A DNA stretch of 43,340 bases from positions 1-43,340 of the IMG/VR virus record IMGVR_UViG_3300047094_001413; one strand, written 5' to 3'. The notes under the pieces are model-generated. The model was not told the DNA's origin and ran no database searches. It saw only the letters and a list, made by a program, of their open reading frames with translations. The first letter of the stretch is position 1; each line of letters opens with the position of its first letter. The translations under genes were made by a program, and so were the position numbers. Source of the DNA: a virus. This document shows positions 1 through 43,340 of this stretch, in pieces.

Positions 1-3000
1 TTGAGAATTATAACAATCCAGTTAAATATCATTCACCTATCATAGGGTGGGCATATGATGGAAATCCAATTTATGGACCATACGGATATGCGGATAAAGA
101 GGGAGGTGCTGTTGTAAGATTAAATAGTGGGTATGAATTAAACTTACAAGCATATAGACCATCAACATCATCTTTCCCACCAGGATATTTTATACAAGAT
201 TATGAATTCACTAACAATGGAGATTTAGATATACACAATGGAAGATATTGTAAAACTCCAGAATTTCCAAATGGTGTTTATGCATATTTTGCTACTGTAA
301 ATTCCATAAAAAATGCTTCTGGACCATTTAACGGATTTTTAAAACCTGTTTTCCCATACATTATTGGGGACACTTTTAAATCAAAAATAATTGATTATAA
401 TTTTGATCAATATTCAAACTTGTCTTTTGTAGATTTAAATAATACTGGATGGATTAGATATACAACACCATTAGGGTTACTATTAAATAAAACAAGATAT
501 CAGGGATTTATTCAACCAGATACTTTTAGTAGGGGATTCACTGAGGTTAGTAGTGTCAGTTCTGGAGAATTAACAGAGTTACAAATTATTTCCCCTGGTG
601 ATAATTATTCAATACAGGATAATATATTCTTCAATAGTCAAGGCACAGGTGGTTCTGGTGCTTATGCTAGAATATCAGAAATTAAAGGTAGGGATGTAAG
701 TTCAATATCATATTCTTTCAGTAAATTAGTTGATGTTGAGTTTACTCCATTTGGATCTCTTGGTAAATTTGTTGGATTTGCAAGTACATCTCACTCTTTA
801 ATCAATGGAGATATTGTATCTGTACAGAATTTAAATATTCTTTCAACAAATTTTGCATCTTCTTATGTAGTAGGTATCTCAACAAATACACTAACACTAT
901 CAAATAATACTCCAAATGCTTCACAAACTGGAATTGTAACTTATTTAAATGTTTCTGGTAATTTAAATTTTCCCGTAGCATCAGTAAATGATGTTTACAA
1001 AATTGGACCAGAAAGAGTTAAGATTATTAATGTATATCCTCAAGATTCTAGAATAAAAGTATATAGATCTTTTGGTGGAAGTACTTCTATTGCACACACT
1101 GCAGGTGATAGTTTAATTGAATTAAGTAGAAAAATTACTTTCAATAGTGGATTCAGCACTTCTACAGAATATAAACTTAACTCAGAATATTATTTTGATC
1201 CTAGAGAAAGTGCAATAATCCCTTCAGAAAATTTAATCCTGTATTCAAACCCAATACCTCCGTCACTTGTTCCAACAGCTTGGGATTATTATTCTGTGGG
1301 AGTAGGAACTGGATCTGTAGAATATTTTAGTGATAATTCTCCAGATGGTTCAAATAATGCTGCAAAAGTGGCATTTGCTTCTACTACAGGTTCAAGTGAT
1401 GCATTTGGAATAAAATATGAATCAGTATCTTTGTCCTCTGGTAATAATACATTTTCAGTATTTTTAAGAGGTCATACTGGTGGAGAACAAGTCTATTTTA
1501 TTTTGGACGATGGTGGTTCATATTATTCTCAATTAGTAACTTTAACAACAAATTGGAGAAGATATAGTCTTACTGTATTGACTGGTGCTGGACTCCATAG
1601 AATAAGAATAGGAACATATGGTCCTCAAGGTCTTACTCTAAATTCATCTCCTACGTTTTATGTTTGGGGTGCTCAAGTTGAACTTGGGTCTTTAACTAGT
1701 TCATATTATTCAACTTCGGGTAGTCCATTATCAAGAGCATCTCAAAAATCTGGATTATTGTTTTTTAGTAACCCAGGAGTTACCCAGAAAAAAGGAATTA
1801 AAACAATTCCAAATACATTTTATTTACCAAATCATGGATTTAAAACTGGAGATAAAGTAAAATATAACGTTGGACATGGATATACAGGAGTTAGTGTATC
1901 TTATGGAACAACAACAACACCACTTTTAAATTCACAAACTTTGTATATTGCCTCATATGATTCTGACTTTATCGGGGTATCAACTCAGAGAATCGGAATT
2001 GGAAGCACTGGTGGATTTGTTGGAATAGGTTCAGATGTTTTAGAGATTTTTAAAATTGCTAATTATGGAACAGGTGAAGTACACAGTATTAAAACAGATC
2101 TACCTTTAACTATTCGTGGAGATGTTTATAAAAAGACTGCAACAGTTATAACTGAAAGAGAGCATGGATTAACAAATGGTGATATTGTTGATTTGAAAGT
2201 AATTTCTGGAGTTTCTACTAATTTTTATGTGACATATGATGACATTAACAGAAGAATGTTAATTAACCCAAGATCATTTATAGACACTGATATCAATTTA
2301 TCCAGAAATACTATAACAATACCAAATCATGGTTTAATAAATGGGCAAAAGGTAATTTATAATTCAGCAACTCCATCTGCAGGATTGGTTAATTCTAAAT
2401 TGTACTATATTGTTGTTTCTGACGATAATACTATTTTATTATCAAATTATTACTATGATATTATTTCATCTAATGATGCTATTGAAATTGTCGAAATAGG
2501 AACTCAAGCAGCAGGAACTATAGCACCAGTCAATCCAGAATTATTTGGGGTAAAAAATTCAACACTAGTATTTGATTTATCAGATCCAACTTTAGCATCA
2601 AATTCAGTCCCAGCATTTGAATTCAATTTTTATTTTGATGCTTTATTCCAAAAAGAATTCTATACTACAGATAGCAATAAAGGAGCATTTAATATTAGAA
2701 AAAGTGGAGTAATTGGTGAACCAGGTGCTAAATTAGAATTAGTCATAGATGATTTTGTCCCATCATCACTATATTACAATTTAACTCCTATTGATTATTC
2801 TGGAGCAACTGCATCAAAATTAGAGATTATTAGTGATAAATTTAATATTAAAAATGGAAATAAGTTATCACTAATTAACAGTAAATTTAACGAGATTACT
2901 CCAGTATCTGGTATTACAACAAATTCATTCACATATGCATTAGAACAAACGCCAGAAAGAATTAATTACAATAAAACAGAAGCAAAAATTAACTATACTA

Positions 3001-6000
3001 CAAAATCTTCCAGTGCTATAGGACCAGTAGCAAAAATAAATATTGATTCTGGTGGTAGAAATTACATCCGTTTACCAAACGTGGCTCAAGTTGTTAGTGG
3101 TTTAGGTACAGCAGCTTTATTCTTACCTAGAAGTAAAACAATTGGAAAAGTTAATAGCGTAGTTCTCACTGACATTGGATTTGATTATCCATCAGATAAA
3201 ACTTTAAGACCTTTAGCTAATTTTCCATACACATACAAAATTGAACCTCTATCAAAATTTAAACGTATACAAATAGTTAATCCTGGTATAAATTATTTTG
3301 TTGCCCCACAACTTGCAGTTGTTGATGGATTTACTGGGAGAGTAAATACAGAAGTTTCTCTTGAATATGATATTGGGGATACTGAAGTTAGAGTTGTACG
3401 TAATACTACTGGTTTATATAATGTTACACCAAAAATTATTCCAATTAATAACCCAAATGGTGTAAGAATTGATAATATTGTATTTGATCCTGGAACTTTA
3501 AATGTAACAGTATCATTTGCAGTTACATTCGCATCATCTCAAGATTATCCATTCATCGTTGGTGAAAAAATTATTGTTGAAAACACAAACGTTGACATTA
3601 ATTTTGGTGGTAGGGGATATAACTCTGCAGCGTATGATTATAGGTTATTTAGAATTACAGCAGCAGATCCAGATATTGGTGGAGATAATCCAACTTTAAC
3701 ATTTAATTTAACTGGATTTTTATCACCAGGAGAAGATCCTGGACTTTTCGATGGATTTGAATCTTTTGGTACAGCAACTCCAGAATCATATTTTCCAATT
3801 TTTGATATTGATCTAGAAAAAGATAGTTTTAGGGATGGTGAAATAATAGTAGCACAGGATGGAAATTTTGGTGTAGTTCAATCTTACGATAGGAGAAATG
3901 AATATCTAAAAATTAGATCTAAAAAAATATTTAAAGTTGATGATCTTATAATCGGTTCTTCTTCACAAAACAAAGGATTAATATCTTCTGTAGATGGAAT
4001 TAGAGCAAAATATTTGATAGATTCAAATAGTATAACCAAAAAAGGTTGGTTAAGAGAAACAGGAAAACTAAATCAATCATTCCAGAGATTGCATGATAAT
4101 GATTATTATCAATATTTTTCATACTCTGTTAGATCTCCAATAGAATATCAAGTTTGGAATCCTTTGGTAAGTAATTTAACTCATACTGCAGGATTTAAAA
4201 AGTTTAGTGAGTTGATCATTGACTCATACGATCCAACAGTAGGTGGAATTTCAACTGCTCAAAATTTAAATGCTTTAGTGGCAATTTCAGACTTAACTGA
4301 AATTGTTGATTTAAATTCCATTAAAGACTTTGATATTGCTAGAGAAAAGAGTATCCAAGTAAACGATACTTTAGTATCAAATGAAATTTTATTCAATCTT
4401 CCATTTTTGGCACAATACCAAGAATTTATAGGAAATCGAGTTCTGACTGTAGATGATTTTAGTGATCAGTTTAATGGAGTTCAAAGAGGATTTGAATTAA
4501 AGTCTGGAAACTATCCAATTTTTGAAGTTACTTTAAATGGTAGCGATCCTAATTTGATTTCCTTTACAGACGGCACACTGAATTTGACAAATCATTATTT
4601 TGTTAGTGGAGAAGAGATTGAATACATTCCACCAGATAATGATTTTACAAAAGCTATCAAAATTACACCAACTAATTTTGGACCTGGAATTGGAACTACA
4701 AGTTTTCTTCCTTCAAAATTTATTGTAATTAAACAAGATAATCAAAAAATAAGAGTTGCTGTTTCGGCAACGGATGCACTACTCTTTAACCCAATTGGAG
4801 TTGGAATTACTGGTGTTGGAATAGGAAGTACTCATACTTTTAGATCAATATCACCAAATAATAGGATGTTGGTTACTATCAATGGAACAATTCAATCTCC
4901 ACTTGTAGGAACAGCATACACAATAGCAACTACTTCTAGTGTTGGAATTGGAACAACTAATATTAATGTTGTTGGTGTAACCTCTATCTTTAGTGGAGAT
5001 TTAATTCAGATTGATAATGAAATCATGTTAGTTTCTGCTGTTAATTCAGTTACTAATGTATTAAATGTTAAAAGAGCATGGATGGGGACCACAGAAACCA
5101 CCCATACAACCAACACAGTAGTCACAAAATTTGTTGGTAATTATAATGTAGCACAGAATAAACTTCATTTTTCTGAACCTATGTGGGGAAATATCCCTGT
5201 TGGGTTTGGTACAACTGCAACTTCAGCAAATGATGTTGATTATACTGGTTTAACAACTAGTTCCAGATTTAGTGGTAGAGTATTTTTAAGATCGGCACTA
5301 ACTCAAGCGTTTACAACTAGTTTTATAAAAGCATATGATAATAATTATGTTTTTGATGATATTTCAAGTCAATTCAATGGAATTACAACAACATTTACTT
5401 TAAAATATCAAGGTAATGACATTGATAATATTACATCAGATAACACAATTATTTTAATAAATGATATTTTCCAAGGACCACAAAGACTGGGTAATGTTTT
5501 AACAAATATTCCTGGTGATTATAAACTAATCAGTGGTGGTGGACAGTTGCAAGTAGGTTTTGGTGGACCAATTGCAAATCCATCCATAACTAATGATATT
5601 AATGTAAATAATACTCCTAGAGGAGGAATTATAGTTAGTGTTGGATCTACAGAAGGATTTGGTTATCAACCATTAGTTGCTGCTGGAGGAACAGCATTAG
5701 TTTCATCAGCAGGAACAATAACCCAAATTTCCATAGGTAATTCTGGTTCTGGATATAGATCTGGTTTACAAACGGTAAAAGTTGGTATTCAAACTGCTAG
5801 TTATGGTTCTGCGAATATAACTTATATTGGTATTGCGTCGGTTTTAGATGGACATATTGTTGGCGTTGCAATAACTAATTCAAAAGTATTTTATGTCCCA
5901 AGACAGGTTACCAATATTGGTTATAGTTCCATTACTGGAGTTACTACAGTAACAACTTCAACTCCACATGGATTGCAATTAGGTGAAGAAATATCTATAG

Positions 6001-9000
6001 TTGGAGCAGCGTTTACCTGTGATTATTACCCACCAATTGGGGTTAGCACAGCAATATATGATAATCTAACTGGAATAATGACAGTTACTACTGTTGGATT
6101 AACAACTTTAAATGTTGTTAACTTTACATATGACAATACAACTGGTTTATCTACCGTTGTCACGTCACAGCCTCATAATTTAATAACTCAAACAGCAATT
6201 GGTAGAAGCTTTAGTCTTGCTGGATTAGCATTGACTTGTGTTGGTTATGGACAAACCTTTGCAGTTTATGATTTCATTTATGATAATACAACTGGTTTAT
6301 CTACAGTGTTCATTGTTGGAAATCATGGATTAAATCCAGGTGATAATTTTAAAATGAGAGAATTGGAATTTTCCTGCACAGGTCCTTCAGGAGTAACCAC
6401 AACAATATTCCCAGATGGAACTCAAGGTTATTTCTTCACAGTCAATACAGTAGGAACAACAACTTCATTTACTGTTAATGTTGGGGCATCTACCATACCA
6501 CACACCTATGTTTCTGGTGGTGTAGTTCAAGTTGGTATTAACACTGATATATTCCCTGGAGACCTAACAGTATCTCCATTGGGAAATACCTTTAAAGTTC
6601 TTTCAGCACCAGATTATTATACATTTACTTTTAATTCTGGAATATCTACAATTCCACATTCATATGTGAGTGGTGGAACTTTAACTCTTGGACACAAGTT
6701 AAAAGTTGGAACTGATATAATTTTAACAGGACTAGGATTTACAGGTTCTCTTGGAATAGTTACACACCCAAATATAAACACTACAGATTATTGTGGAACT
6801 CAAGTAACAAGAATTAATAATATAAGTCAATTTGAACTTAATGTTGGAGTTGGATCTACTCCACTAACATATGTTTCTGGAGGAACGGTTGAAGAGATTA
6901 TTATTGCTCCTAGACAAATTAATAATTCTCCAACTGGTCAAGATCCTGCAGCAAACGGAACAGGTGTGGTTAAAATTGTTGATGATTATACATTTATTAT
7001 TAATTCAGGAACATCCCCATACACTCATTTTTATAAAAAGTGTGGAAGTGTTACAAAACCCTTAGATGTAATATTTGACAATCCTTTAAACTATTACAAT
7101 ATACCATTAATTTACAAACAAGGTGTTGTTGGATTTGGAACAGGAGCAACAGTTGATTTGGTCCCAAGTCAAGATAGTACAATTTTAAATTTTGAGATCA
7201 ATAACTTTGGATATGGGTATGGTTCTGGAGAGATATTAACAGTTGCTATTGGAGGAACAACTGGAATTCCAACTACAGGAATTTCGACGTTTAAAAACTT
7301 TGAACTTACAATTGATAGAACATATCAAAGTAAATTCTCTGGATGGAATGTTGGTGAGTTTATTGTTCTTGATGATATTTCAGTTTATTTTAATGGAAGA
7401 AGAAGATTATTCCCATTAACTATAAATGGTGAAAGTATATCTTTCTTTGCTAAAGCAAATTCTGGAATTAATTTACAATCCAATTTACTTGTTTTTATAA
7501 ACGATACCTTACAAACACCAGGAGAAGGATACCAATTTAATGGAGGAAGTACTTTAAGATTTACTGAAGCACCTAAGGGTGCAGTCGCTGGGTTTAGTAC
7601 TATTGGCGATAAAGCTAAAGTTTTAATGTACACTGGAACTCAATCAATTGACGTTAAAACAGTTGATGTGTTGCCAAGTGTTAAAGTTGGTGATGATGTT
7701 CAATTGTACAGTGATACTGATGATACCTTTACAGAGGAACAAAGATTGGTAATGGATGTAGTATCAGCAGATAAAATTATTACCAATAACTATGGTGGTC
7801 AAGGTGTAACTCTTAATGAATTATTCTCTAGACCAATCAGCTGGTTTAAACAAACTGTTGATAAGATTATTGACAATGAATTTGTTGGTAAAGACCGCAT
7901 TTATTATGAACCAATAATTAATCCAAGTACAAATATAATTGAATCTGTTGGAATTGGATCAACATATGTCTTTGTCTATAATATTAGACCACTATTTGAT
8001 GATTCTTTTGAGGGTATTCCTCTTCAAGAAAGATCAATTATAGAAATAATTAATCAAGAAAATCTTGATACTGCAACTGCAACTGCAACAATCGGCGCTG
8101 GTGGTTCAATTAGTAATATTACAATAACAAATCCTGGATATGGATATACTATTGCTCCAGAGATAACAGTACAGAGACCATATGGGTTTGGAACCCAGGC
8201 AACTGCATCTGCAACTATTGGTGCTGGGGGGTCAATAACTTCAATAACTGTAGGAACAGGTGGAACGAATTATTATTATGGTCCTTTAGGTTCATTGTCA
8301 ATATCACAGCAAGGTAGTGGATTCCCACCATTGCAAGTTGGACAAAACACTTTCTATAATGCAAAATTAAAGTCTCAAAGTGGTATTGGTAGAGGAGCAA
8401 CTGCAGATATCCAGATTAGCGTATTAAACTTTAATATTGCCTCAATATCAATTACTAATGGTGGTGCAAATTATGCTGTAGGAGATATTTTATATGTTGA
8501 TACGTTTGACAATGTTGGATTGGCAACTACTTCTAGAAAGTGGGCATTAAGATCACCAATGAAATTTAGCGTATCTTCAATTTTACCACCCCCAGTTTTA
8601 ATTGCACCACCAAAAAGATCAGTTGAAGAAGTAATTAGAGTTGATTATGAGGGTGATTATGGAATTATTGTTGGAGTTGGAACAACATCATGCTCAGGAG
8701 TTACTACATGTTTAGGATTAGAACTTGATTTATTCATTCCTCTAGATTCTAGAATTAGAAAGAGTTTAAATATATCAAAGACTGGAATTACTACTGGATA
8801 TCTATTCAACGTCGTTGATTCTGGTTTTGGAACAGCACCACAAACATCTTTAAGAAGTGATGGGTCTATTCTAGGAATTTCTACTCAGTTTGTTAATATG
8901 ACTTTTGAGTGTACACATTGGTACACAAAACAAGCAGTTATACCACCTGGTATTAGTGGTTTAGCTTCAACTGTTGGAATTGCAACTACTGTAACAACTG

Positions 9001-9215
9001 TTGTTGTTAAACTATTAAACAATCCTCCAAGTAATATAGTTGGGTTTGGAACAACAGCATTTTATGGTAAATATACTTGGGGTAAAATAAATATGCCAGT
9101 AAGAGTAAGTCCCGCTGAATTCTTAGCTCAGCATGGTACAAAGCAATCTGGTATAGGCACTAATCCAGTTATACGAAGAAAAAATTCTTTAAAATATTTG
9201 GGTTACCTTGGTTAA
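1..9215 (+). CDS. Giant YHYH-domain virion protein in the baseplate gp7 position (5' end outside window)
   Basis: The frame is open from base 3 to the TAA at 9213-9215, at least 3070 residues, with the start upstream of the window. The visible N-terminus (nt 27-345) is a YHYH-type domain: SPIIGWAYDGNPIYGPYGY, then a conserved C-TPEFPNGVYAYFAT stretch. Nt 1230-1739 look like a carbohydrate-binding or jelly-roll insert, with NLILYSN at the start and YVWGAQVELGS then SSYYSTSGSPLSRA at the end. The rest is a chain of beta-rich modules: NHG-G-KV repeats (nt 1800-2350), FNG-F-L modules (about 4450, 5355, 7370), PHGL/YVSGG repeats (5935-7065) and GY-P repeats. It lies directly before gp8, where T4 has gp7 (1032 aa), so a baseplate-wedge or host-contact role is inferred. 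I see no clear sequence match to T4 gp7. The virion role is fairly secure; the gp7 equivalence is by position only. Confidence 0.7.
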   Translation, partial: ENYNNPVKYHSPIIGWAYDGNPIYGPYGYADKEGGAVVRLNSGYELNLQAYRPSTSSFPPGYFIQDYEFTNNGDLDIHNGRYCKTPEFPNGVYAYFATVNSIKNASGPFNGFLKPVFPYIIGDTFKSKIIDYNFDQYSNLSFVDLNNTGWIRYTTPLGLLLNKTRYQGFIQPDTFSRGFTEVSSVSSGELTELQIISPGDNYSIQDNIFFNSQGTGGSGAYARISEIKGRDVSSISYSFSKLVDVEFTPFGSLGKFVGFASTSHSLINGDIVSVQNLNILSTNFASSYVVGISTNTLTLSNNTPNASQTGIVTYLNVSGNLNFPVASVNDVYKIGPERVKIINVYPQDSRIKVYRSFGGSTSIAHTAGDSLIELSRKITFNSGFSTSTEYKLNSEYYFDPRESAIIPSENLILYSNPIPPSLVPTAWDYYSVGVGTGSVEYFSDNSPDGSNNAAKVAFASTTGSSDAFGIKYESVSLSSGNNTFSVFLRGHTGGEQVYFILDDGGSYYSQLVTLTTNWRRYSLTVLTGAGLHRIRIGTYGPQGLTLNSSPTFYVWGAQVELGSLTSSYYSTSGSPLSRASQKSGLLFFSNPGVTQKKGIKTIPNTFYLPNHGFKTGDKVKYNVGHGYTGVSVSYGTTTTPLLNSQTLYIASYDSDFIGVSTQRIGIGSTGGFVGIGSDVLEIFKIANYGTGEVHSIKTDLPLTIRGDVYKKTATVITEREHGLTNGDIVDLKVISGVSTNFYVTYDDINRRMLINPRSFIDTDINLSRNTITIPNHGLINGQKVIYNSATPSAGLVNSKLYYIVVSDDNTILLSNYYYDIISSNDAIEIVEIGTQAAGTIAPVNPELFGVKNSTLVFDLSDPTLASNSVPAFEFNFYFDALFQKEFYTTDSNKGAFNIRKSGVIGEPGAKLELVIDDFVPSSLYYNLTPIDYSGATASKLEIISDKFNIKNGNKLSLINSKFNEITPVSGITTNSFTYALEQTPERINYNKTEAKINYTTKSSSAIGPVAKINIDSGGRNYIRLPNVAQVVSGLGTAALFLPRSKTIGKVNSVVLTDIGFDYPSDKTLRPLANFPYTYKIEPLSKFKRIQIVNPGINYFVAPQLAVVDGFTGRVNTEVSLEYDIGDTEVRVVRNTTGLYNVTPKIIPINNPNGVRIDNIVFDPGTLNVTVSFAVTFASSQDYPFIVGEKIIVENTNVDINFGGRGYNSAAYDYRLFRITAADPDIGGDNPTLTFNLTGFLSPGEDPGLFDGFESFGTATPESYFPIFDIDLEKDSFRDGEIIVAQDGNFGVVQSYDRRNEYLKIRSKKIFKVDDLIIGSSSQNKGLISSVDGIRAKYLIDSNSITKKGWLRETGKLNQSFQRLHDNDYYQYFSYSVRSPIEYQVWNPLVSNLTHTAGFKKFSELIIDSYDPTVGGISTAQNLNALVAISDLTEIVDLNSIKDFDIAREKSIQVNDTLVSNEILFNLPFLAQYQEFIGNRVLTVDDFSDQFNGVQRGFELKSGNYPIFEVTLNGSDPNLISFTDGTLNLTNHYFVSGEEIEYIPPDNDFTKAIKITPTNFGPGIGTTSFLPSKFIVIKQDNQKIRVAVSATDALLFNPIGVGITGVGIGSTHTFRSISPNNRMLVTINGTIQSPLVGTAYTIATTSSVGIGTTNINVVGVTSIFSGDLIQIDNEIMLVSAVNSVTNVLNVKRAWMGTTETTHTTNTVVTKFVGNYNVAQNKLHFSEPMWGNIPVGFGTTATSANDVDYTGLTTSSRFSGRVFLRSALTQAFTTSFIKAYDNNYVFDDISSQFNGITTTFTLKYQGNDIDNITSDNTIILINDIFQGPQRLGNVLTNIPGDYKLISGGGQLQVGFGGPIANPSITNDINVNNTPRGGIIVSVGSTEGFGYQPLVAAGGTALVSSAGTITQISIGNSGSGYRSGLQTVKVGIQTASYGSANITYIGIASVLDGHIVGVAITNSKVFYVPRQVTNIGYSSITGVTTVTTSTPHGLQLGEEISIVGAAFTCDYYPPIGVSTAIYDNLTGIMTVTTVGLTTLNVVNFTYDNTTGLSTVVTSQPHNLITQTAIGRSFSLAGLALTCVGYGQTFAVYDFIYDNTTGLSTVFIVGNHGLNPGDNFKMRELEFSCTGPSGVTTTIFPDGTQGYFFTVNTVGTTTSFTVNVGASTIPHTYVSGGVVQVGINTDIFPGDLTVSPLGNTFKVLSAPDYYTFTFNSGISTIPHSYVSGGTLTLGHKLKVGTDIILTGLGFTGSLGIVTHPNINTTDYCGTQVTRINNISQFELNVGVGSTPLTYVSGGTVEEIIIAPRQINNSPTGQDPAANGTGVVKIVDDYTFIINSGTSPYTHFYKKCGSVTKPLDVIFDNPLNYYNIPLIYKQGVVGFGTGATVDLVPSQDSTILNFEINNFGYGYGSGEILTVAIGGTTGIPTTGISTFKNFELTIDRTYQSKFSGWNVGEFIVLDDISVYFNGRRRLFPLTINGESISFFAKANSGINLQSNLLVFINDTLQTPGEGYQFNGGSTLRFTEAPKGAVAGFSTIGDKAKVLMYTGTQSIDVKTVDVLPSVKVGDDVQLYSDTDDTFTEEQRLVMDVVSADKIITNNYGGQGVTLNELFSRPISWFKQTVDKIIDNEFVGKDRIYYEPIINPSTNIIESVGIGSTYVFVYNIRPLFDDSFEGIPLQERSIIEIINQENLDTATATATIGAGGSISNITITNPGYGYTIAPEITVQRPYGFGTQATASATIGAGGSITSITVGTGGTNYYYGPLGSLSISQQGSGFPPLQVGQNTFYNAKLKSQSGIGRGATADIQISVLNFNIASISITNGGANYAVGDILYVDTFDNVGLATTSRKWALRSPMKFSVSSILPPPVLIAPPKRSVEEVIRVDYEGDYGIIVGVGTTSCSGVTTCLGLELDLFIPLDSRIRKSLNISKTGITTGYLFNVVDSGFGTAPQTSLRSDGSILGISTQFVNMTFECTHWYTKQAVIPPGISGLASTVGIATTVTTVVVKLLNNPPSNIVGFGTTAFYGKYTWGKINMPVRVSPAEFLAQHGTKQSGIGTNPVIRRKNSLKYLGYLG
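1230..1739 (+). other. Carbohydrate-binding-like (jelly-roll) insert in the giant tail protein
   Basis: About 170 residues fit a module often found in phage tail proteins. It opens with NLILYSN, followed by an aromatic TAWDYYSV segment, an FSVFLRGHTGG strand, a WRRYSLTVLTGAG strand and the closing YVWGAQVELGS then YYSTSGSPLSRA. The close resembles the 'WGAQLE-GS-T-YIPT-G---TRA' ending typical of such domains. It sits between less ordered Gly/Ser repeats, as an inserted domain would. The sugar ligand is unknown; binding to host surface glycan is inference. Confidence 0.6.
5935..7065 (+). repeat. Tandem PHGL / HxYVSGG coding repeats
   Basis: Imperfect repeats within the giant tail gene. One unit has the pattern (Y/F)DN-TG-(S/M)TV, then PHGL or NHGL, then a G--F-L-G--FTC segment. 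A second unit ends in VG-ST-PHTYVSGG, with copies near nt 6470-6532, 6626-6690 and 6833-6895 and a degenerate copy near 6995-7060. Cysteines recur at the same place in several units (FTC, LTC, FSC). Beta-structured fibre or baseplate modules are likely; the function is not known to me. Confidence 0.6.
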
Positions 9216-9221
9216 TAAATA
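9214..9221 (+). promoter_or_regulatory. Candidate T4-type late promoter box before gp8
   Basis: AATAAATA differs from the T4 late box TATAAATA only at the first base. It overlaps the TAA stop of the upstream giant gene and ends 28 bases before the gp8 ATG. The same box at the same distance precedes gp20. In such AT-rich DNA single hits can be chance; repeated placement before genes is the support. Confidence 0.5.
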
Positions 9222-9249
9222 TAAGATATAGAAGGTTTAAATTACTAAA

Positions 9250-10833
9250 ATGGCAGCAATTATAACTGATTTATTGAGAGTTAAGAACGCTAGAAGTTTT
9301 ATTGATAAAATTAGAGACCCTAGCAATTCCTATTATACTTTTATTGGATTGCCCAACGCAACTGAAGTACAAGATAATTGGAATACTACTCCACCATCTC
9401 CAAGAGATTGTTTTGATGATACCAATTTTTATTGGGATACTATGATTGCTTTGAAAAAAATTGCTGCCGATGACATTAGACCAGTTGTTAGAAAGATACA
9501 ATGGGCTTCAGCAACAATTTATGATATGTACAGACATGATGTTAATAGAAATAACTTATCTAAACCATCAAATAAAACAAGTTTATATTCCTCAAATTAT
9601 TTTGTAGTAAATAGTGAATTTAGAGTTTATATTTGTTTAAATAATGGAATTGACCCAGAAAATCCCAATGGAAAACCATCTCTCGATGAACCAAAATTTA
9701 CGGATTTAGAACCAAGAGCTGCTGGAACCAGTGGTGATGGATATGTTTGGAAGTATCTTTATACAATCAGTCCAAGTGATGTTATTAAGTTTGATTCCTT
9801 GAATTTTATTCCACTACCAGTTGATTGGGAAACTAATTCTGATTATGTGACGATTAGAAATAATGCAGAAACAAGTGGACAATTAAAGACTGTTACTATA
9901 AAAAATAGAGGATACTTGGTTGGTCCTCCAAATACAACGTACACAAGAGTTCCAATTAAAGGTGATGGTAATGGTGCAGAATGTACAATTGTAGTTAACA
10001 ATGACGCAAAAGTAGAATCAGTAACAATTTCCAATGGGGGAAGTGGATATACTTACGCAAGCATTGATTTAATTGGAGGCAACGTTCCTACTGGGTCTCT
10101 TACACCAGTGTTTGATGTAATTATTCCGCCTCCTGGTGGGCATGGGTATGATGTATATAAAGAGTTGGGTGCAACAAATGTCTTGATTTATTCAAGAATT
10201 GAAAATGATGAGCAAAATCCAGACTTTGTGACAGGAACTTCTATTGCAAGGATTGGTATTGTTGAAAATCCACAAGCTTTTGAGTCTTCTACAGTAATTA
10301 CTGAAGATAGGGTCAGTTCTTTATATGCAATAAAATTAAAGGGTCTTGCACCAAATGTTGATGATTACAAGTTGACTACTTTTATACAAAATTCATATAT
10401 TACTCAAACTGTCGGAACAGGTGCCACAGCTATTGGTAGAGTGGTATCTTATGATGCTCAAACTGGAGTATTGAAGTATTGGCAAGATAGATCATTGGTT
10501 GGATTTAACACAGATGGAACTCAAAAATTAAATCCAACTTATGGTTATAAACTTAATGGTTTTACGCCAACTATTACTGCTGGAGGTTCCTTAAGAATTG
10601 TTGGAGGTTCTAAAGATCTTTATATTGATGATGGATTTGGAACTGATAGTAATCCTGGTATCAGTACTGTGATAAATAATAAGACCTACTACTTGGGTCA
10701 AACTTTTATCAAAGGTATAGCATCACCAGAAGTTCAAAAATATTCTGGAACCATTTTATATGTTGATAATAGACCATCCATTACCAGGTCTGTGAATCAA
10801 AGAGAAGATATCAAAGTTATTTTGCAATTTTAA
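9250..10833 (+). CDS. gp8: Baseplate wedge protein gp8
   Basis: A structural subunit of the baseplate wedge in T4-like contractile tails. The 527-residue product keeps T4 gp8 landmarks: GDGYVWKYLYTISPSD near residue 160 (T4 has GDGYVWEYLFEIPPD) and a C-terminus YVDNRPSITRSVNQREDIKV followed by ILQF, matching T4's MENRPPIIMAMDQTEEINILFTF region. T4 gp8 has 334 residues. Much of the extra length lies around residues 210-290, where two Gly-Tyr repeats occur (IKNRGYLVGPP and ISNGGSGYTYA), also seen in other virion proteins here. AGAAGG about 14 bases before the ATG is a loose ribosome site. The gene follows the giant protein by 34 bases and precedes the DUF4815 gene by 9 bases, so it is probably co-transcribed. 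Confidence 0.9.
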   Translation: MAAIITDLLRVKNARSFIDKIRDPSNSYYTFIGLPNATEVQDNWNTTPPSPRDCFDDTNFYWDTMIALKKIAADDIRPVVRKIQWASATIYDMYRHDVNRNNLSKPSNKTSLYSSNYFVVNSEFRVYICLNNGIDPENPNGKPSLDEPKFTDLEPRAAGTSGDGYVWKYLYTISPSDVIKFDSLNFIPLPVDWETNSDYVTIRNNAETSGQLKTVTIKNRGYLVGPPNTTYTRVPIKGDGNGAECTIVVNNDAKVESVTISNGGSGYTYASIDLIGGNVPTGSLTPVFDVIIPPPGGHGYDVYKELGATNVLIYSRIENDEQNPDFVTGTSIARIGIVENPQAFESSTVITEDRVSSLYAIKLKGLAPNVDDYKLTTFIQNSYITQTVGTGATAIGRVVSYDAQTGVLKYWQDRSLVGFNTDGTQKLNPTYGYKLNGFTPTITAGGSLRIVGGSKDLYIDDGFGTDSNPGISTVINNKTYYLGQTFIKGIASPEVQKYSGTILYVDNRPSITRSVNQREDIKVILQF

Positions 10834-10842
10834 TAGAGAATC

Positions 10843-13800
10843 ATGCCACAAGAAACTAATTTAAATGTATCTCCATATTTTGATGACTTTGATCCAAACA
10901 AAGGATATTATAAAGTACTTTTTAAACCAGGATTGCCAGTTCAATCTAGGGAATTAACTTCTTTACAATCAATTCTCCAAAATCAAATTGAGCAAGTCGG
11001 AACTCATTTGTTTAAGGAAGGATCTGTAGTAATTCCAGGTCAAATTAATTATAACAATACACTTTTTGCTGTAGAAATTGAGAAGGAGTACCTTGGAATA
11101 CCAATTTCCAGTTATGCAATTAACCTTGTTAATGTCTACATTAGAGGTCAATCTTCTAATGTAAAAGCAAAAATTGTTTCCACTGTTGGTCCAGAATATT
11201 CTACTAGAGGTTACTACACTTTATTTGTTAGTTATGTATCTACTGGTATAGATGGGAAAGAAGTTTTTGATGATAATGAAGTTTTATCTTTGGAATCAAA
11301 TCTTTCAACTTCGATTATAAATTTTCAGGCAGGACAAGGATTTGGAATTACTGCGGCAGTTGATTCAACTTCAATAGGTTCTGCAGTATTTTTATCTGAG
11401 GGTGTATACTATCTTAGAGGAACATTTGTAAAAGTATTTCCACAAACATTAATTCTTGATGCACATGGTCAATTTCCAACTTACAGAGTTGGTTTAGAAA
11501 TATTTGAAGAAATTGTAACATCTGGATTAGATTCAAGTCTTACAGATAATGCTAAAGGATTTAATAATTTCGCAGCTCCTGGCGCAGATAGATTAAAAAT
11601 AACTGCAGTTTTAACAAAAAAACCATTAGAATCTGAAAAAAATGAGAATTTTGTTGAACTCTTAGTATTAAGACAAGGTAATATACAACATATTGAAGAT
11701 AAATCTCAATATAATGAGTTAGCACAAGAGTTAGCAAGAAGAACTTACAATGAATCTGGTAATTTTTATGTAAAACCATTTTCTATTACTGCTAGAGAGT
11801 CTTTAAATAATAGAAAGGGCAATAACGGCATATTTTTAAAAGGTCAGTTAACGTACAATAATAATATTCCAGCAGAAGAGTTAGGAACATATAAAATATC
11901 TCCAGGAAAAGCTTTTATTCGGGGATTTGAAGTAGATTCAAGAACTATACATTATTTGGATTTTGAGAAAACAAGAACAACTAAAACTTTAGAAGATCAA
12001 GCAGTTAATTATTACACTGGTCCCACACTATCTTTAAATAGGGTTATTGGTGCTCCTAGAATTGGATTTAGTACATCATCAGTAATTAGTTTAAGGGACT
12101 CTAGAATAGGTGTTACTTCAACAACTGCTTCGGGAAAAGAAATAGGAGTTGCCAGAGTTTATGATTATGCTTTAGAGTCTGGTTCATATTCATCTGTTGT
12201 CGGTGACCTAAATGAATGGGACATCTCATTATATGATATCCAAACATATACTGATTTAACTTTGAATGAACCAATAACATTGAATGTTCCAACTTTTATA
12301 GTTGGAAAGTCAAGTGGAGCAACAGGACATTTAAAATTTAATACAACTACAGGAATTGTTACTGCATATTGTACAAATGGATCTTTTATTAATGGGGAAA
12401 AACTAATATTTAATGGTATTGATAGTAATAGAATAGTTACCTCTCCTGTAGAGTATAAAATATCTGATGTTAAGTCTCTTTATAGTTCTGTTGGAACTGG
12501 GCAAACATTTAATGGAGATACAAAATTATCTGATATTTTTTCAATTGGTGGAGTTAGTATCTCTGCAAAATCTGGAACTGCTCCAGGAGTGTCTACTGTA
12601 ACTAGTTCTGATTTTGATTTTAGAACTATTGCTAAAGTTGGGGATTTGGTATCATTTAGCAATCCACTTTTAGGAAGCACAAATGTAAAAACATATGCCA
12701 GAATTTCCAGTATTAATAGCAGTAATTCTATTGTTATTGCTGGGATAACTACAGTTGCAAATATCAATGATGGTGGACTTCCAACGTCTTCAATATCAGT
12801 CAATAATTTTAGTTTAATTGGAGCAAATTTAAGATCATCCATAGACAATTCATTATATACACCATTACCTAAAAAATTCATTGCTAATGTCGATCTAACA
12901 AAATCTACATTATCAATTAGAAAAGAATTTAATGTTATTATTACTGCAAATGCAACTAATACAATTCAAGCAGGGTCAAATGAAACCTTTTTACCATTTG
13001 ATGAAGAAAGATATGTTTTAATAAATTCTACTGGTGGATTTGAGGAACTAACTGAAGATAAATTTAGATTTAGTAATGGTGGAAAAGAATTAAGAATATT
13101 TGGTTTGAATGTTTCTGGTTCTGCAAGATTAATCGCAACACTTAGTAAAATAAATGTAACTAATAAGGTAAAATCTTTAAACAGAACTGGTTCAGTTATT
13201 GTTAATAAGTCTATACTTTCTGCATCTGGAATTGGTTCAACTACTTTAGATGATGGATTAGAATATGGTAGTTTTGGGTATGGTTTACGAGTTCAAGATA
13301 AAGAAATTTGTTTACTTGAACCAGATGTAACTAAAGTGTATGCTGTTTATGAGGCAAATGATACAAATAATCCCACTCTACCCTCTATAAGTTTATTTAA
13401 TCTTGATGGTCCAACTGGAAAGGTTGATGACTTTATTGTTGGCGAAGAATTAATAGGAACTACAAGTGGTGCTGTAGCACTTTATGTTGAAAAAGTTGGA
13501 ACTTCTACCATAGGATTAGTATATCTAAATGACCTTAGATTTGAAATTGGTGAGGTAATTAGGTCTGAGACTAGTGGAATTTCTGGTTCTATAAATGATT
13601 TTGATCCTGGGGATGAAAATATTATTGATAGGTTTACTTTGGATTCTGGTCAAAGAGAAACTATTTGTGATTATTCTAGGTTGGTAAGAAAACCAAATAC
13701 TAAAGAACCAAGAAGAAAGTTAAGAGTTATATATGAGTCTGCAACTTATAGTGATTCTACAGAAGGAGATATTACAACAGTTTCTTCTTATAACCAATTT

Positions 13801-16800
13801 AATTATTGTGATTTGCCATTAATTAAAAATAATGAAAGATTAACTGATGTACTTGATATACGTCCAAGAGTTCGTAAATTTAATTCAAGTTCAACTAGTT
13901 ATTCTCCATTTGAATTTTCCTCTAGAGCATTTGAAGATGCAACTAATTCATCTAAAAATATTTTAGCTTCGGATGAATCAATCATCCTTACATATTCACA
14001 CTATTTGCCAAGAATTGATAAACTGTTCTTGAAGATTGATGGTGGATTTCAATTGATTAAAGGAGTTCCTTCCGAAACTCCTTTACCTCCAATTGCTTTA
14101 GAAGACTCTCTTGAAGTTGCTACAATAAATCTGCCACCTTATATTTGTAGCACAGAAAATGTGCAAGTATCATTAAATGCCCATAAGAGATATAGAATGC
14201 AAGATATCTCTTTACTTGAAGATAGAATTAAAAATTTAGAATATTATACAGCGTTATCAATTTTAGAATCCAAAACAGAATCTTTATTCATTCCTGATGA
14301 AAGTGGTCTGACAAGATTTAAATCTGGAATTTATGTAGATAATTTTAGTGGAACTAAATCTCAACTTAAAATTGGTAAAGTTACCAATAGTATCGATCCT
14401 ATAAATCTTGAATTGAGACCATCTCACTTTACAACATCTATAGATCTTTTAGTTGGTTCAAAATCTCTTCTTGGTATAGGAACAACAGCAAGTCCAACAG
14501 CAGATCCTGCTTTTGTAACTGATATTATTGGTTCAAATATCAGGAGAACAGGTCAACTTATTACCCTAGATTATGGCGAATTTTTACAATTTGCACAACC
14601 TTTTGCAACAAGAGTTGAAAATGTTACTCCATACCTGGTTGTAACATATACTGGAAATATTCAATTATTCCCATCTTCTGATATTTGGGTAGACCAGGTT
14701 AGACTACAATCACTTAGGATAGATGTTGATGATTATACACAAACCAGATTACAATTAGAGTATGCTGGATATGATCAACAAACTGGTTTAGGTCCTATTA
14801 GATGGGGAGCATGGCAATCTACTTGGACAGGATCTAGTACATCGACAACTAGCAATACTGTTGTAACTGGTTCTAGTACACAAAATACTGGTAGTGCTTT
14901 AGTAACTACAAATCAATTACAAACTACAACAGTTGTTACTACAACAAGAACGGGCACAGAAAATAGATCTGGAAGTCAACTTAGAGTTTCTGAGCAAGTA
15001 CAAACTACAAATGAAGGGGATAGAGTTGTAAGTACCTCAACAATTCCATTTATGAGGTCTAGAAATATTGAATTCACTGGTAGGAAATTTAGACCATATA
15101 CAAGACTCTATGGATTTTTTGATGGTGAAGATGTAAACAATTTTATTATTCCAAAACTAATTGAAATTAGAATGCTTAGTGGTTCATTTACTGTAGGCGA
15201 ATTAGTTACTGGAACCATGACAACTGGTTCTACAACAGCAACAACAGGTTCTACACCATCTATAAGATTTAGAGTTGCAAACTCTAATCATAAATATGGT
15301 CCAATATCAAATCCTACTGATATTTTTGTTACAAGTCCATATGATGAAAGTTATACTATTCCTGCAAATTATTCGAGTTCTAGTATTTTGTTAAATGTCG
15401 ATACAAGAACTTTGGCAGAAAATAATCAATCATTATATAGTGGATTTATTCGCACTGGAATGAGGTTGAGAAGTGCTTCAGCTGAAGCAGAAGTTATTTC
15501 TGTTAGATTGTTTAGTGATAATGTAGGAACCGTTCTTGGTTCATTCTTTATACCAGATCCCAATCTACCTTCAAATCCATCTTTTGAAGTTGGAACAAAA
15601 ATCTTTAGATTAACATCACAGTCTTCAAATAGTTCTTTAGGTGGTTTAACATCAACTTCTGGACAAGAGGCATATTTTGCTTCTGGAACAATTAATAATA
15701 TGCAAGAAACGATAAGATCTACAAGAAAACCAAGATTTGATGTCGTTGCTTCAAGCGAAAGTAGACCCGCTACTGATGTTCAATCAACAACTACAGTTAG
15801 TAACTCTACTACCCAAAGTATTACGCCGCTTCCACCACCACCTCCACCACCACCACCATCTCCATCTCCACCACCACCAACACCTCAAGTTAGTTTCCCA
15901 GGAACTCCAGTTACACCTAGACCACCCACGCCGCCACCACCGCCGCCACCACCACCGCCACCACCACCGCCAAGAAATCCACCCGATCCCCCAAGACCAA
16001 GGGGTGGAAAAGATCCTCTTGCACAATCATTTACAGTTAATGATGAGGCTGGAGCATTCATTACGGGAGTAGATCTTTATTTCAGAACTAAAGACCCATT
16101 ACTGCCAGTAACTGTTCAGTTGCGTCCTATGGTTAATGGAGTTCCTTCTGACCAAATATATCCTTTTGGAGAAGCAGTTGTAGAATCTGATGATGTTATT
16201 GAAACATTTGACGCTACTAGACCAACTAGGGTTAATTTCCCATCACCAGTATATCTGCATACAAATACAGATCATGCTGTCGTATTGCTGTCAAATTCAA
16301 ACGAATACACAGTTTGGATTTCAAGAATGGGAGAGACTGATATTTCTACATTACTTCAACCAGAATCTAGACAAGTTATTGTTTCTGCTCAACCATATTT
16401 GGGGTCATTATTTAAATCTCAAAATGGATCATCATGGACACCAAGCCAATATGAAGATTTAAAGTTTAATCTTTATTCAGCATCGTTTATAGAAGAATCA
16501 GGAACAGTATCATTCTATAATCCAGAATTAAATACTGGTAATAAGCAAATTGCAACCTTAGTTAAGGACGCTTTGGAATTTGATGCTAAAAAACTTATTA
16601 TTAGCACAAATAATATTATCAACACATCTCCATTAGTTCTTGGAAATACTATTATTCAACAAAATACTACTGCTAGAGGTGATTATGTTGGTGTAGGAGG
16701 ATCTGCAACTGGTTCATTAGTTATTATTAATGCTGGTATTGGTTATACTCCATCGAATGGTACATCATTCACATTTAATAATGTACCACTAAGTTCTTTT

Positions 16801-18498
16801 AGTGGAAATGGTAAAAATGCTACTGCAGATATTACCATTGGACAGGCAAGTGGAGTAAATGGAGTTGCTCTTGCAGCAACAATACGAGATGGTGGATATG
16901 GATATCAAATTGGAGACGTGTTGACAGTTCCTTCAATTGGAAATGATTCTTTAGGTAGAAATCTTCAATTATCTTTATCAAATGTTGTTGGAGCAAATCA
17001 ATTAATACTCGATAATGTTCAGGGAGAATTTGAAATTAATGCTTCTAAACCATTACAATATATAAGTCCTACCACAGGAATAACTACAATATTAAATGCT
17101 ACTGGGTCAAACTCTGTTATAAACGATTTTGAATTAGCATCTCTTTCTGAAGATGGTTTACATATTAAAATAAATCATAAGAATCATGCTATGCACTCTA
17201 CAACAAACGTTGTTAGAATTAGTGGCGTTAAAGGAGATTCTAAACCAACAGTATTAACTGCTGATTATAATAATTCCGACTCTGGTCCGATTAGTATTGC
17301 AAATACTACTGGATTTGAAGTATTTGAAAATGTATCAATTGGTGCCACAAATCCAGGATATGCACTTTTGGATAATGAAATTATTTCATATACTGGTGTT
17401 GCAAATGGTCAATTAATTGGTATTACAAGATCTGTTGAGGGAACTGGAGCATTCAGTTATCCAAACAGAACTAGTATTCAAAAATATGAAAACAATGGCA
17501 TTTCATTAAGAAGAATCAATAAACTCCATTATTTACAAGATGCTTTAGTTGAAAGACCAGTAGACCTTGATAGTTATTATATTAGAATTAACACAAGTGA
17601 AAATGGAATAGATAGAAGTTCTGGGTCTTCCTTCCCTAAACTTTATATTAATTCATCGAAGTCTAGTGGTGGAGATGCTATTCAAGCAACACAAAATATA
17701 CAATATGAAACTGTAAATCCAATAGTTCAAACTATGGTTTTACCTGGAACATCAGTTAAGGCAACTTTAAAAGGAATTACTGGTACAAGTGTTGATGGTA
17801 ATGAAATCTCATTTGTCGAAACAGAGGCAACTCCAATTAATTTAAGTGAGGATACATATTTACCAGAACCAAGAATAATTGCATCTAGAGTCAATGAATT
17901 AACTCAAACAACTAATTTCCCAGGAAATAAGTCAATGGAGTTAACATTTACATTATCAACTTCAAATCCAAAAATCTCTCCTGTTATTGACCTTGATAGA
18001 ATTGGTATGGTTCTTATATCAAATAGAATTGATAGTCAAATAACAGATTATATAAATGACCCTAGAGTTTCCTCTATTACAGAAGATCCATCAGCATTCA
18101 TATATGCAAATAAACCAGTTGAATTGGAAAATGCAGCTACTTCAATAAAAGTTATATTTGCTGCATATGTTAACACATATAATGATGTAAGAGTACTCTA
18201 TTCAATTAGTAATGATCCATCTGTTGAACCAATTTATTATCCATTCCCTGGATATGATAATTTAGATACTAATGGAAATATTATTAATGTGGGTCAAAAT
18301 AGTGGTAAACCAGATAAAAATGTACCAAAAACTGACATTTTATCTGCAGATTCTGCAAACTTGGTATTTAGAGATTATGAATTTAGTATTGATGGATTAC
18401 CAGAATTTAGATACTTTAGTATTAAAATAATTGGTTCTTCAACAAATCAAGCATATCCTCCAAGAATTAAAGATTTAAGAGTAATTGCACTTGCATAA
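10843..18498 (+). CDS. DUF4815-type giant baseplate/tail-fibre protein
   Basis: A 2551-residue protein whose N-terminus (PYFDDFDPNKGYYKVLFKPG, then RELTSLQSILQNQIEQ and EGSVVIPGQ) matches the DUF4815 family of phage tail proteins as I know it. A predicted helical segment lies near residues 1113-1150 (RYRMQDISLLEDRIKNLEYY). A Gly/Ser/Thr-rich stretch and a poly-proline linker (residues 1662-1719) separate it from a C-terminal half that starts KDPLAQSFTVNDEAGAFITG. That half also holds Gly-Tyr repeats (INAGIGYTPSNG, IRDGGYGYQIGD) and a DNE-I-YTG--NG-L-GITRS module near residues 2145-2200 also seen in gp15. It occupies the place of T4 genes 9-12 and wac, so it may supply the outer baseplate and fibre attachment. 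The exact role is unknown. Confidence 0.75.
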   Translation: MPQETNLNVSPYFDDFDPNKGYYKVLFKPGLPVQSRELTSLQSILQNQIEQVGTHLFKEGSVVIPGQINYNNTLFAVEIEKEYLGIPISSYAINLVNVYIRGQSSNVKAKIVSTVGPEYSTRGYYTLFVSYVSTGIDGKEVFDDNEVLSLESNLSTSIINFQAGQGFGITAAVDSTSIGSAVFLSEGVYYLRGTFVKVFPQTLILDAHGQFPTYRVGLEIFEEIVTSGLDSSLTDNAKGFNNFAAPGADRLKITAVLTKKPLESEKNENFVELLVLRQGNIQHIEDKSQYNELAQELARRTYNESGNFYVKPFSITARESLNNRKGNNGIFLKGQLTYNNNIPAEELGTYKISPGKAFIRGFEVDSRTIHYLDFEKTRTTKTLEDQAVNYYTGPTLSLNRVIGAPRIGFSTSSVISLRDSRIGVTSTTASGKEIGVARVYDYALESGSYSSVVGDLNEWDISLYDIQTYTDLTLNEPITLNVPTFIVGKSSGATGHLKFNTTTGIVTAYCTNGSFINGEKLIFNGIDSNRIVTSPVEYKISDVKSLYSSVGTGQTFNGDTKLSDIFSIGGVSISAKSGTAPGVSTVTSSDFDFRTIAKVGDLVSFSNPLLGSTNVKTYARISSINSSNSIVIAGITTVANINDGGLPTSSISVNNFSLIGANLRSSIDNSLYTPLPKKFIANVDLTKSTLSIRKEFNVIITANATNTIQAGSNETFLPFDEERYVLINSTGGFEELTEDKFRFSNGGKELRIFGLNVSGSARLIATLSKINVTNKVKSLNRTGSVIVNKSILSASGIGSTTLDDGLEYGSFGYGLRVQDKEICLLEPDVTKVYAVYEANDTNNPTLPSISLFNLDGPTGKVDDFIVGEELIGTTSGAVALYVEKVGTSTIGLVYLNDLRFEIGEVIRSETSGISGSINDFDPGDENIIDRFTLDSGQRETICDYSRLVRKPNTKEPRRKLRVIYESATYSDSTEGDITTVSSYNQFNYCDLPLIKNNERLTDVLDIRPRVRKFNSSSTSYSPFEFSSRAFEDATNSSKNILASDESIILTYSHYLPRIDKLFLKIDGGFQLIKGVPSETPLPPIALEDSLEVATINLPPYICSTENVQVSLNAHKRYRMQDISLLEDRIKNLEYYTALSILESKTESLFIPDESGLTRFKSGIYVDNFSGTKSQLKIGKVTNSIDPINLELRPSHFTTSIDLLVGSKSLLGIGTTASPTADPAFVTDIIGSNIRRTGQLITLDYGEFLQFAQPFATRVENVTPYLVVTYTGNIQLFPSSDIWVDQVRLQSLRIDVDDYTQTRLQLEYAGYDQQTGLGPIRWGAWQSTWTGSSTSTTSNTVVTGSSTQNTGSALVTTNQLQTTTVVTTTRTGTENRSGSQLRVSEQVQTTNEGDRVVSTSTIPFMRSRNIEFTGRKFRPYTRLYGFFDGEDVNNFIIPKLIEIRMLSGSFTVGELVTGTMTTGSTTATTGSTPSIRFRVANSNHKYGPISNPTDIFVTSPYDESYTIPANYSSSSILLNVDTRTLAENNQSLYSGFIRTGMRLRSASAEAEVISVRLFSDNVGTVLGSFFIPDPNLPSNPSFEVGTKIFRLTSQSSNSSLGGLTSTSGQEAYFASGTINNMQETIRSTRKPRFDVVASSESRPATDVQSTTTVSNSTTQSITPLPPPPPPPPPSPSPPPPTPQVSFPGTPVTPRPPTPPPPPPPPPPPPPPRNPPDPPRPRGGKDPLAQSFTVNDEAGAFITGVDLYFRTKDPLLPVTVQLRPMVNGVPSDQIYPFGEAVVESDDVIETFDATRPTRVNFPSPVYLHTNTDHAVVLLSNSNEYTVWISRMGETDISTLLQPESRQVIVSAQPYLGSLFKSQNGSSWTPSQYEDLKFNLYSASFIEESGTVSFYNPELNTGNKQIATLVKDALEFDAKKLIISTNNIINTSPLVLGNTIIQQNTTARGDYVGVGGSATGSLVIINAGIGYTPSNGTSFTFNNVPLSSFSGNGKNATADITIGQASGVNGVALAATIRDGGYGYQIGDVLTVPSIGNDSLGRNLQLSLSNVVGANQLILDNVQGEFEINASKPLQYISPTTGITTILNATGSNSVINDFELASLSEDGLHIKINHKNHAMHSTTNVVRISGVKGDSKPTVLTADYNNSDSGPISIANTTGFEVFENVSIGATNPGYALLDNEIISYTGVANGQLIGITRSVEGTGAFSYPNRTSIQKYENNGISLRRINKLHYLQDALVERPVDLDSYYIRINTSENGIDRSSGSSFPKLYINSSKSSGGDAIQATQNIQYETVNPIVQTMVLPGTSVKATLKGITGTSVDGNEISFVETEATPINLSEDTYLPEPRIIASRVNELTQTTNFPGNKSMELTFTLSTSNPKISPVIDLDRIGMVLISNRIDSQITDYINDPRVSSITEDPSAFIYANKPVELENAATSIKVIFAAYVNTYNDVRVLYSISNDPSVEPIYYPFPGYDNLDTNGNIINVGQNSGKPDKNVPKTDILSADSANLVFRDYEFSIDGLPEFRYFSIKIIGSSTNQAYPPRIKDLRVIALA
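15826..15999 (+). repeat. Poly-proline linker encoded by CCA/CCG repeats
   Basis: Codes for residues 1662-1719 of the DUF4815 protein. There are runs of 9 and 14 consecutive prolines, separated by a short Ser/Thr/Pro stretch and followed by RNPPDPPRPRGGKD. The DNA is a near-microsatellite of CCA, CCG and CCT and strikingly GC-rich in an AT-rich genome. It probably forms a stiff extended linker between the N- and C-terminal halves. Translating 14 prolines in a row is expected to need host elongation factor P. Confidence 0.9.
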
Positions 18499-18499
18499 C

Positions 18500-18727
18500 A
18501 TGAACGACAACTATCACGTAAAGGTAGAAAATCACAGCAATCTCGTAAGAGATATTCGTAGCAATGCAATTATTAATACTGATAAAAAAGGATATGACCA
18601 TTATAAATCTTTGAAAAAAACAAAGTCTTTGGAAAAAATGAGGATGGATCAAATTGAGTCTGATTTGTCCTCTTTAAAAAATGACATTAATGAAATTAAA
18701 GATTTATTGAAATCATTATTAAAATAA
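18500..18727 (+). CDS. Small coiled-coil protein between DUF4815 gene and gp13
   Basis: Encodes 75 residues. I chose the ATG at 18500 because it comes one base after the upstream TAA, the usual tight spacing here. The N-terminal part reads NYHVKVENHSNLVRDIRSNA, and the C-terminal third (QIESDLSSLKNDINEIKDLL) is a heptad-rich amphipathic helix that should form a coiled coil. It is followed by gp13 after 22 bases. I recall similar small ORFs at this place in marine T4-like phages, but I cannot assign a function. A trimeric or dimeric structural accessory is possible, and its site corresponds roughly to T4 wac. That is position only, not homology. Confidence 0.75.
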   Translation: MNDNYHVKVENHSNLVRDIRSNAIINTDKKGYDHYKSLKKTKSLEKMRMDQIESDLSSLKNDINEIKDLLKSLLK

Positions 18728-18749
18728 TAATCAATAAAGGTACTAAAAC

Positions 18750-19589
18750 ATGGCTCAACCAACATCTAGACAAGAACTTATAGATTACTGCAAGAGAAAA
18801 CTTGGATATCCAGTCCTTGAAATAAATGTTGCTGATGAGCAGATTGAAGACTTAGTTGATGATGCCTTGCAATTTTTTTATGAGCGTCATTTTGATGGAG
18901 TAACCCAAACTTATCTAAAGTATCAAGTAACTCAAGAAGATATTGATAGGGGACGAGCTAAATTTGGTGGTCCTGGAATAGCAGTAACTTCAACAACAAC
19001 TAATATTGTTGGTGTTGCAAAAACTTTTAATTACTTTGAAACAAGTAACTATATTCAAATACCACCTCATGTAATTGGTGTTAATAAGGTTCTTAGTTTT
19101 GAGGGTTCTAATTCATTATCAAGCGGAATGTTTAGTATTAAATATCAATTATTTTTGAATGATATTTACTATTGGGGGTCAGTTGAATTATTGACATATT
19201 CAATGGTTAAAAGATATTTGGAAGATATTGATTTCTTATTGACAACGCAAAAACAAATTAGATTTAATCAAAGACAAGATAGGTTATATCTTGATGTAGA
19301 CTGGTCTGCTATTACTCCAGGACAGTATCTAATTATAGATTGTTATAGAATCTTAGACCCTACCGAATCTCCAAGAATTTGGAATGATTCCTTTTTAAAA
19401 CCATACTTAACAGCATTAATTAAAAAGCAATGGGGACAAAACCTCATAAAATTCCAAGGAGTTAAATTACCAGGTGGCGTGGAATTAAATGGAAGACAGA
19501 TTTATGATGATGGTGAAAAGGAATTGAGTGAAATTATGTCGAAGATGTCATCAACTTATGAATTACCACCATTAGATATGATAGGTTAA
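18750..19589 (+). CDS. gp13: Neck protein gp13
   Basis: A head-completion (neck) protein which, with gp14, seals the portal and forms the site where the tail docks. The 279-residue product (T4 gp13 is 309) opens with SRQELIDYCKRKLGYPVLEI and continues with the acidic helical segment DEQIEDLVDDALQFFYERHF, characteristic of this family. AAAGG about 10 bases before the ATG is a good ribosome site. It is followed by gp14 four bases after its stop. Unlike gp14 and gp18 it has no Gly-Tyr repeat insert. Gene order gp13-gp14-gp15-gp16-gp17 is exactly that of T4, which strongly supports the call. Confidence 0.88.
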   Translation: MAQPTSRQELIDYCKRKLGYPVLEINVADEQIEDLVDDALQFFYERHFDGVTQTYLKYQVTQEDIDRGRAKFGGPGIAVTSTTTNIVGVAKTFNYFETSNYIQIPPHVIGVNKVLSFEGSNSLSSGMFSIKYQLFLNDIYYWGSVELLTYSMVKRYLEDIDFLLTTQKQIRFNQRQDRLYLDVDWSAITPGQYLIIDCYRILDPTESPRIWNDSFLKPYLTALIKKQWGQNLIKFQGVKLPGGVELNGRQIYDDGEKELSEIMSKMSSTYELPPLDMIG

Positions 19590-19593
19590 TCAT

Positions 19594-20994
19594 ATGGCAT
19601 TAAATCCATTTTTTTTACATGGTTCTTCTGGAGAACAGAATTTAATCCAAGATTTAGTAAATGAACATTTAAAAATGTTTGGGGTTGAAATATATTACAT
19701 CCCCAGAATCTTTGTAAATGAAAAAACTATTATGGAAGAAGTATCTAGATCAGAATTTAGAGATGCTATTCCTATAGAAGCGTATGTAGATACTTATGAT
19801 GGATATAGTGGTGCTGGAACTTTACTATCCAAATTTGGAGTTCAAGAAGTTGATGATTTAAATTTAATAATATCACAAGAACGTTACGAGATTGCTGTTA
19901 GACCATTTATAGAAATAAGAAATAAATCAAAATTAACAAGTAGACCTAAAGAAGGAGATTTGATATATTTTCCTTTAGGTGATCGTTTATTTGAAATTAA
20001 GTATGTTGAGCATGAAAAACCATTTTATCAGCTGCAAAAAAATTATGTTTATGAATTGAGATGTGAACTATATGCATATAATGATGAAGAAATTGATACT
20101 GGAATTCTTGAGATTGATGATAATATTAGTGATGAAGGTTATATTCAAACTTTCAACATGGTTGGTTTGGGTTCGACCGCTACTGCGATCACAAGTCTAC
20201 GAAATGGTTCCGTAAGGAGAATTGCTGTATCTAGAAGAGGATCTGGATATAGTTCTATTCCTAGGGTTGCAATTACTTCTGCACCTTCTGGTGGATTAAC
20301 TGCTGTTGGCATTGCCTCAATGATTAAAGGAATTGTTGATTTTTGTGATACAAGTCCAGACACTTCAAGAGTTCAAGCAGTCAACATTATTAATTCAGGA
20401 TATGGTTATACAACTCCACCAAGAGTTACTTTTGTTGGTGGAGGTGGTAAGGGCGCATACGCTACTGCATCAATATCTGATGGAGCAGTTGGAATTATTA
20501 CAATAACTAGTGGTGGTAGTGGATATATTGGTATTCCTACAGTCACATTTGTAAAACCTGGTATTGGAAGTACTACAATTAATGCTGTCGGTAAAGCAAT
20601 TGTGTCAACTGCAGGAACTGTAACTGGAATTATTCTTGAAGATGCTGGTGGTTTTTATGAAGGGATTCCAACAATTATTATTGCAGGTCCACAACAAACA
20701 GTTGGGTATGGAACGTACTTATACAATGAAAATGTAATCGGTGCTGCAAGTAGTTCTAGAGCAAAAGTCAAATCTTGGGATGGCGTCAATAAAATACTAA
20801 AACTTGGTAATATTTTAGGTGATTTTATTGAAGGTGAAGCAATAATTGGACAAGTTAGTGGAGCAGCATATGCAGTTACAATTCTAAATAAGAATAATAT
20901 CCCTGAAAATAAATTTGCTCAAAATCAAGATATTGAAATCGAAGCAGATCAAATTATAGATTTTAGTGAAACAAATCCATTTGGGATTCCATAA
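19594..20994 (+). CDS. gp14: Neck protein gp14 with extra Gly-Tyr repeat domain
   Basis: A head-completion protein acting with gp13 at the neck. The N-terminal 180 residues (MALNPFFLHGSSGEQNLIQD, then LKMFGVEIYYIPR, SKFGVQEVDDL and GDLIYFPLGDRLFEIKYVEH) form the gp14 core. The 466-residue length far exceeds T4 gp14 (256). The excess, about residues 200-390, is a run of Gly-Tyr beta repeats (RRGSGYSSIPRVAIT, NSGYGYTTPPRVTF, SGGSGYIGIPTVTF, DAGGFYEGIPTIII). The conserved tail (NKFAQNQDIEIEADQIIDFS) returns after the insert. The insert probably lies on the neck surface. It is flanked tightly by gp13 and gp15. Confidence 0.88.
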   Translation: MALNPFFLHGSSGEQNLIQDLVNEHLKMFGVEIYYIPRIFVNEKTIMEEVSRSEFRDAIPIEAYVDTYDGYSGAGTLLSKFGVQEVDDLNLIISQERYEIAVRPFIEIRNKSKLTSRPKEGDLIYFPLGDRLFEIKYVEHEKPFYQLQKNYVYELRCELYAYNDEEIDTGILEIDDNISDEGYIQTFNMVGLGSTATAITSLRNGSVRRIAVSRRGSGYSSIPRVAITSAPSGGLTAVGIASMIKGIVDFCDTSPDTSRVQAVNIINSGYGYTTPPRVTFVGGGGKGAYATASISDGAVGIITITSGGSGYIGIPTVTFVKPGIGSTTINAVGKAIVSTAGTVTGIILEDAGGFYEGIPTIIIAGPQQTVGYGTYLYNENVIGAASSSRAKVKSWDGVNKILKLGNILGDFIEGEAIIGQVSGAAYAVTILNKNNIPENKFAQNQDIEIEADQIIDFSETNPFGIP

Positions 20995-21010
20995 AGGAGA
21001 GATATAAACA

Positions 21011-22000
21011 ATGTTTGATCATTTTTATCACCAAGTCTTTAGAAAAACTGTTATTGCATTCGGAACACTTTTTAATGGTATTACAATAAAAAGAGATGGT
21101 TCTGGTAATGATCCTTCTGAAATAATACAAGTTCCTTTAGCTTATGGTCCAACACAAAAATTTCTGGCTAGAATTGAACAAGAACCAGATTTGAATAAAC
21201 CTGTTCAAATTAGTTTGCCAAGAATGTCATTTGAGTTTACTGGCATTTCTTATGACAATACCAGAAAGTTGGCAGCAACACAAGCTTTTACTACTAGTTT
21301 AAAGAATGACGGTAAAGAAATACGTAGAATGTATTTCCCAGTTCCATACAATATGGAATTTGAGTTATCCATAATGACTCTTTTGAATGATGATGCTCTT
21401 CAAATTATTGAACAAATACTTCCATATTTTCAACCAAATTTTACTCTTACAATTGATCTTGTAGAATCTATAGGTGAAAAAAGAGATATTCCAATATCTT
21501 TAGAAAATGTATCATTCCAAGATAACTATGATGGTGATTACAATTCAAGAAGAGTTTTACTTTATACCTTAAAATTTGTTGCTAAAACATATTTGTTTGG
21601 ACCAGTTCCAGATTCTTCAAAAGATATTATCAAAAAGGTTTCTATTGGTATTGCTGGTGGAGAATACAGCACTGCAGCATCAAGAGGATTAATCTACAAA
21701 GAACCAGTTGCTACAAAGAGTTATGCAGGTAACTTGGTAACAAATTTAGCAATTGACATTACAGATACATTATCGACACTTGAAGTAACTAATGCATCAA
21801 ATATTCCAGAGCAATCTTACATTACAATTGATGATGAAACAATTTATGTAAGATCAAAAAATGGCAATACTCTAACTGTAACTAGAGGTGCTTATAAAAC
21901 AGATAATGTTGAGCACGTTGGTGGAAGTGGTGTTTATTTAATTTCTTCAGCAGATAATAGTTTAATTATTGCTGGAGACGATTTTGGATTTAATGGATAA
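21011..22000 (+). CDS. gp15: Proximal tail sheath stabilization protein gp15
   Basis: A tail terminator that caps the sheath and joins the tail to the neck. It keeps T4 gp15 landmarks: MFDHFYHQVFRKT at the N-terminus (T4 MFGYFYNSSFRR) and QIIEQILPYFQPNFTLT (T4 QIVEQILPYFQPHFNTT), followed by a KRDIPISL segment. Length is 329 against 272 in T4. The added C-terminal 80 residues (about 245-320) hold an IDDETIYV, then NGNTLTVTRGAY, then HVGG module shared with the giant tail proteins of this window. A clear ribosome site, AAAGGAGAG, precedes the ATG. Its last bases overlap the start of the small terminase gene. Confidence 0.9.
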   Translation: MFDHFYHQVFRKTVIAFGTLFNGITIKRDGSGNDPSEIIQVPLAYGPTQKFLARIEQEPDLNKPVQISLPRMSFEFTGISYDNTRKLAATQAFTTSLKNDGKEIRRMYFPVPYNMEFELSIMTLLNDDALQIIEQILPYFQPNFTLTIDLVESIGEKRDIPISLENVSFQDNYDGDYNSRRVLLYTLKFVAKTYLFGPVPDSSKDIIKKVSIGIAGGEYSTAASRGLIYKEPVATKSYAGNLVTNLAIDITDTLSTLEVTNASNIPEQSYITIDDETIYVRSKNGNTLTVTRGAYKTDNVEHVGGSGVYLISSADNSLIIAGDDFGFNG

Positions 22001-22436
22001 TGTTATGAAAGATAAATTTGAAAATTTAAGTAGTGCTTTTGATGTTGAATCATCAATAGTAAAAAAAGAAACTGCCGAGGTATCTAAAGATATTAAAAGT
22101 GATGACTTTGATGTAACTAAAGATTATGAATATACTAGAGGTAATTTGTATTCAATTATAGAGAAGGGACAAGAAGCACTAAACAGTGCTTTAGAATTAG
22201 CTATTGATGGTGGTCAACCTAGAGCATATGAAGTTGTTGGACAGTTAATTAAAAATGTTGCAGATGCAACTGATAAGTTATTAGACCTTCAAAAGAAATT
22301 AAAAGATCTTGATGATAATAATTCTAAAAGAGGGAGCACAACTAATGTTACCAATAATTCAGTATTTTTTGGTTCTACTGATGAGTTATCTAAATTTCTA
22401 AAGAAACAAAAGGGAAATGATCTTCCAGATAAATAG
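21993..22436 (+). CDS. gp16: Terminase small subunit gp16
   Basis: The DNA-recognition subunit that partners the gp17 motor during packaging. It has 147 residues if started at the ATG at 21993 (MDNVMKDKFENL), overlapping the gp15 stop by 8 bases; the ATG at 22005 is an alternative. T4 gp16 has 164. The central part (YSIIEKGQEALNSALELAID, then QPRAYEVVGQLIKNVADATD) is helical and matches the usual marine T4-like gp16 pattern. The C-terminus is a Lys/Asp-rich helix followed by NVTNNSVFFGSTDELSKFL. The assignment rests on this pattern and on position between gp15 and gp17. Confidence 0.82.
   Translation: MDNVMKDKFENLSSAFDVESSIVKKETAEVSKDIKSDDFDVTKDYEYTRGNLYSIIEKGQEALNSALELAIDGGQPRAYEVVGQLIKNVADATDKLLDLQKKLKDLDDNNSKRGSTTNVTNNSVFFGSTDELSKFLKKQKGNDLPDK
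22428..22435 (+). promoter_or_regulatory. Candidate late promoter box before the DUF-type gene
   Basis: GATAAATA, seven of eight bases of the T4 late box. It overlaps the gp16 TAG stop and lies 22 bases before the ATG at 22458. The spacing agrees with the boxes before gp8, gp20 and the 89-residue gene, and it favours the ATG at 22458 over the TTG at 22446. Confidence 0.45.
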
Positions 22437-22457
22437 AAAAAAGGTTTGTCCAAAAAG

Positions 22458-24347
22458 ATGACGAGTTTTAATATTAATAAAGCAACCCATAAAGATGCAC
22501 AAAAACAAGAAAAAATTAGGAGTATGACAAAATCTCCTAATGAAAATGAAGCAAAGGTTGCTGCAAAAAAATTAAGACCTTCAGCAGCGGTGTCTTTACC
22601 ATTAAAAAATGAATATCAACCATCTTTAGCAGAGTTAGTTCTTGGTGAAGAGATGTGTGGTAAGGGTCACTATTGGTGCAATACAGATAAACAATGTAAA
22701 AAAATTCCATCAGGATTTAAGATTGATGGACAACCAACTGGAACTAAAAGAACTGAAGTAGGAATTGGTAAACCAGTCGCAGAAGAGAAAGAATGCAATC
22801 ATTCTAAAAAAGGAAAAAATTGTCCAATTCATGGGAATGATGATTGTACAGTAAAGGAAGAAAGAGATCCTAAAGGACCAGTTAAAAAATATAAATCTCC
22901 AAAAGAAATTGCTGCAAAGCATAATGTATCAGTTGAAGAAATTAAAAAGCAACTTGAGATGGGTATTAAGGTAGAAGGAGAACATACTTCAAATAAAACT
23001 GCAGCAAGGATTACTGCACTTCAGCATTTAGATGAAGTTCCAGATTATTATACAAAATTAAAAAAAGTTGAATCAAAATCTACAACTTCAGAAAGTGTGA
23101 CAATAGAAGATATGTTTGGCAATAAATTTGTAGAATTTATTGATCTAATTACACCACAAGATGTAATAGATGAGAAAAAAGGATTGTGGGATAACATTCA
23201 TGATCGTAGAGAAAAAGGACTACCTCGCAAAAAACCAGGACAAAAAGGTTATCCAAAAACATTGAATGTTGAAAACCATGTCGATATTGCTATGGGTAAA
23301 GAACTGGATGATGAAGGTTCAATGATTCTAAATCAATTAGAACAAATTGAAATGCATTGTAAGCGTTTGAGGGAAGAGATTAAAAATCCAAAAATGCAAG
23401 TGCCTGCTTGGGTACAATCAAAAATTACTCTTGCTACAGACTACATGGATTCTGCAGCAAATTATATGGCAGGTAAAAATGAAGAATATGAAATTGACGA
23501 AGCAAAAATTCCTGTGACTCGTCAAGCAGGTGAATTTAGATATTCAGGAAAGACTGGTGAAGAGAAAGCAGAAAGAAGAGCAAAAGTTTTAAGTAATTCA
23601 CCAGATCCCAAAAAGCGCAGACAAGCAAATACAATTCGTAGCAAAATTAAAACAGTTGCGGATCGTGATACTGCCAGAGCAAGTTCTGATGCAAGACAAA
23701 AACTTTATCGTGGACAACAAAGAAGAGCAAATGATCTTGCTCGACAATTAATGAATAAGGAAGAGCATGAAATTGGAGAAGCAGTAAGACTTCCTGCAGA
23801 ATTTGGTAATTTAATTGCAGCAATTGTAATGTGGAGAGGAAGAACACAACAACTTACAATGTTCTTCCCTCAGGCAAAAATGCCATCTAAAAAAGATGTT
23901 CAAAGGGAAGTTGAAAAGATTTATCCTGGTGGAAAAGTAATTACCTTTGGTATTACTGATATTGCAAGCAACTATTCTGCAATTGATGCTCCAATCGTTA
24001 GAGTTGGTTATCATGGAGGAAATCTTGGTAAACCAGGACCAAATAAAAATTATGTAAAGCCAATGGGCGAAGAATTCGAGGTTGATGAAGATTGGCAAAA
24101 AGTTAATCGTCAAGATAAAACCGATGGATTGAGCAAAAAAGCAGTAAATGCATATCGTCGTGAAAATCCAGGTTCAAAGTTACAAACTGCAGTAACTGAA
24201 AAAAATCCAGAAGGAAAAAGAGCAAAACGTCGTTCAAATTTTTGTAGTCGCATGAAAGGCATGAAGTCAAAATTGACTTCTGCAGAAACTTCTAGAGATC
24301 CAGATTCTAGAATCAACAAAGCACTTCGTCGTTGGAATTGTAACTAA
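22458..24347 (+). CDS. DUF5872/DUF6321-like protein between terminase subunits
   Basis: A 629-residue, Lys-rich, probably modular protein; I start it at the ATG at 22458. Near residues 70-95 is a GHYWCNTDKQCKKIPSGF motif, followed by a second Cys/His cluster (CNHSKKGKNCPIHGNDDC) that could bind metal. A central helical region with EEYEIDEAK and EEHEIGEA linkers follows. The C-terminal 90 residues (DEDWQKVNRQDKTDGLSKKA, then YRRENPGSKLQTAVTEKNP, then RSNFCSRMKGMKSKLTS and DPDSRINKALRRWNCN) match a domain common in marine T4-like phages and some bacteria, which I recall as DUF5872 and/or DUF6321. Cellular role unknown. Its site between gp16 and gp17 suggests a link to packaging or the virion, which is inference. 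Confidence 0.75.
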   Translation: MTSFNINKATHKDAQKQEKIRSMTKSPNENEAKVAAKKLRPSAAVSLPLKNEYQPSLAELVLGEEMCGKGHYWCNTDKQCKKIPSGFKIDGQPTGTKRTEVGIGKPVAEEKECNHSKKGKNCPIHGNDDCTVKEERDPKGPVKKYKSPKEIAAKHNVSVEEIKKQLEMGIKVEGEHTSNKTAARITALQHLDEVPDYYTKLKKVESKSTTSESVTIEDMFGNKFVEFIDLITPQDVIDEKKGLWDNIHDRREKGLPRKKPGQKGYPKTLNVENHVDIAMGKELDDEGSMILNQLEQIEMHCKRLREEIKNPKMQVPAWVQSKITLATDYMDSAANYMAGKNEEYEIDEAKIPVTRQAGEFRYSGKTGEEKAERRAKVLSNSPDPKKRRQANTIRSKIKTVADRDTARASSDARQKLYRGQQRRANDLARQLMNKEEHEIGEAVRLPAEFGNLIAAIVMWRGRTQQLTMFFPQAKMPSKKDVQREVEKIYPGGKVITFGITDIASNYSAIDAPIVRVGYHGGNLGKPGPNKNYVKPMGEEFEVDEDWQKVNRQDKTDGLSKKAVNAYRRENPGSKLQTAVTEKNPEGKRAKRRSNFCSRMKGMKSKLTSAETSRDPDSRINKALRRWNCN

Positions 24348-24367
24348 AAAATTAAAAGGTTTATATT

Positions 24368-26014
24368 ATGGCAGTTGATCATTATCTTGGCAATCCACTA
24401 TTAAAAAAAGCAAATACTTCTCAGGGATTTACTGAAGAGCAGGTTATTGAATTTGCTAAGTGTATTGATGACCCAGTTTATTTTGCAAGAAATTATATTA
24501 ATATTGTTACTTTGGACCATGGATTACAAACATTTAATCCATATCCATTCCAAGAAACAATGTTGGACCGATTTCACAATAATCGATTCAATATTTGTAA
24601 ACTTCCTAGACAGTCTGGTAAATCAACAATTGTTGTTTCTTATCTTCTACATTATGCTATTTTTAATGATAATGTAAATATTGCAATTCTTGCTAACAAA
24701 GCATCTACTGCAAAAGACTTGCTAGATAGACTACAGACTGCATATGAAAATTTACCTCGTTGGTTACAACAAGGTGTTTTGACATGGAACAAGGCATCTC
24801 TTGAACTAGAAAACGGATCTAAAATTATTGCAGCATCAACATCCGCATCTGCAGTTCGAGGTGGATCTTATAATATTATTTTCCTTGACGAATTTGCGTT
24901 CGTTGCAAATCATATTGCTGATCAGTTTTTTAGCTCAGTTTATCCTACAATTTCGTCTGGTAAAAATACAAAGGTTATAATTGTTTCTACCCCACATGGT
25001 ATGAATCATTTTTATAAACTTTGGCATGATGCAGAAAGGGGTAAAAATGAATATATTCCGACTGAGGTTCATTGGAGTGATGTTCCTGGGAGAGATGAAG
25101 TATGGAAGAAGCAAACTATTGCAAATACATCAGAGCAGCAATTCAGGGTTGAGTTTGAATGTGAATTCTTAGGATCTGTTGATACATTGATTAGTCCAAG
25201 TAAACTAAGAAATTTGGTTTACGAATCTCCAGCAATTAGTAACCAGGGACTTGATGTTTTTGAAGATTCTAAGGAAGAGCACAATTATGTCATAACCGTT
25301 GACGTTGCTAGAGGAGTTGGTAGTGATTATTCAGCGTTTACTGTTATTGATATAACACAATTCCCACATACTTTAGTAGCAAAGTATAGAGATAATGAAA
25401 TAAAACCAATGATATTTCCCAGTATTATTCATGAGGTGGCTAAAAATTACAATGATGCTTACATATTATGTGAAGTAAATGATGTTGGAGATCAAGTTGC
25501 TAGTATTTTACAATATGATTTAGAGTACAACAACCTGCTTATGTGTTCAATGAGGGGTAGAGCAGGTCAAATTGTTGGGCAAGGTTTTTCTGGCAAAAAG
25601 ACCCAACTTGGTGTCAAGATGTCAAAAACTGTTAAAAAAGTTGGATGTCTTAACCTTAAAACTTTAGTTGAAGAAAGTAAACTTTTATTTAAAGATTACG
25701 ATATTATTAGTGAATTAACTACATTCATTCAAAAATCAAATTCCTTTGAAGCGGAAGATGGGTGTAATGATGATTTAGCAATGTGCCTAGTAATATATGC
25801 TTGGTTAGTTGTTCAGGATTATTTTAAAGAACTTACAGATCAAGATGTTAGGAAAAGATTGTATGAAGAGCAAAAAAATCAAATAGAACAAGATATGGCA
25901 CCATTTGGATTTATTGTTGATGGTTTAGATTCAAATAGTTTTGTTGATGGTGATGGTGATAGATGGTTTACTGATGAATATGGGGATATGTCTTACATGT
26001 GGGAGTACAAATAA
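24368..26014 (+). CDS. gp17: Terminase large subunit gp17
   Basis: The ATP-driven DNA packaging motor with a headful nuclease, docking on gp20. The 548-residue product shows Walker A at residues 79-87 (LPRQSGKST), Walker B ending in the DE pair 174-175 (IIFLDEFAF) and a coupling-type IVSTPHG at about 205. In the nuclease half are Asp312 (ITVDVARGVGSDYSAF), Glu369 (CEVNDVGDQ) and the NDDLAM motif at 467-472, matching the acidic triad of T4 gp17 (610 aa). Nothing appears to be missing, and there is no intein or intron. AAAAGG 8 bases before the ATG is the ribosome site. The stop overlaps the next start as TAATG. Confidence 0.96.
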   Translation: MAVDHYLGNPLLKKANTSQGFTEEQVIEFAKCIDDPVYFARNYINIVTLDHGLQTFNPYPFQETMLDRFHNNRFNICKLPRQSGKSTIVVSYLLHYAIFNDNVNIAILANKASTAKDLLDRLQTAYENLPRWLQQGVLTWNKASLELENGSKIIAASTSASAVRGGSYNIIFLDEFAFVANHIADQFFSSVYPTISSGKNTKVIIVSTPHGMNHFYKLWHDAERGKNEYIPTEVHWSDVPGRDEVWKKQTIANTSEQQFRVEFECEFLGSVDTLISPSKLRNLVYESPAISNQGLDVFEDSKEEHNYVITVDVARGVGSDYSAFTVIDITQFPHTLVAKYRDNEIKPMIFPSIIHEVAKNYNDAYILCEVNDVGDQVASILQYDLEYNNLLMCSMRGRAGQIVGQGFSGKKTQLGVKMSKTVKKVGCLNLKTLVEESKLLFKDYDIISELTTFIQKSNSFEAEDGCNDDLAMCLVIYAWLVVQDYFKELTDQDVRKRLYEEQKNQIEQDMAPFGFIVDGLDSNSFVDGDGDRWFTDEYGDMSYMWEYK

Positions 26015-26244
26015 TGGAGTTAGACAAGCAGATAAAACTAAGTCACTTATTGCTTGTAGATAGAAAATGCAGAGTATGTGGAGAAAATAAAAATTTAATT
26101 GATGGATTTTACAGAACTCGTAAAAAAAGGGGAACAGTTGCATCATCATATTCCTATGAATGTAAAGATTGCACGGTAAAAAGAATTGTAAATTCTAGAA
26201 AAAAACTAGTCAAAGTTGCTGAATGGGAATATCCTGACTGGTAA
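26014..26244 (+). CDS. Small zinc-ribbon-type protein after gp17
   Basis: A 76-residue protein starting at the ATG that shares its A with the gp17 stop (TAATG), which indicates translational coupling. Two CxxC pairs, Cys19-Cys22 and Cys50-Cys53, can bind one zinc ion as a zinc ribbon or treble clef. A basic segment between them (RTRKKRGTVASS) and a basic tail (KRIVNSRKK) could touch nucleic acid. The CxxC--CxxC spacing also resembles the metal site of HNH proteins, but I see no HNH catalytic residues. Function unknown; its site at the end of the packaging genes is suggestive only. Confidence 0.7.
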   Translation: MELDKQIKLSHLLLVDRKCRVCGENKNLIDGFYRTRKKRGTVASSYSYECKDCTVKRIVNSRKKLVKVAEWEYPDW

Positions 26245-26280
26245 TTAATGTTCACCCACAATTTCCCCCATGTAATTACC
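26240..26280 (+). repeat. 8-bp inverted repeat between packaging and tail genes
   Basis: GGTAATTA (26240-26247) pairs perfectly with TAATTACC (26273-26280) across a 25-base loop. It begins at the stop codon of the small zinc-type gene and lies just before the gp18 late-type box. There is no T-run, so it is not a classic intrinsic terminator. It might be a weak 3' end or RNA processing structure, or chance. Confidence 0.3.
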
Positions 26281-26286
26281 CATTTT

Positions 26287-26294
26287 CCTAAATA
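26287..26294 (+). promoter_or_regulatory. Candidate late promoter box before gp18
   Basis: CCTAAATA, a CTAAATA-type variant of the late box, in the only intergenic gap (87 bases) of this part of the window and 37 bases before the gp18 ATG. A GGAGA ribosome site follows at about 26320. The same CTAAATA core precedes gp3 and the 57-residue gene. Confidence 0.4.
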
Positions 26295-26331
26295 TTTTCA
26301 GATAAACTGAGAATTTTACGGAGAATTATCC

Positions 26332-27333
26332 ATGGCGACTCCTCAATTATCTCCTGGTGTACTGACTAGAGAGGTTGATTTAACCGTAGGAAGAGCTGAC
26401 AACGTATTAGATAATATTGGAGGTATTGCAGGACCTTTTGAAATTGGTCCTGTAAACGAACCAATTACTGTTGCTACGGAACAGGAACTAATCAACAACT
26501 TTGGTAAGCCACAAACAGCAGATAACCAGTATGAATATTGGATGAGTGGTTCATCTTACCTCTCATATGGCGGTGTTCTAAAGGTCGTTAGAACTGATGG
26601 TGCTAACCTTTCAAACGCTAACGTTGGTGTTGGTACAACTAGCGTAACTGGTGTTAAAATCAAAAACTTTGATGATTTTAATGCAAACTTCACAAATACT
26701 GCAGCAAGTTTTTACTACGCTGCAAAAAACCCAGGAACATGGGCAAATGGGTTAAAGGTTTGCTACATTGATGATTTAGGAGATCAAATTCTTGGTATTG
26801 CAACAACTGCTTTAAGCAGCATTGGTGTTCAAGTTGGATATGCAGTAACAGTAGATATTAGTGGTCAAGTTATTCCTGGAACTGGAACGACTGCTGTCTT
26901 CCAAGGATATTTAAAAGGAGTTATTACTCAAGCAATTGATTCTCCAGAAACTGGTGTTAGTGCTGTAGTCGTAAAAATTCATTCTAGAGTTTCTACTGGT
27001 GGAACTGAGCCTGGAAGACATTTTAGAACATATTATACCCAAAATAGTGCTTTTGCATCTTTCTTAAAAGATCAAAGGATTACCGTTATTGATAATAATG
27101 GAGAAGTTGCCTCACCAACAGATTCTATTTCTGCAGTAGGAGTTACATCATCTACCGCAATAAATGGTCAACAAGGACAATCATATACTGGAGTTGGTGG
27201 AACAACTGCGGGAACTGGGTCTGGAGCAACATTCACCATCACTAGAAATAATACTGATGGTAATGTTTTGAGTGCAAGTATTGTAAATGCAGGATTAGGT
27301 TACACTGTAGGTGACACAGTATCTATTGCTTGA
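26332..27333 (+). CDS. gp18: Tail sheath protein gp18, N-terminal part up to in-frame TGA
   Basis: The subunit of the contractile sheath. The start is typical of the family (MATPQLSPGVLTREVDLTVG, then NIGGIAGPFEIGPVNEPITV). This part of 333 residues ends at the TGA at 27331-27333, in the middle of a Gly-Tyr repeat (VNAGLGYTVGDTVSIA). The same frame continues without another stop to 29127, giving 932 codons in all against 659 residues in T4. The extra length is a repeat-rich insert around residues 285-420. Ribosome site GGAGA precedes the ATG. Without readthrough the product would lack the conserved C-terminal core and could not polymerise, so either the TGA is a sequence error or mutation, or it is read through. 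Confidence 0.85.
   Translation: MATPQLSPGVLTREVDLTVGRADNVLDNIGGIAGPFEIGPVNEPITVATEQELINNFGKPQTADNQYEYWMSGSSYLSYGGVLKVVRTDGANLSNANVGVGTTSVTGVKIKNFDDFNANFTNTAASFYYAAKNPGTWANGLKVCYIDDLGDQILGIATTALSSIGVQVGYAVTVDISGQVIPGTGTTAVFQGYLKGVITQAIDSPETGVSAVVVKIHSRVSTGGTEPGRHFRTYYTQNSAFASFLKDQRITVIDNNGEVASPTDSISAVGVTSSTAINGQQGQSYTGVGGTTAGTGSGATFTITRNNTDGNVLSASIVNAGLGYTVGDTVSIA
27331..27333 (+). other. In-frame TGA inside gp18
   Basis: Codon 334 of gp18. Aligning the two repeat units of the same protein (TVSIA-X-TAVG against VVTIP-G-ASIG) puts the stop where the other copy has a GGA glycine, so a single G-to-T change explains it. The next base is A (TGA-A), a context known to be leaky in E. coli. TGA serves as the ordinary stop of gp21, gp22, gp23, gp3 and uvsY here, so the code is standard. 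Confidence 0.9.
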
Positions 27334-29127
27334 ACTGCAGTCGGTTGTTACAATTTATCCCAAGGTGTTATTAACAATATTGGACTTACAACTGCTCCTG
27401 TAGTTGTAGCAGCATCTAATGGAGTATATCTTGCTGTTGCTGGAGTAAGCACAGTTGGAACTGGTGTGTCGTTTAATGTTTATAGAAATAGTTCTGGTGG
27501 AATTGGAACTGTTACAATGGTCAATCCTGGACTAGGATATGGTTCAAATACAGTTGTTACTATTCCTGGAGCATCAATTGGTGGTGTAACTCCTGGAGAT
27601 AATGCAACTTTAACCATCACATCTTTAAGGGATGATAAAGTTGTTCTTACAGTAACAAATAGCAATTCGAGAGTTGTGATTGCAGGCGTTGATGACTGGT
27701 ATGATTCTCAAACTTTAGGATTAAGTAATTCAACCATTTATTGGAGAACAGTTGCACCAAAACCAGGAACATCAAATTATGTTTCTGAAAGAGGTGGAGA
27801 AAATGATGAGATGCACGTTATAGTTGTTGATGACGATGGTACATTAACTGGCGTAAAGGGAAATATTCTTGAGAAGCATCTCTTTATGTCCAAAGCAAAG
27901 GACACTGTATCTGAAGTTAATTCTCCACAAAAAATGTGGTACAAGAATTATCTTGCAAATTATTCAAACTATCTGTACGCTGGTGCCAACCAATCAACTC
28001 AAAATGATATAGTTTGGAATACATTCCCAACATCAACAATATTTAATTTAGCAGCAACTCAAACAATTTATAATTTATCAGATCCAGCAACTACGTTTAG
28101 TGTTCCATCATTAGCAAATACAGTTTGGGATAGAAACTCTAAGGATTCAGTATTCTCTTCCATTGGTAGAGTTGTTTATGACTTAGGCAAGGGTAAAAAT
28201 TACACAACTCAAGGTAATTTAAAATCTACCCTAGGAGATATTATTGAATCATATGAGTTATTCAATAATAAAGAAGATGTTGCTGTAGACTACCTGCTTA
28301 TGGGACCAGGATTGGATTCTCTTAGTGATTCCCAAGCAAAGGCAAATAAACTAATTTCTATCGCTGACGGTAGAAAAGATTGTATTGCGGTAGTATCTCC
28401 ACACAGAGCATCTGTTGTTGATCTAACAAACCCAATTGTTCAAACTAATAATATTATTGAATTCTTTGGTCCACTTCAATCTTCATCATATGCAATTTTT
28501 GATAGTGGTTATAAGTACACTTATGATAGATTTAATAACTTATTCCGATATATTCCTTGCAACCCAGACGTTGCTGGTCTAATGGCAAGAACAAACTTAA
28601 TTGCTTATCCATGGTTCTCACCTGCTGGTCAGCAAAGAGGTGTTCTGAAGAATGCTATCAAGTTGGCATTCAATCCAAATAAAACTCAAAGAGATGCTTT
28701 ATACTCAGCGAGAATTAATTCTATCGTAAATCAAAATGGTGCAGGTATTCTTCTATTCGGAGATAAAACTGCATTATCATATGCATCTGCATTTGATAGA
28801 ATTAACGTTCGTAGATTATTCTTAACTGTTGAACAAGCACTCGAAAGAGCAGCAGAAGCTCAACTCTTTGAATTTAATGATCAAATTACGAGATCTAATT
28901 TTGTAAATATCGTCGAACCATACTTACGTGATATCCAAGCTAAGCGTGGAATCTATGACTTCCTTGTAATTTGCGACGAAACCAACAACACTCCAGATAT
29001 TATTGATAACAATGAATTTAGAGCTGATATATTCTTGAAGCCAGCTAAATCAATTAACTATATCACCCTAACATTTGTTGCGACAAGAACTGGAGTCAGT
29101 TTTGAAGAAGTCGCTGGTAGAGTTTAA
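27334..29127 (+). CDS. gp18: Tail sheath protein gp18, C-terminal part downstream of TGA
   Basis: In frame with the upstream part and free of stops for 597 codons. The first possible restart is a GTG at 27466; no ribosome site is visible before it, so an independent gene is unlikely. After a repeat unit (VNPGLGYGSNTVVTIPG) comes the conserved sheath core: GVKGNILEKHLFMSKAKDTV, VDYLLMGPGLDSL, RKDCIAVVSPHRASVVDL, YPWFSPAGQQRGVLKNAIKL and the C-terminal EPYLRDIQAKRGIYDFLVIC followed by NYITLTFVATRTGVSFEEV. These segments form the inner domains that bind the tube and neighbouring subunits. Gene gp19 follows after 38 bases. Confidence 0.85.
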   Translation, partial: TAVGCYNLSQGVINNIGLTTAPVVVAASNGVYLAVAGVSTVGTGVSFNVYRNSSGGIGTVTMVNPGLGYGSNTVVTIPGASIGGVTPGDNATLTITSLRDDKVVLTVTNSNSRVVIAGVDDWYDSQTLGLSNSTIYWRTVAPKPGTSNYVSERGGENDEMHVIVVDDDGTLTGVKGNILEKHLFMSKAKDTVSEVNSPQKMWYKNYLANYSNYLYAGANQSTQNDIVWNTFPTSTIFNLAATQTIYNLSDPATTFSVPSLANTVWDRNSKDSVFSSIGRVVYDLGKGKNYTTQGNLKSTLGDIIESYELFNNKEDVAVDYLLMGPGLDSLSDSQAKANKLISIADGRKDCIAVVSPHRASVVDLTNPIVQTNNIIEFFGPLQSSSYAIFDSGYKYTYDRFNNLFRYIPCNPDVAGLMARTNLIAYPWFSPAGQQRGVLKNAIKLAFNPNKTQRDALYSARINSIVNQNGAGILLFGDKTALSYASAFDRINVRRLFLTVEQALERAAEAQLFEFNDQITRSNFVNIVEPYLRDIQAKRGIYDFLVICDETNNTPDIIDNNEFRADIFLKPAKSINYITLTFVATRTGVSFEEVAGRV

Positions 29128-29165
29128 CCTACTTAATGATTAAATAAAAAGGAGGAACCCTAACA

Positions 29166-29765
29166 ATGGCAAGAACAATTAGAACTATCACCGACTTTAA
29201 AGCAAGACTTCAAGGCGGTGCAGCAAGACCAAATTTATTTGAGGTTAGTATTCCACGTTTTCCAGCTTCTGTAGCTGGTTGGGATGATGAGACCTTTAAC
29301 TTTCTTTGTAAAGCAGCTGCTTTACCTGCATCAAATGTTGCATCAATTGATGTTCCATTTAGAGGAAGAATTTTAAAAGTTGCTGGAGATCGCACATTCG
29401 ATGTTTGGACTGTTACAGTTATCAATGATGAAGACTTTAAATTAAGAACTTCATTTGAACAGTGGATGAATCAGATTAGCAAATTGAACAATGCTACTGG
29501 TGCAACTAGTCCCGCATCTTATATGGTTGATGCATATGTACATCAACTTGGTAGAGGTGAGGCAAGATTCTCCACCAGAAATACTTCAAACACTACAAAT
29601 ACTCCATTAAGAACATACAGACTTTACGATATATTCCCAACAAATGTATCTCAAATTGATCTTTCATATGATACATCAGATACTATTGAGGAGTATACTG
29701 TAGACTTCCAAGTTCAGTGGTGGCAAGCTGAGGGTAACGACCAAACTAACACTGCTATTGTATAA
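29166..29765 (+). CDS. gp19: Tail tube protein gp19
   Basis: The subunit of the inner tail tube through which DNA passes. It has 199 residues (T4 163) and begins MARTIRTITDFKARLQGGAA then RPNLFEVSIPRFP. Characteristic pieces are CKAAALPASNVASIDVPFRG, RTFDVWTVTVINDEDFKLR and the end DTSDTIEEYTVDFQVQWWQ. A very strong ribosome site, AAAAGGAGGA, lies just before the ATG, as expected for a protein made in hundreds of copies. An ATTAAATA box at 29139-29146 could be a late promoter, though it nearly touches the ribosome site. It follows gp18 as in T4. Confidence 0.93.
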   Translation: MARTIRTITDFKARLQGGAARPNLFEVSIPRFPASVAGWDDETFNFLCKAAALPASNVASIDVPFRGRILKVAGDRTFDVWTVTVINDEDFKLRTSFEQWMNQISKLNNATGATSPASYMVDAYVHQLGRGEARFSTRNTSNTTNTPLRTYRLYDIFPTNVSQIDLSYDTSDTIEEYTVDFQVQWWQAEGNDQTNTAIV

Positions 29766-29771
29766 TAAATA
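29764..29771 (+). promoter_or_regulatory. Candidate late promoter box before gp20
   Basis: AATAAATA overlapping the gp19 TAA stop and ending 28 bases before the gp20 ATG. This is the same stop-overlapping arrangement and the same spacing as before gp8. A second TTTAAATA lies at 29781-29788. Confidence 0.5.
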
Positions 29772-29799
29772 GTAGAACAGTTTAAATAACTCACTTATA

Positions 29800-31446
29800 A
29801 TGGCAAAACTATTTGGATTCTCTATAGAGGATAGTAATAAAAAATCACCAGGAGTGGTCTCCCCCGTACCTCAAAATAATGAGGACGGGGTTGACTATTA
29901 TCTTACTAGTGGATTTTTTGGGTCTTATGTAGATATTGAAGGGGTATATAGAAGTGAATATGATTTAATCAAAAGATATCGAGAGATGGCATTGCATCCA
30001 GAAGTTGATGGTGCTATTGAAGATATTGTAAATGAGGCAATTGTAAGTGATACCAATGATAGTCCAGTTCAAATTGATCTTGACAATCTAAATGCTAGTG
30101 ATGGTCTTAAGAAAAAAATAAGAGAAGAGTTTAAGCATATTTTAGAATTAATGGACTTTGATAAAAAAGCCCATGAGATCTATAGAAATTGGTATGTTGA
30201 CGGTAGACTTTATTATCATAAAGTTATTGACTTAAAAAATCCACAAGATGGCATTCAGGAACTAAGATATATTGACGCATTGAAAATGCGATATGTTAGG
30301 CAGTCTTCTAAGGGTAAGAAAGATGATGGAAGACTTGGACCTAATGGTGAAAAGGATCCAATGGATTCTGCATTTCCAGATATTCAGGAATACTTTATTT
30401 ACAATGCCTCAGCAACTCAAATAGGAACAATCAATAATAGTTCAAATCAAGTAAATCAAGGAACAAAATTTTCAAAAGATTCTATTACATTTTGTACTTC
30501 TGGTCTAGTCGATAGAAATAAAAATTTAACTCTATCATATTTGCATAAAGCAATTAAATCACTCAATCAACTTCGCATGATTGAAGATTCTTTGGTTATC
30601 TACAGATTATCAAGAGCACCAGAACGTAGAATTTTTTATATTGATGTTGGCAATTTGCCTAAAATGAAGGCAGAACAATATCTTCGTGATGTTATGATGA
30701 GATATCGTAACAAACTGGTATATGATGCAAATACTGGTGAGATTCGTGATGATAAAAAATATATGAGTATGCTTGAGGATTTTTGGCTCCCTAGGAGGGA
30801 AGGTGGTAGAGGAACAGAAATTTCTACTCTTCCTGGTGGTCAAAATTTAGGTGAATTGAGCGATATCAAATACTTCCAAGAAAAGTTATACCGTTCATTA
30901 AACGTACCATCTTCAAGAATTGGTGGTCAAGAAGGATTTAACTTAGGAAGGTCTTCAGAAATTTTAAGAGATGAATTAAAGTTTACTAAATTTGTTGGAA
31001 GATTAAGAAAGAGATTCTCAAACATGTTTAGTGACATGTTAAGAACTCAACTACTTCTTAAAAACATAGTTACTCCAGAAGATTGGGAGTTAATGGAAGA
31101 GCATATTCAATATGACTTCTTATATGATAATCATTTTGCAGAGTTAAAAGATGCTGAATTAATGACTGAAAGGTTAAATATTGCAGCAACAGCAGAACCA
31201 TATATTGGCAAGTATTATTCTCAAGATTATGTAAGACGTAAAATTTTACGTCAAACAGATGAAGAAATCATTGAGCAAGATAAACTTATCAAAAAGGAAA
31301 TTGCTGCTGGCATTATTCCAGACCCAAATGCTCCTATTGATCCTGCAACTGGTCAACCAGTTGCCGCAGATCAGAATCTTGGAGCACCGATTAACGAACC
31401 AAACTTAGATAGTCAAAGTAAATCTGTAGAACCGCCACAAATTTAA
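29800..31446 (+). CDS. gp20: Portal vertex protein gp20
   Basis: A dodecameric portal through which gp17 packages DNA and on which the prohead is nucleated. It has 548 residues (T4 524). Family segments include YLTSGFFGSYVDIEG, RYREMALHPEVDGAIEDIVN, LRYIDALKMRYVR, YRLSRAPERRIFYIDVGNLP, DFWLPRREGGRGTEISTLPG and LNVPSSRIGG. The C-terminal 50 residues are a Pro/Gln/Asn-rich low-complexity tail (GIIPDPNAPIDPATGQPVAA). No obvious ribosome site precedes the ATG. In T4 the next genes are 67, 68 and 21; here a 5-kb accessory island separates gp20 from them. Confidence 0.96.
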   Translation: MAKLFGFSIEDSNKKSPGVVSPVPQNNEDGVDYYLTSGFFGSYVDIEGVYRSEYDLIKRYREMALHPEVDGAIEDIVNEAIVSDTNDSPVQIDLDNLNASDGLKKKIREEFKHILELMDFDKKAHEIYRNWYVDGRLYYHKVIDLKNPQDGIQELRYIDALKMRYVRQSSKGKKDDGRLGPNGEKDPMDSAFPDIQEYFIYNASATQIGTINNSSNQVNQGTKFSKDSITFCTSGLVDRNKNLTLSYLHKAIKSLNQLRMIEDSLVIYRLSRAPERRIFYIDVGNLPKMKAEQYLRDVMMRYRNKLVYDANTGEIRDDKKYMSMLEDFWLPRREGGRGTEISTLPGGQNLGELSDIKYFQEKLYRSLNVPSSRIGGQEGFNLGRSSEILRDELKFTKFVGRLRKRFSNMFSDMLRTQLLLKNIVTPEDWELMEEHIQYDFLYDNHFAELKDAELMTERLNIAATAEPYIGKYYSQDYVRRKILRQTDEEIIEQDKLIKKEIAAGIIPDPNAPIDPATGQPVAADQNLGAPINEPNLDSQSKSVEPPQI

Positions 31447-31449
31447 ATT

Positions 31450-32112
31450 ATGAATCGTTATCATAGATTTTTGGATATTAGGGACTATATCCCTAATATT
31501 GATACATCAAAGTATCAAACTGAAGGTATGAGATGGCCAGAGTTTCATAAACAACTTCAATTTGAAGACCTGGGTAATGATAAAATTTTACCCTGGTTGA
31601 ATAGTTTGGGATTTACATCACACTGGATAGAATTTTTTTATACTCCACCACATGATGATGGAGTTATACATTCTGATAATGTTTATTATGCTGATTGGGC
31701 AAAACTAATATTTCAATTTGGTGCAAAAGGAAGCACCATGAGATGGTGGACATCGGATATGGTTTTAAGAGTAAGTACCAGTGCTGAGCAAGTTTATTCA
31801 ACAGTTATACCAGAACGTAATCAATATAGTGTTGGAGATAGAACTGATGATCATTATCATGGACAAGTTTTAGTCAGTAGAGAAGAATACTGTAAAAAAG
31901 AATATGAGGTAGAGATAGGCACATGCGGATTAGTGAATGTTGGTCCATTACATAGTTCACATAATCCAACAGATGATAAAAGATTTACAGTAACTATTGC
32001 TTTAATTGACAAGGATAAAGATTATGAACATCGTATTTTGTGGGATGAGGCATTGCAAGCATTCAAACCTTACATAATTGATTCTTCAATAGACCTTTGC
32101 GCCGCAAAATAA
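31450..32112 (+). CDS. Putative 2OG-Fe(II) oxygenase-like protein
   Basis: A 220-residue protein starting three bases after gp20. A likely iron-binding HxD is His74-Ser-Asp76 (DDGVIHSDN), with a distal His168 or His171 (GPLHSSHNP) and an Arg178 (DKRFTVTIAL) about ten residues later that could hold 2-oxoglutarate. This is the double-stranded beta-helix HxD...H...R layout of 2OG oxygenases. Asp/Asn-hydroxylase-like members are common in marine phages. Substrate unknown; a phage protein, a host protein or a surface sugar are all possible. Its last 50 bases overlap, tail to tail, the radical SAM gene on the other strand. I am moderately sure of the fold and not of the activity. Confidence 0.6.
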   Translation: MNRYHRFLDIRDYIPNIDTSKYQTEGMRWPEFHKQLQFEDLGNDKILPWLNSLGFTSHWIEFFYTPPHDDGVIHSDNVYYADWAKLIFQFGAKGSTMRWWTSDMVLRVSTSAEQVYSTVIPERNQYSVGDRTDDHYHGQVLVSREEYCKKEYEVEIGTCGLVNVGPLHSSHNPTDDKRFTVTIALIDKDKDYEHRILWDEALQAFKPYIIDSSIDLCAAK

Positions 32113-33835
32113 ACACAGTATGAGGATCATTCTTATCAAATGATTTGAATTCAGTATCTATTTTGTACTTTTTATCTTCACATGTGAGATAAAAAGGATA
32201 TTGAGTCTCCTCGTCAAAAATAAACGCACGTTGTAAAGATATAATATCTGTTTTGATTGGTGTTATTTTTTGTGTTGCATTCTCTACGAGTTTAAAAATT
32301 TCATCCTTATGCGTAAACATAAAAGCAAAACTTCCCGCATGTAAGGTATGCCCATGCTTTCCTTTTTTCAATATTTTTCCAGTTTTCATATAATGATTTA
32401 CCGCAGATTCAATCTCACGATAATGTTCACCTATTAATCCATTATCCAACTTAATAAATTCAAATAAAGTATCATAAAATACCCGATAGGATATATTTAA
32501 ATTTTCATAATAGTGTTTAGCAACTATCTGAGTATATCCAGCAATATGAAATTGAACAATTAACCATCCATACATATACGCTTCAATTAATTGATTATTT
32601 GTCATTGTATTAGTTTCTGAGATTAATTCGATTGTTTCAGTAACACCATCATAATCTCTATCATTTCCAAAAGATACATAATCTTCCGCTTTAATTGTTT
32701 TTATTCCATAAACTTCCCTTGAAGTAGTACTATTTAATTCAGTATCACCAAACATTTGACAAAACCAAACATCAATAGATTCGTGCTGACCACATTCAAG
32801 AATTTTAGAAAACCCATCTTTCCAAGTATCTAAAGTTTCTTCGGGTAGACCAAGAATCAATTCGGTATATGTTTTTACACCATATTCTTTACTTTTTTCA
32901 ATTTGTTCTGATATTTTATTAATACTCATATTTTTTCTTTTGATTGCTTTAAGTGTTGGTTCATTCATGGTTTGTACACTTAAAGTTACACCTCTACTAA
33001 TATCTCCAAGTATTTTTGCTATCTCAAAAATTACTTCAGTAGAATTTTTAGAGTATTGTATGTTTATTGCTTCAAGATTGCCTTCATCTGCTGCTTCTCT
33101 GAATAACTTTGCAATTTCTAAATCTCGTTCTTTAAACATACCAAAATTTGCATCAGCATTAAAAATGAATCCAACATTGTTTTTCCTGGCCCAATCAATA
33201 TCATCTTTAACTCTTTGAATATCAAAGTGCCTTACTTTTGTATAAGTTAATCCACCCCAGTCACAATAAGTGCATCTATGAGGGCAACCCCTGTTAGTTT
33301 CCATAGTCATTGCCCATAAAACACCTGGGTTGTCTTCAATAATTTTATCGAATACCCCAATTTGATATGGACTTGGAAAGTTTAAATCCTCAATTCTTTT
33401 TTTTGCATAGATTTTGTCAATTTTTTCTTTGTTATTTACTTTCCTTAAAAAATCTAAAAATGCTTCCTCACCCTCTGATACAATAATACAGTCGATAAAA
33501 TCATATTCATTTAATCTATGTGTTGCTTGTGGTCCGCCAAATTCAATAATACATTCTGGAAATCTTTCTTTGATTAATTTTGCTACATGAAGATTGTATT
33601 GTTCATTCCAAACATAACAACTAAAAGCACATATTGCAGGGTTATCTAACCTATCAATTAATTCTTCTGGGTCTTCTCTTCTGAATATGAGATCTTTTAA
33701 TGTGTAGTTTTTTACTATATCTTCAAACTGTGAGCAATATGCCCATAAACATCCGACACTATATGGCAACCAATAAGTATCTTCTTTCCTAATTTCAACC
33801 GCATATTGTGGTTGGAGCATGTAAAGATTTTTCAT
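32063..33835 (-). CDS. Radical SAM protein, second tandem copy
   Basis: A 590-residue enzyme of the radical SAM superfamily. The cluster motif is Cys184-x3-Cys188-x2-Cys191 (NRGCPHRCTYCDWGG), which should bind a [4Fe-4S] cluster and SAM. The first 170 residues resemble a B12-binding-type Rossmann domain (AFSCYVWNEQYNLHVAKLIK, IIEFGGPQ, IIVSEGEEAFLDFLR) but lack the DxHxxG cobalamin motif, so B12 use is doubtful. Later radical SAM landmarks are FIFNADANFGMFKERD, SVQTMNEPTLKAIKRKN and YTELILGLPEETLDTWKDG. Its ATG overlaps the stop of the upstream paralogue (ATGA). The substrate cannot be inferred from the sequence. Its 3' end lies inside the oxygenase gene on the other strand. Confidence 0.85.
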   Translation of the reverse strand: MKNLYMLQPQYAVEIRKEDTYWLPYSVGCLWAYCSQFEDIVKNYTLKDLIFRREDPEELIDRLDNPAICAFSCYVWNEQYNLHVAKLIKERFPECIIEFGGPQATHRLNEYDFIDCIIVSEGEEAFLDFLRKVNNKEKIDKIYAKKRIEDLNFPSPYQIGVFDKIIEDNPGVLWAMTMETNRGCPHRCTYCDWGGLTYTKVRHFDIQRVKDDIDWARKNNVGFIFNADANFGMFKERDLEIAKLFREAADEGNLEAINIQYSKNSTEVIFEIAKILGDISRGVTLSVQTMNEPTLKAIKRKNMSINKISEQIEKSKEYGVKTYTELILGLPEETLDTWKDGFSKILECGQHESIDVWFCQMFGDTELNSTTSREVYGIKTIKAEDYVSFGNDRDYDGVTETIELISETNTMTNNQLIEAYMYGWLIVQFHIAGYTQIVAKHYYENLNISYRVFYDTLFEFIKLDNGLIGEHYREIESAVNHYMKTGKILKKGKHGHTLHAGSFAFMFTHKDEIFKLVENATQKITPIKTDIISLQRAFIFDEETQYPFYLTCEDKKYKIDTEFKSFDKNDPHTVFILRRKGLLKNQLCKV

Positions 33836-35622
33836 AGTTTTACCATTGTATTTTTTGTAAGATACTTTCTTTTGATAACGAACAAATTATATCTTTCATC
33901 TTCGGTTCTTTCATTTTCTATGGAATATTTTGTATCTCTTTTTTCCCATGTATCTAAGTCAAACGGTAAACTATCAACATATGGATAATTTACATCTGGG
34001 TCATAAACAAACTTTCTCTGGATATCAAAGATACTTTCTTCTATATTAAAAGTTGTCCTTGCAAAATTTTCAACAAAATCTAGTATCTTATCTTTATTTT
34101 CAAATCTAGATAAAGTATCATTTGGCATACCAACTCCCAATCCATGTCCACTTGAGTGGTTAGAAGGAACTTTTCCAGTATTAAAGTATTCCTTTATTGC
34201 CTTTAAATATTCCCTAAACTCAGTTCCTAAGAAACCAGAAACATACAATGATTCATAAAATTTTCTATAACTTATTCCTAATACATGGCGACAATACTTG
34301 GATAAAATTTGTGTGTATCCAACATAGTGAAATTTAATTGTTATCCAAGAAAACATATGAGCATCAAAAAAGTCTTGTTTAGACATTGTATCAGTCTCAC
34401 AAATTAATTCGACATATTCTTTTGTAGCATCAAACTCATCATTACAGAATGATATATAATCTTCTGCTTTAATTGTTTTTATACCATAAGTTTTTCTACT
34501 AAATTCACTACCCAATTCAGCATTTTCAAATACTTGGCAGAACCAGGAGTCTACAGAAAAATGTTGCCCGTTTTCCATCAACAAATCAATTCCATCCTTC
34601 CAAGAATCTACTGTTTCTTCGGGCATCCCCAAAATTAAATCTGTGTATAATTTTACATTATGTTTTTTTGCTAATTCTACATGTCCAGCAATATCTTTAA
34701 CGTGTAAATTCTTTCTCTTGATAGCTTTTAATGTCGGCATATTCATACTTTGAACACTCAAAGTAACTCCTCTTCTAGAGTATTCTCCCATAATTTTTGC
34801 TATTTCAAAAGCAGATTCGTTTGAATTTTTTGAATACTGCAAATCTATATTGTCTAGAATTAAACTATTTTCAGCTGCTTTACGCAACATTTTTGCTATT
34901 TCAATATCACGTTCTTTAAATATTCCAAAGTTTGCATCAGCGCATAAGACATAAGCAACTCTATGTGTTCGTATCCATTCAATATCTTCAGCGACTCTCT
35001 CTAGTCCAAATGTATTAATTTTACTCATAGTTGTTCCACCCCAATCACAAAAAGTACATCTGTGAGGACAACCTCTATTTGTTTCTAAAATTGCTGCCCA
35101 AATAACATCTGGATTTTTATCATATAACCAATCAAAGACTCCAGATTGATAGGGACTTTTAAAGTCTAAAGAATTTATCCTCGTTCTTTCATGAACTTTA
35201 TTGATTGGATTTCCAGTATTAATGCATCTCAATAATTCTAAAAATGCCTCTTCACCTTCACCAAGAATAACACAATCAATGAATGGATTTTCTTCCATCA
35301 TTTTTGCGGTTACTTGGGGACCACCAAATTCAATAATGCAGTTTGGATATTTTTGTTTTATTAGTTTAGCAAGGTGTAGATTATATTGTTCATTCCATAG
35401 GTAACAACTAAAAGCACAAATTGTAGGATTATCTAATCTTTTTAGCAGTTCTTCTGGATTTTCTCTTTTAAAGATAATATCTTTTAACTCAAATGACTCT
35501 GCTATATCTTTAAATTGTTTACAATAACTCCATAAGCAAGAAACACTATAAGGCATCCAATAATTCTTAGTGTCTCTTACATTAACACTATATTGTGGTT
35601 GGATAAAATATATATTTTTCAT
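33832..35622 (-). CDS. Radical SAM protein, first tandem copy
   Basis: A 596-residue paralogue of the gene just downstream; by eye 68 of the first 100 aligned residues are identical. Cys185, Cys189 and Cys192 (NRGCPHRCTFCDWGG) form the radical SAM cluster site. The N-terminal Rossmann-like domain again lacks DxHxxG. Other shared segments are VLCADANFGIFKERDIEIAK, SVQSMNMPTLKAIKRKN and YTDLILGMPEETVDSWKDG. The two copies diverge most in the C-terminal 150 residues, here with a His/Gly loop (NHSSGHGLGVGMPND). It sits second in a three-gene - strand operon with ATGA overlaps on both sides, so all three are translated together. The product of the reaction is unknown. Confidence 0.85.
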   Translation of the reverse strand: MKNIYFIQPQYSVNVRDTKNYWMPYSVSCLWSYCKQFKDIAESFELKDIIFKRENPEELLKRLDNPTICAFSCYLWNEQYNLHLAKLIKQKYPNCIIEFGGPQVTAKMMEENPFIDCVILGEGEEAFLELLRCINTGNPINKVHERTRINSLDFKSPYQSGVFDWLYDKNPDVIWAAILETNRGCPHRCTFCDWGGTTMSKINTFGLERVAEDIEWIRTHRVAYVLCADANFGIFKERDIEIAKMLRKAAENSLILDNIDLQYSKNSNESAFEIAKIMGEYSRRGVTLSVQSMNMPTLKAIKRKNLHVKDIAGHVELAKKHNVKLYTDLILGMPEETVDSWKDGIDLLMENGQHFSVDSWFCQVFENAELGSEFSRKTYGIKTIKAEDYISFCNDEFDATKEYVELICETDTMSKQDFFDAHMFSWITIKFHYVGYTQILSKYCRHVLGISYRKFYESLYVSGFLGTEFREYLKAIKEYFNTGKVPSNHSSGHGLGVGMPNDTLSRFENKDKILDFVENFARTTFNIEESIFDIQRKFVYDPDVNYPYVDSLPFDLDTWEKRDTKYSIENERTEDERYNLFVIKRKYLTKNTMVKL

Positions 35623-36515
35623 AACGTAGAGATAACCTTATTATGTTGTTCGATTGCTCTTTGATGGAAATATTTATCGTCCCATCGCCTAATATCTCTC
35701 TCCATTAAGTTGTCATTGGATTTACCAAAACTAAAAAAATCATTTAAACTAAAATTATCTTTGTCGTTTTCCCACCATTCTTTATATGCTTCATAACAAC
35801 AAATAAAAGATTTCATTGGATACCATTCAGTAACATGAGTTGATCCTTTAAAAAAAGGATTACATGGAATTAATGGTACAGTATACGTATTCCCAGTTTG
35901 ACATAAAAAATAATCTGGAGTCCCTGCAAGATCGTTAAAGAAATAATTATCGCCTATTCCAGATTCTCTATTGATATAAATTGAGTTGGCAACAACTCCA
36001 TTAAATTTATATCTACCATTGATATAAAAAAGATTCAAAAGTTTTTCAACATGTTCTCGTTTTAATAATACTGGACCAAGAGAATAATTACTTTGAACTG
36101 GATGCAAATAAAATCTAACTATGTCTGGGCACTCATGTCCCAATTGTATAGAATCCCAATCATAAGGAAGATATGTTAATAGATCATCCCAACTAAAATG
36201 CCAATGATTGATAAAACTCAAATCATAATCATCTTCCATTAATATTACATAAGATTCATTTGTTTCAAAATACCAATTTCTTAAAGTATCAATTAAAAAA
36301 TAATTGTATGCTAAACATCGTTTAGATGCTAATTCTGAATGAACATCTAATATTTTTTCCTTTAAGTATTCTGGAAACCCCAATGGCATTGAGATTTTTG
36401 TAAATGTAATGCCATATAATTTAAATTGTTCCTCCATATATTTTTGTCGTTTTACTTCATTGTCTAAAGTAAAATAAAATACATGAGGGAAATTTTTTAA
36501 TTTATCACAACTCAT
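35619..36515 (-). CDS. Family 25-type glycosyltransferase
   Basis: First gene of the - strand operon. I prefer the ATG at 36515 (298 residues, MSCDKLKNFPHVFYFTLDNE) over the ATG at 36539, because the late-type box at 36541-36548 touches the latter but lies 25 bases before the former. The N-terminus (VFYFTLDNEVKRQKYMEEQF) and the nucleotide-sugar/metal site ILMEDDYDLSF (EDD at residues 94-96) match glycosyltransferase family 25, the LPS-type galactosyl- or glucosyltransferases. Later segments (YDWDSIQLGHE, GPVLLKREHVEKLL, GIGDNYFFNDLAG) fit the same fold. It may decorate phage virion proteins or host glycan; acceptor and sugar are unknown. The stop overlaps the first radical SAM gene (ATGA). 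Confidence 0.75.
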   Translation of the reverse strand: MSCDKLKNFPHVFYFTLDNEVKRQKYMEEQFKLYGITFTKISMPLGFPEYLKEKILDVHSELASKRCLAYNYFLIDTLRNWYFETNESYVILMEDDYDLSFINHWHFSWDDLLTYLPYDWDSIQLGHECPDIVRFYLHPVQSNYSLGPVLLKREHVEKLLNLFYINGRYKFNGVVANSIYINRESGIGDNYFFNDLAGTPDYFLCQTGNTYTVPLIPCNPFFKGSTHVTEWYPMKSFICCYEAYKEWWENDKDNFSLNDFFSFGKSNDNLMERDIRRWDDKYFHQRAIEQHNKVISTL

Positions 36516-36540
36516 AATCAAATATATTTTACCCGTCATC

Positions 36541-36548
36541 TATTTATT
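36541..36548 (-). promoter_or_regulatory. Candidate late promoter box for the - strand island
   Basis: On the - strand this reads AATAAATA, identical to the boxes before gp8 and gp20. It ends 25 bases before the ATG at 36515, so the glycosyltransferase and both radical SAM genes could be expressed late, with the virion genes. Confidence 0.45.
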
Positions 36549-36555
36549 CTAAATA
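36548..36555 (+). promoter_or_regulatory. Candidate late promoter box, + strand, back to back
   Basis: TCTAAATA directed rightward, sharing one base with the leftward box. It ends 12 bases before the ATG of the 57-residue gene, like the TCTAAATA 11 bases before gp3. The short spacing implies a very short leader, which makes it less certain. Confidence 0.35.
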
Positions 36556-36567
36556 CTAGAGTAATTC

Positions 36568-36741
36568 ATGAGAATATCAATGGAAGAACTTCTAGATATG
36601 ATTGTTGGTGATGAAGCACCATCTACAATTTCTGATAAGATTAAAGATTTGCTCTACACTCGCTCAGCAGAAAAAATCGAAGTGTTGAGACCATCCGTTT
36701 CAAATTCAATGTTTGATTCCATTGCACTAGATGCAGAATAA
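36568..36741 (+). CDS. 57-residue protein in the prohead core gp67 position
   Basis: A short + strand gene (ATG at 36568, TAA at 36739-36741) between the accessory island and gp21, the place of T4 genes 67/68. It reads MRISMEELLDMIVGDEAPST, then ISDKIKDLLYTRSAEKIEVL, then RPSVSNSMFDSIALDAE. The helical ISD-IKD-LY-RSAEKI--LRP-V pattern is one I associate with small head-core proteins of marine T4-like phages. T4 gp67 has a loosely similar helix (AMAARTIDLIKEEKIALA) and an acidic tail that is absent here. A scaffold-core role is likely from position; homology is unproven. Confidence 0.65.
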   Translation: MRISMEELLDMIVGDEAPSTISDKIKDLLYTRSAEKIEVLRPSVSNSMFDSIALDAE

Positions 36742-36749
36742 TAAAGAAC

Positions 36750-36757
36750 AATAAATA
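36750..36757 (+). promoter_or_regulatory. Candidate late promoter box before the 89-residue gene
   Basis: AATAAATA in the 42-base gap, ending 26 bases before the ATG at 36784, in line with the spacing of the boxes before gp8 and gp20. Confidence 0.5.
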
Positions 36758-36783
36758 ACTAACAAGGTCTTTATTATATAATA

Positions 36784-37053
36784 ATGCAAGTAACAAAACC
36801 ACTTTCTATAGAAACTGATTTAGCAACTTCTTCTGGTGCTGGAACAAGTATACTTTCTGCAACATGTGTACGATTATACAATGGAGCTGGTGCAGCAACT
36901 ACAATTGTAATTTCAGAATCTGTTGGGGCAAGTGCATCTTATTCATTTACCTTGCCCACTGGTGCTGTTGAATTTGTACAAAAATTACCTACTGATATTA
37001 TTTGGGCTTCAGCATCATCAATAAAAGTAACAAAAGTAGGATTTACAAATTAA
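36784..37053 (+). CDS. Small beta-rich virion-type protein before gp21
   Basis: An 89-residue protein, rich in Ala, Ser, Thr and Val, with alternating hydrophobic strands (SILSATCVRLYNGAGAATTI, then ASYSFTLPTGAVEFVQKLP, then ASSIKVTKVGFTN). It looks like a single beta-sandwich domain without signal peptide or membrane segment. It has its own late-type box and is followed by gp21 after four bases. I do not recognise the family with certainty. A minor capsid or decoration protein would fit its place among the head genes and its fold, but this is inference. Confidence 0.7.
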   Translation: MQVTKPLSIETDLATSSGAGTSILSATCVRLYNGAGAATTIVISESVGASASYSFTLPTGAVEFVQKLPTDIIWASASSIKVTKVGFTN

Positions 37054-37057
37054 ACCA

Positions 37058-37711
37058 ATGAAACTTATCAGAGAAGAAATCGAAAAGGTTGAAGTTATCA
37101 CCGAGAGTGTTGGTGGTAAAAAACAAATGTATATTTCAGGAGTATTCCTCCAAAGCGAAATGGTAAATCGCAATGGTAGAATGTATCCTTTCTCTATCAT
37201 GGAAAGAGAAGTAAAGAGATATACTAATGATTATGTTAATAAAGGTAGAGCACTTGGGGAGCTAGGACACCCAGATGGTCCCACCGTAAATCTCGATAGA
37301 GTTTCTCATAAGATTACTGAACTTAAGCAAGACGGTAATAATTTTATTGGTAAAGCACAAATCCTACATACCCCAATGGGTAAGATTGCTGAAGCACTTC
37401 TTAAAGACGGAGTAACTCTCGGTGTTTCTTCTCGTGGTATTGGTTCTTTAAGAGAAAATATTAAAGGTGGTTATAAAGAAGTTGGTGAAGACTTCATGCT
37501 TGCAACTGCAGCAGATATTGTTGCCGATCCTTCTGCCCCTGATGCTTTTGTTCAGGGAATTATGGAAGGTAAGGAGTGGATTTGGGATGGTGGAATTCTT
37601 CGTGAAAAGATTGCAAACCAAACCAGACAAAGAATTGAAAATCTTTCTAGAAGAAGAGAATTAGAAGAACATAAGTTAAACTTATTCAATGACTTTTTGA
37701 ATTCCCTTTGA
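37058..37711 (+). CDS. gp21: Prohead maturation protease gp21
   Basis: A serine protease of the herpesvirus-assemblin type that cleaves scaffold and capsid proteins in the prohead. It has 217 residues (T4 212). Conserved parts are SGVFLQSEMVNRNGRMYPFS, the catalytic His71 in ALGELGHPDGP, DRVSHKITEL, and the nucleophile Ser124 or Ser125 in TLGVSSRGIGSL, followed by DIVADPSAPDAFVQGIMEG. The C-terminus is a basic helix that is probably trimmed. No strong ribosome site precedes the ATG, four bases after the upstream stop, so coupling is likely. It ends in TGA. Confidence 0.95.
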   Translation: MKLIREEIEKVEVITESVGGKKQMYISGVFLQSEMVNRNGRMYPFSIMEREVKRYTNDYVNKGRALGELGHPDGPTVNLDRVSHKITELKQDGNNFIGKAQILHTPMGKIAEALLKDGVTLGVSSRGIGSLRENIKGGYKEVGEDFMLATAADIVADPSAPDAFVQGIMEGKEWIWDGGILREKIANQTRQRIENLSRRRELEEHKLNLFNDFLNSL

Positions 37712-37737
37712 GCATATATAGGTAAAAATTCTAATTT

Positions 37738-37749
37738 AATAAATAAATA
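37738..37749 (+). promoter_or_regulatory. Candidate double late promoter box before gp22
   Basis: AATAAATAAATA holds two overlapping copies of AATAAATA (37738-37745 and 37742-37749), 36-40 bases before the gp22 ATG, in the 74-base gap after gp21. The ribosome site GGAGAG follows at 37775-37780. Confidence 0.5.
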
Positions 37750-37785
37750 TAGATTAAATTCATTAAGGTTAATCGGAGAGTCCAA

Positions 37786-39045
37786 ATGTCTAGTGGCAAC
37801 AATTTACACGAAATGGAAGCAGGCACAAAGCAATCCTCGACCGCTGTCAATGCAGGTGCAAAGGCAGGCGATCCAATGCAAAAGCTCGCTCCTGGCGCAG
37901 TAGCAGGTCAAACAGGTTCTTGGGAAGACCTTGGTGGTCCTACTCCAGAAAATTATCGTTCAGATGATAATTCTGCAGAACTCAAAACTCCAGGCAAAAC
38001 CCTTCAACAAGTAAGAAATGTTGTTAACAAGGGCGCTAAGGCAGCAGACCCAATGAAAGGTCTTAAGAAGAGCGATGCTGTTAAGGAAGAGGAAGAAGTA
38101 GATTCTGAAGATCTCCTTGATGAAGAAGAGATTCTTGAAGATGAAGAGATTGTAGCAGAAGCTGCAGAAGAAGATGAAGAGGATGAAGAGGATGAAGAAG
38201 GTGAAGATGAAGATGAGAAGGGTGAGGACAAAAAGAAGAAGAAGATGAAGGAAGAGGTTGAAGAAGACGAAGACGAAGACGAAGAGGAAGAAGAAGAAGA
38301 AGAAGAGTTTGACATTGAAGAAGATGTTAATGCTCTTCTAGATGGTGAAGACCTCTCTGAGGAATTCCAAGAGAAGGCACGTACCATCTTTGAAGCTGCT
38401 CTAAGATCAAAAGTTACTGAGATCAAAGAAGCACTCATTACTCAGTATGATGAAGCATACGAAGCAAGACTTGTAGAAGAAGTACAAGAAATTAAATCAG
38501 CTCTTGAAGAAAGAGTTGATTCATATCTTGAGTACGTTGCTGAGGAATGGATGACCGAAAATCAACTTGTAGTTGAGAACGGTCTGAAGTCAGAAATGAC
38601 TGAATCATTCCTCTCAGGTATGAAGGAACTTTTTGAAGCACATTATGTATCAATCCCTGAAGATAAATATGATGTTCTTGAGAGCATGGTAGAAAAACTT
38701 GATGAAATGGAGACAAAACTCAACGAGCAGATTGAAAAGAATATTACTTTAAACAAGCGCCTCTCAGAGTCGGTTGCTGAAGGAATCTTTGATGATGTAG
38801 CAGAGGGTCTAGCACTCTCTCAGAAAGAGAAGCTCGCTTCACTTGCCGAAAGTGTTGAGTTTGAAAGTGGAGAAAAATATCGTGAAAAACTGGAGATGTT
38901 GAGAGAATCATACTTCTCATCACAGAAAACTCCAAAGGCAAAAACCGAAAGTTTAATTGAAGAGGTTGAACTAAATTCTGCTGGTTATACCTCAGAATAT
39001 ATGAATTCATATCTCAGAACACTTTCAGCAGTTGCTAAAAAGTGA
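37786..39045 (+). CDS. gp22: Prohead scaffolding protein gp22
   Basis: The main core protein around which gp23 assembles; it is later destroyed by gp21. It has 419 residues (T4 269). The N-terminal 100 residues hold repeated GAKAGDPMQKL / GAKAADPMKGL elements. Residues about 100-185 are an extreme Glu/Asp tract with one Lys cluster (DKKKKKMKEE). The remainder is a long predicted helix (QEKARTIFEAALRSKVTEIK, VQEIKSALEERVDSYLEYVA, EWMTENQLVVENGLKSEMTE) typical of gp22. The C-terminus (SAGYTSEYMNSYLRTLSAVA) is the usual end. The gene has its own ribosome site and a double late box. It uses more GC-ending codons than the tail genes. Confidence 0.92.
   Translation: MSSGNNLHEMEAGTKQSSTAVNAGAKAGDPMQKLAPGAVAGQTGSWEDLGGPTPENYRSDDNSAELKTPGKTLQQVRNVVNKGAKAADPMKGLKKSDAVKEEEEVDSEDLLDEEEILEDEEIVAEAAEEDEEDEEDEEGEDEDEKGEDKKKKKMKEEVEEDEDEDEEEEEEEEEFDIEEDVNALLDGEDLSEEFQEKARTIFEAALRSKVTEIKEALITQYDEAYEARLVEEVQEIKSALEERVDSYLEYVAEEWMTENQLVVENGLKSEMTESFLSGMKELFEAHYVSIPEDKYDVLESMVEKLDEMETKLNEQIEKNITLNKRLSESVAEGIFDDVAEGLALSQKEKLASLAESVEFESGEKYREKLEMLRESYFSSQKTPKAKTESLIEEVELNSAGYTSEYMNSYLRTLSAVAKK
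38083..38330 (+). repeat. Glu/Asp low-complexity tract in gp22
   Basis: GAA/GAT/GAG/GAC repeat DNA coding for about 83 residues that are mostly acidic, including a run of nine glutamates. Such purine-rich repeats can slip during replication, so the tract length may vary between relatives. Confidence 0.85.
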
Positions 39046-39094
39046 ATTTAATATAATTCAAACAAAACCAAACACGTTACAAAGGTAAAAGCAA

Positions 39095-40504
39095 ATGTTC
39101 CAATCCGAGCATCTGCAGGAAAAGTGGGCACCACTTCTCGACTATGATGGTCTTGATCCAATCAAAGATTCACACAGAAGAGCAGTAACCGCTGTCCTGT
39201 TAGAAAACCAAGAAAAATTCCTGAGAGAGCAATCAGCTTTCTCAAATGGAATGCTGATGGAATCCCCAACCAATAGCGGAAACGCTGCTGGTGCTTCAGG
39301 TGGTTTCTCAGGTTCCGCTACTGCTGCAGGTCCTGTAGCAGGTTTTGATCCAGTTCTGATTTCACTCATCAGACGTGCAATGCCTAACCTGGTCGCATAT
39401 GACCTCGCAGGCGTTCAACCAATGAGTGGTCCTACTGGACTCATCTTCGCAATGCGTTCACGCTACACCAACCAGAGCGGCACTGAAGCTCTGTTTAACG
39501 AAGCAGATACAGTATTCTCTGGTCAGAACTCTGGTATTGGTCTCACCGCTGCAACTAACGTTGCTGCTGGTATGGGTACTACTACTCAGTATGGTTCAAA
39601 CCCAGGTCTTCTGAACCCAGTTGGTACTGGTTCTTCAACTGGTTCTGATGGTTACAACGTTGGTCAGGGTATGTACACTGGAGATTCTGAGAATCTCGGT
39701 AACGGTGCAGGTAACCAGTTCAACGAAATGGCATTCTCAATTGAGAAAGTCCTTGTTGAAGCAAAGTCAAGAGCACTGAAGGCAGAATACAGTCTTGAGC
39801 TTGCACAAGACCTGAAGGCAATTCACGGTCTGAATGCAGAAGCAGAACTTGCTAACATTCTCTCTACTGAAATCCTCGCAGAAATCAACAGAGAAGTCAT
39901 CAGAACCATCTACAAGGTTGCTGAGCAAGGTGCTGCTGCTAACACTGCTACCGCTGGTGTATTCGACCTCGACATCGACTCCAATGGTCGTTGGTCAGTT
40001 GAAAAGTTCAAGGGTCTCCTGTTCCAAATCGAGCGTGATGCTAACGCAATCGCACAAAGAACTCGTAGAGGAAAGGGTAACGTTGTTATGTGTTCCGCAG
40101 ACGTTGCTTCTGCACTGAGCATGGCTGGTGTACTTGATTACACTCCTGCTCTGAACGCAAACCTCAACGTTGATGACACTGGTAACACCTTTGCGGGTGT
40201 TCTGCTTGGTAAGTATCGCGTATATATCGATCCTTATTCAGCAAACGTATCTGCTAACCAGTACTACGTTGTTGGTTATAAGGGTTCTTCCCCTTATGAT
40301 GCAGGTCTGTTCTATTGCCCTTACGTTCCTCTCCAAATGGTTCGTGCCGTTGGTGAGAACACCTTCCAGCCTAAGATTGGCTTTAAGACCAGATACGGTC
40401 TTGTTGCTAACCCATTCGCTGAAGGCACCACTCAGGGTCTCGGCAGACTTCAAGTTAACGCAAACCGTTACTACAGAAGAGTTCAAATCAAGAACCTCAT
40501 GTGA
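39095..40504 (+). CDS. gp23: Major capsid protein gp23
   Basis: The shell subunit with HK97 fold. It has 469 residues (T4 521). T4-like segments: the N-terminal LQEKWAPLLDYDGLDPI and ENQEKFL, then LIRRAMPNLVAYDLAGVQPM followed by SGPTGLIFAMRSRY, and the C-terminal YCPYVPLQMVRAVGENTFQP, FKTRYGLVANPF and the ending NRYYRRVQIKNLM. The delta peptide is likely cut by gp21 at Leu54-Met-Glu56/Ser57, which fits the (L/I)xE/(A/G/S) rule. Codon use is unlike the neighbours (AAC, CTG, CTC and TTC favoured), as in a very highly expressed gene. A GNRA-loop terminator follows directly. There is no gp24 vertex gene downstream. Confidence 0.97.
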   Translation: MFQSEHLQEKWAPLLDYDGLDPIKDSHRRAVTAVLLENQEKFLREQSAFSNGMLMESPTNSGNAAGASGGFSGSATAAGPVAGFDPVLISLIRRAMPNLVAYDLAGVQPMSGPTGLIFAMRSRYTNQSGTEALFNEADTVFSGQNSGIGLTAATNVAAGMGTTTQYGSNPGLLNPVGTGSSTGSDGYNVGQGMYTGDSENLGNGAGNQFNEMAFSIEKVLVEAKSRALKAEYSLELAQDLKAIHGLNAEAELANILSTEILAEINREVIRTIYKVAEQGAAANTATAGVFDLDIDSNGRWSVEKFKGLLFQIERDANAIAQRTRRGKGNVVMCSADVASALSMAGVLDYTPALNANLNVDDTGNTFAGVLLGKYRVYIDPYSANVSANQYYVVGYKGSSPYDAGLFYCPYVPLQMVRAVGENTFQPKIGFKTRYGLVANPFAEGTTQGLGRLQVNANRYYRRVQIKNLM

Positions 40505-40524
40505 GTCTGGTCACAATTTAATCA

Positions 40525-40550
40525 AGAGACCCGAAAGGGTCTCTTTTTTT
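40525..40550 (+). terminator. Intrinsic terminator after gp23
   Basis: AGAGACCC (40525-40532), loop GAAA, GGGTCTCT (40537-40544), then T45-50. This is a perfect 8-bp stem closed by a stable GNRA-type tetraloop and followed by a T-run, 20 bases after the gp23 stop. Confidence 0.95.
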
Positions 40551-40551
40551 A

Positions 40552-40559
40552 TCTAAATA
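40552..40559 (+). promoter_or_regulatory. Candidate late promoter box before gp3
   Basis: TCTAAATA directly after the gp23 terminator and 11 bases before the gp3 ATG. A promoter is needed here for gp3, uvsY and uvsW if the terminator is efficient; the closeness to the ATG would leave a very short leader. Confidence 0.4.
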
Positions 40560-40570
40560 GTTAGAAAACA

Positions 40571-41134
40571 ATGACTACAGGTAATCTTTATAGTAATCAA
40601 ATCCAAAATAGAAATTTTCTATCTTCTATTGCATTCAAATTTACTTTGAATAGAGCACGTAAAGTATCATTCTTTTCTAACTCTGCAAATATACCAGGAA
40701 TGACTTTAGGTGTTGCAGAGCAACCAACTTATCTAAAAAATATTGATATTCCAGGAGATAAAATAGTATTTCAAGATTTTACTCTAAGATTTATTGTAGA
40801 TGAGAATTTAGAAAATTATATGGAGATTCAAAGATGGATGCGTGGTCTTGGATTTCCAGAGTCATTAGAAGAAATTTATAACTTACAAAAACAAGATAAT
40901 ACTCAGTTAGGATTTGATAGCAAATCCATGAACATTTATTCTGATGGAACTTTGCAAATTTTGAATAGCAATCAAAGACCACAGTTTGATGTTATATTTA
41001 AAGATATGTTTCCATATGATTTGTCAGAATTAACATTTGATGCTACCAATCCAGATGTAGAATACTTTACTGCAGAGGTATCTTTCAAGTATACTATTTA
41101 CGATATATATGACCCAAAAGGAAATAAATTATGA
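40571..41134 (+). CDS. gp3: Tail completion and sheath stabilizer protein gp3
   Basis: Caps the head-proximal end of the tail tube and stops its growth. It has 187 residues (T4 176). Family features: a start with FLSSIAFKFTLNRARKVSFF, a central NIPGMTLGVAEQPTYLKNID, DKIVFQDFTLRFIVDENLEN and YMEIQRWMRGLGFPES. The end (VEYFTAEVSFKYTIYDIYD) is a tube-like strand pair, as expected since gp3 is related to gp19. The stop overlaps the uvsY start as ATGA. In T4 gene 3 lies elsewhere; its place after gp23 is usual for marine T4-like phages as I recall. Confidence 0.88.
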   Translation: MTTGNLYSNQIQNRNFLSSIAFKFTLNRARKVSFFSNSANIPGMTLGVAEQPTYLKNIDIPGDKIVFQDFTLRFIVDENLENYMEIQRWMRGLGFPESLEEIYNLQKQDNTQLGFDSKSMNIYSDGTLQILNSNQRPQFDVIFKDMFPYDLSELTFDATNPDVEYFTAEVSFKYTIYDIYDPKGNKL

Positions 41135-41568
41135 TTCTTGACCTTGAACAAATCCAACAAATGTGGGAAAAGGATGCTCACATTGATATGGATAACTTAC
41201 ATACTGAATCAATTAATGTTCCGTTGTTACATGCTAAATACTTTGAGATTTACAACAATGTAATTCTTCTTAAAAAGAAAGCAGAACAACAAAGAAAAAA
41301 TATTCGTCACGAGCGTTATGAATATTTTACTGGTAAAGCAGACCCAGAAGTTTACGTAGAATATCCCTTCCCTAAAAAAATTAGAGATAAAGATACTCTT
41401 CAAAAATACTTGGATGCAGATGAAAAGTTGTCTCAAATTAGTTTAAAAGTTGAGTATTACGAAACAATTTTAAACTACTTAGAAAGTATTCTAAAGGTAA
41501 TTCAAAACAGAACATACCAAATAAAGAATGCTATTGAATTCTTAAAATTCCAAGCAGGATATGGTTGA
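41131..41568 (+). CDS. uvsY: Recombination mediator UvsY
   Basis: Loads the UvsX recombinase onto single-stranded DNA covered by gp32. It has 145 residues (T4 137). The N-terminus LDLEQIQQMWEKDAHIDMDN parallels T4 LEDLQEELKKDVFIDSTK. The middle RHERYEYFTGKADPEVY parallels T4 KARLDYYSGRGD, and the end IKNAIEFLKFQAG parallels T4 IKHIQDMRAFEAGK. The protein is mainly helical. It is coupled to gp3 (ATGA) and overlaps uvsW by 8 bases, so the three are one translational unit. The UvsY-UvsW pairing is as in T4. Confidence 0.88.
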   Translation: MILDLEQIQQMWEKDAHIDMDNLHTESINVPLLHAKYFEIYNNVILLKKKAEQQRKNIRHERYEYFTGKADPEVYVEYPFPKKIRDKDTLQKYLDADEKLSQISLKVEYYETILNYLESILKVIQNRTYQIKNAIEFLKFQAGYG

Positions 41569-43033
41569 TAACTTTGATCTTTTGATTTCAAAATCAAACG
41601 AAGTATATTTAAAAATTACATGTGAACCCCACATAGAATATGAATTAAGGGACTATTTTAAATTTGAAGTCCCTAATGCAAAATTTATGCCTCAATATAG
41701 AGGTAGAAATTGGAATGGAGAAATACATTTATTTGATATTAGAACCAAACAACTCTACGTAGGTTTATTAGATAAATTAATTTCTTTTTGTGGTAATTAT
41801 AATTACAATTACAAATTTGAAGATAATAAATTCTATGGGATGCCATTTGAAGTTAATGATGGCATTTCATATGAAGGTGTCAAAGATTATATGAAATCTA
41901 TTTGTTCTCATGTTCCTAGAGATTATCAAATAGAGGGAGTATACGATGCTCTAAAACATAATAGAAAATTATTGATAAGTCCCACTGCATCTGGCAAATC
42001 TTTGATGATTTACTCTCTCGTAAGATATTATGTGGAGAGAGGGCAAAAAATTCTTGTAGTTGTTCCAACGACATCTCTTGTAGAGCAGATGTACAAAGAT
42101 TTTGAGGATTATAGTTGGGATGCTTCATCGTACTGTCACAAAATTTATTCTGGTAGGGAAAAAACTAATAACTCTCCAGTAACAATTACTACTTGGCAAT
42201 CAATTTATAAACTTGAAAGAGGTTTCTTTGAAGACTTTGATGTTGTAATTGGCGATGAAGCTCATTTATTTAAATCTAAATCATTAATACAAATCATGAC
42301 AAAGCTACATCATGCAAAGTATAGATTTGGATTTACAGGAACTTTAGATGGAACCCAAACTCATAAATGGGTCCTTGAAGGATTATTTGGTCCATCTTAT
42401 AAAATTATAAGAACTTCAGAGTTGATGGAGAAAGGGCACGTATCAAAATTAGATATTAGATGTTTAGTATTAAAGCATAAACCAAGAATATTTGCAACAT
42501 ATGAAGATGAAGTTCAATTTATAATTTCTCATGATAAAAGGAATAATTTTATTAAAAATTTATCCCTAGATCTAAAAGGCAATACTCTTATTTTATTCTC
42601 AAGGGTTGAGACTCATGGAAAACCTTTGTATGAATTAATATATAATGCTAAAAAAGCAAATAGAAAAGTATTTTTTATTCATGGTGGTGTTGATACTGAA
42701 GAGAGAGAACTTGTTAGAGAAATAACGGAACGAGAAGAAGATGCAATCATTATTGCTTCATATGGTGTATTTTCTACAGGAATAAATATAAGAAACCTAC
42801 ACAATGTAATTTTTGCCTCTCCGAGTAAGTCTAGAATTCGTAATCTCCAATCTATCGGAAGAGTTCTTAGGAAGGGTAAAAATAAAACTAAAGCAATGTT
42901 ATATGACATATCTGATGATTGCACATATAATTCAAGAAAAAATTATACTTTGAATCATTTAATAGAAAGAATTAAAATTTATAATGAAGAAAAGTTTAAT
43001 TATGAAATAATAACAATTAACTTAAAGGAATAA
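41561..43033 (+). CDS. uvsW: RNA-DNA and DNA helicase UvsW
   Basis: A superfamily 2 helicase that unwinds branched DNA and R-loops, moving replication from origin- to recombination-dependent mode. It has 490 residues (T4 503). Motifs in order: Q-type VPRDYQIEGVYDAL (118-131), Walker A TASGKS (142-147), VVVPTTSL (167-173), DEAH (232-235), FGFTGTL (256-262), LILFSRVETHGK (343-354), ASYGVFSTGINI (399-410) and the arginine-finger motif QSIGRVLRKG (430-439). All expected motifs are intact. The start overlaps uvsY by 8 bases, with AGGA just before the ATG. Confidence 0.94.
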   Translation: MVDNFDLLISKSNEVYLKITCEPHIEYELRDYFKFEVPNAKFMPQYRGRNWNGEIHLFDIRTKQLYVGLLDKLISFCGNYNYNYKFEDNKFYGMPFEVNDGISYEGVKDYMKSICSHVPRDYQIEGVYDALKHNRKLLISPTASGKSLMIYSLVRYYVERGQKILVVVPTTSLVEQMYKDFEDYSWDASSYCHKIYSGREKTNNSPVTITTWQSIYKLERGFFEDFDVVIGDEAHLFKSKSLIQIMTKLHHAKYRFGFTGTLDGTQTHKWVLEGLFGPSYKIIRTSELMEKGHVSKLDIRCLVLKHKPRIFATYEDEVQFIISHDKRNNFIKNLSLDLKGNTLILFSRVETHGKPLYELIYNAKKANRKVFFIHGGVDTEERELVREITEREEDAIIIASYGVFSTGINIRNLHNVIFASPSKSRIRNLQSIGRVLRKGKNKTKAMLYDISDDCTYNSRKNYTLNHLIERIKIYNEEKFNYEIITINLKE

Positions 43034-43035
43034 TT

Positions 43036-43340
43036 ATGGAAGACGATTTTTATGCAACAGTTAAGTTAAAAAGTGGAGAAGAGATATTTTCAAAAGTAAT
43101 GCCTTGCTTTGAACAAGACAAAACCTTATTACTCATAACACATCCAATTACAGTATCTGAAATTACAACTAGAAAAGGAGTAACTGGATATAAATTAGAA
43201 CCCTGGTTAAAAACAACTAAGGAAGATATGTTTATTCTTGATATGGATGATGTCCTTACACTAAGCGAATCAAAGGACGTTGAAATGATTATTATGTATC
43301 AATCATGGATTAGAGAATCTACTGATTTTGATCCTAAAGA
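43036..43340 (+). CDS. Small protein of unknown function (3' end outside window)
   Basis: ATG at 43036, two bases after uvsW, with ribosome site AAAGGA inside the uvsW end. At least 101 residues, still open at the window edge. It begins MEDDFYATVKLKSGEEIFSK, then HPITVSEITTRKGVTGYKLE and a helical LDMDDVLTLSESKDVEMIIM segment. The short, bent beta-strand pattern with KLKSGEEIFSKV at the start resembles an Sm/Hfq-like barrel seen in small proteins of T4-like marine phages. That is a guess from pattern only. It is probably in the gp3-uvsY-uvsW operon. Confidence 0.7.
   Translation, partial: MEDDFYATVKLKSGEEIFSKVMPCFEQDKTLLLITHPITVSEITTRKGVTGYKLEPWLKTTKEDMFILDMDDVLTLSESKDVEMIIMYQSWIRESTDFDPK

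Follow-up and report, generated by a model that had tools for sequence, protein, structure and literature searches.

A TGA inside the tail-sheath gene of a T4-like phage contig is probably a consensus error in a metagenome assembly

Does a phage tail-sheath gene interrupted by an in-frame stop codon reflect the biology of the phage or the making of its sequence? Were the stop genuine, it would represent unexpected recoding of a gene essential to the virion. It lies in the gp18 gene of a virus record of 43,340 bases, the whole of which we call the window. Translating positions 26332-29127 gave 932 codons that end in TAA and are interrupted once, by a TGA at codon 334 (27331-27333), confirming the sequence-only reading that the frame is otherwise open and that the TGA is followed by A. 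ORFs called mechanically across the gene are accordingly two, 26332-27333 (333 aa) and 27466-29127. Contig comparisons point strongly to a consensus error, made in a metagenome-assembled contig, as the source of the TGA. The features concerned are the following:

26332..29127, plus strand: gp18 gene (T4-like tail sheath) of 931 codons and a stop, interrupted in this contig by one TGA
27103..27681, plus strand: length-variable sheath insert, about residues 258-450, delimited from tblastn segments and ORF lengths
27331..27333, plus strand: TGA, codon 334, where near-identical contigs and relatives encode glycine; most likely a base-call or consensus error
27346..27348, plus strand: TGT (Cys), codon 339, where near-identical contigs and relatives again encode glycine; probable second member of the error cluster

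That the gene encodes gp18, as had been proposed from the sequence, is borne out by Pfam sheath domains and by matches to cyanophage gp18. Profile searches of the window found Phage_sheath_1 and Phage_sheath_1C in its C-terminal sheath part, plus a weak match to Gp18_domIII_N. The intact protein of a near-identical contig, L001, has the same weak Gp18_domIII_N match and scores 38.1 bits for Phage_sheath_1 and 49.9 bits for Phage_sheath_1C (curated cut-offs, 31.4 and 26.9). The conserved sheath domains occupy residues 670-918. The best named homologues of the sheath frame are cyanophage gp18/tail-sheath proteins, and those of Synechococcus phages S-SCSM1, S-SM2, and Bellamy and of Prochlorococcus phage P-TIM68 have the Pfam sheath domains in common with the window and share ~62-65% identity with it across most of the last 480 residues. 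In contrast, the TGA is found in the window contig only and is absent from the gp18 relatives aligned. An open frame of 931 codons homologous to gp18 is not a product of chance, and the gene occupies the position expected in a T4-like morphogenesis cluster, between these two neighbors:

24368-26014, upstream of the sheath gene: Terminase_6N/6C (T4-type terminase large subunit)
29800-31446, downstream of the sheath gene: Portal_T4 (gp20 portal)

An error is favored because near-identical contigs from other samples have a glycine codon at this site and an intact gene. L001 (IMG/VR 3300042305_000066, 8492 bases) aligns to window positions 23413-31904 with only three mismatches, at 27331, 27346, and 30312, and its sheath ORF of 931 aa is uninterrupted. 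The absence of gaps from this alignment excludes frameshifts and other damage to the sheath frame of the window. A second independent assembly, L082 (3300043773_001763), covers 22920-28187 and, besides a 60-nt deletion, differs from the window at 27331 and 27346 only; like L001, it has glycine codons at both 334 and 339. Two further contigs, L002 (3300033571_013614) and L405 (3300010354_006710), are 98.1% and 97.6% identical to the window in the sheath gene, and each has glycine at both sites and an open 931-aa frame. When the viral_contigs set was scanned with a pattern in which each of the two sites could be G or T, three contigs matched, all of them G/G, and the same pattern scanned over genome_contigs gave zero matches. 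The stop is therefore one base away from near-identical DNA, and these contigs support the earlier suggestion that a single G/T difference from glycine accounts for it. The deletion in L082 (20 codons, in frame) corresponds approximately to window positions 26554-26613, lies between two TTCA copies, and falls in the sheath gene's conserved N-terminal region; an artefact and a real deletion are both possible.

The second difference, at 27346, was missing from the sequence-only reading. It lies 15 nt downstream of 27331 and gives the window TGT (Cys) where relatives have GGT (Gly). At both positions the window has T and the relatives have G, the context is TGG, and conserved glycines are turned into a stop and a cysteine. 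Within the sheath gene, 41 of the 52 differences between the window and L002 are at third codon positions, whereas the comparison with L001 yields zero third-position changes and the private pair consists of a nonsense and a Gly-to-Cys change. Two of three differences lying this close together in 8492 bases would be expected in roughly 1% of cases (three pairs × 30/8492), a rough figure taken before demanding that both differences be of the same kind.

Wider relatives show the same conservation. Alignment to close gp18 relatives, which had been put forward as a check, gave glycine at codon 334: in 94 aligned stretches, some of which share a contig, this codon is GGT in 72, GGA in 15, GGC in 1, and TCC in 6, and none has a stop. 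All six TCC rows also read TTT at codon 339; they are probably aligned one codon out of register. Glycine also occupies position 334 in 54 of 56 tblastn matches. The sheath proteins sort into groups of ~720-746, 794-826, and 908-938 aa, with residues ~258-450 unaligned in most of the shorter ones; the insert is present in relatives of 908-938 aa and absent or unalignable in most of those of 720-746 aa. Thus, the window's lineage (931 aa) differs from shorter gp18 relatives (about 720-746 aa) by an insert of ~200 residues, and the TGA does fall in it, as the repeat insert of the sequence-only reading implied. The accompanying view that a replacement at this point would be nearly harmless is not supported, given that Gly334 and Gly339 are conserved in almost every relative having the insert. 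The insert, which is seen in the long-sheath lineage of these phages, itself contains a glycine-rich GLGY-type repeat in two copies.

A chimera or gene conversion was also considered as the source of the window bases and was rejected, the joint T/T pattern being absent from all other loci retrieved at that stage. The sheath frame is broken in 1 of the 80 loci first fetched, through frameshifts; in this close relative (L052, 2019-4818), the gene is spread over three frames, and the break is probably another assembly or sequencing error.

Similar blemishes are found elsewhere in the window. Near-identical contigs jointly span most of it, and two of them (L085 and L254) are 100% identical to it, while L165 differs at positions 9 and 3873. 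At position 9 the window has T (Tyr) and L165 has G (Asp), G being present also in L183, a 77% relative. At 34233-34241, within a radical-SAM/B12-binding gene, the window shows two substitutions and a 15-nt in-frame loss compared with L404, L464, and L405, which are otherwise 99-100% identical to it, and more distant relatives side with these three contigs. At each of the five suspect sites (positions 9, 27331, and 27346 and the two substitutions near 34233-34241), the window repeats the preceding plus-strand base, which would be the following base on a minus-strand read; a random wrong base would produce this five-site pattern about 1 time in 243, although the pattern was spotted after the fact. 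The 15-nt loss near 34241 may be genuine variation. It removes residues near EYTMND, and a short perfect inverted repeat (CATTGTAT...ATACAATG) overlaps the missing stretch.

If the TGA is a consensus error, the phage represented by the contig would have an unbroken tail-sheath gene of 931 aa in which codon 334 encodes glycine, and two wrong bases 15 nt apart would each have been called as the preceding base (TGG to TTG). A single poor read, or a few of them, across a thinly covered spot would be the most likely source, and we infer a combination of low coverage and phasing-type miscalls. Phasing, in which a read shows the neighboring base, is a documented source of Illumina error, and C-to-A and G-to-T rates were the highest in some samples of one study (PMC6053417). 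Moreover, motif-linked substitution errors that survive quality filtering have been described in metagenomic Illumina data (PMC4787001). Judged from the contig comparison, the window appears to resemble short-read metagenome assembly errors of this type (PMC6053417, PMC4787001) in its isolated, clustered private substitutions, which fall in conserved codons and repeat a neighboring base.

Three readings had been offered for the stop: an error, a real mutant, and readthrough yielding a short and a full-length product. The first is favored here, and the second is its main rival, much less likely but still to be reckoned with. Under it, minority phage genomes would carry the nonsense change with a linked Gly-to-Cys change, and the assembler would have chosen this allele, yielding a 333-aa fragment without the subtilisin-like and C-terminal sheath domains; such a defective genome could persist solely through complementation in mixed infections. 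A single-base change in otherwise near-identical DNA fits this view, and minority alleles can enter metagenome contigs. However, it requires two linked transversions at conserved glycines without one third-position change from L001, similar blemishes occur elsewhere in the same contig, and truncation would lose the conserved sheath domains at residues 670-918. We therefore regard a real defective allele as unlikely.

Far less probable still is that the TGA has a function. Stop-codon readthrough does occur in virion proteins, for example, in some RNA phage coat proteins, and the window shares with these cases an in-frame stop in a structural gene; the frame is also open past the stop, and A comes after the TGA. 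Programmed or tolerated readthrough giving short and full-length sheath proteins is nevertheless highly improbable, most of all because near-identical strains are without the stop, which is conserved neither in close relatives nor in any relative aligned. No recoding signal was found at the TGA: folding of the 101 nt that follow it was no more stable than that of shuffled sequences (z, -0.62), no Rfam family was matched around the sheath gene, and no tRNA gene was found in the window, where TGA ends 8 of the 25 listed ORFs. Readthrough also leaves the neighboring Gly-to-Cys difference unexplained. Equally slight is the chance of a real subpopulation that has the TGA and obtains full-length sheath through near-cognate readthrough, the short N-terminal fragment being left over as a by-product. 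Some phages are also known to reassign stop codons, and under an alternative genetic code TGA could specify an amino acid or selenocysteine. However, the sheath gene has just one in-frame TGA, relatives have glycine at this codon, and 8 other ORFs of the contig end normally in TGA, which is therefore not reassigned, leaving this reading, too, barely credible. For metagenome phage contigs in general, the consensus error favored here suggests that single-base oddities be checked first against near-identical contigs from other samples.

A further feature of the window lies in the same region as the 34233-34241 blemish. Two adjacent genes on the minus strand, 32063-33835 and 33832-35622, each encode radical-SAM plus B12-binding domains and run opposite to the T4-like morphogenesis cluster that encloses them. 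They are apparently related to each other, as DNA of L002 from one of the genes aligns to the other at ~69-71%.

Follow-up and report, generated by a model that had tools for sequence, protein, structure and literature searches.

A four-gene island was found between the portal and prohead genes of the viral DNA analysed here (43,340 nucleotides in all, hereafter the window). The best explanation, given about even confidence, is that T4-like marine phages of the cyanophage type use it as an exchangeable module, expressed late, that tailors carbohydrate for a glycan of the virion or of the cell surface. A reading made from the sequence alone had proposed that the island is a joint late modification pathway. 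The proposal gains from the constancy of the module, which keeps its site and strand throughout the 38 complete slots compared, from purifying selection and from a conserved promoter, but not all members of the island turned out to be obligatory.

Layout of the gp20-gp21 slot and its promoter

The slot between gp20 and gp21 contains the following features, listed with the genes that flank them:
29800..31446, plus strand: portal protein gp20 (Portal_T4, 3e-194), the left boundary of the slot
31450..32112, plus strand: OXY, 220 aa, a predicted 2OG-Fe(II)-type oxygenase directly behind gp20
32063..33835, minus strand: radical SAM b, 590 aa, the probable core B12-dependent methylase (TokK/CysS-like) and the island's most conserved member
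33832..35622, minus strand: radical SAM a, 596 aa, the second probable B12-dependent paralogue, in the exchangeable slot
35619..36539, minus strand: GT25-like glycosyltransferase (GT), 306 aa (PHROG 2835, 4e-28), likelier start 36515
36541..36555, no strand assigned: divergent late-type promoter box pair TATTTAGAATAAATA, between the operon and gene 36568
36568..36741, plus strand: small gene at the gp67 position (PHROG 14164), kept in position by relatives, the right boundary of the island
36784..37053, plus strand: gene for an 89-aa protein (PHROG 19805)
37058..37711, plus strand: prohead protease gp21 (Peptidase_S77, 2e-39)

The open reading frames were found where the sequence-only reading had placed an accessory island, between portal gp20 and the gp67-like and gp21 genes, and the ORF map also confirmed its three-gene operon on the opposite strand with ATGA overlaps, which lie at 33832-33835 between radical SAM b and a and at 35619-35622 between radical SAM a and GT. 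These three are the only genes of note on the minus strand of the window, the other minus-strand ORFs being short and antisense within plus-strand genes. OXY and radical SAM b converge with a 50-bp overlap that is kept in relatives. The slot measures 5.6 kb in the window versus 0.25-1.9 kb in about twenty cultured cyanophages, as calculated from paired gp20/gp21 coordinates, and in cyanophage S-SM2 these flanks are present with no island between them. Gene 36784 is missing in some relatives, and comparison of the window with contig L032 shows it exchanged along with the island. Radical SAM a of the window is without 15 bp that its relatives have. Elsewhere in the window, an in-frame TGA in the tail sheath gene was considered as a case of recoding and rejected, the TGA being unique to the window.

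The operon and gene 36568 are divided by two back-to-back late-type boxes, TATTTAGAATAAATA (36541-36555), a pair that occurs once in the window; the minus-strand box AATAAATA serves the operon and the plus-strand box CTAAATA serves gene 36568. Of 38 distinct intergenic regions, counting that of the window, 32 contain the pair or a close variant, whereas shuffled sequences gave 0.015 on average and never more than 2. The late motif of cyanophage S-PM2 is NATAAATA (PMC2984593), and a conserved box of this type is present shortly upstream of the first gene, as in a T4-type late unit. Because this late-type consensus is conserved, the operon is likely transcribed late. The minus-strand late box noticed at the outset is therefore real, but it does not stand alone, being one half of a divergent pair. 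The box at 36541-36547 abuts the first ATG of GT, and the nearest relatives have their ATG at the position of 36515; hence the gene is present at the coordinates first assigned to it, 35619-36539, but probably starts at 36515 and not at 36539.

Enzyme classes encoded by the island

The two radical SAM paralogues, which are ~52% identical, match the Pfam Radical_SAM profile (1e-15 and 6e-15) and the Pfam B12-binding profile as well, with the B12-binding score of radical SAM b under the Pfam cut-off. In both, a B12-binding domain precedes a radical SAM domain that carries the Cx3Cx2C motif, the arrangement that characterises the class. The best curated family for both paralogues was KedN5 (NF033712; 8e-53 and 5e-53), but the scores of ~180 bits fall short of the curated cut-off of 700, so that the proteins are relatives of KedN5 and not members of its family. 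A profile built from both paralogues matched TokK (4e-86, residues 22-507) and CysS (4e-44), the sole solved sequences found. Furthermore, C185/C189/C192, W76, N77 and W194 are invariant in 60 of 60 radical SAM sequences, a ThnK-like one included, and the two tryptophans typical of the TokK/CysS class, W76 and W194, are thus both kept. W76 of TokK is positioned beneath the cobalamin, and another of its tryptophans, two residues past the last cluster cysteine (W215), holds SAM and cobalamin in contact (PMC9692996); Trp75 of CysS occupies the same place as TokK W76 (PMC12846815). The ThnK-like sequence is an S. cattleya protein whose neighbours comprise a beta-lactam-synthetase-like Asn_synthase protein, a second B12 radical SAM protein, MFS, LysR and PhyH, and its neighbourhood fits that of ThnK in the thienamycin cluster.

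The assignment of radical SAM a and b as B12-dependent C-methylases of the TokK/ThnK/CysS type is well supported by these comparisons, and C-methylase is the best class assignment because TokK and CysS assemble alkyl groups through successive methyl transfers. The two radical SAM paralogues of the sequence-only reading were in this way confirmed and sharpened, through profile and cofactor residues, to probable B12-dependent methylases. They share with TokK, ThnK, CysS and KedN5 the N-terminal B12-binding domain, Cx3Cx2C, the lower-axial Trp76 and the Trp after the last cysteine. They differ in being phage-encoded and adjoining a glycosyltransferase. It counts against a sugar substrate that neither TokK nor CysS works on sugars. 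In the tree, radical SAM b falls into a single supported clade and the proteins of the second slot are spread over several deep clades; three cellular homologues, about 30% identical to the island proteins, sit on a long separate branch, and the tree's long-branch warning applies.

OXY matched no family profile in Pfam, PHROGs or NCBIfam and no relative in cultured phages. Among 33 aligned homologues, H74-x-D76, H168 and R178 are invariant and position 180 is S or T, which corresponds to the 2OG-Fe(II) pattern of an HxD...H metal triad with a distal R-x-S/T. An earlier AlphaFold model from 6 sequences was unusable (pLDDT 31); one from a deeper alignment reached pLDDT 76.5. Its Foldseek hits in the PDB were mostly enzymes of 2OG/cupin fold, with E values from 1e-4 to 3e-3 but TM scores of about 0.2-0.4, and unnamed phage proteins matched it with TM 0.65-0.76. 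OXY is accordingly predicted, from the motif and a model of medium confidence, to be a 2OG-Fe(II)-type oxygenase, in line with the oxygenase-like plus-strand gene first noted.

The earlier GT25 call for the glycosyltransferase was borne out by sequence relationship and by an invariant MEDD motif containing the acidic EDD of GT25. The protein matches the PHROG 2835 glucosyltransferase (4e-28), is 26-34% identical to annotated cyanophage GT25 proteins and aligns by hhalign at 99.6% with a phage protein positive for Pfam GT25 (PF01755); it has no direct match to PF01755 itself, the link passing solely through that phage protein. It thus resembles cyanophage GT25 of PHROG 2835 in sequence and in the conserved MEDD, but is coupled to radical SAM genes and scores under the Pfam GT25 model.

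A sugar as substrate is moderately supported by gene linkage. Forty-six viral loci carry radical SAM relatives without gp20/gp21, and in 32 of these the gene lies behind one orthologous NDP-sugar epimerase/dehydratase, placed upstream either directly or one small gene apart. Other genes found repeatedly in these neighbourhoods encode DegT aminotransferases and GTP cyclohydrolase I, and the Azospirillum homologue lies within a GT61/epimerase/transketolase cluster. The linked epimerase is absent from the T4-like island, where the partner is GT; epimerases elsewhere in island phages were rejected as its counterpart, as they are not orthologous. A precedent is gentamicin biosynthesis, in which GenK and GenD1 represent B12 radical SAM C-methylation of aminoglycoside sugars.

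Distribution and exchange of the cassette

Close relatives of either radical SAM protein were absent from 50,697 cultured-phage records searched by tblastn, and two pattern scans of IMG/VR gave 93 and 366 confirmed relatives. Complete slots, i.e. the whole interval from gp20 to gene 36568, were available in 38 contigs, some of them near-copies of one population. The island occupied this slot, on the same strand, in all 38, and its composition was modular: GT, two radical SAMs and OXY in 17 slots; two radical SAMs only in 7; GT and two radical SAMs in 5; two radical SAMs and OXY in 3; GT, one radical SAM and OXY in 3; three radical SAMs with GT and OXY in 2; and a single radical SAM with nothing else in 1. 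Since some islands are without them, GT25 and OXY are not obligatory for the core reaction. The co-occurrence in the gp20-gp21 interval of relatives that the sequence-only reading had suggested checking was thereby found, with all four genes in 17 cases, and scattering of the genes singly over unrelated sites, which it had set against its own proposal, was not the case in T4-like phages. Of the 61 complete IMG/VR gp20-gp21 slots whose gp21 is closest to that of the window, five contained the island, all from the closest clade (gp21 about 86% identical or more); the remaining ones were empty or had a different insert.

No close cellular donor was found in a scan of genome contigs, which gave one weak match and which is weak negative evidence because the peptide patterns were strict. 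Two phages with two radical SAMs each, G002 and G003, encode psbA/psbD-type and transaldolase genes and are for that reason taken as cyanophages. In the window's own clade, represented by partial contigs, psbA and transaldolase were not found, and CpeT was found in none of the contigs searched. The similarity of gp20 and gp21 makes a host of cyanobacterial type likely for the window phage.

Divergent alleles were observed at a fixed site in near-identical genomes, the pattern expected of allele switching. Over 43 kb, the window and G004 are 92-100% identical, mostly above 97%, outside the stretch from 32.0 to 36.4 kb, at 59-88%, and outside the neighbouring small gene 36784; OXY is 99% identical. 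Over 49 kb, G001 and G006 are mostly 93-100% identical outside GT25 and radical SAM a, which are 60-73% identical, and radical SAM b is about 96% identical. In both pairs no segment of the compared stretches other than the cassette diverges strongly, and GT25 and the second radical SAM were swapped together. Smaller apparent exchanges were seen for GT only (L050 versus L055/L057/L058/L068) and between L035 and L067; L034/L073, L024/L038, L038/L042, L035/L061 and L037/L061 were not counted as exchanges, as they represent different slots of truncated contigs. Values of dN/dS between 0.03 and 0.19 against relatives place the island genes under purifying selection. The exchange pattern suggests a locus of variable specificity, of which it is typical, and old recombination without selection could also have left such divergent cassettes.

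Comparable gene sets have been described at other places in phage genomes. The sugar cluster of Synechococcus phage S-SCSM2R (PQ898602) encodes a GT25-like enzyme 34% identical to the island GT, with 2OG oxygenases, a radical SAM gene and DegT-type and GT genes in the same operon, but its radical SAM protein is short and of SkfB/NifB/PqqE type rather than of the B12 family, and the cluster lies at another genome site, on the plus strand, with no allele exchange known. A host recognition cluster of pelagimyophages, likewise marine and T4-like, contains variable radical SAM cassettes and glycosyltransferases; it sits between VrlC and gp14, and the portions of that source available make no mention of a B12 family, a late promoter or the replacement of alleles (PMC7029224). 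The marine T4-like genome TARA_ERS488813_N000010 has 12 radical SAM genes, for which the accessible part of the description names neither the B12 family nor a gp20-gp21 island, GT linkage or allele exchange (PMC5332604). The island analysed here is not described in those sections of the literature on radical SAM genes in marine phages that could be consulted.

Candidate function and competing explanations

We infer a single pathway for the four genes. In it, radical SAM a and b would C-methylate unactivated carbons of a sugar or a sugar-containing acceptor, perhaps repeatedly as by TokK and CysS, OXY would hydroxylate the same product, and the GT25-like enzyme would transfer a glycosyl unit. 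Transcription would proceed late from the divergent promoter common to the operon and the prohead genes. The decorated object would be a virion glycan or the surface of the infected cell, and it is most likely present late in infection because the late promoter is shared with prohead genes; a virion or surface glycan is the best estimate of the target. The swapped members, namely GT25, the second radical SAM and sometimes the core one, would set the identity of the decoration.

Direct modification of protein is an unlikely competitor, in which side chains of a head protein (portal, gp67-like, protease or capsid) would be C-methylated by the radical SAM enzymes and hydroxylated by the oxygenase, and GT25 would attach sugar where the hydroxyl group has been placed, on the model of collagen GT25 acting on hydroxylysine. 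Its attraction lies in the fixed place adjoining head genes, in the late-type promoter and in Mmp10, a known case of protein methylation by a B12 radical SAM enzyme (PMC9692996). However, the nearest relatives are small-molecule tailoring methylases, a sugar epimerase gene accompanies the viral relatives, collagen-like repeats sought in four large proteins of the window were not found, and neighbour 36784 is missing in some island phages. The same relatives, of which the best characterised are antibiotic pathway enzymes, could instead point to a small diffusible product, a metabolite resembling an antibiotic or a cofactor that the enzymes would synthesise or tailor and that would be released in the course of infection or afterwards, and allele exchange is also compatible with competition chemistry. 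This is improbable in view of the lack of a scaffold enzyme (NRPS, PKS or beta-lactam synthetase) in or adjoining the island, and of the little gain that secretion would offer to lytic phages with late expression.

Phage DNA modification pathways include GT and 2OG enzymes, and GTP cyclohydrolase I recurs near the radical SAM relatives, so that oxygenase, radical SAM and GT might decorate bases against host nucleases. Such hypermodification is very improbable, because a late-type promoter acts after the onset of DNA synthesis, OXY has no TET/JBP match and the GT25 family consists of glycan and protein glycosyltransferases. The genes might also share no pathway and be separate accessory genes gathered in one insertion hot spot, as the modular composition and the other inserts of the gp20-gp21 slot in other T4-like phages would allow. 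This too has little probability, given that divergent phages have kept the ATGA-coupled order, the strand, the promoter and the convergent overlap and that GT25 and the second radical SAM were exchanged together in two pairs.

With glycan tailoring as the preferred reading, a wider proposal can be put forward tentatively, that marine T4-like phages decorate the virion or the infected cell with sugars bearing C-methyl or longer alkyl branches installed by B12 radical chemistry and varied by swapping a late cassette at a single fixed place in the genome. If this is true, the fitness of such phages would depend on host vitamin B12 through the chemistry of the swapped cassette. Rare antibiotic pathways are the main known source of B12 radical SAM methylases of TokK/CysS type, and here a large viral branch of them (366 relatives in one scan) occurs in uncultured viruses while being almost absent from cultured phages. 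That the cassette is nearly the sole difference between near-identical phages indicates a probable diversifying pressure. The cassette offers a concrete place in which to seek unusual chemistry of the virion or cell surface, together with a putative dependence on host cobalamin.

Differences from relatives in the sheath and radical SAM a genes

In the window, an in-frame stop codon divides the tail sheath gene into two open reading frames:
26332-29127, tail sheath gene
27331-27333, in-frame TGA

Because glycine occupies this position in all of the approximately 66 relative loci compared, the TGA is a mutation restricted to the window or an assembly error. Radical SAM a, one of the two B12-dependent radical SAM paralogues of the island (33832-35622), is missing five codons that are present in all aligned close relatives, and its reading frame remains intact despite the gap.

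Variation within the gp20-gp21 interval

Three IMG/VR loci belong to a branch in which the oxygenase frame lacks an ordinary start codon at its conserved N-terminus. An additional open reading frame of approximately 130-140 aa, adjoining gp20, lies upstream of it:
L036:4991-6005
L040:3838-4855
L041:6490-7465, minus strand

Between the island and gp21 lies the gene for an 89-aa protein (36784-37053), which is swapped along with the island between the window and the relative L032, with 54% DNA identity; the protein is 96% identical in L024, a contig otherwise distant, and some relatives lack the gene. In other T4-like phages the gp20-gp21 interval holds a different insert, a protein of approximately 400-640 aa with repeats in its N-terminal portion, encoded on the strand of the head genes:
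L042:5732-7657, minus strand, alternative insert
L150-L202, slots of 2.2-3.1 kb

Radical SAM and sugar genes elsewhere

A gene set recurring in IMG/VR viruses (L220-L283, L069, L075-L081) combines a DegT-like protein and an NDP-sugar epimerase with the same B12 radical SAM as that of the island, often including a protein of approximately 380 aa without a Pfam match and sometimes GTP cyclohydrolase I. In island phages, an epimerase-family gene follows a gp46-like recombination gene, with a CobS-like AAA gene close by:
L135:8343-14335
L138:14658-17110

The island-phage contig G001 (L136:7090-15569) carries two epimerase-family genes side by side, as well as a cluster of GT6, GT4-like, GT25 and HAD/nucleotidyltransferase genes; this phage therefore probably makes its own sugar nucleotides and glycans.
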